In this document: piece by piece, positions 1 through 64,000 of the stretch
Layout: each line of letters begins with the position of its first letter
How positions within the stretch are numbered: position 1 is the first letter of the stretch
Assembly: GCA_019316985.1 (NCBI GenBank)
Contig: CP079215.1
Location: 3,844,001 to 3,908,000 of the forward strand
Reading direction: 5' to 3'
Length of the DNA: 64,000 nucleotides
DNA from: Paraniabella defluvii
GTDB taxonomy: Bacteria; Bacteroidota; Bacteroidia; Chitinophagales; Chitinophagaceae
Program-made: the position numbers and the translations under genes
The notes under the pieces: generated by a model
Told to the model about the DNA's origin: nothing
What the model saw: the letters and a program-made list of their open reading frames with translations, nothing else
The model's database searches: none

Positions 1-475
1 AGCACCGGAAATCGGTAACGCGCTGAAATTGAAGAACATGCCTTTGGGTACTAACGTTCACAATATTGAATTGAACCCCAGCCAGGGCGGTAAGTTGTCT
101 CGCAGCGCAGGTTCTTCTGCACAGCTGACGAACAAGGAAGAAAAATATGCGGTATTAAAAATGCCTTCCGGCGAGTTGAGAAAAGTATTGATTAACTGTT
201 TTGCTACAGTTGGTGTAGTAAGCAACAGCGATCATAGCCTGCAAAGCATGGGTAAAGCTGGTAGAAACAGGTGGAAAGGTATTAAACCAAGAAACCGTGG
301 TGTTGCCATGAACCCTGTAGATCACCCAATGGGTGGTGGTGAAGGCCGTGCATCGGGAGGTCAGCCTCGCAGCCGTAACGGTCAATACTCGAGAGGTCTG
401 AAAACAAGGACTAAAGGAAAGGGTAGCGACAAGTTGATTATTCAACGTAAAAACGGTAAGAAGCTTTCTAAATAA
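1..475 (+). CDS. rplB: 50S ribosomal protein L2 (3' part)
   Basis: This is the C-terminal part of ribosomal protein L2, which binds 23S rRNA near the peptidyl-transferase centre. The gene enters from outside the window: the frame is open from base 2 ([17 protein letters not shown]) and about 157 of the usual ~275 residues are present. The stretch [17 protein letters not shown] is the conserved C-terminal L2 motif, whose His is a hallmark of the family. It is followed 28 bases later by rpsS, as in every S10 operon. No frameshift is seen in this part. Identification is essentially certain. Confidence 0.97.
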
Positions 476-503
476 TTAATAACTAGAAATTAGAAATTAA
501 GAT

Positions 504-768
504 ATGGCTCGTTCAATTAAAAAAGGTCCTTATATAGCTACTCACTTAGAAAAAAGTGTTAGCAATCAATGAAGGAAGCGCAAAAAAATCGGTGATTAAA
601 ACCTGGAGCCGCCGCTCTACTATTTCTCCTGATTTCGTAGGCCACACATTTGCAGTACATAACGGTAATAAATTTATCCCGGTTTATGTAACAGAGTTTA
701 TGGTAGGTCATAAGTTAGGTGAGTTTGCGCCAACACGCCAGTTCAAAGGTCATGCTGGTGGTAAATAA
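504..768 (+). CDS. rpsS: 30S ribosomal protein S19 (apparent frameshift)
   Basis: S19 is part of the head of the 30S subunit. The start [17 protein letters not shown] begins at 504. The frame breaks in the A-run at 549-555 and resumes as [20 protein letters not shown], continuing through [14 protein letters not shown] to HAGGK. Adding one A to that run restores a normal ~88-residue S19. Because the gene is essential and both halves are fully conserved, I read the break as a sequencing deletion. It lies between rplB and rplV, the canonical position. Confidence 0.95.
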
Positions 769-849
769 TAATAATTAGTAAAGAAATTTATAAAAGTAAG
801 GTTTAAGGCTAAAGATTCTACTTAAAACCTTAAACATCAAACTTATAAA

Positions 850-1254
850 ATGGAAGCAGTAGCAAAACTTAGAAATTATCCAACATCGCCACGTAAAATG
901 AGGCTGCTTGCAGACCTTATCCGCGGCCAAAGGGTGGACCTGGTATTGGCTGAATTAGAGCACAATCCCAAACATCCTGCAGTACCTCTTCGCAAGCTGG
1001 TTTTGAGCGCTATCAGCAACTGGAAACAAGCTAACGAAGGTGGTGATGAAACCGGATTAGTTGTGAAAACTATATATGTTGACGGAGGCAGAACTTTAAA
1101 GCGTATGCGTCCTGCACCTCAGGGTCGTGGATACCGCGTGCGTAAGCGTAGCAACCACGTTACGTTGATTGTTGACGTGAAAAGCGAAGACGCCAAAGCT
1201 TCTAAAAAAGCTAAAGCTGCAACTAAAAAGACAAAAGAAACTAAAAACGCATAA
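850..1254 (+). CDS. rplV: 50S ribosomal protein L22
   Basis: Intact 134-residue L22, an early assembly protein whose extended hairpin lines the peptide exit tunnel. The N-terminus [20 protein letters not shown] and the loop [20 protein letters not shown] are typical. The last ~20 residues form a Lys/Ala-rich tail ([19 protein letters not shown]), longer than the core family and common in Bacteroidota. It ends nine bases before rpsC, so the two are probably translationally coupled. Confidence 0.97.
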
Positions 1255-1263
1255 CCAATAAAT

Positions 1264-2027
1264 ATGGGTCAAAAAGCAAATCCAATTGGTAACAGGTTAG
1301 GTATCATCCGCGGATGGGAATCTAATTGGTATGGAAGCAAAAGAGATTTCGCTTCCAAGTTAATCGAAGATAACAAGATCAGAACTTACCTGAATGCTCG
1401 TATCAATAAAGGTGGTATCTCCAAGATCGTTATCGAAAGAACTTTAGGAAAATTAATCATTACGATTCATACATCTAAACCAGGTATCATCATCGGTAAA
1501 GGTGGTGGAGAGGTTGACAGGATTAAAGAGGAGTTGAAAAAATTAACCGGTAACGATGATGTTCAGATTAACATTTTAGAGATCCGTCGTCCTGAGACTG
1601 ATGCTATGATCGTGGGTGATACTATCGCCCGTCAGATCGAAAACCGTATCAATTTCAAACGCGCTACTAAAATGGCTATTGCTTCTGCGCTTCGTATGGG
1701 TGCTGAAGGTATTAAGGTTAAATTGAGCGGTCGTTTAAATGGTGCTGAGATTGCCCGTAGCGAAGAGTTCAAACAAGGTCGTGTTCCTTTGCACACTTTC
1801 CGTATGGATATCGATTATGCAAACGTATTTGCTCAAACCGTTTATGGTAAAATCGGTATCAAAGTATGGATTTGTAAAGGAGAGGTTTTGACTAAAAGAG
1901 ATCTGAATCGAATTTCATTTCCGGAAATGATAAGAACACCGGTGCTGGTGGCGGTGAGCGCAGAGATCGTCGTGACGACAGGAGAGGTGATCGCCGTGGT
2001 GCAAGAGAAAGAAAAATTAAGTTTTAA
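1264..2027 (+). CDS. rpsC: 30S ribosomal protein S3 (apparent 3' frameshift)
   Basis: S3 forms part of the mRNA entry site of the 30S subunit. It starts [20 protein letters not shown] and has the KH-domain motif [15 protein letters not shown] near residues 75-90 and the C-terminal domain [12 protein letters not shown]. In the written frame the end is abnormal after TKRDLN. One missing C in AATCGAAT (about 1909-1912) would restore [15 protein letters not shown] followed by an Arg/Gly/Asp-rich tail of the usual Bacteroidota kind, stopping at 2025-2027. I therefore end the gene at 2027 and not at the later stop at 2040. Confidence 0.94.
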
Positions 2028-2039
2028 TATGACCATTTG

Positions 2040-2068
2040 AAGATTTGAGACTTTGATTATCTCAAATC
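2040..2068 (+). repeat. Low-complexity hairpin spacer between rpsC and rplP
   Basis: AGATTTGAGA (2040-2049) and TCTCAAATCT (2059-2068) are perfect ten-base inverted arms with a nine-base loop. A third partial copy (CGAATCTCAAATC) follows. Similar AT-rich imperfect repeats fill the other long spacers of this operon. Confidence 0.6.
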
Positions 2069-2096
2069 TCGAATCTCAAATCATAAATAAATAGCA

Positions 2097-2519
2097 ATGT
2101 TACAACCGAAGAGAACAAAGCACAGGAAAATGCAGAAAGGTCGCATGAAAGGCGATGCTAAAAGAGGTACTACTATATCTTTTGGTTCCTATGCTTTAAA
2201 AGCGTTAGACTCTCATTGGATTACCGATCGTCAGATTGAGGCAGCTCGTCAGGCACTTACCCGTAGCATGAAAAGGGAAGGTAATGTATGGATCCGCATA
2301 TTTCCTGACAAACCTATCACTAACAAACCTGCAGAGGTTCGTATGGGTAAAGGTAAAGGTAACCTTGAGTATTGGGCAGCTGTTGTACAGCCAGGCCGTA
2401 TCATATTCGAAGTAGATGGTGTTAGTGAAGAAGTTGCGCGCAGAGCATTACAGTTGGCTTCTGGTAAACTGCCAATTAAGACCAAGTTTACAATGCGCCG
2501 GGATTTAGTTACTAATTAA
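2097..2519 (+). CDS. rplP: 50S ribosomal protein L16
   Basis: Intact 140-residue L16, which contacts the A-site tRNA elbow in the 50S subunit. It begins [19 protein letters not shown] and contains the conserved [19 protein letters not shown] and the C-terminal [14 protein letters not shown]. Length and motifs match the family closely. It lies between rpsC and rpmC as expected. Confidence 0.97.
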
Positions 2520-2543
2520 TTCGCCATTCTCAAAAATATAGTC

Positions 2544-2758
2544 ATGTCAAAAAAGAAAGAATTCTTAGATAGCGTAAAGGGATTGAGTGTAGAAGACTTG
2601 AAAGTGCAGTGGAGCAATCTAAACAAAGGTTAAAAAAGCTGGAGTTTGCTCATGCAATCACTCCGCTTGAGAACCCAATGTCTATTCGCAGCCTGCGCCA
2701 GGACATTGCCCGCATCCAAACTCTTATCAGCCAGAAAACAGCGGTTGAGCAAGCATAA
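2544..2758 (+). CDS. rpmC: 50S ribosomal protein L29 (apparent frameshift)
   Basis: L29 is a small helical protein near the exit tunnel. The start is [20 protein letters not shown]. The frame breaks in TTGAAAGT near 2590; one more A gives [20 protein letters not shown], continuing with [19 protein letters not shown], the conserved L29 C-terminus, to the stop at 2756-2758. This is about 71 residues, normal for Bacteroidota L29. Neither half passes a 60-residue ORF cutoff, so simple gene callers would miss it. Confidence 0.92.
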
Positions 2759-2790
2759 ACGTCAATACGTCAAACGACAAATTATTAAAA

Positions 2791-3047
2791 ATGTCTGAAA
2801 GAAATTTAAGAAAAACAAGAATAGGGGTTGTTACCAGCAATAAGATGGAGAAAACCATAACTGTTGCTATTGAAAGAAAAGTTAAGCACCCTATCTACGG
2901 TAAGTTTTTGAAAAAAACAACCAAGTTTCATGCACACGATGAGAAAACGAGTGCAGCATTGGTGATACCGTTAAAATTATGGAAACCCGTCCGCTCAGCA
3001 AATTAAAACGCTGGAGATTGGTAGAAGTAGTAGAAAAAGTGAAGTAA
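2791..3047 (+). CDS. rpsQ: 30S ribosomal protein S17 (apparent frameshift)
   Basis: S17 is an OB-fold protein that binds 16S rRNA early in assembly. [20 protein letters not shown] opens the gene, and [19 protein letters not shown] is the typical core. The frame breaks at GAGAAAACGAG (about 2941-2951). One extra A gives [20 protein letters not shown], the diagnostic S17 motif, and then [15 protein letters not shown] to the stop at 3045-3047. The total of ~85 residues is normal. Confidence 0.94.
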
Positions 3048-3187
3048 TTAGAATTTAGTATTGAGATATTAGTATTGAGCTTTTATCATAAAATACACTA
3101 CTAAACTTTAGTAAATATTGTAAAGGAGATGATTTTGGATAAAGTGCTTCATCTAACATCTAAAATCTAACATCTAAAATCTAAAAA

Positions 3188-3558
3188 ATGATACAGCAAG
3201 AAAGCAGGTTAAATGTAGCAGATAACAGCGGCGCGAAGGAAGTACTTTGTATTCGTGTATTAGGCAACAGCGGCCAGCGTTATGCAAGAATTGGCGATAA
3301 AATAGTAGTTACCGTTAAGGATGCAATGCCTGCAGCCGGTATTAAAAAAGGTACAGTGGCTAAAGCCGTTATTGTACGCACTACTAACAAATTACGCCGT
3401 AAAGATGGTTCTTATATCCGTTTTGATGATAACGCGGTAGTGATATTGAATGCGGCAGATGAACCAAGAGGTACACGTATTTTTTTGGCCCGGTAGCCAG
3501 GGAATTGCGTGATAAAGGATACATGAAAATTGTATCATTAGCACCAGAGGTACTTTAA
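3188..3558 (+). CDS. rplN: 50S ribosomal protein L14 (apparent frameshift)
   Basis: L14 lies at the interface with 30S and helps form bridge B8. The first 97 residues run [20 protein letters not shown] to EPRGTRIF. The seven-T run at 3480-3486 then shifts the frame. In the corrected frame the protein continues [20 protein letters not shown] to the stop at 3556-3558, giving the standard 122 residues. The 140-base spacer before it has tandem copies of ATCTAACATCTAAA and no recognisable gene. Confidence 0.95.
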
Positions 3559-3662
3559 ATGCAAAGCGCTTAAGGCTAAAGGCTGAAGGCGTAACGATAA
3601 AAGATTTTCTCGAAAAGCTTTAAGCACTAAGCGAAAAGCGAAAAAGCATTAAGCATATAACA

Positions 3663-3998
3663 ATGAGCAACAGATTTAAACCCAAGTACAACATTAAAAA
3701 AGGCGACCAGGTGGTTGTGATTACCGGTGCAGATAAAGATAGAACCAAACCACGCCTTGTAAAAGAAGTATTGGTTGAAGAAGGTAAAGTTTTGGTGGAA
3801 GGCGTTAACATTAAAACACGTCATACCAAACCTTCTGCGCAAAATACTAAAGGTGGTATCGTTAAAAGCGAAGCTCCTATTAACATCAGCAACGTAATGT
3901 TGTGGGATGCAAAAGCAAAAGCTCCATCTAAAGTAAAGCGTGAGCGCGAAAACGGAAAAACTGCCCGTGTATTTAAAAAATCGGGAGAAAAAATTTAA
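3663..3998 (+). CDS. rplX: 50S ribosomal protein L24
   Basis: Intact 111-residue L24, an assembly initiator of the 50S subunit. The N-terminal KOW motif is clear in KKGDQVVVITGADKD (residues 12-26), followed by VEGVNIKTRHTKP and APINISNVML. It sits between rplN and rplE. A GC-rich palindrome follows immediately at 4001-4020. Confidence 0.97.
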   Translation: MSNRFKPKYNIKKGDQVVVITGADKDRTKPRLVKEVLVEEGKVLVEGVNIKTRHTKPSAQNTKGGIVKSEAPINISNVMLWDAKAKAPSKVKRERENGKTARVFKKSGEKI

Positions 3999-4000
3999 TC

Positions 4001-4020
4001 CCTGTCTGCCGCCAGGCAGG
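4001..4020. repeat. GC-rich palindrome between rplX and rplE
   Basis: CCTGTCTG and CAGGCAGG pair over eight bases (one G-U) around a four-base loop, in an otherwise AT-rich spacer. It resembles the CCTGCCTG...CAGGCAGG dispersed palindromes I know from other Bacteroidota intergenic regions. That relation is recalled and was not tested. Confidence 0.5.
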
Positions 4021-4048
4021 ATGATATCGATTAAAACAACAAAAGATC

Positions 4049-4623
4049 ATGAGCACAAATACATATACTCCAAGGTTGGCAGCAAAATATAAAAGCGAAG
4101 TAGCGCCTGCTTTGGTTAAAAAGTTTGCTTACAAAAGTGTAATGCAGGCCCCAAGCTTGAAAAAATTTGCGTAAACCGTGGTGTAAACGGTGCTGTTACC
4201 GATAAAAAACTGGTAGATGTTGCAGTAGAAGAACTGACAACCATCACTGGTCAGAAGGCGGTAATCACACAGTCCAAAAAGGATATCTCCAACTTTAAAC
4301 TTCGTAAAAACATGCCAATTGGTGCAAGGGTAACTTTGCGTGGCGAAAAAATGTACGAGTTTTTAGACAGGTTGATTTCTGTGGCTTTACCTCGTGTACG
4401 TGATTTTAAAGGTATCAATGAAAAATCTTTCGACGGCCGTGGTAACTATACTATGGGTGTTACCGAGCAGATCATTTTCCCTGAAATTGATATTGACAAG
4501 GTAAACAAGATCACTGGTATGGATATTACTTTCGTAACTACAGCTCAAACAGACGAGGAAGCTTACGAACTGTTGAAAGAATTAGGCATGCCTTTCAAGA
4601 ATATTAAAAGAAACGCTGAGTAA
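4049..4623 (+). CDS. rplE: 50S ribosomal protein L5 (apparent frameshift)
   Basis: L5 binds 5S rRNA and contacts the P-site tRNA. It starts [18 protein letters not shown] at 4049. A missing C near 4145-4152 breaks the frame after NVMQAP-like sequence; corrected, it reads [19 protein letters not shown]. The remainder is typical: [40 protein letters not shown] and the C-terminal [20 protein letters not shown]. About 191 residues in total, as expected. Confidence 0.95.
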
Positions 4624-4646
4624 TTAATAAAACTGAATAATATAAA

Positions 4647-4915
4647 ATGGCAAAAACTTCAATAAAAGCCCGTCAGCTAAAAAAGAAAAATTAGTTGAGC
4701 AATATGCGGCTAAAAGAGAAGAGTTGAAAAAAGCCGGTGATTATGCCGCTTTAGATAAGCTTCCTAAAAACTCATCTAAAGTACGTCTTAAAAACCGTTG
4801 CCAGCTTACCGGTCGTCCTAAAGGTTATGTTCGCTACTTTGGTATTTCCAGGGTTGCTTTAAGAGACATGGCTTTGAACGGAAAGATTCCAGGACTTAAA
4901 AAAGCCAGCTGGTAA
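4647..4915 (+). CDS. rpsN: 30S ribosomal protein S14 (apparent frameshift)
   Basis: S14 of the long type, ~90 residues, without the CxxC zinc motifs of the short type. [12 protein letters not shown] opens at 4647. The A-run near 4678-4683 is one base short; corrected it reads [20 protein letters not shown]. The conserved C-terminus [19 protein letters not shown], then [19 protein letters not shown], is complete. It follows rplE by 23 bases. Confidence 0.94.
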
Positions 4916-4991
4916 TTTAAACGAATATTGAATATTTATATTTAATATTTACCGACCAATAAATAAATATTAAATCTACAATAAACAGATT

Positions 4992-5389
4992 ATGGTAACA
5001 GATCCTATAGCAGATTTCTTAACAAGAATACGTAACGCGCAAATGGCGGGTCACCGTGTGGTTGATATTCCTGCATCTAACCTTAAAAACGTATGACTGA
5101 AATCTTGTACAGACAAGGTTACATTCTTAAATATAAATTTGAGGATGACAGCAAACAAGGCGTTATTAAAATAGCATTGAAATATGATGCAGATACGAAG
5201 CAGCCTGCTATCCAGAGCCTGGAAAGAGTAAGCCGCCCCGGTCTTCGTCAGTATGCAAAGCCAGCTGAGATCCGCAGAGTAAAAAATGGTTTGGGTGTAG
5301 CTATCCTGTCTACTTCTAAAGGAGTAATGACAGATAAGGAAGCAAAAGCTCAAAACGTAGGCGGCGAGGTTCTTTGCTACATTTACTAA
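4992..5389 (+). CDS. rpsH: 30S ribosomal protein S8 (apparent frameshift)
   Basis: S8 organises the central domain of 16S rRNA and is a translational repressor of the spc operon in Escherichia coli. It begins [20 protein letters not shown]. The frame breaks at CTTAAAAACG (about 5083-5092), where one more A gives [19 protein letters not shown]. The C-terminal signature [19 protein letters not shown] and GGEVLCYIY is intact. Corrected length is ~132 residues. Confidence 0.95.
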
Positions 5390-5541
5390 TTGTAAATGCT
5401 AAAGATGACCTGGAATGAAGAAAATGGTTTCAGGTTATCTCTAAAATTAAAATTGAGTGACAATATAAGTTCTCTATACGGAAACTGAACACGGTCAATC
5501 TACATTTTCAAAATTGTATAACTAATTTTCAAATTGAAATT

Positions 5542-6095
5542 ATGTCACGTATAGGAAAAAAATCATCACTGTTCCGGATGGCGTTACAGTGCAGGTGGGT
5601 AGCGATAATGTAGTTACCGTTAAAGGAAAAAAAGGAGAGCTTAAACAAGCGGTTAATCCTGATATTAAAGTAGAAGTGAAAGATGGCCAGGTTACTTTAA
5701 GCCGTCCTTCCGACCAGATCCAGCATCGTGCCCAGCACGGTTTATACCGCGCTTTATTGGCTAACCTGGTTCAGGGTGTAACTGATGGTTTTGAGAAAAA
5801 ACTGGAATTAGTGGGTGTGGGTTACAAAGCTACCAACCAGGGAAATCTTTTAGATCTTTCTTTAGGTTATTCTCACAATATTATTGTAGAAGTACCGAGC
5901 GAACTGACATTGGCTACAGAGCAATTGAAAGGTCAGAACCCGATTATTACTATTTCTGGTAGCGACAAGCAACTGGTAGGAGCGGTATGCGCTAAGATCC
6001 GCAGCCTGCGTAAACCAGAGCCTTACAAAGGAAAAGGTGTTCGTTTTGTAGGTGAAATTGTAAGGAAGAAAGCTGGTAAATCTGCTGGTAAATAA
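5542..6095 (+). CDS. rplF: 50S ribosomal protein L6 (apparent 5' frameshift)
   Basis: L6 lies near the factor-binding site of the 50S subunit. The true start is MSRIGKK at 5542, and the seven-A run after it is one base short. Corrected, it continues KIITVPDGVTVQVGSDNVVT. The two L6 repeats are visible, with the C-terminal PEPYKGKGVRFVGEIVRKKA. A caller that ignores the frameshift would start this protein ~16 residues late at MQVGSDN. About 185 residues. Confidence 0.95.
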
Positions 6096-6213
6096 GTTTT
6101 AAGTTAACAGGTTTAAAAGTTGGCAGGTTTGAGGCAACAATTTCTTATCAACTTTTAAACATTTCAACATATCAACTCAACTCCTGGCAGCATCAGGAGA
6201 AAATTATAAAAAG

Positions 6214-6570
6214 ATGTCAAACGTAAAATCATTAAGAAGACTAAAAATCCGCCACACTATTCGTAGAAAAATCAGTGGTACTGCGCAAAAGCCAAGACTG
6301 GCTATTTTCCGTAGCAATACTGATATCTATGCTCAGCTGATTGATGACAGCAAGGGAGTAACTATTGCTGCTGCTTCTTCAAAAGATAAAGATATTAAGG
6401 CTCAAAGCGGTACTAAAAGCGATAAAAGCAAATTAGTAGGTGCAGCTTTGGCACGCAAAGCAGGTGAGCTGAATGTAAAAGAAGTGGTTTTTGATCGTGG
6501 TGGTTATTTATATCACGGCCGTGTTAAAGCGGTAGCTGAAGGTGCAAGAGAAGGTGGTCTTCAATTTTAA
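6214..6570 (+). CDS. rplR: 50S ribosomal protein L18
   Basis: Intact 118-residue L18, a 5S rRNA-binding protein. Signature segments are [20 protein letters not shown] and [20 protein letters not shown], ending REGGLQF. The 118-base spacer before it carries an inverted repeat (TTTAAAAGTTG and CAACTTTTAAA). Confidence 0.97.
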
Positions 6571-6597
6571 TAAATACTATAATTCTAAATAGATATA

Positions 6598-7115
6598 ATG
6601 TCAACAGTTACGTACAACAAAGTAAAAGCAAACGATCTTGAGTTAAAAGACAAGGTAGTAGCTATAAACCGTGTGGTAAAAACTACCAAAGGTGGCCGTG
6701 CTTTTAGTTTTTCAGCTTTAGTAGTAGTGGGCGATGGTAATGGTGTTGTAGGCCATGGCTTAGGTAAAGCCAAAGAGGTTCAGGAAGCTATTACAAAGGG
6801 TATAGAAGACGCAAAAAGAACCTGATCAAAGTTCCTATTTTGAAAGGTACTATTCCTCACGACCAATGGTGCAAGGATGGCGCTGCTAAAGTAATGATCC
6901 TGCCTGCTACACCGGGTACCGGAGTAATTGCGGGAGGTTCTATGCGTGCTGTTTTAGAAGCTGCCGGTGTGCATGACGTATTAGCAAAATCTTTGGGTTC
7001 TGCTAACCCTCATAACGTGGTAAAAGCTACATTTAAAGCTTTAGCTATGTTACGTGAGCCGGTAACTATCGCTAAAACACGCAACTTAGGTTTAAAGAAA
7101 GTATTTCAAGGTTAA
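6598..7115 (+). CDS. rpsE: 30S ribosomal protein S5 (apparent frameshift)
   Basis: S5 contributes to the mRNA channel and decoding fidelity. It runs [20 protein letters not shown], then [20 protein letters not shown] (the RNA-binding half), then breaks at GCAAAAAGAAC near 6811-6821. One more A gives [20 protein letters not shown]. The C-terminal half has [20 protein letters not shown] and [17 protein letters not shown]. Corrected length is ~172 residues. Confidence 0.95.
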
Positions 7116-7197
7116 TTTTGTTTGAAGTTAAATGTTTAAAGTTCAATGTTTTGCAACAACTTTAAATGTTCAACTTTGAACCTCAAACATACTCGAA

Positions 7198-7376
7198 ATG
7201 AAAAAGTAAAAATAACATTAGTAAAAAGCCCTATCGATCGCCCGGAAAGACAAAAGCTTACTTTGCAGGCCCTGGGTTTAAACAAAACTAATAGCAGTAA
7301 AGAAGTTGAAGCTACACCGCAGGTGCTGGGCATGATCCGCAAGGTAGAGCACATGCTGAAAGTAGAAGAAATCTAA
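7198..7376 (+). CDS. rpmD: 50S ribosomal protein L30 (apparent 5' frameshift)
   Basis: L30 is a small peripheral 50S protein of ~60 residues. ATGAAAAAGTAA at 7198 stops at once. One more A gives MKKVKITLVKSPIDRPERQK, then LTLQALGLNKTNSSKEVEAT and the C-terminal PQVLGMIRKVEHMLKVEE. The L30 signature is unambiguous and the position between rpsE and rplO is canonical. Without correction, only an upstream-extended spurious ORF is called. Confidence 0.93.
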
Positions 7377-7502
7377 TATTTTCCATAGTAAATGTAGAAT
7401 TTGAAGTGTAAGTGTTATACATTTGCATCCTTAAAATTCTACATTTATCATTTTAAGAAGCGAGCCTCCGCTTTTGAGCGCAAGTAAAAAAAAAAGCATA
7501 GC

Positions 7503-7952
7503 ATGAAATTACATGAATTAAAACCTGCAAAAGGTTCTACGCACAAAGAAAAGAGAATTGGTCGTGGTGAAGGTAGCGGCTACGGCGGTACCTCAACCAA
7601 AGGTAACAAAGGTGGACAAAGCCGCGCTGGTTACAAAAGCAAAATGGCTCACGAAGGTGGTCAGATGCCCATCCAGCGTCGTGTGCCTAAAAGAGGATTT
7701 AAAAATCCCGGAAAAATTACTTATAAAGTATTTAATGTAGGTCAGTTTGATCATTACGCAGAAGTATATGGCCTTACTGAGTTTACTTTCGACAGCCTGT
7801 ATGAAATCGGCGCAGTAGCTAAAACCGATAAAATCAAAGTTTTAGGAACCGGCGAATTAAAAGGCAAGTTCGGCTTTAAAGTGCATGCAGTAAGCGAAAA
7901 AGCTAAGTCGCTTATTGAAGCAGCCGGCGGAACTGTAGAGATTTTAAATTAA
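7503..7952 (+). CDS. rplO: 50S ribosomal protein L15
   Basis: Intact 149-residue L15, a late assembly protein of the 50S subunit. The N-terminus MKLHELKPAKGSTHKEKRIG and the Gly-rich segment RGEGSGYGGTSTKGNKGGQ are typical, and the C-terminus KAKSLIEAAGGTVEILN matches the family. It is followed by a hairpin at 7966-7990 and then secY. Confidence 0.97.
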   Translation: MKLHELKPAKGSTHKEKRIGRGEGSGYGGTSTKGNKGGQSRAGYKSKMAHEGGQMPIQRRVPKRGFKNPGKITYKVFNVGQFDHYAEVYGLTEFTFDSLYEIGAVAKTDKIKVLGTGELKGKFGFKVHAVSEKAKSLIEAAGGTVEILN

Positions 7953-7965
7953 TTCGATAATCAGA

Positions 7966-7990
7966 TTGACGCACCTGTCGGGTGCGTCAA
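7966..7990 (+). terminator. Hairpin between rplO and secY, possible attenuator
   Basis: TTGACGCACC (7966-7975) and GGTGCGTCAA (7981-7990) form a perfect ten-base stem with a five-base loop, followed by TTGATTTT. The U-run is weak, so it may be a partial terminator or a processing site. The next 100 bases (8020-8110) are unusually GC-rich for this genome and hold no gene that I can recognise. Confidence 0.5.
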
Positions 7991-8132
7991 TTGATTTTGA
8001 CGATTGTTATGTAAGAAGGAATTTCTTCGAAGTTCCCGGTCCAAATGCCAGCCCGAGGGAATTGTTCTGGCGGGGACTTTGTCCGGGCGGGCTCCTGACA
8101 GGTATCAATAAAAAATATTCAAGAGAAATCAG

Positions 8133-9472
8133 GTGAAAAAATTTATACAAACATTAAAGAATATCTGGAGCATTGAAGAGTTAAGGAGTAAAATTCTTTT
8201 CACTTTATTGCTTGTAGCTGTTTACAGGCTGGGTGCGCATATCACTTTGCCTGGAATCAATCCAATTGCTTTAGAACAACTGAGCAAATCTCAGTCTCAG
8301 AATGGTATCCTCGATCTGATCAATACTTTTGCGGGTGGCGCTTTTAATATGGCCTCCATTTTCGCGTTGGGTATTATGCCTTACATTACTGCTTCTATTT
8401 TCGTACAGTTAATGACGGTACTGGTGCCTACTTTCCAGAAAATGCAGAAGGAAGGAGAGAGCGGCCGCAAAAAAATCAACCAAATAACACGTTATATTAC
8501 GGTAATAGTTACCGTGGTACAGGCTTTTGCTTATGTGGCTTATTTACGTCAAACTTCGGGACCGGCTATTGTACCAGGTTTCGGAACTACTTATTTTACC
8601 ATTACTACGGTGGTAGTATTAACTGCTGGTACCCTATTTGTAATGTGGTTGGGCGAAAAGATCACAGACAAAGGTTTAGGAAACGGTACATCGCTGATCA
8701 TAATGATGGGTATCCTGGCACGTTTGCCACAGGCATTTGCGCAGGAGCTTTCTTTCCGTTCGCAGCGTACCGGCGATATCCTTATTTTCATCATAGAAAT
8801 CGCATTATACATTGCCATCAATATGGGTTGTATATTGTTAATCCAGGCGGTTAGAAAAGTACCGGTTAACTATGCCAAGCAAATAGTTGGTAACAGGCAG
8901 TTTGGCGGTGCACGCCAGTTTTACCGTTAAAGGTAAACAGTGCGGGTGTGATGCCCATTATCTTTGCTCAGGCTATCTTGTTTATCCCTACTTTATTTAC
9001 CTTAGGTAAAAACGGTGGAGACCTGGGGCGGATGTTTACTGATCATACCAGTGGCTGGTATATGCTGATTTACTCTGTTGTGGTAATTGGCTTTACTTTC
9101 CTTTACACAGCACTGATATTTAACCCTAAACAAATTTCAGATAACCTTAAACAAAATAACGGTTTTATCCCTGGGGTAAAACCAGGTCAGCCAACTACTG
9201 ATTATATTGGTAGCATTATGGATAGAATCACTTTCCCGGGCGCTGTGATGTTAGCCTTTATTGGTATTCTTCCCGGTTTGATCCAGTTATTGTTCGGAAT
9301 GACGCAGGCTTTTTCCATGTTCTTCGGTGGTACATCATTGTTGATTATGGTAGGTGTGGTTTTAGATACGCTTCAGCAAATCGAAACCCAGTTGATGATG
9401 CGCCAGTACGATGGCTTAATGAAAGGTGGGCGTATTCAGGGAAGGCAGACAACTTCTGCTGTGCAGATTTAA
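8133..9472 (+). CDS. secY: Protein translocase subunit SecY (apparent frameshift)
   Basis: SecY is the channel of the Sec translocon in the inner membrane. A GTG start at 8133 gives MKKFIQTLKNIWSIEELRSK, typical of Bacteroidota SecY. Ten hydrophobic segments can be followed; the first plug-region motif is LGIMPYITASIFVQLMTVLV. The frame breaks at CAGTTTTACCG near 8921, where one more T gives ARQFLPLKVNSAGVMPIIFA. The C-terminus has DTLQQIETQLMMRQYDGLMK. Corrected length is ~446 residues. Confidence 0.96.
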
Positions 9473-9497
9473 TCTGGCACTTAATTTATTAAAATAC

Positions 9498-9523
9498 AAA
9501 CCCGGTTTTACCGGGTTTTTTTA
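9498..9523 (+). terminator. Intrinsic terminator after secY
   Basis: AAACCCGG (9498-9505) pairs with CCGGGTTT (9511-9518), loop TTTTA, followed by a continuous T-run. It lies 25 bases after the secY stop and just before map, so map may also be transcribed from its own promoter. Confidence 0.75.
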
Positions 9524-9538
9524 TGAACTTTGCAGGCT

Positions 9539-10339
9539 ATGACAATTATCAAAACAGATGAGCAGGTAGAGCTGATGCGTAAAAGTGCATTAATGGTAAG
9601 CCAGACTTTAACCGAAGTGGCAAAAATGTTAAAACCCGGCATTACTACCTTGTCTTTAGACGAATTTATCGGAGGTTATATTAAAGATCATAATGGTGTT
9701 CCGTCTTTTTTGAATTATCACGGGTATCCTTTCAATTCCTGCATTTCCGTAAATGATGTAGTAGTACACGGATTTCCTAATAAAAACGAATTAAAGGAGG
9801 GTGATGTTGTTTCAATTGATGTAGGCATCATCTTAAATAAATGGCATGGCGATCATGCCTATACATTTGTGATAGGCGAAGTAGCTGAAGATATACAGCA
9901 ACTGGTAAGAGTTACCAAAGAATCGCTTTACAAAGGTATTGAGAAGGCCGTTAGCGGTAACCGCATGGGTGATCTGGCTTTTGCTATCCAGGAGCATACA
10001 GAGAGAAAGTATGGCTATGGGGTGGTAAGGGAGCTGGTAGGACATGGACTGGGACAAAGTATGCACGAAGATCCACAGGTACCCAACTATGGCAAGCGGG
10101 GCAGCGGCGTAAAACTAAAAAAGGGAATGGTACTAGCCATTGAGCCGATGATAAATATGGGTACTAAAGATGTATTTACCGAACCAGACGGATGGACGAT
10201 ACGTACTAAAGATGGAAAACCCTCGGTACATTTTGAACATGATGTATGCGTAAGAAAAGGCAAAGCAGATATACTTTCTAACTATGCGCCTATTGAAGAA
10301 GCGGAAAAAAATAATCCCAATTTATTTGTATGCGCCTAG
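9539..10339 (+). CDS. map: Methionine aminopeptidase, type I
   Basis: Removes the initiator methionine from nascent proteins. All five metal ligands can be placed: two Asp in VSIDVGIILNKWHGDHAYTF, His in GHGLGQSMHEDPQVPNY, Glu in LAIEPMINMG and Glu in HFEHDVCV. I start at ATG 9539 (MTIIKTDEQVELMRKSA); a TTG at 9530 in the same frame is less likely. Length 266 residues, no N-terminal zinc-finger extension, no frameshift. In many Bacteroidota map is followed by infA, rpmJ and rpsM; here an unrelated flavoprotein follows. Confidence 0.96.
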   Translation: MTIIKTDEQVELMRKSALMVSQTLTEVAKMLKPGITTLSLDEFIGGYIKDHNGVPSFLNYHGYPFNSCISVNDVVVHGFPNKNELKEGDVVSIDVGIILNKWHGDHAYTFVIGEVAEDIQQLVRVTKESLYKGIEKAVSGNRMGDLAFAIQEHTERKYGYGVVRELVGHGLGQSMHEDPQVPNYGKRGSGVKLKKGMVLAIEPMINMGTKDVFTEPDGWTIRTKDGKPSVHFEHDVCVRKGKADILSNYAPIEEAEKNNPNLFVCA

Positions 10340-10398
10340 TTTAAGGTTCATGGTCGGTCAACTACGAACCATCATCCTTATCCATAAATAAATTATCA

Positions 10399-11624
10399 AT
10401 TATAAAAGCAAAATCGCTCATAGTAATAGGCGGCGGTGCCGCAGGTTTTTTTGCGCTGTAAATGCGGCGCGTTTGAACCCGGGGTAAATGTGACGATCGT
10501 AGAGCGTTCGAATAAATTATTATCGAAGGTTAAAGTAAGTGGCGGTGGCCGTTGTAATGTAACCCACGCCTGTTTTGATATTACAGAAATGTCTAAACGC
10601 TACCCCGGGGTAGCAATTTTGTAAAAAGCTCTTTCACCAGTTTTTTACGAATGATACCATTGCATGGTTTAAAGAGCGGGGTGTAGAGCTTAAAGCGGAA
10701 GCAGATGGCCGTATGTTTCCGGTTACCGATTCTTCACAAACTATTATCGATTGCCTGCTAAGAGAAGCCGATAAATACAATGTGCACATCAGGATGCACT
10801 GTGATATTAAAAGCATTAATGCATTTGAGGAAGGATTCAGGCTTGTTACATCCGATAATGAACAACTAACGGCGTCGCATATATGCATAGCAACGGGTGG
10901 ATTTCCTAAAGCTGCTATGTTCGATTGGCTGGAACAAACAGGTCATAGCTTTTCAAAACCTGTACCCTCCTTATTTACCTTTATTTACCAAAGCATCCCA
11001 TTACACAATTGATGGGTGTAAGCGTGCCTAATGCTTTGGTAAAAATAACGGGTAGCAAGTTACAGCAACAGGGTCCGGTATTGATTACCCACTGGGGATT
11101 AAGCGGGCCAGGTGTATTGAAATTGAGCGCTTATGCTGCGAGGGAACTGGCAGAGAGGAACTGGGAGTTTGACGTTGTTGTAAACTGGCTGCCTGACTAT
11201 AATGAACAAACCTTAAAGGAGCGATTCCTTCAGCTGCGTAATGAAAATGGCTCCGCATTGCTGTATCATAAAAACCCTTTTGGGTTACCTCAACGTTTAT
11301 GGGAGTTTTTGTTGAAAGAATGCCTGGTACCCGAAAATTCCCGCCGCGCTGATTTACAGGCTAAACCGCAAAATGAACTGGTAAAAAAGCTAACCAATTA
11401 TCTTTTTACCGTGAAAGGTAAAACAACTTTCAAAGAGGAATTCGTAACCGCCGGCGGTATAACATTAGGCGAGATCGACTCCAACACCATGATGAGTAAA
11501 AAGCAGGAAAACCTTTTTTTTCGCAGGCGAGGTGATCGATGTTGACGGTATTACCGGTGGATATAATTTCCAAAACGCCTGGAGTACGGGCTGGGTAGCG
11601 GCCAATGCCCTAAAACTGAAATAG
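10399..11624 (+). CDS. BaiN/HI0933-family NAD(P)/FAD flavoprotein (multiple frameshifts)
   Basis: Flavoprotein of the HI0933 (YhiN/BaiN) family. The N-terminal FAD-binding motif is [11 protein letters not shown], followed by the family motifs [40 protein letters not shown] and the C-terminal [20 protein letters not shown]. Five length errors interrupt it: T-runs near 10445 and 10645, a C-run near 10607, an A near 10990, and one extra T near 11517-11524. Corrected length is ~405 residues. The start is unclear because no ATG lies in frame; coding begins near 10399-10411. Substrate unknown. Confidence 0.85.
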
Positions 11625-11865
11625 GATATTGCGTTATCACTTCTGTTAACAATATTCTGGTGTAATATTCCCGTTAAATGTCTTAAGATTCTTGCGGTTC
11701 TATACTATTCACGTTTCTTTTCTGAAATGGATTGGCGCCGCTTAATTCCTTTGCGGATTGTAAATCAACTTTAGCGAATCGTAATAATTGCTGTTATATT
11801 TTGCCTGTTTAAGTGAAGTTTGTCTTGTCAAAACACATTATCAACAAATTTTAAAATTTATGATC

Positions 11866-12131
11866 ATGAAAAAGAAAACATTAGGTATTTGCATTGCCGT
11901 TGTTTCAGCATTTACGGGGCTGTTGGCTGTTATAGCTCCTAAAGCAGAAGCAAAAGCCCTCGGTCAATGTAACCTTGTAGTAAGTTTTACAAGCAAGGAC
12001 AATTTGTATCGCAACAGGTATATGTAGGTTACTCAAACGACTGCGGAGCCTGGCAAAGTAATATGATGCAGAGAATCAATAACCTGGTAAACTATAATGG
12101 CTCTATAATGGATAGTAATGCCATATATTAA
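11866..12131 (+). CDS. Small exported peptide (apparent frameshift)
   Basis: I do not recognise this gene. MKKKTLGICIAVVSAFTGLL followed by AVIAPKAEAKA is a clear cleavable or anchoring signal sequence. After SFTSK the frame breaks at CAAGGACAATT; one more G gives SKGQFVSQQVYVGYSNDCGA and then WQSNMMQRINNLVNYNG, ending at 12129-12131. The mature peptide would be ~55-60 residues with two cysteines. ATG at 11860 (MIMKKK) is an alternative start. It is monocistronic, ending just before a strong terminator. Confidence 0.55.
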
Positions 12132-12161
12132 TATTTACTGGCTTGTTGTTGCAGCAAAAGT

Positions 12162-12190
12162 AAAAGAGGATCTCAGGTGATCCTCTTTTT
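12162..12190. terminator. Bidirectional terminator between small peptide gene and galM
   Basis: AAAAGAGGATC (12162-12172) and GATCCTCTTTT (12179-12189) form a perfect eleven-base stem with a six-base loop and flanking A/T runs on both sides, so it can serve both convergent genes. Confidence 0.8.
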
Positions 12191-12208
12191 ACTTTTTATA
12201 GAATGATC

Positions 12209-13245
12209 TTATTTACTGGCGATGCGGTAAACTGTTTTTGTATAATACTGGTCTCCCGGTCTTAATATGGTATCAGGGAATCCGGCCACCCTTATAGCAT
12301 TCGGGTGTTTTTGCGTTTCATAACAAAATCCTGAGAACGGTTTGTATTGCGTGCCATTTTTACCTGTGATCACAGGAGAGCCTACCGCATTGTATAAATG
12401 AACCAAAGGTTCGGTGGTAAATACCTGCAATTTAATGTCCTGCTCATCACAATAAGCCTCAGCCGCAACCTTATCCAGCGAAGGGTTATCAAGCGGAAAG
12501 CTGATATCGATGCCCTTCTCAGGATCTTCAATATTACCTGTTTGATTGTAATTGCGAAAATCATTCCGGGTATTTTCAACGCTTAGTATATTACCTGTTG
12601 TGCAATAATTGGCATCCTGCTCCAGGTAATTACCCGCATTGATCTTAAGATAGTGATTCTGTATATCTCCTTCCCCGTTATTCAGATTGAAATAGCTGTG
12701 ATGTGTGAGGTTTACAGCTGTTGGTTTGGTGGTAGTGGCTTTGAACTCGTAGCTTAATTCGTTATTGTCGTTAAGCCTGAAAAGTATTTGCGTTGTTAAT
12801 TCACCGGGAAAGCCTTCTTCACCATCAGGGCTTATATACTGAAGCACGAGCTCGTTTGCCAACGATGGAACTCTTTCCCATACCTTTTGTCAAATCCCTC
12901 AACGCCACCATGTAGCTGAAAGCCCGGGCTGGAGCTGTTCAGTTTGTAATCGGTTCCATCGATGGTTATTGACGCTTTATCAATACGGTTGCCATAACGG
13001 CCAATCACAGCGCCGAAATAAGGATAGTTGGCGAGGTATTCCTTGCTCCAGTATTGAGCCGGGGTATCGAAGCCCAGAACAATATCATTGTAAGTGTTGT
13101 CGGATTTCTTTATTTTTATCGCCATGATGATGGCTCCATAGTTAGTTATCTGTACAATGGTTCCCGCATCGTTTTTTAAAGAATAAACAAAAATGTCTTT
13201 CCCGTTTGGATGTTTGCCATGCTGTTGTTCTGATATTTCGACCAT
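12209..13245 (-). CDS. galM: Aldose 1-epimerase (apparent frameshift)
   Basis: Mutarotase that interconverts alpha- and beta-galactose or glucose ahead of galactokinase. It starts MVEISEQQHGKHPNGKDIFV. The conserved HGG is in SPGFQLHGGVEGFDK, and the catalytic His region is VNLTHHSYFNLNNG. The catalytic Glu lies in PFSGFCYETQKHPNAI near the end. The frame breaks near 12875, where one A restores GFDKKVWERVPSLANELVLQ. Corrected length is ~346 residues. galK starts 32 bases away on the opposite strand, so the two promoters must overlap. Confidence 0.92.
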
Positions 13246-13277
13246 ACATTTATTTTACATAAAAATATAGAATTGAC

Positions 13278-14431
13278 ATGACTATCGATAACCTGAGGCT
13301 TGAATTTGAAAAGAATTTTAACAAACCTGCTCAACATATTTTCTTTTGCCCCGGCCGTGTAAATCTTATTGGAGAACATATAGACTATAATGGAGGCATG
13401 GTAATGCCTTGTGCGATCACGATGGGCACTACATTACTGGTGGCAAAGAATGACGATAACATTTTCCGGTTTCGCGCCGTTGATTTCCCGAAACAACAGA
13501 TGTTCCACAACAAAGCAGCTACAGCAAAACGGGGTATGAGTGGTTTAATTATCCGATAGGCGTAATTCACGAATTCACCCAGGCCGGTGTAGAGCTGGCA
13601 GGGCTTGACTTTCTTTTTAGCGGCAACCTGCCTATCGGTTCAGGGCTTTCATCTTCTGCCTCTGTTGAGGTTTTGACAGCTCATGCGTTAAATGAATTGT
13701 TTAACGGTGGTATGAGTAAGGTAGAACTTGCTTTACTCGGTAAACGGGTAGAAAACGATTTTATGGGTTTAAACAGCGGTATTATGGACCAATTTGCGGT
13801 GGCCATGGGTAAAGAGGCCAATGCAGTACTGCTGAATTGCGATACGTTGGATTACGAATACCTGCCTTTTGAAATAGGCGATTATGTATTGGCAATCATC
13901 AACACCAATAAACCCAGGAAACTGGTAGAATCGAAATACAACGAACGGTTTAATGAATGCCGAACAGCTTTAAAACAGCTGCAGCAGGTACTTTCTGTAA
14001 ACCATTTATGCGAAGTGAGTATTGAAGACTTTAACAGGCATCGTTCGCTGATTAATGATACTGTTGTAGAGAACCGGGCGTTGCATGTGATTTCCGAAGA
14101 TCAGCGGGTAAAAGATGCAAGACAAGCCCTGGTATCGGGCAATATCCAACGTTTCGGGAGTTAATGTATGCTTCTCACGCCTCCTTGCAAAGCCTGTATG
14201 AAGTATCGGGGCAGAGCTGGATACCATTGTAGATTTTTGCAAAACCTTTGACGACTGTATTGGCGCCCGTATGACCGGAGCAGGCTTTGGCGGATGTGCG
14301 ATAGCGCTTGTAAAAAAGACAGCTTTGACGATTTCAGTGAGCAGTTAACCCAATATTATAGTGAAAAGATCGGCTATAAGCCAGGTGTTTTCTCTTCGGT
14401 GATAGCAGAAGGTGTTAGAACGATCGTATGA
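13278..14431 (+). CDS. galK: Galactokinase (multiple frameshifts)
   Basis: Phosphorylates galactose to galactose-1-phosphate (Leloir pathway). GHMP-kinase motifs are all present: [16 protein letters not shown] (substrate), [15 protein letters not shown] (ATP loop), [16 protein letters not shown] and [16 protein letters not shown] near the C-terminus. Four missing bases break the gene: A near 13525, G near 14157, G near 14209 and A near 14316. Corrected length is ~385 residues. It is divergent from galM; no galT or galE is seen in the window. Confidence 0.93.
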
Positions 14432-14448
14432 TCTTCTTAACGAATTGT

Positions 14449-14486
14449 AAAGGCCGCAGCAATCAAATCCGGTTGCTGCGGCCTTT
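14449..14486. terminator. Strong bidirectional terminator after galK
   Basis: AAAGGCCGCAGCAA (14449-14462) and TTGCTGCGGCCTTT (14473-14486) form a perfect 14-base stem with a ten-base loop, followed by ATTTTTT. It separates galK from the convergent lipoprotein gene. Confidence 0.85.
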
Positions 14487-14507
14487 ATTTTTTAGCGGCC
14501 TCATCGC

Positions 14508-15018
14508 CTATTGTTTTATCTTTTTAAAAGGGAATCCTTCTTTTCTTTCCTGTCCTTTAGTCACGCCGGAAATCTCAGCGTACAAAGAGTCACTTCCGAT
14601 TTTTGTATAAGTGATCTTTGAAGGGAAATCATGTGCGGGGTTTTCGAAAATCAATTTAGAACCATCAGCAGAGACAAGTTTAAAACTCACGGGCGCCTCG
14701 TTGTTTTGCTCCTTTACACTTACCACATAATGAATGTTTCTATTACGTGCCTGCAATTTTACTGATTCATAAAATACCGTGTCTTCTCCTGCAATGACAA
14801 AACTTTCGGCACTCAAAGTAGAGTCATTCAATTTTTTCCATATTTCTGTTGCTGCGCCATCCTTAGAACGATGGAACCAGTTGCCCAACAGCCATTGAGC
14901 GCTGTCCAGCTTTTTATATTGAACAGCCTTAGCCTGCGCCTCTCTTTTCTTTTGCTGTGTTATTACAAGCTGTTATGCAAACGCCAATGCTTATTGTTAT
15001 CAATAGTTTTGGATTCAT
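14508..15018 (-). CDS. DUF6265-like lipoprotein (apparent frameshift)
   Basis: Predicted lipoprotein: MNPKLLITISIGVCITACNN has a hydrophobic core and a lipobox ending ITAC. The frame shifts near 14945-14955, where one extra A is likely, and then reads KKLDSAQWLLGNWFHRS. The body (TEIWKKLNDSTLSAESFVIA, then SKLIFENPAHDFPSKITY and GFPFKKI) looks to me like the DUF6265 family, a small lipocalin-like beta domain of unknown function. Length is about 170 residues. Without correction, only the last 126 residues would be called. Confidence 0.7.
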
Positions 15019-15079
15019 ATAAGAGAATTTTTATAAACATCGTTAAGTGCGGGCTCAGGTATATTCCGTTACCCCATTT

Positions 15080-16190
15080 TTATACCATTTCTGCCAGCAT
15101 TTTGCCCATCATGGGTGCCAAAGCCACGCCCATACCGCTTAACCGCACGCTGCAGAAAGTGCGTTCTGTAAGCTGCTTTAAAACAGGCGACTTATCTGGT
15201 CCCATAGCCATGATACCCGCCCAGCGTTGTTGAATGGCCACCCGTTGCCCGGGTAATACCACCTTGCTTAAAAAATCTTCCAGCGCCTGCTGTATCGGTA
15301 AGGTGGTGAATGCATCCAATGTATATTCAGTTTCAATAGATGTATTCCGCGCACCGCCTAGCAGGATCCGGTCGTTCAGGTTCCTGAAATAATAGAAACC
15401 TTCGTCATAATGAAAAACACCGTTCAGCTTTAAACCGGGGATAGGTTCAGTCAGCAACACCTGTCCCCGCGCTGGTACCACCGCTATCTCCGGTAGCAGG
15501 GATTTACTGAAAGCATTGGTGCAGAATACCAGCTGTTGTGTAAATAGCGTTCTTTTATCACTGGTGTGCAAGGCTATCTCATCATTATTCTCTTCAAAGC
15601 TTTTTAACTCTGTTCCAAACATTACCTGTACATCCATAGATATTACCTTTTGCAGTAAAGCCCTGAGCAATTTTCCCGAGTGAAGTGCTCCTTCGAAACG
15701 GTTCTCCAAAACATGAGTAATCCCGGCAAAACCAAAATCATTTATACAATTATCTTTTTGTACAAAAGTTTCGGTTGCATTGGTGATAGTATAAAGAAGA
15801 CCGTTGATATAGCCTAGTTGCTCAAGCGGCGCATTGTTATTCAGCAGCTCGTATCCTCCTGTGTTATAGTAGTCAAAATCGATATCATTGAAATGCTGGC
15901 GAATGATCTTTAACCCTTCAAAACGCCAGCTAATCAGCTGCAGCGCCTTATCGGCGCCCATTGTTTCTATATCGGACAATATTTCTGAGACTACCAAAGC
16001 AAGCGAAACCGGCATTACGAGGCGAAGCGCCCGCTGGTGTGGCTCCCCGTTCTATGATAGTTATTTTCTTTGAGGGATATTTTTGCTTTAAATGCAGCGC
16101 TGCCCATAAGCCGCTAAAGCCAGCGCCTACGATTACAATATCCTGTGGAGCATAAAATGTTTCTGCCTCCCAAATGCTTAATTGTTGCAA
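15080..16190 (-). CDS. FAD-dependent oxidoreductase, DAO/DadA-like (apparent frameshift)
   Basis: D-amino acid oxidase-fold flavoprotein. The FAD site is IVIVGAGFSGLWAALHLKQK near residues 18-37, with IIERGATPAGASPRNAGFAC following. A typical DAO C-terminal motif is QRWAGIMAMGPDKSPVL and SGMGVALAPMMGKMLAE. The frame breaks near 15990, explained by one extra or two missing bases. Start is TTG at 16190; no ATG is in frame nearby. About 370 residues. Substrate is not predictable; related proteins oxidise glycine, sarcosine or small amines. Confidence 0.82.
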
Positions 16191-16260
16191 ATGATTTCTA
16201 CTTTTATGAGTATAAATTTATCACTTAATATTTTTCATTCAATATTTATTATTTTTTATC

Positions 16261-16669
16261 ATGGCTTATTGGTTGATTAAATCAGAACCGTTTAAATATA
16301 GCTGGGACCAGTTAGTGAAAGACAAAAAAACCGTATGGGACGGTGTACGTAATTATGCAGCAAGACTGAACCTGAAGGCTATGAAAAAGGGCGACCTGGC
16401 TTTTTTACCATAGCAATGAGGGCGTAGAAATTGTAGGTATTGCAAAAATTGTAAAAGAGGCGTTCCAGGATCCCACCACCGACGACGAACGTTGGGTAGC
16501 AGTAGAAGTAGCCCCTCATAAAAAACTGAAGAACCCCGTAACTCTTGCCCAGATAAAAGCCGAACCTAAATTAGCTGATATGGACCTGGTACGTTTGGGA
16601 AGACTGTCTACCCAGTCGGTAAAACCGGACGAATGGGAGCTGGTATTAAAGATGGCCGGCGAACAATAA
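16261..16669 (+). CDS. EVE domain-containing protein (apparent frameshift)
   Basis: Stand-alone EVE domain, a PUA-like fold proposed to recognise modified bases. MAYWLIKSEPFKYSWDQLVK and TVWDGVRNYAARLNLKAMKK are characteristic of the family. The T-run at 16401-16406 breaks the frame; corrected it reads FYHSNEGVEIVGIAKIVKEA, then DERWVAVEVAP and LVRLGRLSTQSVKPDEW. About 136 residues. It starts only 70 bases from the divergent oxidoreductase. Confidence 0.88.
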
Positions 16670-16790
16670 TTTGTGGGATGCATAACATTTTTTTCAGCCA
16701 CATGGCGCCCTTCGGGTTTTCTATGCATGCTTCGCGTTTAAAAACTTACAGTTGTTAGTTTTTGTTTAATATTGCACTTTGCAGTGCTGT

Positions 16791-18562
16791 ATGAACAATT
16801 ATAACAATGCTATAATAGATCGCTTACCCAATCATTTGCGGCAATATGTTGTGCCGCAGCATTATCATCATTATACACCGGTAGACCATGCCGTATGGCG
16901 TTACGTAATGCGGCAGAATTACAATTATTTAAAGGATGTTGCCTATTACCCGTACATACCAGGGTTGAAGAAAGCCGGGTTAACCATAGTATATTCCCAA
17001 TCTGCAAACAATGAACGATCATCTGAAGCAGATTGGTTGGGGAGCTGTAACGGTAAACGGCTTTATACCCTCACAGGCTTTTATGGAGTTTCAGGCTTAC
17101 CGGGTTTTAATTATTGCTGCTGACATAAGACAGATAGAACATATTGAATATACCCCGCACCGGATATCATACATGAGTCTGCAGGGCATGCACCCATTAT
17201 AGGTGAACCGGAATACGCCCGGTATTTGCAATTTACCGGCGAAGTGGGCACCAAAGCCATGAGTTCGAAAAAGACCACGAACTGTTTGAAGCTATCCGCA
17301 AGCTTGCTGTATTAAAAGAACTGGCGGGTACCGATCAACAATTAATCGCCCGGGCAGAAGAAGAATTGGCGTATATACAAGCTAACATGGGCGCCCCTTC
17401 TGAAATGGCTTTGCTGGCCCGGTTACATTGGTGGACCGTAGAATACGGATTGATAGGCGATTTGGATAACTATAAAATATACGGAGCCGGACTCCTTTCT
17501 TCGATAGGCGAAAGCGTAAGCTGTATGAAACCCGATGTGAGAAAAATTCCATACACCCTGGATGCGGTTAACTATGCATACGATATAACACAACCCCAGC
17601 CCCAGCTGTTTGTAACGCCTGATTTTGAGAACCTGGTGCGGGTGCTGGACGAATTTGCCAATTCGCTTTCATATAGGAGGGGCGGCGTTTGGGGTTTAAG
17701 AAAGGCCATTGAAAGCGGGATGCCGTGCACCGCGGTGTATAGCTCCGGACTACAGGTGTCTGGCGTATTTGTCGGGAACAGAAAGGAGGAGCAACTAACC
17801 TATATACAAACAAAAGGGGCTACTGCATTAGCTGTTGGTAATAAGGAACTGGAGGGGCATGGTAAAGGCTATCATAAAGCAGGTTTCGGGTCGCCCGTTG
17901 GAAAATTGAAAGATATGGATACGCCCATTGAGGAATGTTCTTTGGATGATCTGAAACACCTGGGCATTGAAGAAGGCAAAACTGTTACATTGCATTTTGG
18001 GAGCGGATTGGATGTAAAAGGCCGGGTAGAGGCCATTGTACTAAACAACAATAAGGTCATTTTAATTCGTTTTACTACATGTGAAGTAAAAGACACACAT
18101 ACAGGACAGGTATTGTTTGAGCCCTCCTGGGGATGCTATGATATGGCTGTTGGGGAGAGAATTGTTTCCGTGTTTGCCGGCGCAGCAGACAAGGATGCTT
18201 TTGAGCAGGTAACCCTGCTTCCCAGGGAAATGCCGGTCTCTTGTTACAATGCAAACCGGCTTGCATTGCACCAACTGTATCTGCAGGTACGTAACGTTAG
18301 AGAAGGGAAGAGTATGGAAAACGAGCTGGTAGAGGTATGGGAAAATATAAAAGCCAGCCATACCGGTGACTGGCTTTGTGCCCTGGAGATATTAGAAATT
18401 GTAATTGACAGGGACATATATCCGCAATTGAAAGAAGGAATAGAACAATATTTACAGCAACTACAAATAAAAAGACCCGAACTTTCCAAATTAATTAACG
18501 ACGGATTAAATACATTACAGCAAATAAATATTTTACCTGGTTCGCATAACGTTAGATCATAA
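16791..18562 (+). CDS. Aromatic amino acid hydroxylase (phenylalanine 4-monooxygenase-like), multiple frameshifts
   Basis: Non-heme iron, pterin-dependent hydroxylase that would convert Phe to Tyr, the first step of the pathway completed by hpd, hmgA and fah nearby. The iron site is rebuilt as EYTPAPDIIHESAGHAPIIG (His-Glu-x-x-Gly-His), with the third ligand in SEMALLARLHWWTVEYGLIG. Frame errors lie near 16995, 17157 and 17270. The start MNNYNNAIIDRLPNHL at 16791 is preferred. Corrected length is ~590 residues; the last ~240 (from about 17760) form a C-terminal extension absent from short bacterial PhhA. A TAATATTG box lies upstream near 16769. Confidence 0.9.
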
Positions 18563-18618
18563 CTTTAAACATTTAAACGATTCAATGTTCGGGTGCCTAT
18601 AACACCTAGTTATTTAAA

Positions 18619-19143
18619 ATGGATTATTTAGAGATAATTAATGTATTTAAAACCATCGGTGAAAAACTCACATACAATAAGAATGAGTTTTTGGTAAAAG
18701 AAAACCAGGTTTGTAATTTTTTGGGTGTTGTTGAAACGGGTTCTTTAATATCGTATTTTGAAGATGATAATTGTGACATTATTATAAATGAGTTATATAG
18801 CACTGGTTTTATTATTTCTTCGTATCGGAGCTTTATAACAGGTGTACCGTCGTCGGGGTACATTAAGGCTTACACCAAGTCGGTTATTTATACCATCAAT
18901 AAAGAGCAGTATGTTCTTTTATGCAAAGATCTAAAATGGCTTTCCATTTTTAAAGATATTGCTGACAGCTTGTTCGTAAATAAATGTTCTAAAGAAACGT
19001 CGTTGATCAAATTAAAAGCAAAGGATAGATACAAAGAGCTGATTGCCCGCCGTGCCGATATTGAGCAAGCATTTCCCCAACACATTATAGCATCCTATTT
19101 GAAAATAAGACCAGAAACATTGTCCAGGCTTAAAAAGCCTTGA
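18619..19143 (+). CDS. Crp/Fnr-family transcriptional regulator
   Basis: Intact 174-residue regulator with an N-terminal cNMP-binding-like beta roll (KNEFLVKENQVCNFLGVVET) and a minimal C-terminal winged helix ending SYLKIRPETLSRLKKP, the usual form in Bacteroidota. It lacks the conserved Arg-Ser phosphate-binding cassette of true Crp, so a cAMP response is unlikely. It lies 56 bases after the hydroxylase gene and may be read with it. Target unknown. Confidence 0.85.
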   Translation: MDYLEIINVFKTIGEKLTYNKNEFLVKENQVCNFLGVVETGSLISYFEDDNCDIIINELYSTGFIISSYRSFITGVPSSGYIKAYTKSVIYTINKEQYVLLCKDLKWLSIFKDIADSLFVNKCSKETSLIKLKAKDRYKELIARRADIEQAFPQHIIASYLKIRPETLSRLKKP

Positions 19144-19208
19144 TATAGGTCAATATAAAATTTAATGCAAACAGTTCAACTTTGAATTGACAATTAAATT
19201 TTATAGTT

Positions 19209-19654
19209 ATGAACCATCTGATTACCCTTGCCACAACCCGGAAGAACTCTTTGAAAATTTTATTATGGATTATTTTTATTTCGCTAACACGTAATGGCAT
19301 AACGCAGGATAAAATAAGCAGGAAGCAATTACTGGTAGCTCACCTGGCGCAACAGCCTGTTAAAAAGGTTGATGTGCAGGAAATAAATTTTGAGCCGGGG
19401 CAAAAAGCAGGCGCTCATAAACATCTTTGTCCTGTGGCCGGATATATTGTTTCCGGTACGGTTCTTTTCGAAACCAATGGCGACAGTTTGAAAATTTTAA
19501 AGGCCGGCGATGCTTTTTCGAACCTGCAGGCATAATAATAAACAGGTTTGATAACGCATCCGATAAAGCGCCATTAAAGTTTATTGCCTGCTATCTTGTT
19601 GGTGATGAAAAACAACTCATTCAAATGCTAAACGATAAAAATAAATATAGATAA
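19209..19654 (+). CDS. Secreted cupin-domain protein (apparent frameshift)
   Basis: Small cupin with an N-terminal hydrophobic segment (SLKILLWIIFISLTRNGITQ) suggesting export. The cupin motif 1 is EPGQKAGAHKHLCPVAGYIV and motif 2 region is ILKAGDAFFEPAG once one T is added near 19515. The C-terminal part is FDNASDKAPLKFIACYLVGD. About 149 residues. Its function is not known; such proteins are often encoded near Crp/AraC regulators in Bacteroidota. Confidence 0.75.
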
Positions 19655-19686
19655 GACTGCTTGAACATTCCAGGGGCTTTGCAATA

Positions 19687-20794
19687 TCACGGGTTATGGG
19701 CTCTATATTTTAGATATACTTCCTCTGCAAATAAAGATGGGTTAGGATATAAAGAACGGCTGTCAAAATTTTTTAAGGGGCGGTTCTGCTTTAGTTTGTT
19801 AACTAAATCCGGGTTGGCAAGCGCCGCTTTACCAATAGCAAACAGATCTGCCTGTTTCGTTTGCAAAAGATAATCGGCTAAGTCTTTATCATGTAAGTTC
19901 CCATTGGCAATTACAGGGCAGTTAAGTATCATTTTGCCAATCCGGTCAGCGACATTCCATTATTATATAAACATTCATTTGCCCATCCGGTGCTTTCGGC
20001 AGCTACGTGCAAATAGTCGATAGGTAATTTACTGAGTATCTTTAAAATAGCTATAGCGGCATGATGCCCCTCTTCCCAGCGATAATCGGGGTTATTCACT
20101 TTCCCTTCTGATATTCTTAGTCCGATTATAAAGCTTTCAGGCACCCGGCGCTTTATGGATTTAATGATGGTAGCAACCAGCCGTAGCCTGTTTTCCCAGT
20201 TGCCGCCGTATTCATCATCGCGGGTGTTGGTATAGGGCGTTAAAAATTGGTCTAATAAATAACCATTGGCATTATGTAATTCAATACCATCAAACCCAGC
20301 TTCCAAGGCATTCAATGCACTATTGATAAATCCATTTTTTACATCTTCAATATTTTCTTTTGTCATCATTTCGGGCATGGGAAACCTGCCTGGTTTGCCT
20401 CCGTAATGAGCCATTTTTTCACCTAAGGGCCGTATTGCAGAAGGGGCCCGGGTTTCATCAAGATGTTGCGAAATACCTCCTGCATGCATAAGCTGCGCTA
20501 TTGCTATTGAATCATGCCGGTGTATGCTGGTTACTATTTTTTTCCACTGTTCAATTTGTGTTGCGTTAACCAGTCCGGGTTGGTTAGGATAGGATCGGGA
20601 ATGTAAATTGTCTGTATAAATTCCCTCTGTGATTATGCCCCGAAGCCCCCTTTTGCAAAGTTTGTATAATACGCCTCCATTTCAGTAGTAGGTATACCGT
20701 ATAGGTCGGCGCTTACTCTTGTCATAGGAGCAACCAGAAACCGGTTGTTCAACTTTCTCTTTCCAATAGTTACTTCATCATATAACGTTTTCAT
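19687..20794 (-). CDS. Old Yellow Enzyme-family NADH:flavin oxidoreductase (frameshifts)
   Basis: FMN-dependent ene-reductase of the OYE family. It starts MKTLYDEVTIGKRKLNNRFL, followed by VAPMTRVSAD. Conserved parts are QLMHAGGISQHL, GFDGIELHNANGYLLDQFL (His-x-x-Asn substrate site) and the C-terminal CPVIANGNLHDK and LFAIGKAALANPDLV. Missing bases near 20645 (G) and 19932 (A) break the frame. Corrected length is ~370 residues. A Crp-type regulator lies just upstream on the same strand. Substrate unknown, probably an alpha,beta-unsaturated carbonyl. Confidence 0.88.
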
Positions 20795-20876
20795 GCTTAG
20801 TATATTTAAAGCATAAAGCTATAATTAAGCAAAATCGAAATTCTTCAACTAGTTGAAGAATTTTATTGATTGATTC

Positions 20877-21451
20877 TTATTTAAGTTGACTTAAATACTG
20901 GGGAGTAATATTAAGGTACCCGGCAATTTGCTTCCTGTTAAGCCTGTTTACTATTTTCGGATATTTTTTTAGGAAGCTGTGATAATTTGTTTCCGCTTTT
21001 GAGGAAAATAATTGTATCAGGCGGGTTTGCAAAGCAATAGCGCTGTTTTCATTGAGTATGCGAAAGAATCTTTCGAATACAGGAGACAGTGTATAAAGTT
21101 GTTCCAGCCTGTTTTTAGTTATTTGTAGCACCACCGAGTCCTCAAGTGCAATAATTTGTAAGGTAGCTGGTTCGATATTTCTAAAGCTTTTAAAATCGCC
21201 GGTCCACCAGTCTTCATGGGGAAATATAATATGTGTTCTTCCGCATTTTCATCAATAAAGGAAGTTTGAAATAATCCGCTAACAATATAACTCTCGTGCC
21301 TGCATATTTGTGGCGGGCGTAATAAATGCTGTTTGCGCTTTATCGTTCTTATCTCAAAAAACGACTCCAGGTCGGCAAACTCAATATTGCTGGTATTCAC
21401 CAACCGGCTTATATGTTGTTTAAGTTGCTCAATGGGGCAATACTCATGCAA
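20877..21451 (-). CDS. Crp/Fnr-family transcriptional regulator (apparent frameshift)
   Basis: Second Crp/Fnr-type regulator. The effector half has FEIRTIKRKQHLLRPPQICR and ESYIVSGLFQTSF. After correcting one base near 21225 it has FPHEDWWTGDFKSFRNIEPA, the typical Bacteroidota form of this fold. The winged helix is RKQIAGYLNITPQYLSQLK at the very end. The start is uncertain: TTG at 21451 (LHEYCPIEQLKQHIS) is used, but the frame stays open to 21508. It lies 82 bases upstream of the OYE gene, which it may control. Confidence 0.75.
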
Positions 21452-21537
21452 TAAACTTATTGATGCGAATGTAAAAATAATATAAAGGTTTGCAGCGCTG
21501 CGCCACAAACCTAAGATATTACCAGGGCCGAATTTTA

Positions 21538-22693
21538 TTATTCAGCCCAGCTCATAACATAATTATCATTTTCTATATCCAGCGCCTGTTGGGTAAGCAT
21601 CAGTGGCCGGAATGTATCCACCATTACTGCGAGTTCCTTTGTTTCTTTTGCTCCTATGCTTTTTCAACAGCTCCGGGGTGTGGTCCGTGTGGAATACCTG
21701 CCGGATGTAATGTAATCATACCGCGTGTTACATTTTTGCGGCTCATAAAATCCCCGTCTACATAGTAGATCACTTCATCGCTATCGATATTGCTATGGTT
21801 ATAAGGCGCCGGAACGGCTAAAGGATGGTAGTCGAATAGCCTCGGTACAAAGGAGCATACCACAAAGGCGTTGGTTTCAAAAGTTTGATGCACCGGTGGT
21901 GGTTGATGCACGCGGCCGGTAATCGGTTCAAAATCGTGGATGGAGAAAATATAGGGATAACAGCAGCCATCCCAACCTACCACATCAAAAGGGTGCGTGC
22001 CGTAATGTAATCCATACAACATTCCTTTTTCTTGGCTTTAATCATGAAATCGCCTTTCTCATCAAATGTCTGCAGATCCTGTGGCGGGCGTATATCCCGC
22101 TCGCAGTAAGGTGCATGTTCCATCAATTGTCCAAAGCGACTCATATACCTTTTGGGAAAACGTAAAGGCGTAAAGGATTCTACGATGAATAAGCGATTGT
22201 TCTCATCATTAAAAGATATTTGATAAATGGTGCCGCGGGGCAGCATAATATAATCGCCATAACTAAAGAGCAATTCGCCATATTGCGTATGCACGGTACC
22301 GCTACCTTCATGTATAAAAATAAGCTCGTCTGCATCTGTATTTTTATAATAGTAATCCCGCATGCTTTGTTGGGGCGCGCCGCCAGCACAATGTGACAAT
22401 CGTTATTGACTAACACGGGTATACGGCTTTGCAGATAGTCTTTTACAGGTTTGATGTTAAAGCCTTCAAAGCTGCGGTGCTGCAGCATTTTTCTTCAGCT
22501 ATCTGAGGACTTACATCCACCTGGGGTCGGTCCTGATAATTTGCGTAGGAGGATGACAATGGTATAGCAATGAGTAGTCATCGCTAAAACCTTCTGTAGA
22601 AAATAGCTGTTCGTTATATAGCGAACCATCAGGCTTTCTGAATTGTGTGTGCCGTTTATGAGGGATTTTTCCCAATGTATAATAATGAGCCAT
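21538..22693 (-). CDS. hmgA: Homogentisate 1,2-dioxygenase (multiple frameshifts)
   Basis: Ring-cleaving Fe(II) dioxygenase converting homogentisate to maleylacetoacetate. It starts MAHYYTLGKIPHKRHTQFRK. Cupin core segments are DADELIFIHEGSGTVHTQYG and DYIMLPRGTIYQISF. The iron/substrate region is GTHPFDVVGWDGCCYPYIFS and the C-terminal His motif is HPAGIPHGPHPGAVEK. Length errors near 22520, 22490, 22380, 22020 and 21658 split it into four frames; the corrected C-terminus is LDIENDNYVMSWAE at 21538. About 387 residues. Divergent from hpd. Confidence 0.92.
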
Positions 22694-22961
22694 GTACCAT
22701 AATTTAAAATGTAAAATGTGGAATGTAAAATATAGAACGGTTTGCTTTACATTCCCTGTCAAATATGAGTATTAAACATTTCGGCTCATCGCGCCATAGC
22801 CAGGGTAGCCAAAAGAAAACAGTACTTCCATTTTCTTTTATCAATCCAGTAGGTAAAGTTTCTAAAGTATGGCATCGTTTGTAAAGTACTTTTTATAAGT
22901 AACGCATTACATCATTGGCAGTTTAAAATTACAGATAAAATCATTGCATTAAAAAAATAAC

Positions 22962-22969
22962 TATCTTTG
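22962..22969 (+). promoter_or_regulatory. -7 promoter box upstream of hpd
   Basis: TATCTTTG matches the Bacteroidota consensus TAnnTTTG. A possible -33 element (ATTG at 22943-22946) is spaced slightly short. Transcription would start near 22976, leaving a ~168-base leader before hpd. Confidence 0.55.
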
Positions 22970-22977
22970 TATTACCG

Positions 22978-23070
22978 ATGAGGCCTGATTATCCATATAA
23001 AATTTTTACGGACAAGCGCGTAAATTACGTATTGCTTGTTGAGGCCCTTGCTACTGATCACCGTATCTAA
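22978..23070 (+). CDS. Putative 30-residue leader ORF before hpd
   Basis: ATG at 22978 opens a 30-codon frame ending TAA at 23070. The peptide begins MRPDYPYKIFTDKRVNYVLL and has three Tyr and one Phe in the first 17 residues. It starts within a few bases of the predicted transcription start. It is followed by AAAGG/CCTTT arms and a nine-T run (about 23091-23119) that look like a weak terminator, then by hpd. Codons for Tyr in a leader of a tyrosine-degradation gene suggest attenuation, but a short ORF of this size can arise by chance. Confidence 0.3.
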   Translation: MRPDYPYKIFTDKRVNYVLLVEALATDHRI

Positions 23071-23090
23071 CCTATTCCCGTATTTTCCTG

Positions 23091-23119
23091 TAAAGGAATT
23101 TCCCTTTCTGTTTTTTTTT
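23091..23119 (+). terminator. Terminator-like hairpin and T-run in hpd leader
   Basis: AAAGG and CCTTT flank AATTTC, followed by CTG and nine T. The stem is only five bases as written. One missing G in a homopolymer, common in this sequence, would lengthen it. Role in hpd control is inferred only. Confidence 0.3.
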
Positions 23120-23143
23120 CTTTTAACGATTAAAATTTTTGTT

Positions 23144-24275
<1,132 letters not shown>

Positions 24276-24421
24276 TTAGGTTGGCTGGGTGAGTGGTTGA
24301 CCGGTTGAGAGGTTGATAAGTTGACTGAGAGGCTTACGATAAGCCTGCTCATTGCACAGTCAATCAACAATAATCCATGATGCATGAACTATGATCTATT
24401 AAATATTTGATTTTTTTATTC

Positions 24422-25645
24422 ATGAAACTTTCACAATTAGCAGAAACGATGCCGGCCCCCGCGCCACTGGCTATAGGTAATGCCATCAGGAGCGCATCAG
24501 CAGGGGAGAGCAGATCTATAATTTAACCATTGGTGATTTTTCACCTTCCCTGTTTCCAATACCTCAATTGCTGGAGGACGCGATTATAAAAGCTTATCAA
24601 AATAAGCAAACGAATTACCCGGCTCCTGAGGGCAATGCAGATTTAAGAGAGCAGCTCTCTGCGTTTATACGTCATTTTCAAAACCTGTATTATGCACCTG
24701 CTGAAATATTGGTGGCATCAGGAGGACGACCGCTGATTTTTGCAGCGTATCAAACTATTGTTGACAGGGGCGACAAAGTGATTTACCCGGTTCCATCATG
24801 GAACAATCATTACTATGTACAGTTGAGCGGGGCAAAGGGCTGCGCTATCGAAACTGCTGTAGATAATAATTTTATGCTGACTGCCGAAGACATCCGGCCG
24901 CATCTGAAAGACGCTGTTTTACTGGCTTTATGCTCGCCTCAAAATCCAACAGGAACCTGTTATACACAGGAGCAGATGAAAGCAATAACGACCTGGTTGT
25001 TGAAGAAAATAGCAGGAGGGGGATAATGAAAAGAAGCTGTATGTTTTATACGACCATATTTATAACCTGCTGGTACAGGCATCAACGCAACATATTGACC
25101 CTGTTTCTGTTGGTCCGGCAATGAAAGATTATACCATTTTTACAGATGCTGTAAGCAAAAATTTTGCTGCTACCGGTGTGCGTGTTGGTTGGGGATATGG
25201 TCCTCAGGAAATAATCAATAAAATGAAAACGATTCTAAGTCATGTTGGGGCCTGGGCTCCCATGGCTGAGCAAAAGGCTTTGGCAGCTTTTTTAAACGAT
25301 TTGCCTGCTGTAGAAGAATATCTGTATAACTTTAAACGAAAGATCGCCCGCCGTCTTGATGGTTTTTATGCTGGTCTGATGGCATTAAAGCAGGAAGGGC
25401 TTCCTGTTGAAGCAATTGCTCCGCAGGCTTCTATTTACCTCACTGTAAAAGTAGATATCCCCGGTGATATTTTCAACGGGTTGCTGAACGAGGGTATTGC
25501 TGTAATACCATTTTCGGCTTTTGGTGCAAAGAAAGCTGATCAATGGTTCAGGTTAAGCGTGGGTAGCTGTAAGCTGGAAGATATTCCTGCAATTCTGCAG
25601 AAGTTCAGAAAAGTGTTGATGGGGAAAATAGAAATGGTTCATTAA
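24422..25645 (+). CDS. PLP-dependent aromatic/aspartate-type aminotransferase (frameshifts)
   Basis: Fold-type I aminotransferase. Start MKLSQLAETMPAPAPLAIGN. Landmarks are YPAPEGNADLREQLSAFI, the SPQNPTG motif (Asn binds PLP), YDHIYN and the Schiff-base Lys in DAVSKNFAATGVRVGWGYGP. The C-terminal Arg motif is FRLSVGSCKLEDI. Missing bases near 24490, 24988 and 25023 break the frame. Corrected length is ~408 residues. Its position between hpd and the fumarylacetoacetase gene suggests that it transaminates Tyr to 4-hydroxyphenylpyruvate; this is inferred from context. Confidence 0.87.
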
Positions 25646-25656
25646 AATACATGAAT

Positions 25657-26648
25657 ATGAAACTGGTCTCTTATATACATAATGGGAGTGAGCAATGCGG
25701 CATATTGCTGGATCAATATATTTATCCGACAAGCGGGATGGCAATGCCCGGTACTATGTCGGGCTTATTGAACCAATGGGAGGAGCTGTATCCGCGCCTG
25801 ATGGGTGTTCATGAGGAAATTATAGCAGGTAAATCATGGGGCCGGATCGGTTGGGATGATGTGCGATTGTTGGCGCCGGTGCCGCACCCTACTTCCTGCC
25901 GGGACGGTTATGCTTTCAGGCAGCACGTAGCTGCCGCGCGTCGCAATCGTAAAGTACCCATGATACCGGAGTTTGATGCATATCCCATATTCTATTTTAC
26001 CAATCATAACAGCATTCAGGGGCCGGGAGCCATCAGGTGCATGCCTGATCATTTTCAGAAGCTTGATTTTGAGCTGGAAGCTGCAATCGTTATAGGAAAC
26101 CCGGTCGTAATATTAAAGCAGCCAATGCCGATGCGCATATTGCCGGTTTGATGATCATGAATGATTTGAGTGCCCGTACTTTACAAATGGAGGAAATGCT
26201 ATTGAACCTGGGACCTGCGAAGGGAAAGGATTTTGCTACAGTTGTCGGTCCCTGGCTGGTAACATTGGATGAGCTGAGCAACTTCGAAATTGCACCCAAA
26301 GAAAACCACACTGGCAAAAGCTGGAATTTGAAAATGAGCTGTAGTGTAAACGGCATACAGGTTAGCGAAGGTAACCTGGGTGACATGGACTGGACCTTTG
26401 CGGAGATCGTTGAAAGAGCTTCTTATGGTGCAGACCTTTACCCCGGCGATATAATTGGAAGCGGCACTGTAGGCACTGGCTGCTTCTTGGAGTTGAATGG
26501 CACGGGTAAGCTCAACAACCCGGAATATAAGGAACAGTGGCTACAGGACGGCGATGAGGTGGTAATGGAAATAGACGGCCTGGGAACTTTGAAAAATACA
26601 ATCGTTGCTGAGCAAACGGATTGGAGTATATTAGCGTTGAAGAAGTGA
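25657..26648 (+). CDS. Fumarylacetoacetate hydrolase family protein (apparent frameshift)
   Basis: FAH-family hydrolase that would cleave fumarylacetoacetate to fumarate and acetoacetate. MKLVSYIHNGSEQCGILLDQ opens it (ATG 25651 is an alternative). Metal and catalytic region: FYFTNHNSIQGPGAIR and FELEAAIVIGKPGRN once one A is added near 26098. Then GLMIMNDLSARTLQMEE and GDIIGSGTVGTGCFLELNG follow, the last being the typical C-terminal FAH signature. About 331 residues, the short FAH form. It starts six to twelve bases after the aminotransferase stop, so they share a transcript. Its 3' end is duplicated downstream. Confidence 0.9.
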
Positions 26649-26921
26649 TGATTGCCTAACCGAAATGACGCGATGGCGCGAAGAAACACCATGGATCAAT
26701 AATAGAAGAGTTAGCATTAAGAAATACAATCGTTGCTGAGCATACCAGGATTGGAGAAGTCATGATCGATTAACCGTAATGGTGCAAGGCCAAGGAAAGG
26801 AAAGTAGGGAGGAGCCTGAGGATTTTAAGAAATATACTTATTGTTGAATGTCCGGATTGGAGTATTTTAGCATTAAAGAAGTCATAAATCGTTTAACCGC
26901 GATAATGCTAAGAAAAACACC
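26594..26921 (+). repeat. Degenerate repeats of the FAH gene 3' end
   Basis: AAATACAATCGTTGCTGAG starts at 26594 inside the hydrolase gene and recurs at 26722; a diverged copy (AAATATACTTATTGTTGAA) starts at 26830. Each is followed by GGATTGGAG and a stop or near-stop, then TTAACCG or CTAACCG. The copy at 26828 still reads RNILIVECPDWSILALKKS, close to the true C-terminus KNTIVAEQTDWSILALKK. ACACCATGGAT also appears twice, at about 26686 and 26917, the latter being the start of the next gene. No other gene is seen in 26649-26921. Confidence 0.75.
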
Positions 26922-27308
26922 ATGGATAAAATAAGATATGAGTATCTGGCCAACCAGATTTTTATTGCATGTCTGGAAGTACATAAGCAATTGGGGCCCG
27001 GGTTGCTTGAGTTCGTTTATGAATTTGCATTGGTAAAAGAATTACAGCTTAGAGATATATTTGTGCAGTATCAGGTGAAAGTTCCACTTATGTACAAAGG
27101 TCACGAAACAGGAAAAGATTTCTATATAGATGTATTAGTGGAAAATGAAATAGTTATAGAAGCCAAGGCTGTTGATCTGCTTCATCCTGTTCACCAGGCA
27201 CAGCTGTTATCTTATCTTAAACTGTCTGATAAGCGACTGGGTTTCCTGGTGAATTTTAATGTAGTATTACTGAAAGATGGCTTTAAAAGAATGGTTAACA
27301 ATTATTAA
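26922..27308 (+). CDS. GxxExxY family protein
   Basis: Intact 128-residue protein of the GxxExxY family. The defining motif is LGPGLLEFVYEFAL (Gly-Leu-Leu-Glu-Phe-Val-Tyr) at residues 25-38. Later parts, FYIDVLVENEIVIEAKAVD and LLHPVHQAQLLSYLKLSDKR, resemble a PD-(D/E)xK nuclease core (Asp...Glu-x-Lys). Function is not established. The family is often found in multiple copies in Bacteroidota and other phyla, sometimes beside repeats. Here the start region is itself part of the preceding repeat. Confidence 0.88.
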   Translation: MDKIRYEYLANQIFIACLEVHKQLGPGLLEFVYEFALVKELQLRDIFVQYQVKVPLMYKGHETGKDFYIDVLVENEIVIEAKAVDLLHPVHQAQLLSYLKLSDKRLGFLVNFNVVLLKDGFKRMVNNY

Positions 27309-27341
27309 TTCCTTGCGGCCTTGCGCCCTAGCGGTTAAGTT

Positions 27342-28208
27342 ATGATCTTAGATTTACAACAACTCAGCACAATTGATAAACAGTATTACCTGCAGCATAT
27401 TATCGCGCCGCGACCTATATGTTTTGCAAGTACCATTGATAAAGCCGGCCGGGTCAATTTAAGCCCCTTTAGCTTTTTTAACCTGTTTTCTACCGACCCC
27501 GCCATAGTCGTATTCAGCCCATCCCGCAGGGTACGGGATAATACTATCAAGCACACTCTGGAGAATGTGCTGGAGGTTCCGCAGGTTGCGATCAATATAG
27601 TCGATTACGATATGGTGCAGCAAACTTCTCTTGCAAGTTGTGAATATAGTAAAGATGTCTCGGAGTTTAATAAAGCAGGTTTTACCATGCAGCCCGCTCA
27701 ATTAATACAACCGCCGCTGGTTAAAGAGAGCAAGGCAAAAATGGAATGCAGGGTACTTGAAGTAAAGCCCCTGGGGAATAAGGGAGGAGCAGGCAATCTC
27801 GTTATATGCGAGGTGTTACGCATACATCTGGATGAAAATATTATAGATGGTAACGGCAGGATCGATCAGCGGAAATTGAAACATGTAGCACGCCTTGGAG
27901 GTAACTGGTATTGCAGGGTTGATCAAACCAATCTTTTTGAGGTGGAGAAACCTAATGTGAAGCTCGGCATCGGCTTTGATGCATTGCCCGAAGCTATTCG
28001 AAATAGTAAGATTCTTACCGGCAACCACCTGGGTATTTTGGCCAATGTTGAAATGCTCCCGCAGCTACAGCCCGACTTTTCCGATACCGGGTTTGATCAA
28101 ATACCTGTTGATGCCGCTAACAGGAGTGAAGCTATACACCAATATGCAGCCCATCTTATTGAAGCCGGAAAAATAAACGAAGCCTGGCAGGCGCTGCTCA
28201 GGTCTTAA
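27342..28208 (+). CDS. Flavin reductase-like FMN-binding protein
   Basis: Intact 288-residue protein with a split-barrel flavin reductase domain. The N-terminal region YYLQHIIAPRPICFASTIDK and FSFFNLFSTDPAIVVFSPSR is the FMN-binding part. A C-terminal extension of ~80 residues (from VKLGIGFDALPEAIRNSKIL) is typical of this Bacteroidota subgroup. Possibly linked to aromatic breakdown by its position, but its substrate is unknown. Confidence 0.85.
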   Translation: MILDLQQLSTIDKQYYLQHIIAPRPICFASTIDKAGRVNLSPFSFFNLFSTDPAIVVFSPSRRVRDNTIKHTLENVLEVPQVAINIVDYDMVQQTSLASCEYSKDVSEFNKAGFTMQPAQLIQPPLVKESKAKMECRVLEVKPLGNKGGAGNLVICEVLRIHLDENIIDGNGRIDQRKLKHVARLGGNWYCRVDQTNLFEVEKPNVKLGIGFDALPEAIRNSKILTGNHLGILANVEMLPQLQPDFSDTGFDQIPVDAANRSEAIHQYAAHLIEAGKINEAWQALLRS

Positions 28209-28490
28209 GCCGTATAGCCTTTGAACTACATGACTTATTGAAGCTATATACTTTAATATGCCTGTTTTTTACTTTATCACTGCTGCATGACGGGTAGTGT
28301 TTGCCTTACATCTTTTACCAATCCTTAACAAATTGAACGGATTACCATTTTCACAGAAACGGTATTAAGAAGTATCTGATCAAAAAGTCAGATAAGCCAT
28401 TAGCATACTGATGTGAATATCCGGAGTTGACATCAATATTGCTTACTGCCTGAGGCTGGCCACAGCTTTTAATCATTAAAAACTTACATA
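28209..28490. other. Intergenic region without recognised gene
   Basis: No credible coding frame on either strand. The last 60 bases probably hold the promoter for the lipoprotein gene, but I see no good TAnnTTTG box. Confidence 0.4.
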
Positions 28491-29141
28491 ATGAAACGCT
28501 TATTTTTTGCAATAGCCATATTGCCCTGGCTGCTTATTGCCTGTAATACCGTAGTATTTGAAGAACCACAACCTGCGATGAATGACACTTTAAAAGAAAT
28601 TCCAAATAACCTGACAGGTCGTTATTTTGACTATGATAATGCAAGGGAATTGTTTATTACACCAGAGCTGATTTTTACCGTTAAGTCAACCGAAGATACG
28701 GTAACGGCAAGCCAATTACATACAGGAGCAGCGATAAAAGGAGATACCTTATACGAGGCTAATCGAAAATATAAAATAACCAGGATTACCGATTCGTCAT
28801 TTACCGGGTACAGGTATATTGATACTGTTTTTAACCTGGCCGATCAACACCAACTGCTAAAAGCAGAAGGAGACGATTATTACCTGAATTATAAAATGGA
28901 AGACAATACGTGGTGGGTTACCCGTCTTTCATTCAGGGATAATGTAATCAATCTTGCCAATATAGAAACTGCCAATGAAGTGAAGGTGATGGAGTATATT
29001 ACCCAGGTTAAAAAGGATGATGACAAAGCGTTGCTCGTAAAGCCCGATAAAGAGCAATTTAAGAAATTCGTCAGCCAGCACGGTTTTACAAAAGGCAACA
29101 CCTATTTAAAAACAGATTCAATCATTAACAATATACTTTAA
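28491..29141 (+). CDS. Predicted lipoprotein of unknown function
   Basis: Intact 216-residue protein. MKRLFFAIAILPWLLIACNT is a lipoprotein signal with lipobox LIAC. I do not recognise the rest; it is polar and probably beta-rich (TGRYFDYDNARELFITPEL, then NYKMEDNTWWVTRLSF). The signal peptide is nearly identical, also at the DNA level, to that of the next gene 21 bases downstream, so the two leaders share ancestry. The pair is probably one operon. Confidence 0.75.
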   Translation: MKRLFFAIAILPWLLIACNTVVFEEPQPAMNDTLKEIPNNLTGRYFDYDNARELFITPELIFTVKSTEDTVTASQLHTGAAIKGDTLYEANRKYKITRITDSSFTGYRYIDTVFNLADQHQLLKAEGDDYYLNYKMEDNTWWVTRLSFRDNVINLANIETANEVKVMEYITQVKKDDDKALLVKPDKEQFKKFVSQHGFTKGNTYLKTDSIINNIL

Positions 29142-29162
29142 TAACCAGTTAATAAAAACTTT

Positions 29163-30728
29163 ATGAAACGATTCATTTTTGCAATAGCAATATTGCCCTG
29201 GCTGGGCTATGCCTGTAACCAATCCTATAAAAACAGGACTTCTGAAATGGCAGTGGAGACGATGGCGGACCAGGTGGCTTCACCGGATCCGGTTGAAGAT
29301 TTTAGCGGGGAAGGCTATGCCCATATCACCGAAAATAGTTTTACTACGGCCTTTGATCAACCACTATCTACTTTTTCAGTTGATGTAGATAAAGCAGCTT
29401 ATAGTAATGTAAGACGCTTTTTAAATAACGGTCAGTTACCGCCGGCAGGTGCGGTTCGCATAGAAGAAATGATCAATTATTTTGATTATGATTATCAACA
29501 GCCCTCGGGCAGCGCTCCCTTTAATGTGATAACAGAAGTAGCTGGTTGCCCCTGGAATGAAAAACATCAACTCGTACATATAGCTCTTAAGGGAAAAGAG
29601 ATAGAGAAGTTAGAACAGCCTTCTTCCAACCTCGTTTTTCTGATCGACGTTTCAGGATCTATGCAGGATGAAGACAAGCTACCGTTGCTGAAAAAGTCAT
29701 TACTAATGCTTACCCGGAATTTACCGGAAGAAGACAATGTTTCCATTGTTACTTACGCAGGTAGCGCTGGTTTGGTGCTGCCGTCAACAAGCGGTGCTGG
29801 TAAGTCGGATATCGAAGAGGCTATTGATAATCTCGAAGCCGGAGGCTCAACCGCGGGTGGCGAGGGCATTCAGCTGGCATATAAGATAGCCCGCGAGCAT
29901 TTTAAAAGAACGGCAATAACAGGGTTATTATAGCAACCGATGGAGATTTTAATGTAGGAGTGAGCAGCGAAGATGAATTGGTGCGCCTGATTGAAAAAGA
30001 AAGGGAAAGCGGCATCTTTTTATCGGTGCTCGGATTTGGGACAGGCAATTACCAGGACAATAATATGCAGCAGCTGGCAGATAGGGAAACGGCCATCATT
30101 ATTATATTGATGGACTGCAGGAAGCAAAAAAGTATTGGTAAATGAATTAAGTGGTACGCTTTTTACCATAGCCAAAGATGTTAAAATACAGGTAGAGTTC
30201 AATCCTGCTAAAGTACAGGCCTACCGGTTGATTGGATATGAGAACCGGATGCTGAACAAGGAAGACTTTAACGATGATCAAAAAGATGCCGGCGAAATAG
30301 GAGCCGGGCATACGGTGACGGCTTTGTATGAAGTAATCCCGGTTGGCGTGAAAAGCGATTTTGTAAAAACGGTAGACCGGTTAAAATATCAGAAGACCGG
30401 TAGCTTATCAGAAAATAACTCAGATGAATTATTTACGGTGAAGCTCCGATATAAAAAGCCCGATGAAGAGGAGAGCCGGAAAATGACAATCGCTGTTCCT
30501 GATAATGATGAAGATTGGGAGGATGCCAGTGAGAATTTCAGGTTGGCAGCTGCTGTAGCTGAGTTTGGTATGCTGCTCCGTAATTCTGAATACAAAAGCA
30601 AAGCAAGCTATGAGCAGGCGCTGGCTATAGCCAAAACCGCCCAAGGTATTGATGAAAATGGATATAGGTCGGAGTTTACAGATCTTATAAAAGCGGCAAA
30701 GAATCTTAGTGGAGGGCTTGATGATTAA
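29163..30728 (+). CDS. von Willebrand factor A domain lipoprotein (frameshifts)
   Basis: Cell-surface or periplasmic lipoprotein (MKRFIFAIAILPWLGYACNQ, lipobox GYAC). After an N-terminal vWF-associated segment (LSTFSVDVDKAAYSNVRRFL, then VRIEEMINYFDYDY) comes a VWA domain with a MIDAS motif FLIDVSGSMQDEDKL and the threonine/aspartate region GGSTAGGEGIQLAYKIA and IATDGDFNVGVSSEDELV. The C-terminal part (SDELFTVKLRYKKPDEEESR) matches the DUF3520 region of YfbK-type proteins. Missing bases near 29912, 30088 and 30128 break it into three frames. Corrected length is ~522 residues. Metal-dependent protein binding is likely; partner unknown. Confidence 0.88.
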
Positions 30729-30754
30729 CGATAGTTTTTATATCTAATGGCAAT

Positions 30755-30919
30755 ATGCAAAGGTACAACGAACAGTACACAGCATTTTCTAAATCCAAAA
30801 TGAACCAATGTATGTTAGGGGAGATCTTCCTTGCTTTTGTAACTGCCTGGCCCTTATGGATCATAATGATAACGATCATTTTTATTGTTAAACGAAAGCC
30901 GCAGGCGCTGGAGATCTGA
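30755..30919 (+). CDS. Possible small membrane protein, 54 residues
   Basis: ATG 30755 to TGA 30919 encodes a peptide with one hydrophobic span, EIFLAFVTAWPLWIIMITII, followed by FIVKRKPQ (positive inside). It begins 26 bases after the VWA gene stop. No homologue is recognised and no ribosome-binding site is visible, so coding is uncertain. The rest of 30729-31071 holds only the terminator. Confidence 0.4.
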   Translation: MQRYNEQYTAFSKSKMNQCMLGEIFLAFVTAWPLWIIMITIIFIVKRKPQALEI

Positions 30920-31022
30920 AAAGAGCAATCCATAAATACCCAGACATTTTTATTGCAATATGCTATGGTCAATAGACGGACCGTTATAGCAGCTTTCTCA
31001 GGGTTAGTTTACAGCAGTCAAT

Positions 31023-31061
31023 AAAACAGCCGGTACCATAAGTTAGGCCGGCTGTTTTTTT
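31023..31061. terminator. Terminator downstream of the VWA region
   Basis: AAAACAGCCGG (31023-31033) pairs with CCGGCTGTTTT (31048-31058) around a 14-base loop; T-run to 31061. It lies between convergent genes and could serve both. Confidence 0.7.
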
Positions 31062-31071
31062 ATATTTCTGT

Positions 31072-31728
31072 TTACTTATTAGGCAAAAGGGCTATTCGTT
31101 CTTTCAACAGTTTCCATACAGTGCCCGAATCTTCGGGATCAGTGGCATTGTCTGTTATCATCCAGATGATACCCTGGGCCGAATGATCCTCGTCCTTGCT
31201 GAGGTCTTTGTTTTTAAGCAGCTTTAGCAGGTATGTTATAGCTGGTGCATTACATATTGGTCCGAAGGTATAACGGGATGTGTAACTGGATGGGTGTTTG
31301 GACGCATTGGCGCAGTACGCATTTAGTTTTACAATACATGCGGTACCCTGCGTTATACTAATATCGTAGCCATCGGCTAAAATACCGTTCTGGTCTTCAC
31401 CACTAACCGATTTAAGTGTTAAACCCGCAGGGAGTGTAACTTTGATAGCAGCTGACGCAGTGTTTTTAAGCACAAGGTAAACGTCAACAAATCGGCCGGT
31501 TCCTACTTCTTTACATACCGGATTGAGGCTTTCGCCTGTAATAGCGCCTTCGAGTACAACACCCTCGGGCAGCACAAAGGCTGTGCCGCGTATATCGCCG
31601 GCGACATTACCCAGGCCGGGTATGGGGTCAATCCGGGGTTCATCAGTGTCGCCAATTTTGTCTTTTTTCGAACAGGCGAGAAAGGAAAGGCCAACCAGGG
31701 CCATCATTAAAAGTTTTCGCATTTTCAT
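31072..31728 (-). CDS. Predicted lipoprotein of unknown function
   Basis: Intact 218-residue protein. MRKLLMMALVGLSFLACSKK (start 31722, or MKM at 31728) is a lipoprotein signal with lipobox FLAC. The middle (RFVDVYLVLKNTASAAIKVT, then LPAGLTLKSVSGEDQNG) looks like an immunoglobulin-like beta domain. A helical C-terminal part contains LLKLLKNKDLSKDEDHSAQG and WMITDNATDPEDSG. I do not recognise the family. It has its own transcript, divergent from the sirtuin gene. Confidence 0.7.
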   Translation of the reverse strand: MKMRKLLMMALVGLSFLACSKKDKIGDTDEPRIDPIPGLGNVAGDIRGTAFVLPEGVVLEGAITGESLNPVCKEVGTGRFVDVYLVLKNTASAAIKVTLPAGLTLKSVSGEDQNGILADGYDISITQGTACIVKLNAYCANASKHPSSYTSRYTFGPICNAPAITYLLKLLKNKDLSKDEDHSAQGIIWMITDNATDPEDSGTVWKLLKERIALLPNK

Positions 31729-31816
31729 TCAGTTTAAGGGTAATAAATTAAACGGGGCAAAAATAAAAGTTAACCAGGTTTATTTTTATACTGAGAAACC
31801 AGTATTTTTTTGAGCA

Positions 31817-31824
31817 TAACTTTG
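31817..31824 (+). promoter_or_regulatory. -7 promoter box for the sirtuin gene
   Basis: TAACTTTG fits TAnnTTTG and lies five bases before the ATG at 31829, so the transcript would be leaderless or nearly so. No clear -33 element is seen. Confidence 0.4.
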
Positions 31825-31828
31825 CTGA

Positions 31829-32518
31829 ATGAAGAAGAAACTGGTGGTATTAACAGGAGCGGGCATCAGCGCAGAAAGCGGTATCCGTACTTTTAGAGAT
31901 GGTGACGGTTTATGGGAAGGATACGATGTTACTGAAGTAGCCTCCCTGAAGGATGGAAGAGAAATCCTTCTTTGGTGCTCGATTTTTATAATATGCGCCG
32001 CAGGCAGGCCCTGGAGGCCTTGCCTAATGCCGCCCATAAAGAACTGGCAGAATGGGAGCAATGGTTTGACGTACAGGTGATAACGCAAAATATCGACGAT
32101 CTGCATGAACGGGGAGGCTCGTCTCATGTAATACATTTACATGGCGAAATTTTTAAGATGCGCAGCATAAAATCTTTGTCACCTTCTTTTTTGAAATAAA
32201 AGGCGATATAAAGCTGGGAGATCTTGCAGCAGACGGGGGCAGTTAAGACCCGATATTGTTTGGTTTGGAGAAGCTGTACCTATGATCGAAACAGCAATAG
32301 CCATTACGAAAAAGGCCGATATATTCGTGGTGATTGGTACCTCGTTGGTAGTATATCCTGCGGCAGGCTTAATTGATATCGCTCCTGTTCATAGTCCTAA
32401 ATTTGTGATTGATAAAAATATACCTCCTGTAAAATCAGCATTTAATTTAACTACTATAGAGAAGCCTGCAACAGAAGGCGTAAAAGAACTAACCGGCATA
32501 TTACAAACATTATTGTAA
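31829..32518 (+). CDS. cobB: Sir2-family NAD-dependent deacylase (frameshifts)
   Basis: Sirtuin that removes acyl groups from protein lysines using NAD+. [20 protein letters not shown] holds the NAD motif [30 protein letters not shown] includes the catalytic region, [11 protein letters not shown] the active His. The later part is [12 protein letters not shown] and [14 protein letters not shown]. At least three length errors (near 31950, 32170 and 32243) break it. I see no Cys-x-x-Cys zinc pairs in the written frames, which may reflect the class III short form or the errors. About 230 residues. Confidence 0.88.
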
Positions 32519-32526
32519 TATGCCGG
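32493..32526. terminator. Perfect 14-base hairpin over the cobB stop codon
   Basis: CCGGCATATTACAA (32493-32506) and TTGTAATATGCCGG (32513-32526) flank ACATTA. The 3' arm contains the TAA stop of cobB. No T-run follows, so it may protect the 3' end more than terminate. Confidence 0.55.
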
Positions 32527-32778
32527 CTTGGGGTAGATGAGTTTTTGTTCAATCACGTCGGCTTGCTGTGCTATAGCATCTGTCACGTACTGTCATACAG
32601 GATCGCTCTTTCTCCGTCATCAACCGGTATGCTCCGGAGCTGCTGCGAATAAACAGCGTCAGCTATAAAAATAATGAACAGCAAATAGCTTTGGTCAGGG
32701 TTAGGCAACGGCATATTGTCGGTTTAAGTTGTTTTTGCAGGTTGAGGACTATGTTTGTTTTTTGTCATCCAGGTAATA

Positions 32779-33201
32779 TCATGGCCTATTTTCACAAATG
32801 AAAGGTTTTGTAGTCAGTATTGTCTTTTTCCATGTCAACGGTTCCTTCAATGCTTGAGATTTGTGTAAACCTTCCGGAACAGGCATGGGCTTGGTAGGAA
32901 ACTTATGATCTTTTTGAGCCTTATTTTTCCATAAGTTGGGAATTTCACCGGGCATTGCTCTTTTTGGGGCTGCATTAGGAATAGCATTAACGGGCGCATA
33001 GGGCATGATACAAGGCATATTGTCTTGTGTTAGCCTGGCTACCGGGCCATACCTGCTGTTATACATATTGGTAGTATCCAGCCAGTTTTCTGCCTGCGGG
33101 GTAAGGGAGGGAGCGGTATGAGGAAATATTTGTGGCTGGCTTTTTTGAGCATAAGAAATAACCGAAACAAAGCAAAAAAGCAGGAAAGTGAGTATTTTCA
33201 T
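32779..33201 (-). CDS. Small secreted protein of unknown function
   Basis: 140 residues with a clear Sec signal, MKILTFLLFCFVSVISYAQK. The mature part is Pro-rich and basic (HTAPSLTPQAENWLDTTNMY, then MPYAPVNAIPNAAPKRAMPG). I do not recognise it. It ends KPFICENRP. The 260 bases downstream (32519-32778) hold no convincing gene on either strand. Confidence 0.6.
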   Translation of the reverse strand: MKILTFLLFCFVSVISYAQKSQPQIFPHTAPSLTPQAENWLDTTNMYNSRYGPVARLTQDNMPCIMPYAPVNAIPNAAPKRAMPGEIPNLWKNKAQKDHKFPTKPMPVPEGLHKSQALKEPLTWKKTILTTKPFICENRP

Positions 33202-33260
33202 ATACCAGTTTCGAGCATGATGCAGGAATGTTCGGGATTACATAAAACTTTAAAGTTTTT

Positions 33261-33297
33261 TAATAAAAAAGCTGGTCACCGCGGGGTAACCAGCTTT
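33261..33297 (-). terminator. Intrinsic terminator after pgi
   Basis: Read on the minus strand, AAAGCTGGTTACC and GGTGACCAGCTTT (33297-33268) pair with one mismatch, followed by a T-run to 33265. It lies 24 bases after the pgi stop. Confidence 0.75.
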
Positions 33298-33320
33298 CAA
33301 GAGATCAATGACTATTTATC

Positions 33321-34964
<1,644 letters not shown>

Positions 34965-35019
34965 ATAAATAGTTTGTTTTTATATTGAATGAAGAGTTGA
35001 GAGATATTTTGATATTAGT

Positions 35020-36032
35020 TTAGGCCTTTAAATAGTTTATTACCTCGATAGTCCTGCTCACCATCTCCTTGTAATGTCAAGGTGTAATACCAGCCTTACT
35101 TTGGTGGGAGCAATGGCATAGGCGAGAATATGGTGGTCTTTCAATTTTGCTACCAGGTCTTTGGCGCTGATCCCTTTCGTTTCAAAAATGACGATATTGG
35201 TTTCTACCGGCATTACCCTTTCTACATAGCTCTGTGTTTGCAATGCAGCTCCAATCGTTTTAGCATGTGCATGATCTTCGCTTAGCCTTTCAATATGGTG
35301 TTGCAATGCATAAATGCCCGCTGCGGCCATGTAACCCACCTGGCGCATACCACCCCAAACAGTTTTCTTACACGCTTCGCTTTTTTATAAAGCCGGCGTC
35401 TCCCAGCAACAGGCTGCCCACGGGGCACCCCAGGCTTTTAGACAAACAGATCGAAATACTATCAAACAAATCTCCATATTGACGGGGGTCATTTTTGCTA
35501 CCAAAGCATTGAACAGCCTGGCTCCATCTATATGAAATGGTAACCTGTTGTTGTCACAAACTTTTTGAATTTTTTTCAACTCATCGAAATCGTAACAGCT
35601 GCCACCACCCCGGTTACTGGTGTTCTCAACACAAACCAGGCTGGTACGCGGGCGGTGCACATCATCGGGCTGAATAGCCTCCTCAACCTGCAATGCATTG
35701 ATACGGCCCCTGTCGCCTGGCAACAATTTTACAGAGGCGCCCGAATTAGCCGCAATTCCTCCTCCTTCATATTGGTAAATATGGGCATCGGCATCGCAGA
35801 TCACCTCATCGCCAGGCTGCGTATGACATTTAATAGCGATTTGATTGGTCATAGTACCGCTGGGACAAAACAGAGCTGCTTCTTTACCGAATAAGGTGGC
35901 GGTCATTTGTTCCAGCTCATTCACCGTAGGGTCTTCTCCAAAAACATCATCGCCCACCACGGCTTTCATCATGGCTTCTAACATGGCAGGGGTAGGTCGG
36001 GTAACGGTATCTGACCGGAAGTCTATGATCAT
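35020..36032 (-). CDS. ltaA: L-threonine aldolase (frameshifts)
   Basis: PLP enzyme cleaving threonine to glycine and acetaldehyde. The start [20 protein letters not shown] at 36032 is classical for the family. Further motifs are [45 protein letters not shown] and the PLP Lys in [17 protein letters not shown]. Errors near 35493, 35381, 35358 and 35068 break the frame. The corrected C-terminus, [19 protein letters not shown], ends at 35020. About 338 residues. It could also act on allo-threonine or other beta-hydroxy amino acids. Confidence 0.9.
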
Positions 36033-36094
36033 ATGCTTATTTGTTAGGGATTCAAATTTAGTAGAATGCATTCATTTGCACGAAGTTTGTACTG

Positions 36095-36102
36095 TATCTT
36101 TG
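36095..36102 (+). promoter_or_regulatory. Promoter for yajQ
   Basis: TATCTTTG at 36095-36102 with TTTG at 36075-36078, sixteen bases apart, resembles the Bacteroidota -33/-7 pair. Start would be near 36109, 38 bases before the ATG. Confidence 0.6.
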
Positions 36103-36146
36103 CCCACCGGCTGCCATTATTAATTTTAAAAAACAGGAGCAATTTT

Positions 36147-36636
36147 ATGCCATCATTTGATTTTGTAAGTAAGGTAGATGCACAGGCGTTGGATAACGCT
36201 GTAAATGTTGTAAGTAAAGAGATCGCCAATCGTTTTGATTTTAAAGGTTCTCACTTAGTAATAGACCTGGACAAAAAGAATTACACCCTGAAGGTAGAAA
36301 CAGAGGACGATATGAAAATGAAGCAGTTGATTGATGTTTTGGTGAACCGTGCTCATAAACAGGGTATTGCTCCGGAAGCTTTTGATTTAAGTAAAGAAGG
36401 AAGTATGATCGGTAAAGCCTGGAAAAAAGAGATCCAGGTACGGAACGGCTTAAAGCAGGAAGATGCCAAAAGATCGTTAAGCATATTAAGGATGCGGGGT
36501 TAAAGGTACAGGCGTCTATTAATGATGATCTGGTGCGGGTTACCGGTAAAAGATTGATGATTTGCAGGAAGTGATACAGGCTTCTAAAAGCTGGGGCTTG
36601 AGCATTCCTTTGCAGGTAGAGAATATGAGAAGCTAA
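36147..36636 (+). CDS. yajQ: YajQ-family nucleotide-binding protein (frameshifts)
   Basis: Small protein with two ferredoxin-like halves; some homologues bind cyclic di-GMP. MPSFDFVSKVDAQALDNAVN and RFDFKGSHLVIDLDKKNYTL are diagnostic, as is HKQGIAPEAFDLSKEGSMIG. Missing A bases near 36470 and 36548 break the frame; corrected it continues KKIVKHIKDAGLKVQASIND and ends SWGLSIPLQVENMRS. About 163 residues. Role in this organism unknown. Confidence 0.9.
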
Positions 36637-36781
36637 GGGAGAGTAGTGAATGGGGAATAGGGAATAGGCTTTAACCAGTGGTGAGCAGGTAATAGAAGTG
36701 GGGAATGGGAAGTGAAAGATCGCCGATGAAGAAGCGTAAGGGTAAATTTCAAATCTTAAATCTTAAATCACAAATTTATCG

Positions 36782-36789
36782 TACCTTTG
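36782..36789 (+). promoter_or_regulatory. -7 promoter box for rpmE2
   Basis: TACCTTTG matches TAnnTTTG. Start would be near 36796, which gives a ~77-base leader with two hairpins before rpmE2. Confidence 0.6.
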
Positions 36790-36793
36790 CACT

Positions 36794-36853
36794 CCTTTGA
36801 GGCAATTCAAAGGATAAATTTATTAAATAATTTGTACGGCAAAATCCGTACAA
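36794..36853 (+). promoter_or_regulatory. Two tandem hairpins in the rpmE2 leader
   Basis: CCTTTGA (36794-36800) pairs with TCAAAGG (36807-36813); TTGTACGG (36832-36839) pairs with CCGTACAA (36846-36853). Both are perfect and the second ends 19 bases before the ATG. This is a candidate autoregulatory leader for ribosomal protein L31; that role is inferred. Confidence 0.45.
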
Positions 36854-36872
36854 CCTTAAAAATCATACAATT

Positions 36873-37120
36873 ATGAAACAAGGTATCCATCCTGAAAATT
36901 ACCGTTTTGTGGTATTTAAAGACATGAGTAACGGTGATGCTTTTTGGGAAAATCTACTGCACATTCTAAAGAAACCATTAAATGGGAAGATGGTAACGAG
37001 TATCCGGTAATCAAATTAGAGATTTCCAGTACTTCTCACCCTTTCTTTACCGGTAAAAACATGCTGGTTGATACAGCAGGTCGTATCGATAAATTCAAAA
37101 AGAAATACGCGAAGAAATAA
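36873..37120 (+). CDS. rpmE2: 50S ribosomal protein L31 type B (apparent frameshift)
   Basis: L31 bridges the two subunits. [20 protein letters not shown] is the type-B N-terminus, and no CxxC zinc motif is present. The T-run near 36941 is one base short; corrected it reads [20 protein letters not shown], then [20 protein letters not shown] and [14 protein letters not shown]. About 82 residues. The gene is too broken for a simple ORF search. It has its own promoter and terminator. Confidence 0.93.
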
Positions 37121-37149
37121 TTTTTCCACAGGAATTTATTTACTGAGAG

Positions 37150-37171
37150 CCCCGCAGAAGCGGGGTTTTTT
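37150..37171 (+). terminator. Terminator after rpmE2
   Basis: CCCCGC (37150-37155) and GCGGGG (37160-37165) with loop AGAA, followed by six T. Confidence 0.85.
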
Positions 37172-37225
37172 CTTGCAGTTAACCGACGGATGCTTCGTAG
37201 CAAATGCTTATCTTAGAACCCTCAA

Positions 37226-38429
37226 ATGAAACAGGTTATAGCATTTGCTCCCGCGTATTGCGAACTGGCTTTTCTCCAGCCGTTTATTTTTACACGAAAA
37301 GTGCAGGATTTCAGGGTTGGTGCATTAACTATCCGTGAAAAATGGGAGCACCTCCTGGAAATGTCTTCTGTAGATTTAAAGGATAACCGGCTTTCGGATT
37401 TTTTCACATCAGTGAGTTGGGAGGAAATAGGCGGTGATGTTGTAAAGTATATCCTGGCCGCTAATCTTCTGCCTGAGGCAGAACTGGTGGAAAAGATAAA
37501 AACACTAAAGCCTGGCCAGTCTATTGTTTCAAATGATAATAAGATACTGGCCGGGTGCATTACGCAGCCAGATGATTGGGATCATCTTCAGCCTATCGCC
37601 AGCCTGGAGGCAAAGGATGTTAAAATGCTTGAAGTTGTTACACAGATCAACGCATTTAATAGGGAGGCATTATTGTATGATTTTGAGATGCTGGAACAAA
37701 AACCATTGCCCAGCCTATTGATCCGTCTAACAGGTTGATAGCTGCGGAAAATATTTTTATTGAAGAAGGTGCGCTGGTGCGGCATGCTATACTTAATGCG
37801 GAAGAGGGCCCCATATTTATTGCCAGAAACGCGCAGGTTATGGAAGGGGTTTGCCTGCGCGGACCCCTTTACATTGGCGAGAAAGCAGTAGTGAAAATGG
37901 GCGCTACGATCTATGGAGCTACTACTATTGGCCCTGGCTGCGTGATAGGAGGAGAGGTGAAAAATGCTGTATTCTTTGCTAACTCCAATAAGGGGCACGA
38001 CGGTTATATAGGAGATTCGGTAATTGGCGAGTGGTGTAATTTTGGCGCAGGCACCAGTAGCAGTAACATGAAGAATAATATAGGTAATGTTGATTATCAG
38101 CTGGTTGATACATTTCTGGTAACGGGGCAAAAAAGGGTGGAGTAATAATGGGAGATTACAGTCGCACTGCTATTAACACATCCATCAACACCGGAACGAT
38201 GATTGGTGTAAGCGCGCATGTTTTTGGCACAGGCCTTACGCCGAAAATAATTCCTAATTTTAGCTGGGGATTTGAGCCGCGATCAGGTGAGTTTCCGCGT
38301 CGTTACACCAATGAAAGTGTACCCGGAAACTCACCGTGTTTATATGATCTTGATAAAGCGCTAAGAGATGCCGATGCCTGGAAGCAATTAAAAGGTGATG
38401 CCTTAACCGGGATTGAAAAAATATATTGA
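37226..38429 (+). CDS. GlmU-like sugar nucleotidyltransferase/hexapeptide protein (frameshifts)
   Basis: Bacteroidota-type GlmU-like protein. The N-terminal ~170 residues (MKQVIAFAPAYCELAFLQPF, KVQDFRVGALTIREKWEHLL) correspond to a diverged nucleotidyltransferase domain. The C-terminal half is a left-handed beta helix: GPIFIARNAQVMEGVCLRGP, IGEKAVVKMGATIYGATTIG and IGDSVIGEWCNFGAGTSSSN. It ends LYDLDKALRDADAWKQ. Missing bases near 37707 and 38140 break it. About 402 residues. Acceptor sugar unknown; it may contribute to cell-envelope sugar synthesis. Confidence 0.8.
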
Positions 38430-38468
38430 CAGAACTTTACAATAAACGATAAAAAACAATTTTTAAAA

Positions 38469-39229
38469 ATGAGAAAGCAAATTGCAGCAGCAAACTGGAA
38501 AATGAACCTTACCTATACAGAAGGCCAACAGTTGCTGGCAAGTATTTTAGAAAATGACCTTGGAAGCAAAGAAAACCATGAAGTAATTTTCGCCGTTCCT
38601 TTTCCTTACCTGATCATGGCGAAAGAGAAAACCACATCATTAAAAAACTACTATATAGCGGCGCAAAACTGCAGCAATAAAAAATCAGGTGCGTATACCG
38701 GTGAAGTTTCTGTAGATATGCTGGATTCTATCCATATTAAGCATTGTATTGTAGGACACAGCGAAAGAAGAGAGTACTTTGGCGAAACCAACCAGGTATT
38801 GGCCGAAAAAATAAACCTGTTACTGGAAAAAGATATCACTCCGATATTTTGCTGCGGCGAGTCTTTAGATATCAGGAAGCTAACACACAGAACAGCTTTG
38901 TAGAAACACAACTGAAGGAGTCTTTATTCCATTTATCTGCTGAAGATGTTCAGAAAGTAGTTATTGCTTACGAACCCATTTGGGCAATAGGCACAGGTAA
39001 AACCGCTTCTACCGAGCAAGCCCAGGAAATGCACGCACATCTTCGTTCGGTACTGGCGGCTCAGTATGGTGCTGAAGTAGCGAATGAAATATCTATTCTA
39101 TATGGTGGTAGCGTAAAAGCTAGTAACGCCAAAGAGATCTTTGCTTCTCCTGATGTAGACGGCGGTCTTGTAGGTGGCGCTTCATTAGTGGCTTTGGATT
39201 TTATTGAGATCATTAAAGCGCTGAAATAA
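38469..39229 (+). CDS. tpiA: Triose-phosphate isomerase (apparent frameshift)
   Basis: Interconverts dihydroxyacetone phosphate and glyceraldehyde-3-phosphate. [20 protein letters not shown] has the Asn-Lys active-site pair. The catalytic His is in [13 protein letters not shown] and the catalytic Glu in [18 protein letters not shown]. The phosphate-gripper loop [17 protein letters not shown] is present. The frame breaks at ATCAGGAAGC (about 38872-38881); one G restores [16 protein letters not shown]. About 253 residues. Confidence 0.96.
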
Positions 39230-39250
39230 GTTTACTTATATAATAAGTGG

Positions 39251-39274
39251 GCCGGGTTTGCACCCGGCTTTTTT
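39251..39274 (+). terminator. Terminator after tpiA
   Basis: GCCGGGT (39251-39257) and ACCCGGC (39262-39268), loop TTGC, followed by six T. Confidence 0.85.
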
Positions 39275-39342
39275 ATTGTCAAAAAACAAAAAGTCGTCAC
39301 CCTATCTGGCAACGACTTTCAGTATTGTTTAAATCGTGTTAT

Positions 39343-40210
39343 CTAAAACACCAGGTTGTTTAAATAAGCTGCTCCTTCCTTCACACAATCCAATGGTGCT
39401 TTTTCGTAAGCTTCCTGCTCTAAAATATAACGCTGCATACCCAGGCTTTTGGCCTGTGCCAATATCGATTTGTAGTCGATAGAACCTTTGCCTACGATGC
39501 AGCTTTGATTAGGCTCACCCTCTTTAAAAGGCGTATCTTTTTGCGGTCTTTGATATGGCAAAGCTTAAACCGCCATTTATACTTTTTCATCCATTCGATG
39601 GGGTCTTGGCCTGCAGTAACCACCCAATACATATCCATTTCAAAATCTACTAATGCGGGATCGGTATTCTTCATCATTATATCCTGCGGATATTGTGTGT
39701 CCTGCACTCTGAAAGAGTAATCGTGGTTGTGATAGGCAAAACGAATCCCGTTTTTCTGGCAGATCTCACCGGCCTTATTAAAATCATCGGCTGCTCTTTT
39801 ATAATCATCCAGCCTGCGTTGCTTACCTAACCAGGGGCAGATCAGGTACTTCATACCAATGGCGCTCGCCTCGGCGGCTTTTCTTTCAAAATCTTTTTAT
39901 AATCGCAGTGGCTGCTTACAATGGTTAATCCCAGGCTATCCATATATTTTTTAAAGTCGGTATTAGACATGCCCCAGAACATACCATTGGCGCCTTCATA
40001 ACTTTCAATTTCTTTATAGCCAAATGAAGCCAGCTTTTTTAATACGCCTTTCGGGTCCTTCGGTAAGTCGTCACGCAGCGAATATAATTGTATCCCGAGG
40101 TTTTTGATAGTGCCACGGTTGCTTGTAGATCTGCCGCCGGCGCCACAGGAGGCTAATGCCATACCTAAAGCTGCGCCGCCACTCATTTTTAAAAAATCTT
40201 TTCTATCCAT
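39343..40210 (-). CDS. Exported sugar phosphate isomerase/epimerase, TIM barrel (frameshifts)
   Basis: AP-endonuclease-2-like TIM barrel protein. MDRKDFLKMSGGAALGMALA with SCGAG looks like an export or lipoprotein signal. Core parts are LGIQLYSLRDDLPKDPKGVL, GIRFAYHNHDYSF, PALVDFEMDMYWVVTAGQDP (metal Glu/Asp) and WRFKLCHIKDRKKDTPF. Missing bases near 39890 and 39545 break it. Corrected length is ~289 residues. It lies last in a four-gene cluster with a related isomerase and two transporters, which suggests catabolism of a modified sugar or polyol; exact substrate unknown. Confidence 0.83.
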
Positions 40211-40319
40211 TTTGCAAAGTTTAATAGGTTCTTCTTAATACTTATGTTTTCGATGCGTTGCAGGTATCGACTTTTATTTCTCATCCATAAACCATTTCCA
40301 ATGATCCATAAACTTGCCT

Positions 40320-41197
40320 TTACACATCGCAAATCTGTACTGCCTGCTCCAGCGCTTTAAAACGTTCCTGGTCAGTTTTTCCTGTTGGAATGAACTCCTG
40401 CGCCACATGACCTTTAAAGCCTGTTTCCAGGATGGCGTTCATAATAGCGGGGTAGTAGAGTTCCTGCTTGTCGTTCAGCTCATGGCGGCCCGGAACACCT
40501 GCGGTATGATAATGAGCAATGTACTGGTGATTGGCTTTTATATTCGCAATCACATTGCCTTCATCTACCTGCATATGGTAAATGTCGTATAACAGTTTAA
40601 AGTTTTCACTGCCTAATCTTTTACAAAGCTCTACACCCCAGGCTGTATGGTCACACATATAATCTTTATGGTCCACCTTACTGTTCAGGAGTTCCATTAC
40701 TAAAACTACTTTATGTTTCTCGGCAAGAGGCAGTATCTTTTTAAACCTTCCACGCAGTTTTTCAAACCTGTTTCGTCATCCATGCCGCGACGGTTGCCGC
40801 TAAAGCAGATCAGGTTTTTGTAACCGGCTTTGGCTACAAGGGGATGCCTTCTTCATAATCTTTAACCAGCCCGGCATGAAATTCTGTGCCTGCAAAACCG
40901 TCTACCAGGCTTACTTTACCCGGTATATAGCACATGCTGCAGGTGATGCCGTGCTTTTGAATAACAGGCCAATCTTTAGGCGCCAGCAGGTCGATGGCGT
41001 TAAGCCCCATTTTTTTACGGTCACGCATAATTCTTCCAGGGAACTTTACCAAAAGTCCACTGGCATACGCTATGGTTGATATTTCCTTTTAGCTTATACA
41101 TTGATTTTTCTTCGTTCGCAAATGTAGTTAATGGAGAGAGGCCGGCGGCAACAGAGCCTGCAGCCAGTGTTTTAAGCATATTTCTTCTGCTATGCAT
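40320..41197 (-). CDS. Hydroxypyruvate isomerase-like TIM-barrel protein (frameshifts)
   Basis: TIM-barrel isomerase related to hydroxypyruvate isomerase. The N-terminus MHSRRNMLKTLAAGSVAAGL is a Tat-like signal (RRNMLK). Core motifs are INHSVCQWTFGKVPLEELCV after correction, GLNAIDLLAPKDWPVIQKHG, MELLNSKVDHKDYMCDHTAW, KLLYDIYHMQVDEGNV and HYHTAGVPGRHELND. Errors lie near 41040, 40840 and between 40700 and 40830. About 293 residues. Its start overlaps the stop of the upstream transporter gene by eight bases, so translation is coupled. Confidence 0.84.
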
Positions 41198-42431
41198 TAG
41201 TAGTTGTTTTTTTATCGTTTCTGAAAATTACTGCAAACAGGAAGCAAACAATTGCGGCGATGCCGGCAGGTACCAGCCAAACATGTTGCCAGAAATCGCC
41301 TATGGATATAGATGCAAGATCTTTGTATTTATTACCTATATAGCCTGCTACCCAGAAGCCAATTAATTGTCCGATTCCATAAGTAGCAAGCGTTATAAGT
41401 CCCTGAGCCGAACTTTTATACCGCTCACCGGCTTTAGCATCTGTGTAAATTTGTCCTGACACAAAGAAGAAGTCGTAGCAAATACCATGAAGCGCAATTC
41501 CAAGAATCAACATAAAGGAAAGCTCACCTGCGTTTCCATATGCAAATAACAAATACCGCACGGCCCAGGCCAGCATGCCTATTAAAATGGTATTCTTAAA
41601 TCCGAATCTTTTAAAAAGAAATGGAATCAATAATAAAAATAATACTTCCGATACCTGGCCAATGGCCATCTTTGCTGTTGGATTTTCCAAACCAACATCC
41701 GTTAGAAATACGTTCGCGTTAGCGTAGTAAAAAGCAAGCGGGATACATATAAGAATAGAAGAAATAAAGAAAACCAGGAAGTTTTTATCTTTTAATAACC
41801 GGAGCGCATCCAGCCCCAGTATCTGGCTGATGGAAGCGCCCTGTCCTGCTTTTTTAGGAGGTGTTTTGGGAAGCGTAAAACTAAATAATCCTAATACCAG
41901 CGAGGCAATAGAGGCCATCAAAAACGTGTTCCTCAGGGTGTCGTTAGTGGTGTTGTTTTGCTCGTTATCCCAATGGAAAACATAGCTGATGATAACTCCT
42001 GCCAAGATCCAGCCAATAGTGCCGAAAATGCGGATGGAAGGAAATTCCTTCTCGGGGTTTTGCATTTGCCTGAAAGAGACGGAGTTGACCAGTGCCAGGG
42101 TAGGCATATACAATATCATATAGGACAAAACATACGGGTAAAACACCGCTGTGTTTTCCGACTTAAACATCATATACATCAATGCGGCACCAATCAGGTG
42201 AAGTATCCCTAATATCTTTTCGGCATTAAAAAAACGATCTGCAATCAGGCCAATGATGAAAGGCGCAATAATGGCTCCCCACGACTGGGTAGAAAATACA
42301 TTAGCTTTTTCGAATTCGGTGGCATTTAAATTTTTAGCCAAAAAGGTTCCTAAGGTTACAAACCAGGCTCCCCAGATGAAGAACTCGAGAAACATCATGA
42401 AGGATAACTGTACCCTGATAGTAGGCTTCAT
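41190..42431 (-). CDS. MFS transporter, nucleoside permease-like
   Basis: Intact 413-residue inner-membrane carrier with about twelve hydrophobic segments. MKPTIRVQLSFMMFLEFFIW with GAWFVTLGTFL is the typical start of the nucleoside:proton symporter (NupG-like) branch of MFS. Another family stretch is FPSIRIFGTIGWILAGVIIS. In Bacteroidota such carriers sit in sugar clusters, so the substrate need not be a nucleoside. It shares the operon with the isomerase genes downstream. Confidence 0.88.
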   Translation of the reverse strand: MKPTIRVQLSFMMFLEFFIWGAWFVTLGTFLAKNLNATEFEKANVFSTQSWGAIIAPFIIGLIADRFFNAEKILGILHLIGAALMYMMFKSENTAVFYPYVLSYMILYMPTLALVNSVSFRQMQNPEKEFPSIRIFGTIGWILAGVIISYVFHWDNEQNNTTNDTLRNTFLMASIASLVLGLFSFTLPKTPPKKAGQGASISQILGLDALRLLKDKNFLVFFISSILICIPLAFYYANANVFLTDVGLENPTAKMAIGQVSEVLFLLLIPFLFKRFGFKNTILIGMLAWAVRYLLFAYGNAGELSFMLILGIALHGICYDFFFVSGQIYTDAKAGERYKSSAQGLITLATYGIGQLIGFWVAGYIGNKYKDLASISIGDFWQHVWLVPAGIAAIVCFLFAVIFRNDKKTTTNA

Positions 42432-42472
42432 TGCTATATTTTTAGTTGACCAATATTTATGATCCGGCCTGA

Positions 42473-43748
42473 TTATTTTTTACAAGGCCAGCTGTCTTCT
42501 TTACGCATGTACAGGTTGAGGCCAATAAACGCTGCGATTAAAATAACCGGAATGATTAATGTTGTGTTGATGATTTCGGGTCCTGCGGCTTTATTTGCTT
42601 CATTCAGGGCAATTTTCATTTCTTCAGTAGCTTCAGCCGAGTTGTAAAGCTTCATGTCGGCACCCGGAGGAAGTTTCTCGGCAATATATTTATCATAAAC
42701 GCCGCCCATAAACATCATATAAATAGATACGGCGAACATACCGGCTCCTCCCATCAGGTTCAATCCTACCGCGCCGGTTTTAGGAAGGTATTCTGCCACA
42801 AATCCCAGCATGGTTGGCCAGAAATAACAAACACCTGCGCCAAAGACCAACGCGCCTGCAAAAATCATATTGCCGCTGGTATTACCTAAAAGATAAAGCC
42901 CTATAGTGGCTAATATGGAAGACATTAATAACACGCCCTGCGGCGCCAGCTTTTCTACAATGGGCCCTGCAAAAGCCCGGCCTATTACCATCACGCCGGT
43001 AGATACCGTTAGCACCAAGAGTGCATTATCCGTTACATTTCTAAGCAAAACATCGATCCACTGGCCGGTAAATAACTCGGTGATTGCAGTTCCAAACATG
43101 CAAACGATCATAAATATAAAAAGCGGGTTGGCAAGTGATTTATACATTTCACCGGTAGAGATACCGTTGGCAACTCTTTCCGTAACGGGAAAATCCTGCT
43201 TTGCAAATAAAAAGCCATAAATAAGTGCAGGGATGATCATGATAGCTACCTGAATCTGCCACCCCAGTGCTATTTTATCGAAGAAGTAAACGATAAGGGT
43301 ACCGAGCACTATACCCCGGGAAACCACAAATGGAAATGGTTGAGCTTGGTGGTTTTGTTTTCGGGAAAAAGGGCTGTAACCAAAGGATTACAGGCAGCTT
43401 CTACCGTTCCGTTAGCAATACCAATCAGCAGGGTTGAAAAAACAGGGACCAGAAGGGGTTACCGAATTTACCGGCGAAAATGGTGAGCAGGATGCCTACT
43501 ACGTGAAATAAAAAGGCAAAAACCAAGAGCTTTTTCATACCCAGCACATCAACAATCAAACCGCCGATTATTACGGCGAGGGAAATCCCAGAACGCTGTT
43601 GCGGCAATGGTACCCAGTTCGGCCTTATCCAGCCCAAAGTCTACCCCAGTTTATTTAAAATACCCGCCCGTATACCGAATGATAGAGAGGTTACTAATAA
43701 TGCCAGACAACTTGCCGTAAATAGCTGCGACCTGTTAATTGTTTTCAT
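42473..43748 (-). CDS. MFS transporter (frameshifts)
   Basis: Second MFS carrier of the cluster, ~425 residues after correction. It starts MKTINRSQLFTASCLALLVT. Frame errors near 43650, 43590, 43440 and 43325 split it. Clear segments are LAVIIGGLIVDVLGMKKLLV, FSTLLIGIANGTVEAACNPL and the C-terminal INTTLIIPVILIAAFIGLNL. It resembles sugar/cation MFS symporters. It is first in the minus-strand cluster and is separated from pyrG by a terminator. Confidence 0.83.
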
Positions 43749-43860
43749 GCTTGCTTTCGTTATAGTTTTGTCGGTAAAAAGGAAAAACGATTTTATCGAT
43801 AAATGTAACAATTTAATCCATACAAATATAACGGCTGAGGCTTTAATTCTTTGCCTGTAA

Positions 43861-43893
43861 AAAACAAAAGGCCCCGCAGAGACCTTTTGTTTT
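43861..43893 (-). terminator. Terminator after pyrG
   Basis: AAAACAAAAGG (43861-43871) and CCTTTTGTTTT (43883-43893) form a perfect eleven-base stem; read on the minus strand a T-run follows. Confidence 0.75.
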
Positions 43894-43915
43894 AAGTATG
43901 TAATCAAAGTATCGG

Positions 43916-45632
<1,717 letters not shown>

Positions 45633-45702
45633 TTAGTATGAAAAAGGATCTTAAAATGACCAGCAGAAATACTCCGGATAATGGAAACTTATGGAGGTCA
45701 TG

Positions 45703-45710
45703 CAAAGATA
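45703..45710 (-). promoter_or_regulatory. -7 promoter box for pyrG
   Basis: On the minus strand TATCTTTG matches TAnnTTTG. It would give a ~140-base leader before pyrG. No good -33 element is seen. The rest of 45558-45791 shows no gene. Confidence 0.45.
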
Positions 45711-45791
45711 GGAATTAATATGCCATCTGCGATCGAAATGATCGCGCGCGGTTCTTATTTTTTAAAATCTTGTAAATGGTCAATCGCCCGC

Positions 45792-46589
45792 TTACAAGTC
45801 TTTGGCTATTTTCTTGTAACTGGTAATTACGCCACGTATTAAAGAAGAGCTGAAGCCCCTGTGCTCCATTTCATTTAAACCTACAATGGTACAGCCTTTT
45901 GGAGTAGTAACCTTGTCAATCTCCTGTTCGGGGTGCGTATTATTCGAAAGCAGTAATTCTGCGGCGCCCTTTACGGTTTGGGCCGCAATAAGGCTGGCAG
46001 TTTTAGCATCGAAGCCTATTTCTATGCCTCCCTGTATGTTGGCTCTTACATAGCGGAGTGCGAAAGCAGTGCCACAGGCGCCTAATACGGTAGCGGCATC
46101 CATCAGCTTGTCATCAATAACCGCAACCTTCCCAACTGTGTTGAACATTTTAGTTACCGTTTGTACCTGCCTGTCGGTTGCATTATCGTAGCTGATGCAG
46201 GTCATGCTTTCCTGTATAGCAACAGCCGTGTTGGGCATGGCCCGGAAAACGGGTAATGCTATCTGGGCCATTTCTTTCAGGTCGCTCACCGTTACACCGG
46301 TAATAACAGAAATTAGAAGCTGTTTTTTATTAAGTACCGGCGCAATGGTCTTCATAACGCCTTCTATCTGGAAGGGCTTTACCGCAAGAATGATAACATC
46401 GCTGCCTGAAGCGGCTTTCACATTGTCATCAGTGATCTTCACGGTTTTCGGAAGTTCTCCTTTAAGCGTTGAAAATATTTCTTTTAGTAATGGTAATATC
46501 TGCAGGATTGCAAAAATCGCTTTTAATTAATCCCTGGGCTATGGCGGTACCTAAGTTTCCTCCGCCGATGATGGCTATTTTTGAGACAC
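45792..46589 (-). CDS. proC: Pyrroline-5-carboxylate reductase (frameshifts)
   Basis: Last step of proline synthesis. A GTG start at 46589 followed by one missing A gives MSQKIAIIGGGNLGTAIAQG, the NAD(P) motif. Another length error near 46470 is needed to join KRNISTLKGELPKTVKITDD. Then SDVIILAVKPFQIEGVMKTI, FRAMPNTAVAIQESMTCIS and the C-terminal signature TTPKGCTIVGLNEMEHRGFS are present. About 266 residues. Divergent from glnA. Confidence 0.92.
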
Positions 46590-46655
46590 TGATATTGTTT
46601 TAAGAACTGTTGATGCTGCATCGGTGCGTCCGATGCAATAATTTTAACAAGGTAG

Positions 46656-46663
46656 CAAATCTA
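46656..46663 (-). promoter_or_regulatory. -7 promoter box for proC
   Basis: TAGATTTG on the minus strand, about 60 bases before the GTG start. Consistent with TAnnTTTG; no clear -33 element. Confidence 0.45.
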
Positions 46664-46887
46664 CAAAACAGGCGAAACTTTCCGGCATTTTCATTTGCCA
46701 ACATTGTTTAACGCACTTAAAAGGTCACAAACCGTTTGTTGAATCCGGGGTGCTTTAAACAGAAATTAAAACCGGTCCGTGAACGCATTAGTAAATTAGA
46801 TAATGTTATAAAAAGGCGAAAAAAATAAGAATAATTATATTTTTGTAATAATTACAAATATTTTTAATAAAAAAATCCCTCAAATCG

Positions 46888-46895
46888 TATATTTG
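46888..46895 (+). promoter_or_regulatory. -7 promoter box for glnA
   Basis: TATATTTG, 26 bases before the ATG at 46922, fits TAnnTTTG. The preceding ~90 bases are extremely A/T-rich. The rest of the 332-base proC-glnA gap shows no gene. Confidence 0.6.
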
Positions 46896-46921
46896 CACTC
46901 AATTAAAACAAACTTATCACG

Positions 46922-49104
46922 ATGTCTTTAAGAATTTCTGCACTTTCGAACATTCCGGCTACAACAGATGAGTTGGGAAAAATTACGCCAAAAATTACTA
47001 CGGTATTTGGCTCGCATGTATTTAACCTTAAAACTGCAAGAGAGTATTTAAGCGACGACGCTTATAAAAGCATTGTTGCTTCAATTAAATCGGGGCAGAA
47101 AATCGACAGAAACGTAGCTTCTAATATCGCGAACGGTATGCGCGCCTGGGCAGAGAGCAAAGGTGTTACCCACTTTACACACTGGTTTCAGCCACTTACA
47201 GGTACAACTGCTGAAAAGCATGACTCATTTTTACGCTGAAAAGCGACGGCACCCCATTGAAGAATTTGACGGTGCTGCATTAATTCAGCAGGAGCCTGAT
47301 GCGTCTTCTTTCCCTAATGGTGGCCTGCGCGCTACTTTTGAAGCAAGAGGATATACTGGTTGGGATCCTTCTTCACCTCCTTTTATTATTGAAATCGGTC
47401 ATGGCCGTACACTTTGTATCCCTACCATTTTTATTTCATACACAGGCGAGTCTTTAGATTATAAAGCTCCTTTATTGAAATCAATCGACGCTTTAAACAA
47501 AGCCCAGTAGATGTTTGTAATTATTTCGACAGAAATGTAACCAAAGTTTCTGTAACACTTGGCTGGGAGCAGGAGTATTTCGTAGTAGATGACGGCTTGT
47601 TTAAAGCAAGACCAGATCTTATTATGTGCGGACGTACATTGTACGGTCACAACTCTGCTAAAAACCAGCAGTTGGAAGATCACTATTTCGGTTCTATCCC
47701 TGAGAGAGTGTATGCTTTCATGCGTGATTTTGAAAATGAGTGCTATAAGTTAGGCATTCCTTTAAGAACCCGCCACAATGAGGTGGCTCCTGCACAGTTT
47801 GAGTGCGCGCCTATCTTCGAAGAGGTGAACCTGGCGGTGGATCACAACACTTTATTGATGGATGTAATGACGCGTATTGCATTAAGGCATGGATTGCGAG
47901 TATTGTTGCATGAAAAACCATTTGCCGGTATCAACGGTAGCGGTAAGCACAATAACTGGAGTATGTCTACTGATACAGGCGTTAACCTGTTAGCTCCCGG
48001 TAAAACTCCTAAAACCAATTTGATGTTCCTTACATTCTTTGTAAACACCATCAAAGCGGTACACGACTATGCAGATGTATTAAGAGCTTCTATTGCTTCT
48101 GCGCCAAACGACCACAGGCTGGGTGCCAACGAAGCGCCTCCTGCTATTATTTCTGTATTCATCGGCGAATACCTTACTAAAGTATTGAACGATATTAAAC
48201 AGCGCGTAAGCGGTGATATGGACGAGCAGGATGAAAGCATGCTGAAGCTGGATATCCATAAAAACATTCCCGACCTGTTGCTGGATAATACAGATCGTAA
48301 CCGTACTTCGCCATTTGCATTTACAGGTAATAAGTTTGAGTTCAGGGCTGTAGGTTCTACAGCCAACTGCGCCAGCCCGATGACTGTTTTAAACACGATC
48401 ATGGCGCAAACACTGAAAAACTTTAAAGCTGATGTAGACGGATTGATCGAGAAAGGAGAGAAGAAAGAGATCGCTATCATGCAGGTAATTAATGATTACA
48501 TTGTAAGCAGCGAAAAATATTGTTTGAAGGTGATGGCTATAGCGAAGCATGGGAAAAAGAAGCTGAAAAAGAGGCCTTCCCAACCTGAAAACCACTCCTT
48601 TGGCATTAGATGCTATGGTGAACGAAAAAAATACCAAGCTGTTTGTTGAAAATGGCATTTACAGCCATTCTGAGCTGGAAGCAAGACACGAAATAGAGCT
48701 GGAAAAATATATTAAAAAGTACAGATCGAAGGTCGTATCATGGGCGAAATGGCTACCAGTATGATCCTTCCTCCGGCGATCCGTTATCAAAATCTTTTGG
48801 CTAAAAACATCAAAGGCCTGAAAGAAGCCGGTTTGCCTGAAGAAGCGTATGCTAATCAAAAGCAAATCCTGGATAAGATCTCTGAGCATATCAACAAAGC
48901 CAGCGACCTGGTTGAGAAAATGATCGAAGCGCGTAAAATAGCCAACGCTATCGAAAATACGCGTACCAAAGCAATCGCTTACGAAAGCCAGGTAAAAGCA
49001 GCTTTCTTCGACCAGATCCGTTACCATGCTGATAAGCTGGAGTTGTTAGTTGACGACAAAGAGTGGTACCTCCTAAATACCGTGAATTATTATTCTTACG
49101 TTAA
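46922..49104 (+). CDS. glnA: Glutamine synthetase type III (frameshifts)
   Basis: Large GSIII (GlnN type) joining ammonia to glutamate, typical of Bacteroidota and cyanobacteria. [20 protein letters not shown] is the N-terminus. Conserved parts are [60 protein letters not shown] and [20 protein letters not shown]. Length errors near 47232, 47508, 48525-48600 and 48720 break it. A missing G near 49064 means the true end is KYRELLFLR at 49104, not the later stop at 49162. About 729 residues. Confidence 0.95.
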
Positions 49105-49129
49105 GGATCAATTCACTGATAAGTTTAAA

Positions 49130-49158
49130 GTCGCTGTAGGGATACAGCGGCTTTTTTT
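49130..49158 (+). terminator. Terminator after glnA
   Basis: GTCGCTGTA (49130-49138) and TACAGCGGC (49143-49151) pair with one G-U, loop GGGA, followed by seven T. Confidence 0.8.
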
Positions 49159-49179
49159 ATAATTTCAGTTTTATTATGA

Positions 49180-50373
49180 TCAGGCCACATAGTCCTGCAG
49201 GTAAGAGAAATGTTCGGTTAGTTTACCTCCTGAAGCAATGGTTGCTCTTTGTATTATTTTATTGCCGCCGTTCAGCAAGTCATTCCAAACATATTTGATC
49301 AATTGCTCACCGAAGTAACGGCTGGCGTCCCGGGGTAATTCATTAGGCAGGTTGCTTACAGCCATAATGTCTATTGAATTGCTTTCATAGGGGGTGTTTT
49401 AGCAAACGATAGTTTATCAACTCCATACACGGGCTGATCGATGGTGCCGCTACCCATATTAACGGGTATAGAGCCTGCCTTATCGTCCGAAATATCTGCA
49501 ATGGTTTGAATAATGAAATCGGGTTGTGCTATATCTTCTTTCCTGAAAAGCCTGGGAATACCTTCTTCCCAATAAACGCCGTTTAATAAAATATCGGTCT
49601 GGCTAGCGTAAGGCAGGAATTTGCTTTGGTAGTTCCCGGGATTTTGGTGAAAATCTTCACGGCTGTAATTACCGGTGATCTCATGCTCATAGAGGTCTTT
49701 ACCTTTTAGCTGTGTGTATACGGGATAAGCAAACCTCCTTTTTAAGTAATCGTCAGGTTCAACTTCATGTAATCCCAGCAGGTTCATAATTTCTATCAAC
49801 CCATGTGCAACGCGGCCGCTGCCGGTCACGGCAACCTTTATATTGGGAAGTTTTAAGCCAAAATAACTATGTATTAATTCCTTGAAATTTTTCTGTTTAA
49901 AAACCCTTTCCAGGTGATACAAGCCAGTTCTTTTGCCGTAAGCCATAATACCGTTATGAGCACCTACAATACCTGCAAAAAAACCAAACCCTATAATACG
50001 CTGGCCATCGTCATGTTCGAGGCATTCGTAGTCAATCAGTGTAATTTTTTTATTTAAAATGGCTTTGAGGAGGTCCCGGTTATGAGGTTGTTTTTTCTTG
50101 GTATGAGAGAAGAATAGAGGTTTTGCCTTCCAGGAGGCTTTCGGCAGCCGCTTCCTTAATGCCTAAAAGAACCGAGCAGCCTGATAAGTCCTCAGATAGC
50201 ATTACACCCGCCCGCTCGTACTCTGCATCCTGGAAGCATCGTATGGCTGAAGGTTGAACAATAATCGATAAATTATTGTTTTGAGAAAGAAGCCACCGGC
50301 ATTGGTCGGGTGATAAAGCCACGCGGTTGTCGGCAGGAATCTTTTCTTCTTTAATGATGCCAATTTTAATCAT
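49180..50373 (-). CDS. Saccharopine dehydrogenase-like NAD-dependent protein (frameshifts)
   Basis: Alanine dehydrogenase/saccharopine dehydrogenase fold. Start MIKIGIIKEEKIPADNRVAL at 50373. The N-terminal domain is followed by the NAD site IKVAVTGSGRVAHGLIEIMN. Further parts are FHQNPGNYQSKFLPYASQTD, ILLNGVYWEEGIPRLF and QTIADISDDKAGSIPVN; the C-terminus is ASGGKLTEHFSYLQDYVA. Errors near 50098 and 49380 break the frame. About 399 residues. By resemblance to lysine-forming saccharopine dehydrogenase (LYS1 type) it may act in lysine metabolism, but related proteins have other substrates. Confidence 0.83.
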
Positions 50374-50571
50374 ATAACTTTGCAGCAAGGTTTGATGCAA
50401 TTTACTTTAAAGAATTTTGAATGATCACATTAAAAAAGTGTGGAAATTTATCCTAAAGATGGTTATACCCAGGAAAAGTTGTTGTAAATAGGCGGAGCAA
50501 AATAATAATTTTTGAACAGGGTATTTTTTGATAATAATTTTCGTAATATTGCACCCCGTTTCGAAGTGAAG

Positions 50572-50654
50572 CCCAGATGGCGGAATTGGTAGACGCGCTA
50601 GACTCAAAATCTTGTTTCGGCAACGGAGTGCAGGTTCGATTCCTGTTCTGGGCA
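50572..50654 (+). tRNA. tRNA-Leu (CAA)
   Basis: Acceptor arms GCCCAGA (50572-50578) and TCTGGGC (50647-50653) pair fully. D-loop GGCGGAATTGGTAGACGC is typical of a class II tRNA. The anticodon loop CTCAAAA gives anticodon CAA. A short variable arm (TTTCGGCAACGGAG region) and the T-loop GGTTCGATTCC follow. Discriminator A at 50654. The CCA end is not encoded. Reading UUG leucine codons. Confidence 0.93.
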
Positions 50655-50660
50655 CCTGAA

Positions 50661-50693
50661 AGCCTTGTAGTCAATTGATTTACAAGGCTTTTT
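50661..50693 (+). terminator. Terminator after tRNA-Leu
   Basis: AGCCTTGTA (50661-50669) and TACAAGGCT (50681-50689) flank an eleven-base loop, followed by a T-run. Confidence 0.8.
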
Positions 50694-50700
50694 AATTCCC

Positions 50701-50754
50701 GCCTGTCAAAATTTCTGACACATTTTTACGCTTTCTGCTGCATTTTTGACAGGC
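50701..50754. repeat. Inverted repeat downstream of tRNA-Leu
   Basis: GCCTGTCAAAA (50701-50711) and TTTTGACAGGC (50744-50754) are perfect eleven-base arms with 32 bases between. It lies seven bases after the tRNA terminator. It may be a remnant of an integration event, but no second copy of the tRNA 3' end and no integrase are seen. Confidence 0.5.
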
Positions 50755-51243
50755 ACTTTTTGTAACTCGTCGTGTAACGAGCTTTGCTCTACACCAATTT
50801 ATAGATGCCGCATAGAACTCTTTTTGGGGTTACCTCCCTAATATACTGTATCCTTCAATAAAGTAGCCGCCCGTAACACGATATGGGCAAAAAGGAATCA
50901 CCTCAATAATCATCAAATTTTGTTTTTTTGAAAGAGTGAATGAGGTGGGTTATTAACAATGAAAAACGATGATGATGAATTTTATCAAAATTCCTACCAG
51001 AAAAGGTGATAAGATATATTACCATTAGAGTGCACTTTTTATTTCATCAAGCAATATGGTGCAGCTCCTAAATCATTTTATGTATTAACGCTCGTTGCGG
51101 CATCATTTAAATGCGAGTATACAGTTTCTGTTTTAAAACGGGAAAAATACCCTGTTTTGACTAAATCGGAGGTAATATGTTTGTCGCGACGCAATTTGTA
51201 AAAACAACGTACGGGGATTATCAAAATAAAAGACATCAAGACT
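50755..51243. other. Region without a supported gene
   Basis: About 490 AT-rich bases. Short open stretches occur (for example ATG 50958 reading MKNDDDEFYQNSYQKR, and a 60-codon stretch without ATG at about 51010-51200) but none has homology that I recognise. It could hold a decayed gene. Confidence 0.4.
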
Positions 51244-51437
51244 ATGAAGTACAAACTGAAGCTAACTATTGGGATGATTTTGCTAATCATTATCACTGTT
51301 GTTGCCTGTAGAAGGCAAGAAGTATTACACAAACCGTATTCAATAAGTGCCGTTGGAACCCAAGCCTGGTTTCAAAAGAATGGTGGGGTGTAAGAGGTAA
51401 TCCATACTTTGATGATCTCAAAGGTTGTGGAAATTAA
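51244..51437 (+). CDS. Small lipoprotein of unknown function (apparent frameshift)
   Basis: MKYKLKLTIGMILLIIITVV followed by ACRR is a lipoprotein signal with lipobox VVAC. After VGTQAWFQKNGG the frame stops; one more G in the run at 51384-51387 gives VRGNPYFDDLKGCGN, ending at 51437. The mature part is only ~40 residues. I do not recognise it. It overlaps the next gene by 26 bases if that starts at 51412. Confidence 0.45.
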
Positions 51438-51996
51438 AAATTTTTCGCGGCAAATCTATATTTCCTTGGGCATTATATTGGCCATAGGAAGTAGTTGTAT
51501 TCCTGCAAACGCACAAATAAAGAAAAAGATGAATATAGCAGACATTGTCTTGCAACCGTCAAAAATAGTTACGTTTATAAATGCGGAGTTTGATAACTAC
51601 ACTCAACCAAAGAAGTTGGATCTGCTCAAGCAGTCGCATTTCCTTTATACTAAAAAATTTAATGCAGCTCCCCGGCGAGATATCCAGTACTGTATTTGGG
51701 ACTTTCCCATCAAGGATATTTTTGCATACCAATCAGAGAAGCAATATGCTCTGTATCTTAATATAACATTTCAAAAACGGATGCTTGATTCTTTAGTTCA
51801 CTCTTTGGGCAACCCCAACAACGTTTTGGAAGAGGATTTGTTAAGCGGGGATTTCGACTTCCTCCATTGGGGCAAGAAGGATGCTTTTCAAGTGTGGCTA
51901 ACCTCAAGCCGCAGCGAAGAAAACGATGTTACACTGATTATTACTAACATGCCAATCGATTCTTTGGCTAATTTAGAGCCGATTGCTCCCGATTAG
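51412..51996 (+). CDS. Exported protein of unknown function
   Basis: Intact ~194-residue protein. MISKVVEIKNFSRQIYISLG then IILAIGSSCIPANAQ is a Sec signal with a cleavage site after NAQ. The mature part is polar, with FAYQSEKQYALYLNITFQKR and HWGKKDAFQVWLTSSRSEEN. Family not recognised. A TTG at 51409 directly precedes the chosen ATG. Probably in one transcript with the small lipoprotein before it. Confidence 0.65.
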   Translation: MISKVVEIKNFSRQIYISLGIILAIGSSCIPANAQIKKKMNIADIVLQPSKIVTFINAEFDNYTQPKKLDLLKQSHFLYTKKFNAAPRRDIQYCIWDFPIKDIFAYQSEKQYALYLNITFQKRMLDSLVHSLGNPNNVLEEDLLSGDFDFLHWGKKDAFQVWLTSSRSEENDVTLIITNMPIDSLANLEPIAPD

Positions 51997-52094
51997 CTTA
52001 AGATGGCTGTTATAATACTTAGGCCGGCTTAAATTGCCAGCTATAACAAATCGGTAAAGTAAACTATAAATAGACCAAACTTCAAAACGAAATA

Positions 52095-52727
52095 ATGAGT
52101 AAGTGCAGGCGAATATTAAACGGTGCCTTTTTAGTGGTTCTCGTTATAGCCTCTATGGCTGCAATTGGACAAGAAAAAAATGAGAAATTTGTTTTAGACT
52201 TTGATAGGAGTAGACATGGAACCGGAGATATGAACGGAATTATCGTCAATTTACAGTATAGCAAAAGATTTGCCAGGAGATTTGACTGGTACGGCGATCT
52301 CGGGTTTTCGATACACGATTTGGTACGTTTAAACGACAATCCAAATAATCCGGCTAAAAATGAAATTTATGAACGACGTTATGTTACGGCCGGGCTTCAA
52401 CTTGGAGGTGGTATTGCCTTTAGGCCAATAACAGGTAAAAATGAGTTCTCTATCCAACTGGGCCCTCTGGTAAGGTATCAATCAAGTTCGCTTCCTGTTA
52501 GCTCAGGTATTCTTTATCCCGAATTTACCAAGCTTCCGTTTATGGTAGAACAAGTTCAACACATGGACGAACCATTTAGAACATTTAACGTTGGTGCTCG
52601 ATTAAGGCTTGCTTATTATTACACATTTAGCAGAAATATTATTATAGGCGCTAATGCAAATTTACAAACTGACACCTATGGAGATGTAATACACGGCTAT
52701 GGCCTTTCTGTGGGGAAACGGTTTTGA
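52095..52727 (+). CDS. Outer membrane beta-barrel protein
   Basis: Intact 210-residue protein. MSKCRRILNGAFLVVLVIAS with MAAIGQ is a Sec signal. Alternating hydrophobic strands (NGIIVNLQYSKRFARRFDWY, RYVTAGLQLGGGIAFRPI, NVGARLRLAYYYTFSRNIII) and the terminal Phe in HGYGLSVGKRF indicate an eight-stranded outer-membrane barrel. No specific family is recognised. A terminator follows. Confidence 0.75.
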   Translation: MSKCRRILNGAFLVVLVIASMAAIGQEKNEKFVLDFDRSRHGTGDMNGIIVNLQYSKRFARRFDWYGDLGFSIHDLVRLNDNPNNPAKNEIYERRYVTAGLQLGGGIAFRPITGKNEFSIQLGPLVRYQSSSLPVSSGILYPEFTKLPFMVEQVQHMDEPFRTFNVGARLRLAYYYTFSRNIIIGANANLQTDTYGDVIHGYGLSVGKRF

Positions 52728-52768
52728 TGGGCCTTACGATAATTGATTTGCCTTTCGGGGTTCAATTC

Positions 52769-52795
52769 AAAGCCACCGTGACAATCGGTGGCTTT
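52769..52795. terminator. Terminator after the beta-barrel gene
   Basis: CAAAGCCACCG (52769-52779) and CGGTGGCTTTG (52785-52795) form a perfect eleven-base stem with loop TGACA. The region to 53051 shows no gene. Confidence 0.7.
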
Positions 52796-53051
52796 GTAAT
52801 ACAAAACTGAGCGGGTATGTAAAGAACTTGACATAAAGTTACTTTACGTTAACAGCCGGGATAAAAACTGACAGGGGCGCTGGCTGTTTACAAATGAACT
52901 TTAGCCTTTTTCTCACAGAGCCGACTATCAATTTATTCCGATATTTTATGGTTGCCGTATATGTGTTAAGACAGGGCGTATGGCCGCAGCGCATTCAGCA
53001 GTTTGCTTCAATCCACTATCGATCAGTAGCTTTCCGCTCCTAAAAAGCCTG

Positions 53052-53939
53052 TCAGTTAAAGGCCTGACGAAACTCCAGCGGCGATACATTCGTCTTCTTT
53101 TTGAAAAGCGTGCTAAAGGATTGCGCATGCTCAAAACCGAGGGCATAAGCAATCTCGCTGACAGAAAGACTGGTGGTGGAGAGCTTTTCTTTGGCTTTTG
53201 CGATCAGTTTCTCATGAATATGTTGCTGCGTGTTCTGCCCGGTATGAACCCGAAGCAAATCACTCAGGTAGTTTGGAGACAGGTTCATCCGTTCAGCAAT
53301 ATATTGTACCGTGAGCAAACCGGGTACATCGTTGTTATAGTAGTCGTCGATCAACTGCTCGAACCGGGTAAGCAGGGCCGAATTATTATTTTTGCGCGTA
53401 AGAAACTGTCGCTCATAAAATCGGTTAGAGTATTTCAGCAGGCTCTCGATCTGCGTCAGAATGATATCCTGGGTATACTTATCAATATACCGGCACTCCT
53501 TATCAATTTTATGGAGGATCGTGATCAGGTCATCTTCTTCCTCGGCCGATAGGTGCAGCGCTTCGTTGACCGCGTAGTCGAAAAATCCATATTGGTGAAT
53601 ATTGTTGGCCAGCGGATGCTGTAACAGAAAGTCCGGGTGAAAGATCAAAAGATAACCAGACCCGCACTCCATATTTTGCAGGTCCAGTTGCTGTACCTGG
53701 TTAGGCGCGGTAAAACTCAATACGCCTTTGTCGTAATCATAATGCTGCTGCCCGTACCGGATTTTGCCTTTGGCTTCCCGCTTGAGCGCTACGCAATAAA
53801 AGCGGTTAACAAACCCTTTCCATATTTCGTCTTCTAAAAAAATACTTTCCGCCAGGTTAATCACGCTCACCAGCGGGTGACCGGGTTGGGGCAATGACAG
53901 CAACCGGTGAAATTCTGATATGGAGTTAATAGCATTCAT
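53052..53939 (-). CDS. AraC-family transcriptional regulator
   Basis: Intact 295-residue regulator. The N-terminal part has an AraC-type cupin (HYDYDKGVLSFTAPNQVQQL). The C-terminal DNA-binding domain has two helix-turn-helix units: TVQYIAERMNLSPNYLSDLL and LSVSEIAYALGFEHAQSFST, followed by FKKKTNVSPLEFRQAFN. It starts eight bases after the stop of the aldo/keto reductase gene and so probably controls it or forms part of its operon. Confidence 0.92.
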   Translation of the reverse strand: MNAINSISEFHRLLSLPQPGHPLVSVINLAESIFLEDEIWKGFVNRFYCVALKREAKGKIRYGQQHYDYDKGVLSFTAPNQVQQLDLQNMECGSGYLLIFHPDFLLQHPLANNIHQYGFFDYAVNEALHLSAEEEDDLITILHKIDKECRYIDKYTQDIILTQIESLLKYSNRFYERQFLTRKNNNSALLTRFEQLIDDYYNNDVPGLLTVQYIAERMNLSPNYLSDLLRVHTGQNTQQHIHEKLIAKAKEKLSTTSLSVSEIAYALGFEHAQSFSTLFKKKTNVSPLEFRQAFN

Positions 53940-53947
53940 AAATAAAA

Positions 53948-54950
<1,003 letters not shown>

Positions 54951-55025
54951 AAGCCAAAGGTCGGTAAGCAAAATCGCGCACATGTATGCAAACCCCGAAG
55001 CTTGTATGCAAATCAAGGAATGCTA

Positions 55026-55880
55026 TTATTTAGACTTTAAGTAGGGCTGGTTGCTAGAGTATTTTTCTTCAACCGCCTGGTACACTGTCCTTACCGACGG
55101 CTGAAAGCCTAAGCTTCGCGCGAGTGAACTGTCTGCATGGAAATACCAGGGATTTGCAAGGGGACCGGATGATGACGCCATAGGTTGCCCGACAATTTTT
55201 GAAAGCTCATAGAGTGACGTTGGCGCTTCATCGGATATATTGACGATGCGGCCATCCAGCATCCCGTCCAGCGCCATTTTCATTGAAGTGTAGATGTCGC
55301 GGTGATGGATGGTGCTCATCCTCATCGCCGGATGAAAATTAGCTGCCGCTACATGCTTGGGAAGTTCTTCCAGGTGGCCGTCGCCATCGCCGTATACAAA
55401 CGGGAAGCGCAAAACGGCCCATTTCAACCCGCTCTCACGCAGCACATTTTCAGCCGCGACTTTGCTGGCAGGATAGGCGTGTTGCGGGTTGAGCGCATCG
55501 TCTTCCCGGCCGGGATGCGGATTGTCCGTATTGTACACGTGGCTGGTACTTGCCATGATGAAGCGCGCATCGGGCGCATTTTTCTTCACGGCGTCGATCA
55601 GGTTGCGTGTTCCATCCAGGTTGCTCTTCCAGATCAGGTCGGTGTCAGCTGAGCGGAACACGGCTGCAAGGTGAATGATCGCCGTTGTGTCTTTCACCGC
55701 TTGTTCCAGGCTTGCCGCATCAAAGAGGTCGCCTTCAATAGCTACTGCCCCCGCTACAACGTCCTTTCCACGCACTAATGCGGTGCAGGCATAGCCTGAA
55801 TCTACCAGTCTGCGCAGTAACCGCGACCCAACAAGGCCCGTTGCGCCTGTCACCAGAATTTTACCAGATTGTCTGTTCAT
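55026..55880 (-). CDS. NAD-dependent epimerase/dehydratase family protein
   Basis: Intact 284-residue extended SDR protein. The nucleotide motif is ILVTGATGLVGSRLLRRLVD, the Asp after it in GDLFDAASLEQAV, and the catalytic pair YPASK in NPQHAYPASKVAAENVLRES. Substrate is not evident; the family acts on nucleotide sugars or small carbonyls. It lies between two AraC-family genes on the same strand as the aldo/keto reductase, in a locally more GC-rich stretch (about 53000-56500). Confidence 0.88.
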   Translation of the reverse strand: MNRQSGKILVTGATGLVGSRLLRRLVDSGYACTALVRGKDVVAGAVAIEGDLFDAASLEQAVKDTTAIIHLAAVFRSADTDLIWKSNLDGTRNLIDAVKKNAPDARFIMASTSHVYNTDNPHPGREDDALNPQHAYPASKVAAENVLRESGLKWAVLRFPFVYGDGDGHLEELPKHVAAANFHPAMRMSTIHHRDIYTSMKMALDGMLDGRIVNISDEAPTSLYELSKIVGQPMASSSGPLANPWYFHADSSLARSLGFQPSVRTVYQAVEEKYSSNQPYLKSK

Positions 55881-55948
55881 AATTGTAAGATTTTTATGAA
55901 CATAAATGTCTGATTATTCGGTTGGCGGAGCCCGCACAAAAACCGTTT

Positions 55949-56819
55949 TTATGCGGACAAATCCCGGTGAAAGGCTGCCACCGTCTTGCCAGTGAATTTC
56001 TTAAACAAGCGGGAGAAATAGCCGGGGTCGTTAAAACCCAGCTCATAGGCCAATTCCTTCACAGAAGTATTCTGACCGTAGTGTATCCGGCGCATCGCCT
56101 CCAATATCAGGCGTTGGGTCATAAACTCTCCTTCGGCGAAAGGCCCGAGTGTTTTTTACAATACGATATAAAGAGTCGTCGCCGAGCGCCATTTTCTCTG
56201 CAATGGTGGTAATGGCAGGCTGACTGGCAAAATTGGATTCAACAAACACCTTGAACTCGATGAATTTATCTATTTCTTCACCGGTTGGCTTCTTTTGCGA
56301 CCTGAAATAGGCTGAATTGATTTCTGTGAGCAAGCTGTTGAGGTATGCTAAAATAAGGTCGGGATCGCCATCAGTGGTACGCAGCAAATCTGTAAGGATT
56401 TGAAATATGGCCTGCAACCGGTTTGCAGTGCCGGGCAAGAAACTGATCTTTTGCTGGCCGAGGGGATTTAATAGGAATGGAAATTTCCCCGGCAGCCGGT
56501 AAAGACATTCATCGTCAAAGCCAAGCTTATAATAATCCCTTCCATGTAAGTTAGAAGGAAGCTCCTGAAACTGGTGGGGCAGCGAGAACAGCAGTTCATT
56601 CTTTCCCACTGCGAATTTTTCCCCGTCAACTTTATATTGACAAGAACCTTCAAAGACGAACAGGAAGAAATAGTAGGATAGCCGCTGGCTGCTTTGATAA
56701 TTTTTAGACGCTTCTTCTGATAAGTGCCCAAACGCCGGAGACACCACCCGGATGGGTAGTCTGCTGTTCTGACTGAGATTCGTCGGTAGCCGATGTTTGT
56801 TTGCCCTGTCCACGATCAC
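55949..56819 (-). CDS. AraC-family transcriptional regulator (apparent frameshift)
   Basis: GTG start at 56819 gives MIVDRANKHRLPTNLSQNSR. The N-terminal cupin-like part includes FFLFVFEGSCQYKVDGEKFA. The DNA-binding domain starts ITTIAEKMALGDDSLYRIVK. The frame shifts near 56150, and the corrected second helix-turn-helix is TSVKELAYELGFNDPGYFSR, then LFKKFTGKTVAAFHRDLSA, ending at 55949. About 290 residues. Probably controls the epimerase gene 68 bases downstream; this is inferred from position. Confidence 0.88.
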
Positions 56820-57118
56820 TGGTTAATTGTTGTTATAAAAATACAGCTTCTATTTTATTCCCGTCTCTTAACAGGCAGCTCAGCGCTAAACATTATTGAT
56901 ATTAAGAGCATCATCTTTTTAGGATGCATGACATGGCTTCAGCAATGGAAACATATCCTGCATCCTGGTATCGGAAACTTTTTGAAAATAGTATTAGTTA
57001 AACAGTTTGGTGTAACTCCATATCTTAAAGTGATCAGGGTGTCAAAGCTCTTATCATATTAAAACGAATCTGAAGAATTGCTGTTCCTAATTTTAGGGCA
57101 GGCAGGTATGTCGTGACA
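56820..57118. other. Intergenic region without recognised gene
   Basis: A 90-codon open frame on the plus strand (56793-57062) has no family resemblance and poor composition; I do not accept it. No repeat or mobile element is recognised. Confidence 0.4.
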
Positions 57119-58173
57119 TTATCTCAATATATACCTGTTATTAACGGAATCAACCGTTAATGAAAGATTGTTCATCAAAGCAATATCTTTTAAGACTTTT
57201 CTGACTTCAGTGTTTTTACTGAAGGAACCAATAAAGTTGATCGTTGCAACTTTATCGGTTGGATAAATTATCTCTACCTTATGATGCTGAGCCAAATGAT
57301 CAAGAACAGATGTTAATGGTTGGTTCTTGAAAGTGAAGGCAGATTTTTCTGCAGTTTTTGAAACTGTTTGCCCGTTGCCGGCATCTGCCATACGACCTGT
57401 ACTTATATTCCCGTCAGGCTCAGCAGTGGCATAGACATTTTTATCGCCAGGTCTTTGATCTTCTGTAGTTAAGTACTTAAATGACTTTCGCAAATGATTA
57501 TAGGCTATCTGATTGCCGGGTAATAGATAATAACTTTTTTATCTGAAGCACTGTCTTTAGACTGAACCACAATTTTTCCCTCCAGCAACAATACAATGGT
57601 TTCGCTTGTAACGGTACGTTGTGAAACCTTGAAGATGGTGCCGAGCGCAGTAGTAGCTACATTACCGCAAAAAACGGTAAAGGGCCGGCGGGTATCTTTA
57701 AAAACTTTAAATAAGGCCTCGCCTGTTAATTTAATGTCCCTGCTATTGGTTGTAAACCCTTTCGGGAAGATCAGCTTTGCTCCGGGTGAAAGAATAGCAA
57801 CTGAACTGTCGGGTAAGATAACGTGCTTTGAGATCGGGGTTGTGTTTATAATCTCTGCCAACTCTGCCCCGTTGGCTAAGGTATCAGGCACCGTGCTCAA
57901 AACCGGCCGGGAAGTTGATCGGATAAGATAAATGGAAATACCACTCACAATACATAAAATAACGGCGGCTACTTTTAGTGCTGTAAGAAGCCGTGTCCGC
58001 CGATGCTTTCCCGAATCTTCCCGGCAAACTTGTAAAATAAATTTTTCTGCATCCGGGTGTCCTTCGTTGAATGATTCGTTTACCTCAAATGATTCCCATT
58101 CCTCGTTTGAAAAAGGTTCATGCTTACCGTCGGTGGCTGGAGGTGGCTTGTCTGTGCTTTTCGCTTTTTTCAT
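57119..58173 (-). CDS. FecR-family anti-sigma factor (apparent frameshift)
   Basis: Inner-membrane anti-sigma factor that relays a signal from a SusC-type receptor. A cytoplasmic N-terminal part (residues 1-60) is followed by one membrane span ALKVAAVILCIVSGISIYLI. The periplasmic FecR domain has KHVILPDSSVAILSPGAKLI and GEALFKVFKDTRRPFTVFCG with ALGTIFKVS. After one G is added near 57510, the C-terminal DUF4974 domain (PLTSVLDHLAQHHKVEIIYP, LTVDSVNNRYILR) follows. About 351 residues. It is separated from its likely sigma partner by the sulfatase gene. Confidence 0.88.
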
Positions 58174-58203
58174 TGAGAATAAATAGAACTTTCTGCTATG
58201 GCC

Positions 58204-60260
58204 TTAGTCGTTGCATTTAAACGCCGTTTTTTCAAAGTTATTACCAGACCACGAAAATTCAATATTAGCTTTCACTGGTTGATTTTTATAGGTTAAAGTA
58301 AATGGGTGTAAACCCGCTTTGAGGTTCATGGTACGGCTTAGTTCCGTTCCCGATTGATATCCTTTATCTGCATCTATAGCGGCCGCGTCATGTATTCTCA
58401 GAAATGCATTGCCATTACAACGTAAATAAAATGTATAAGGACCGTCTTTCCTCACATTGATAAAGCCTTTATATTGAATAACCGTAGCATCCTTGTGTTG
58501 CAAAAAAATATTATTATCAATGGTCGTGGCAAATCCTTCTTTAAGGGGTTTGAGATTGTATGTTGACGGTACCCATGGAAAATTTCCTTTAAACAATTTG
58601 TACTGCAATTGGTTGGGCTTTGCTGGTTTTCGGGTGAGGGCGGGTATCATGGCTGTATCGTATGGTCGCGGAGCGCTCATGTCTGGTATGCGTGCCTGTA
58701 AAGCTCTGGCCTTCAGTTCAGACTGTAAGCCGGGCATATAGGCGGCAAGATTACTGCTTTGCTTCGGATCCTTCATTACATTATAAATTTCAAAGTCATC
58801 GTCACTACCTTTAATATCATACCGCACTCCTACAAAGTTGCCGGAGCGAATGGTTTGCATCTGATTACGAACTTTATTGGTACGGGTTGGCTCAAATTCC
58901 TGATAATTCGGAGTTCGCCCGTTTTCATAGTATTCAATGTAGACCAAACCTTGTTGCTGCTTGCCAGTTCCGGTTAGCGCCGGTAATAGCGAAACGCCAT
59001 CCATACGTGCAGGCGAAGCTACCCCGGCGGCCTGCAAAAAGTAGGCAGCCAATCTGAAAGCATAGAAGGCTGATGTACTTTCCTGCCGGCAGGAATGGTG
59101 CCGGGCCACTGTATAATGGTAGGCGTTCTCAAACCACCTTCCCATGTATCTCTTTTAATACCGTCAAAAGGCCCGTAACCATCGAAAAATTGAGGCGTAT
59201 AGTTTTCAGCGAGATAAGACTCCGCCGAAGGACCATTGTCCGATGCAAAGACTACGATTGTATGCTCATCAATATGCAGATCCTTAAGTAATTGAAGTAA
59301 ATCACCTATTTCCTGATCCAATCTTTGCACCATAGTGGCATATCGTTTATGCACATTTTTCCATGGTTTACGTTCACCTGTAGATGCATCGGTATACATC
59401 GCATTTTTGAAAAGCGGGTGCATCCATGAATCGATATCACCTGATGCTGTGTTGATCATTTGTCCCGGTATTCCCAGCCATTGCAAGCCTCCATTCAATC
59501 CGCTTCCTTCTGGGTATTCCTGCGTCGGTAGTTCTATAGTGGCATGCGGTGTATCGTATGCCAGGTACATAAAAAACGGTTGATCTCTATTTGTTTTTAC
59601 CATTTCTGCAATCCAATGCTTTGCTTTAGCAGTCCACAGGTCTCCGGTATAACATTTGTCGAGCAGAGGTGTGATATTGGTGGTGTTATCGTAAACTTCC
59701 TTGCTTTTTCTGTATAATCCTTCCTTGGGATAATGCTCATGGCCATCGGCGTGCCTTATATAGCCAAAATAGCTGTCGAAACCTCTTTTGAGCGGATGAG
59801 CTTCCCACGGTTCACTTAATCCCTGTAAACCCCACTTCCCGATCGCTACCGTTGTATATCCCGCAGCTTTTAATGTAGATGCCATTGTGTGGTTATCTTC
59901 CAATGCTTTGTCAAACTGGTTATTCCTTACGTTTGAGTGGCCTTGCGTAACCCCGCTTAAAAAAGAAGAGCGGGAGGGTGCGCATACCGGTGCATTTACA
60001 TACTGTTGCATCATGGTTGCTCCATTGGCAGCCATTTTGTCCAGTGACGGAGTAACTAAATAAGGCTGGCCTTTGGCTTTCCGGGCATTTTGGTTAAAGA
60101 TCCCCACATCACCATACCCCAGGTCGTCTACCAGAATAAATAGTATGTTAGGCTGTTTTGAACTCTTTTGAGCATTTACAGTTAAAGCAAGTCCTGGTAT
60201 TAAAACTGTTAATACGATGCCTCGTAGCCAGTTATTTATATTCCTGCACTGTTGCTCCAT
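58204..60260 (-). CDS. Secreted sulfatase with C-terminal PA14-like domain (apparent frameshift)
   Basis: Formylglycine-dependent sulfatase of the arylsulfatase A type. WLRGIVLTVLIPGLALTVNA is a signal peptide. The metal site begins NILFILVDDLGYGDVGIF, and the modification motif is CAPSRSSFLSG. Later ligands are in KWGLQGL and IVVFASDNGPSAESY. One T is missing near 59045 (LPTFLQAAGVASPARMDGVS). After ~residue 540 a PA14-like sugar-binding domain (YKGFINVRKDGPYTFYLRCN, AGLHPFTLTYKNQPVKANIE) ends the protein. About 686 residues. Activity needs a maturase (anSME) not seen here. Substrate: probably a sulfated glycan. Confidence 0.9.
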
Positions 60261-60282
60261 ATATAATCTTTTAATCTGTTTG

Positions 60283-60819
60283 CTATATTTCTTTCAAAAT
60301 CGGTTTGATCGCACGAAGTGCGAGCTGAATATGTTTCTCAACGGTTTTGACAGAAATGCTCAGCTTGTCTGAGATTTCCTTATGTGTCAACTCTTCATTA
60401 CGGCTTAGCTGTAAAACCTTTCTTCTGGTGGGTGGTAATTGTTCGAGTGCATCATTAAACATCCTTTGTGTATCTTTTAAGTTCAACTTGTTGTAGGTGT
60501 TATCGCCATTGTTGCTATCAAATAAATTTTGTTTGATAATTAATTTTTTCAGATTTAATTGAAGCCTTCCTTCCTTACGTTGCTCGTCTATCAGCGTGGT
60601 TTTTGCAATCTGAAAGATTTGTGTGGAAATTGAAACCTCTCTATTAAGGTTCTGACGATATTTCCACAACTTAATGAACGTGATTTGTGTAACCTCGTTG
60701 GCCAGGTGCTGAGAGTTTGTTTTCGAAAGAATATAATAATAAAGCTTTTTGCTATAGTTATAAAACACCTGTCGAAAAAGACTTTCGTCCATCAATTCAG
60801 TACTATTTTCCATATACAA
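60283..60819 (-). CDS. ECF-type RNA polymerase sigma factor
   Basis: Intact 178-residue Bacteroidota ECF sigma factor. Region 2 is FYNYSKKLYYYILSKTNSQH with LANEVTQITFIKLWKYRQNL; region 4 is ALEQLPPTRRKVLQLSRNEE with LTHKEISDKLSISVKTVEKH. MENST at 60813 is an alternative start to MYM at 60819. It lies 22 bases before the sulfatase gene, so both share a transcript. It would be held by the FecR protein and released when the receptor binds its glycan. Confidence 0.92.
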   Translation of the reverse strand: MYMENSTELMDESLFRQVFYNYSKKLYYYILSKTNSQHLANEVTQITFIKLWKYRQNLNREVSISTQIFQIAKTTLIDEQRKEGRLQLNLKKLIIKQNLFDSNNGDNTYNKLNLKDTQRMFNDALEQLPPTRRKVLQLSRNEELTHKEISDKLSISVKTVEKHIQLALRAIKPILKEI

Positions 60820-60877
60820 ACAAAGCAGTTTTTAAATGCCTCATTATCCTTCAAAATATATTGCGGAGGCAATACTA

Positions 60878-60885
60878 CAAATGTA
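60878..60885 (-). promoter_or_regulatory. -7 promoter box for the sigma-sulfatase-FecR transcript
   Basis: TACATTTG on the minus strand fits TAnnTTTG; start would be ~50 bases before the sigma gene. No clear -33 element. Confidence 0.45.
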
Positions 60886-61047
60886 ATATTTAATCCAGCT
60901 GCTCTTTTTGCATAAAGAAGATGTGTGCAATCGAATGCGCAAATTCTCAAACGAATAGAGTACCTCAATTTATTGCATACGGTTTTTAATAACTGTCTGG
61001 CCTTTTAATACAGGCAAAAATCTGTTGCCTTGCCCGCCCGGTTCGTC

Positions 61048-62826
61048 CTACTTGTTAGTCCATCCCGGGTTTTGCGTAATCTTCGGATTCAAACCAATTT
61101 CATTGGTAGGTATAGGATATAAATAATAATAATCGGGAACGGTAGCCGGTGGCTGTGGCTCATAGCTGATATAGCCTTCGGAGGACCCGTTTTGGATGGG
61201 GATTATTGAATTAGCCGGTACGTCGGTGCCCTTTTTGATCCATCGGCCTAACTTACGCCTGGTCAGGTAATCCATTTTTTCCATCTTCTCAAATCATCAA
61301 ACCTAAAACCTTCACCCATCAGCTCCACGGCTCTTTCTCTGCGAATTTCCCAAAGTACGGGGTCTACAGCGGGGTCACGGGTTGGATCATTAGGTATGGC
61401 TGATATATTGAGTGGCGCCACTTCTCCCCGTGCTCTTGTTTTATTGATGGTGGCGTTGGCTATAGCCTGGGAAAATTGTCCAAGCTCAAATTGGGCTTCG
61501 GCATAGTTCATCAAAATTTCTCCCATCCTGAAAACCGGGCAATCATTGATATCAGCGCTTTGTTGATCTTTCACCATGTGGTTCACATATTTGTAGAATC
61601 TATAGCCGGTGTAGGTAACGCAATAGGGTTGGCCATTCTGAAAGTCCTGATAGTGCGGTTCCTGCCTTACTACAAATCCATTCCAGTTTATTGTGGGAAG
61701 TGTTTTCTCTGAGTATTCGATATCCTGTTCATAAGGGCAAAGTACATGGTATCTTCAGGTACGTTCGTATAGGTGAATACCTGGCTTGGCGGTGTAGTAT
61801 TAACTTTATAGGGTGGAGGCACTGTGAAATATAAACGCAGGTCACGATTTTTAAATTCTTCGTTTGGAGTCTTGTCATTTGTAAACAGGGGACTGGTAAA
61901 GCGAGGTTGCCCGTCTTTAAGTAGATACATATCCGCTGCTGCTTTTGTAAGATCCCATCTGCCCGATGAATTACGCCCGGAAGATGATAGCGCATGCATA
62001 ATCTGGTTGGCTACATATTGTTTGTACAGGATGATACCCGCAACGCCTGCCAGCGATTCGCTATTGAAATCATCATCATAATTTGCAGACAGGTTGGGAA
62101 ATGCTGTCATTAATTTTTCCGACGCCGCAACACTGGCCTCTAAATATACCTTTGCATTGGCCAGGCCGTGATATTTACGCCAGGTGCCCTCTCTTAATCC
62201 GAAACGTGAAATAAAGGCCTGAACTACATACTTGTTTACTGTGTTGGCACCGTCGCCGTTTGCTTTTATATTTTGTTCGGCGTATTTCAGGTCGTCGAGA
62301 ATATGCTGCGCTACCTCGTCCCGTGAAGCCCGTGCTGTATATAAAGCACTATCTGCATCATTTAAAGCACGATCAATATATTGTACGTCTCCAAAGCGGT
62401 TTACCAGGTTGGCATAATTAAATGCGCGGAAAAAATAGCCTACGCCTCTCCAATGTGCTTTGTCTGCATCCGTTAACTGGGATTTATCAATGTTATCCAA
62501 CATAATATTAATGTCCCTGATATTGGTATAGCTCCCGGTGTAAGTGGCGTCGGTAGAGGGAATGGTAATAGTTTGAGCCACCCAGGCCGACTGACCATTA
62601 GGGTTGGCATTTAAAAAAGATCTCCATTGAATTCAGAGTTAGGAGCTGAACCATCATATCCCGGAAATACGCTATAGAATTTCCAGGCGTAAGTTCTAAA
62701 TCCGTCATACGAAACAAAAGTTGTATTCACGGATAACTGGTCTTTAGGAAGCAATGTTTTTGCACAACCCGGAGCTATTATTAAAACCGAGGCCGCTATT
62801 GACAAATTTAAAAACGATTTCATCAT
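61048..62826 (-). CDS. SusD/RagB-family outer membrane lipoprotein (frameshifts)
   Basis: Surface glycan-binding partner of SusC. MMKSFLNLSIAASVLIIAPG then CAKTLLPKD is a lipoprotein signal with lipobox APGC. SusD landmarks are DINIMLDNIDKSQLTDADKA, RGVGYFFRAFNYANLVNRFG, FRMGEILMNYAEAQFELGQF, IRRERAVELMGEGFRFDDLR and the C-terminal YYLYPIPTNEIGLNPKITQN. Three breaks near 62620, 61712 and 61284 split it. About 590 residues. The glycan specificity cannot be read from sequence. Confidence 0.93.
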
Positions 62827-62935
62827 TTTATCTTTTTGTTTTAGTAGATGTGTGATCAAGCCTTGCCTGCTATATTCTCTGAGAGGTGGGGTATCAGGCT
62901 CTGTATCATTATCTGTTTATGTCTCTCGATGATTA

Positions 62936-64000
62936 TTAAAAACTGATATTTATTCCGAAGCTGAATTTTTTTCAGGAAGGGATAAATACCTCCACTTCCT
63001 AAATCACTGGCCTCAGGGTCGAGTCCCTCAGGCAGGTGGTCGAAAGTGAAAAGATTTTCTCCCGAAAAGAATAATCGCGCCTGCGTGAGTTTAATTTTTG
63101 TAACCATCGTTGAGGTAAGCTATACCCGGCGCCTATGTTCTTCACCCTAAAATAGGCTCCGTTAGATAGATACTTGGTTTGTACATTTCGGCTGGTACCC
63201 GTGTTGCCGGATGCATTGCCATACATGCGTGGGTAATATGCGTTTGTATTCGTTACTGTCCAATAGTCTAACTGGTGCTCAAAAAGTCCTGCAAACTGTT
63301 CAAGATATGGCCAGAATACCGCATTACTAATCCATACATCTCTATTCCCGATTCCCTGCAAAAAGAAGGACAGATCAAAATTTTTATAAGAAATACTGCC
63401 GTTAATACCATATTGAAGGCGGCGCGTACTATTACCAATAATCATTCTGTCACCCGGATCGCCTACAGTATTGGCGCCCGCATTAATAACAGAATCTCCG
63501 TTCCTGTCAATAAACCGGATATCCCCGGATTTTGGAAAACACCCTGGAAGCCGGCTATTCCGGGTAGCAATCCGCGATTGGCTGCTATCGTTCTGTTATT
63601 GACCTGGTTAGCGTCTAATGCTCCGCTTACGAAGTTATCTGGTGTGTAATAGCCATAGGTGGTATAGCCCCATATTTCATTGACTCTTTGCCCTTCATAA
63701 AAATCACTCAATAATTTATTAGGATTGTTATACTTGGTGATCAGAGGAGCCTGCCTTCCCATCAAATTGATGCCCAGTGAATAGCTAAAGTCTTTACCTG
63801 CCCTGTCTTTCCAGGTCAGGCTCATGTCCCAGCCATTAACTTTCAGATCTGCCCTGTTTTGCTTAGGTGGTGCTGTGCCTAAAACAGCAGGTAAGGAGGA
63901 ACCCGCCACAAGCATGCCCTTGGTTTCTTCTTTATAGAGGTCAAAGGTGCCGGACAGCCTGCTTCTCAATGTTGAAAATTCTATACCGGCATCATACGTG
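62936..64000 (-). CDS. SusC/RagA-family TonB-dependent receptor, C-terminal part (frameshifts)
   Basis: C-terminal ~355 residues of an outer membrane importer; the gene continues beyond the window end. Seen are TYDAGIEFSTLRSRLSGTFD, LYKEETKGMLV, LKVNGWDMSLTWKDRAGKDF, GNRDVWISNAVFWPYLEQ and LDPEASDLGSGGIYPFLKK, the usual SusC ending. Breaks lie near 63460, 63090 and 62970. In the corrected frame the last strand reads FSFGINISF and stops at 62936, 109 bases before SusD. Whether an N-terminal signalling domain for FecR exists cannot be seen here. Confidence 0.92.

Follow-up and report, generated by a model that had tools for sequence, protein, structure and literature searches.

A conserved short leader ORF upstream of hpd and other, mainly catabolic genes in Chitinophagaceae: a candidate family of regulatory nascent peptides

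In the genome of Paraniabella defluvii a 30-codon open reading frame (ORF) lies between a promoter-like box and hpd, the gene for 4-hydroxyphenylpyruvate dioxygenase, which raises the question whether it is a chance ORF, an amino-acid attenuator or a regulator of another kind. The stretch of DNA analysed here, called the window, comprises 64,000 nucleotides of a one-contig, 6.13-Mb genome with an estimated completeness of 72%. The first-pass annotation of positions 22962 to 23143 had listed a -7 box, the 30-codon ORF with Tyr at residues 5, 7 and 17 and Phe at residue 10, a hairpin, a run of nine T and then hpd, and all of these elements are there as described. The -7 box (TATCTTTG, 22962 to 22969, plus strand), read from the sequence, is the putative promoter of the leader and hpd. 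The leader ORF (MRPDYPYKIFTDKRVNYVLLVEALATDHRI, plus strand), identified by profile matches and pN/pS, starts with ATG at 22978 and its TAA ends at 23070. It is followed on the same strand by a pyrimidine-rich, G-poor spacer (23071 to 23143) containing a small five-pair hairpin (23085 to 23089 with 23094 to 23098), predicted by folding and doubtful as a terminator, and, 12 nt past it, the nine T (23111 to 23119). The ATG of hpd is at 23144 and the gene extends to 24275 (plus strand; ORFs 23036 to 24001 and 24006 to 24275).

The hpd product scored 286.2 bits against TIGR01263 (4HPPD, cut-off 277). A divergent hmgA-like gene, for homogentisate 1,2-dioxygenase, occupies 21654 to 22693 on the minus strand; one of its fragments matched Pfam HgmA_N (33.3 bits, cut-off 20.2), two gave weak matches to TIGR01015 (24.9 and 22.3 bits, cut-off 510.75), and a Pfam scan of two others gave no match. 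Since hpd is broken near 23995 (23995 to 24010) and hmgA is spread over several frames, these frameshifts are probably sequencing indels of the assembly; in 30 fetched loci of relatives hpd was mostly an open frame of about 375 to 430 codons, with few broken. An Rfam gathering scan of the window returned one tRNA and nothing else, hence no known Rfam element at the leader. Three hpd-type leader peptides had no match in Pfam or NCBIfam.

The 30 hpd loci of relatives were fetched using hpd alone, not the leader. The leader ORF was found in 10/10 loci of the same genus, in 9/16 loci of other Chitinophagaceae genera (one of the nine, L017, being degenerate) and in 0/4 loci of other families. A profile built from 12 hpd-leader peptides (A1) gave a strong match (E <= 1e-6) in 146 of 294 sampled Chitinophagaceae genomes; at E up to 1 the number was 232 of 294, the excess probably being largely noise. 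hpd was present in 243 of the 294 genomes, among them 137 of the 146 with a strong leader match, so that 106 hpd-bearing genomes had no strong leader match. All 108 leader places that could be paired, among the 150 listed, lay upstream of hpd on the same strand, with 59 to 250 nt between the leader match and the hpd match.

The pattern MxPDYPxKxF was used to scan one genome per species for 84,980 bacterial and archaeal species, and 250 leader loci were confirmed. Among the best 80 of these, hpd was the downstream gene in 71, the best-matching named records were Niabella species, and the genus-named records were Chitinophagaceae genera with one exception. This exception is titled Williamsia sp. 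(L257), an actinobacterial name, and its label is probably wrong. A second leader profile (A2) matched in 9 of 395 genomes of the phylum, and a profile of the leader core (A4) in 10 of the 395 and in 42 of 248 genomes of the order, all of them Chitinophagaceae; in these two samples, for which a limited number of candidates was scored per genome, no leader was found outside the family.

Sets of leaders picked with a leader profile are biased toward peptide conservation, and the cleanest test of selection is therefore given by the loci fetched by hpd. In these, pN/pS was 0.019 for the 10 same-genus hpd leaders and 0.079 for the 18 unique ones; the two alternative frames of the latter gave 1.52 and 2.36. 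Among the profile-picked sets, 68 hpd leaders had entropies of 0.76, 0.54 and 1.35 at the three codon positions and a pN/pS of 0.083. Folding of 20 aligned leaders gave three pairs and no conserved RNA structure, and no conserved pairing was seen within their first 100 nt. Judged from these substitution patterns, the 30-codon hpd leader is under selection at the protein level. A chance ORF was rejected on three grounds: conservation in relatives, family-wide profile matches and the frame-controlled pN/pS. The hpd-leader ORF is far beyond chance.

An alignment of 137 peptides was used to locate the constraint. D12, L20 and L24 each occurred in 136 of them, A25 in 135 and R14 in 134; none of these residues is fixed by a search pattern, and each is at least as conserved as Tyr 17. 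At that position Phe replaced Tyr in 20/137 peptides, and position 7 was Tyr in only 17/137. Residues 3 to 10 owe part of their near-invariance to the way in which the loci were found, with MxPDYPxKxF or with the profiles. Conservation stopped after residue 27 or 28 and gave way to a variable tail, total length ranging from 27 to 53 residues with a mode of 30. The first model position was ATG, TTG, CTG or GTG in 133 of 134 unique leaders.

A profile search of the genome itself turned up another, weak match, on the minus strand of the window, corresponding to a 29-codon ORF (MPYFRNFTYWIDKRKWKYCFLLATLAMAR, 22875 to 22786) before the divergent hmgA, which adds to what the first-pass annotation had seen. 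It was identified by profile matches and pN/pS, and a Pfam scan of its peptide gave no match. The motifs R-N-F, D-K-R-x-W-K and F-L-x-x-x-L are kept in relatives. Among 195 sampled family genomes, the hmgA-leader profile matched in 100 (E up to 0.01), and in 90 of these strongly. All of the 30 best fetched hmgA-type copies precede hmgA, 29 by script and that of the window by eye, since its hmgA is frameshifted. The pN/pS was 0.041 for 10 same-genus hmgA leaders, with 4.99 and 1.48 in the other two frames, and 37 profile-picked hmgA leaders had codon-position entropies of 0.43, 0.36 and 1.15 and a pN/pS of 0.052. An inverted repeat (GGAATGTAAA/TTTACATTCC, 22720 to 22755, minus strand) was seen by eye in the interval between this leader and hmgA. 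The hpd and hmgA leaders have a core in common (alignment A4), which is C-terminal in the hmgA leader; it was matched in 28/28 genomes chosen mostly because they bear leaders, the weakest best match having an E of 0.001.

The position of the leaders relative to the promoter was then analysed. A full TAnnTTTG box was present within 60 nt upstream of 56 of 68 unique hpd leaders, as compared with 2.9 expected from mononucleotide shuffles, and upstream of 56 of 71 in a second, partly overlapping set. In 46 of the 68 the start codon followed the box after 3 to 10 nt. The sigma-A box of Flavobacterium psychrophilum spans -12 to -5 according to excerpts of PMC9723704; with this spacing the transcription start in the window is predicted near 22974, which would leave a 5' untranslated region (UTR) of about 4 nt, and the 46 hpd leaders, starting so close to a full box, are predicted to have 5' UTRs of about 0 to 6 nt and thus nearly leaderless mRNAs. 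For comparison, 3.7% of 5' UTRs are under 10 nt in Bacteroides thetaiotaomicron (excerpts of PMC7366714) and 5.5% of mRNAs are leaderless in F. psychrophilum (same part of PMC9723704). The full box was found upstream of 17 of 37 hmgA leaders (2.05 expected), mostly 16 to 20 nt from the start codon; it was absent upstream of the window's own hmgA leader and of 5/5 tyrosine phenol-lyase leaders. No full box occurred inside 67 hpd spacers (3.6 expected) or 37 hmgA spacers (1.9 expected), and leader and downstream gene therefore probably share one promoter. The leader is then an upstream ORF on what is predicted to be the same transcript, conserved as a peptide and not as an RNA.

The hpd spacer measured 39 to 219 nt (median 72, 67 spacers), with a C content of 0.216 against 0.136 for G, C and G being about equal in the gene; this bias is compatible with Rho-dependent termination and indicates no more. 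In the window the best local fold of the hairpin was only -3.2 kcal/mol. The hairpin failed a general terminator scan and the stricter settings, passing only the loosest one tried (4 pairs, 2 G-C), and leader plus spacer folded no better than shuffles (z -0.27, a single fold). Spacers had a mean folding z of -0.53 in the hpd group and of -0.98 in the hmgA group. Across the family, a search for hairpins of 4 or more pairs (at least 3 G-C) followed by a T-rich tail found such structures in 22 of the 112 hpd spacers (5.0 ± 1.8 after dinucleotide shuffling), and 18 of these 22 began 4 to 26 nt past the leader stop; the same search in 32 hmgA spacers gave 3 against 1.5 ± 1.1 expected, hardly an enrichment. 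With four parameter sets the counts were 36, 22, 14 and 5 of 112 for hpd (18.3, 5.0, 2.3 and 0.9 expected) and 7, 3, 2 and 1 of 32 for hmgA (3.8, 1.5, 0.7 and 0.1 expected), in a set of spacers thinned for kinship only by removing those with identical first 25 bases.

The case for the terminator proposed in the first-pass annotation is thus weak: hairpins are enriched in the group of hpd leaders, but within the genus only 6/10 spacers had one that was clear by eye at the matching place, and the closest relative (G003/L002) lacks the nine-T run. Among close relatives the ORF is kept and the hairpin partly. Since the hairpin of the window passes only the loosest setting, is patchy in the genus and loses its T run in the closest relative, it is a frequent but not a necessary part of the system. 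The candidate that an intrinsic terminator is the universal output was weakened by the weak local hairpin, its patchiness in the genus and the scant enrichment after hmgA leaders.

The leader is not confined to hpd and hmgA. Among 20 fetched leader places the downstream gene encoded tyrosine phenol-lyase in 5, 4-hydroxyphenylpyruvate dioxygenase in 3 (one assigned by eye at a contig end), a histidine decarboxylase (HDC)-like decarboxylase in 2, an MFS transporter in 2, and PEP carboxykinase, a LytTR protein, a LytTR response regulator and a HATPase protein in 1 each; 3 places had no close gene and 1 was cut by a contig end. Weaker leader copies add PEP synthase, fructose bisphosphatase and class I/II aminotransferase (2), and also precede additional LytTR genes as well as one large gene that looks NTPase-like. 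Among the named records of the best 80 of the 250 loci are a further HDC target, in Niabella ginsengisoli, and two with PEP synthase. HDC thus stands behind the leader in four genomes (G115, G163, G285 and N. ginsengisoli), and PEP synthase does so in three records; PEP carboxykinase, fructose bisphosphatase, HATPase and NTPase-like targets are single cases. For every main kind of target, one example was scanned against the libraries, the rest being identified by similarity; some scanned proteins were cut at 420 residues and some scores lie under full-length cut-offs, as for tyrosine phenol-lyase (TIGR02618, 692.6 bits, cut-off 720.7, protein cut at 420 aa). An element specific to hpd was rejected because these other genes share the leader.

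Several of these loci deserve a separate mention. The HDC-like genes, for PLP decarboxylases, lie at L202, L072, L077 and L125. Genes with a LytTR domain stand behind the leader at L064, L067, L117, L126 and L127, two of them scanned and the others named by similarity, and these targets could themselves be regulators. At L123 (near 754 to 3687) a leader-like ORF with a TTG start and a longer tail lies directly 5' of a 920-residue gene, which looks NTPase-like by similarity and could be a defence gene. The three copies with no close same-strand downstream gene (L068, L071 and L075, in genomes G200, G222 and G152) are either orphan copies or have lost their targets.

From these sequence comparisons we consider it rather likely that the leaders form a new Chitinophagaceae family of regulatory nascent peptides, probably arresting ones, which would control genes of amino-acid catabolism and gluconeogenesis in cis by a logic similar to that of TnaC. 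This reading best fits the constraint at the peptide level, the position on the transcript and the succession of a conserved core and a variable tail. Transcription of hpd would start a few bases 5' of the leader start codon, so that the ribosome would load near the 5' end of the mRNA and make the leader peptide before hpd. The nascent chain, through its conserved residues (about 3 to 27) with the core D-x-R-(2-3)-Y-x-[LF]-L-x-x-x-L-[AE], would contact the exit tunnel, and the ribosome would pause or arrest near codons 26 to 28 when a catabolic signal is present. This signal could be one of the free amino acids, tyrosine perhaps, or a broader indication that amino acids are in excess; the targets, which cover tyrosine and histidine catabolism and gluconeogenesis, suggest free amino acids or the general gluconeogenic state. 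The arrested ribosome would keep Rho or a weak intrinsic terminator from acting in the pyrimidine-rich, G-poor spacer, and hpd, hmgA and the other targets would in this way be transcribed only when needed. The output may be Rho, an intrinsic terminator or mRNA stability, and its sign, like its nature, is put forward here as a conjecture.

The first-pass annotation had seen a likeness to amino-acid attenuators and had suggested either a reversed logic or tyrosine-dependent stalling as with tnaC. Of the latter proposal, stalling itself gains from the presence of a conserved, peptide-selected ORF between a promoter and a catabolic gene, which suggests that it would depend on the peptide; the Tyr codons as the sensor are not supported, in view of their replacement at residues 7 and 17 and of the leaders of genes outside tyrosine metabolism, which hold as many Tyr as those of hpd (means of 2.33 for HDC, n = 3; 2.0 for PEP carboxykinase, n = 1; 2.5 for PEP synthase, n = 2; against 2.06 for hpd, n = 112). 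The same observations, together with the conservation of the non-Tyr residues, make it very unlikely that scarcity of charged tRNA-Tyr slows the ribosome at the Tyr codons and lets the downstream RNA refold, even though two or three Tyr codons do precede a gene of tyrosine catabolism and hairpins are enriched after hpd leaders. Such attenuation would moreover work backwards for a catabolic gene, and no competing RNA structure was seen in the leader. We regard as extremely unlikely that a near-leaderless upstream ORF only raises downstream translation or mRNA stability, its peptide being irrelevant. The predicted 5' UTR near zero of most hpd leaders would suit this role, and a reinitiation function of leader genes has been proposed earlier (excerpts of PMC4833913), but the low pN/pS in frame and the high values in the other frames call for selection on the peptide, and a leader stop 39 to 219 nt from hpd is far for simple coupling.

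The amino-acid conservation would also suit a small protein acting in trans, as a co-regulator or enzyme partner that is merely co-transcribed with catabolic genes; the three copies with no close downstream gene fit this, and peTrpL is a precedent of a leader peptide with a role in trans (excerpts of PMC7298713). The steady placement of the leader between the -7 box and its target, its occurrence before unrelated targets, the difference between the hpd and hmgA leaders of one genome and the end of the conserved part before a variable C terminus speak against such a protein, which we consider unlikely. It is quite unlikely, in our estimate, that the sign is the opposite, with arrest letting a terminator form or exposing the spacer to Rho so that the signal represses catabolism. 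If the ribosome halts some codons ahead of the stop, as predicted, the hairpins 4 to 26 nt beyond it would indeed be free to form, but induction by the substrate is the expected logic for catabolic genes.

Several observations also count against the arrest-peptide reading that we prefer. A ribosome arrested at codons 26 to 28 would reach little past the stop and would therefore not by itself cover hairpins 10 to 20 nt downstream, and the variable tail argues against TnaC-style arrest at the stop codon. The hpd genomes with no strong leader match (106/243), the three copies with no close gene and the targets known from single cases weigh in the same direction, as do the weak hairpin, patchy in the genus and hardly enriched after hmgA leaders, the sparseness of the full -7 box at hmgA and its absence at the tyrosine phenol-lyase leaders. 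More tentatively, it is possible that we are dealing with a portable, near-leaderless arrest peptide that serves as a general sensor, its core being placed before genes of tyrosine breakdown (hpd, hmgA, tyrosine phenol-lyase), other amino-acid catabolism and gluconeogenesis (PEP carboxykinase, PEP synthase, fructose bisphosphatase) and before some regulator genes, so that this regulon would be coordinated through sensing by the ribosome and not via a DNA-binding protein.

One conserved peptide stands before more than eight kinds of gene across many Chitinophagaceae genera. To our knowledge, an arrest peptide mostly has a single kind of target, and post-transcriptional control in Bacteroidota is little explored. 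If the leaders work as proposed, they would make up a regulon in which the ribosome governs amino-acid catabolism and gluconeogenesis, and they would provide many natural variants for studying how a nascent chain senses metabolism. Genome annotation, too, would gain small genes that are so far unannotated.

Among known systems, in the classical attenuators (trp, his, phe) codons for the regulated amino acid are clustered, and a terminator is present with a competing antiterminator that overlaps the leader. The leaders described here have no such pathway-specific cluster, their Tyr content being alike before genes unrelated to tyrosine. In general logic they would resemble SpeFL, a leader peptide that senses ornithine, a catabolic substrate, through its nascent chain. 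Another parallel is TnaC of the Escherichia coli tryptophanase operon, likewise a short peptide encoded ahead of a gene of amino-acid catabolism (excerpts of PMC8429421), and some of our leaders precede tyrosine phenol-lyase, a relative of TnaA. However, the TnaC hallmarks W12, D16 and Pro24 at the stop (same excerpts) are not shared: Trp is almost absent from the 137 peptides, their C terminus is variable and no Pro is conserved at the stop. TnaC precedes tryptophanase in one operon, whereas our leaders precede hpd in 71 of the best 80 of the 250 loci and many other types of target, on mRNAs predicted to be nearly leaderless; and in TnaC a ligand-induced arrest blocks Rho-dependent termination, whereas our leaders are known from sequence alone. 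Within the phylum, the part of a survey of Sec/YidC arrest peptides available to us (PMC10987492) mentions only Pro-stop candidates as exclusive to Bacteroidota. These candidates (NSP-stop, NAP-stop) are, like our leaders, upstream ORFs with a conserved peptide sequence, but as presented there they lie before secA or secDF and have a Pro-stop end, whereas our leaders have mainly catabolic targets and a variable end. Leader-peptide attenuation has been suggested for amino-acid biosynthesis operons of F. psychrophilum (excerpts of PMC9723704). The phylum and the upstream position on the transcript are shared with our leaders; the targets are biosynthetic in what these excerpts describe and mainly catabolic or gluconeogenic here, where the whole peptide is conserved and not only codons for a regulated amino acid. 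No earlier description of this leader peptide was recognised among the best-ranked results of the literature searched, which left subscription papers mostly outside. Leaders acting through nascent peptides are thus known, and what appears new here is the peptide family, its use before many targets and its near-leaderless start.
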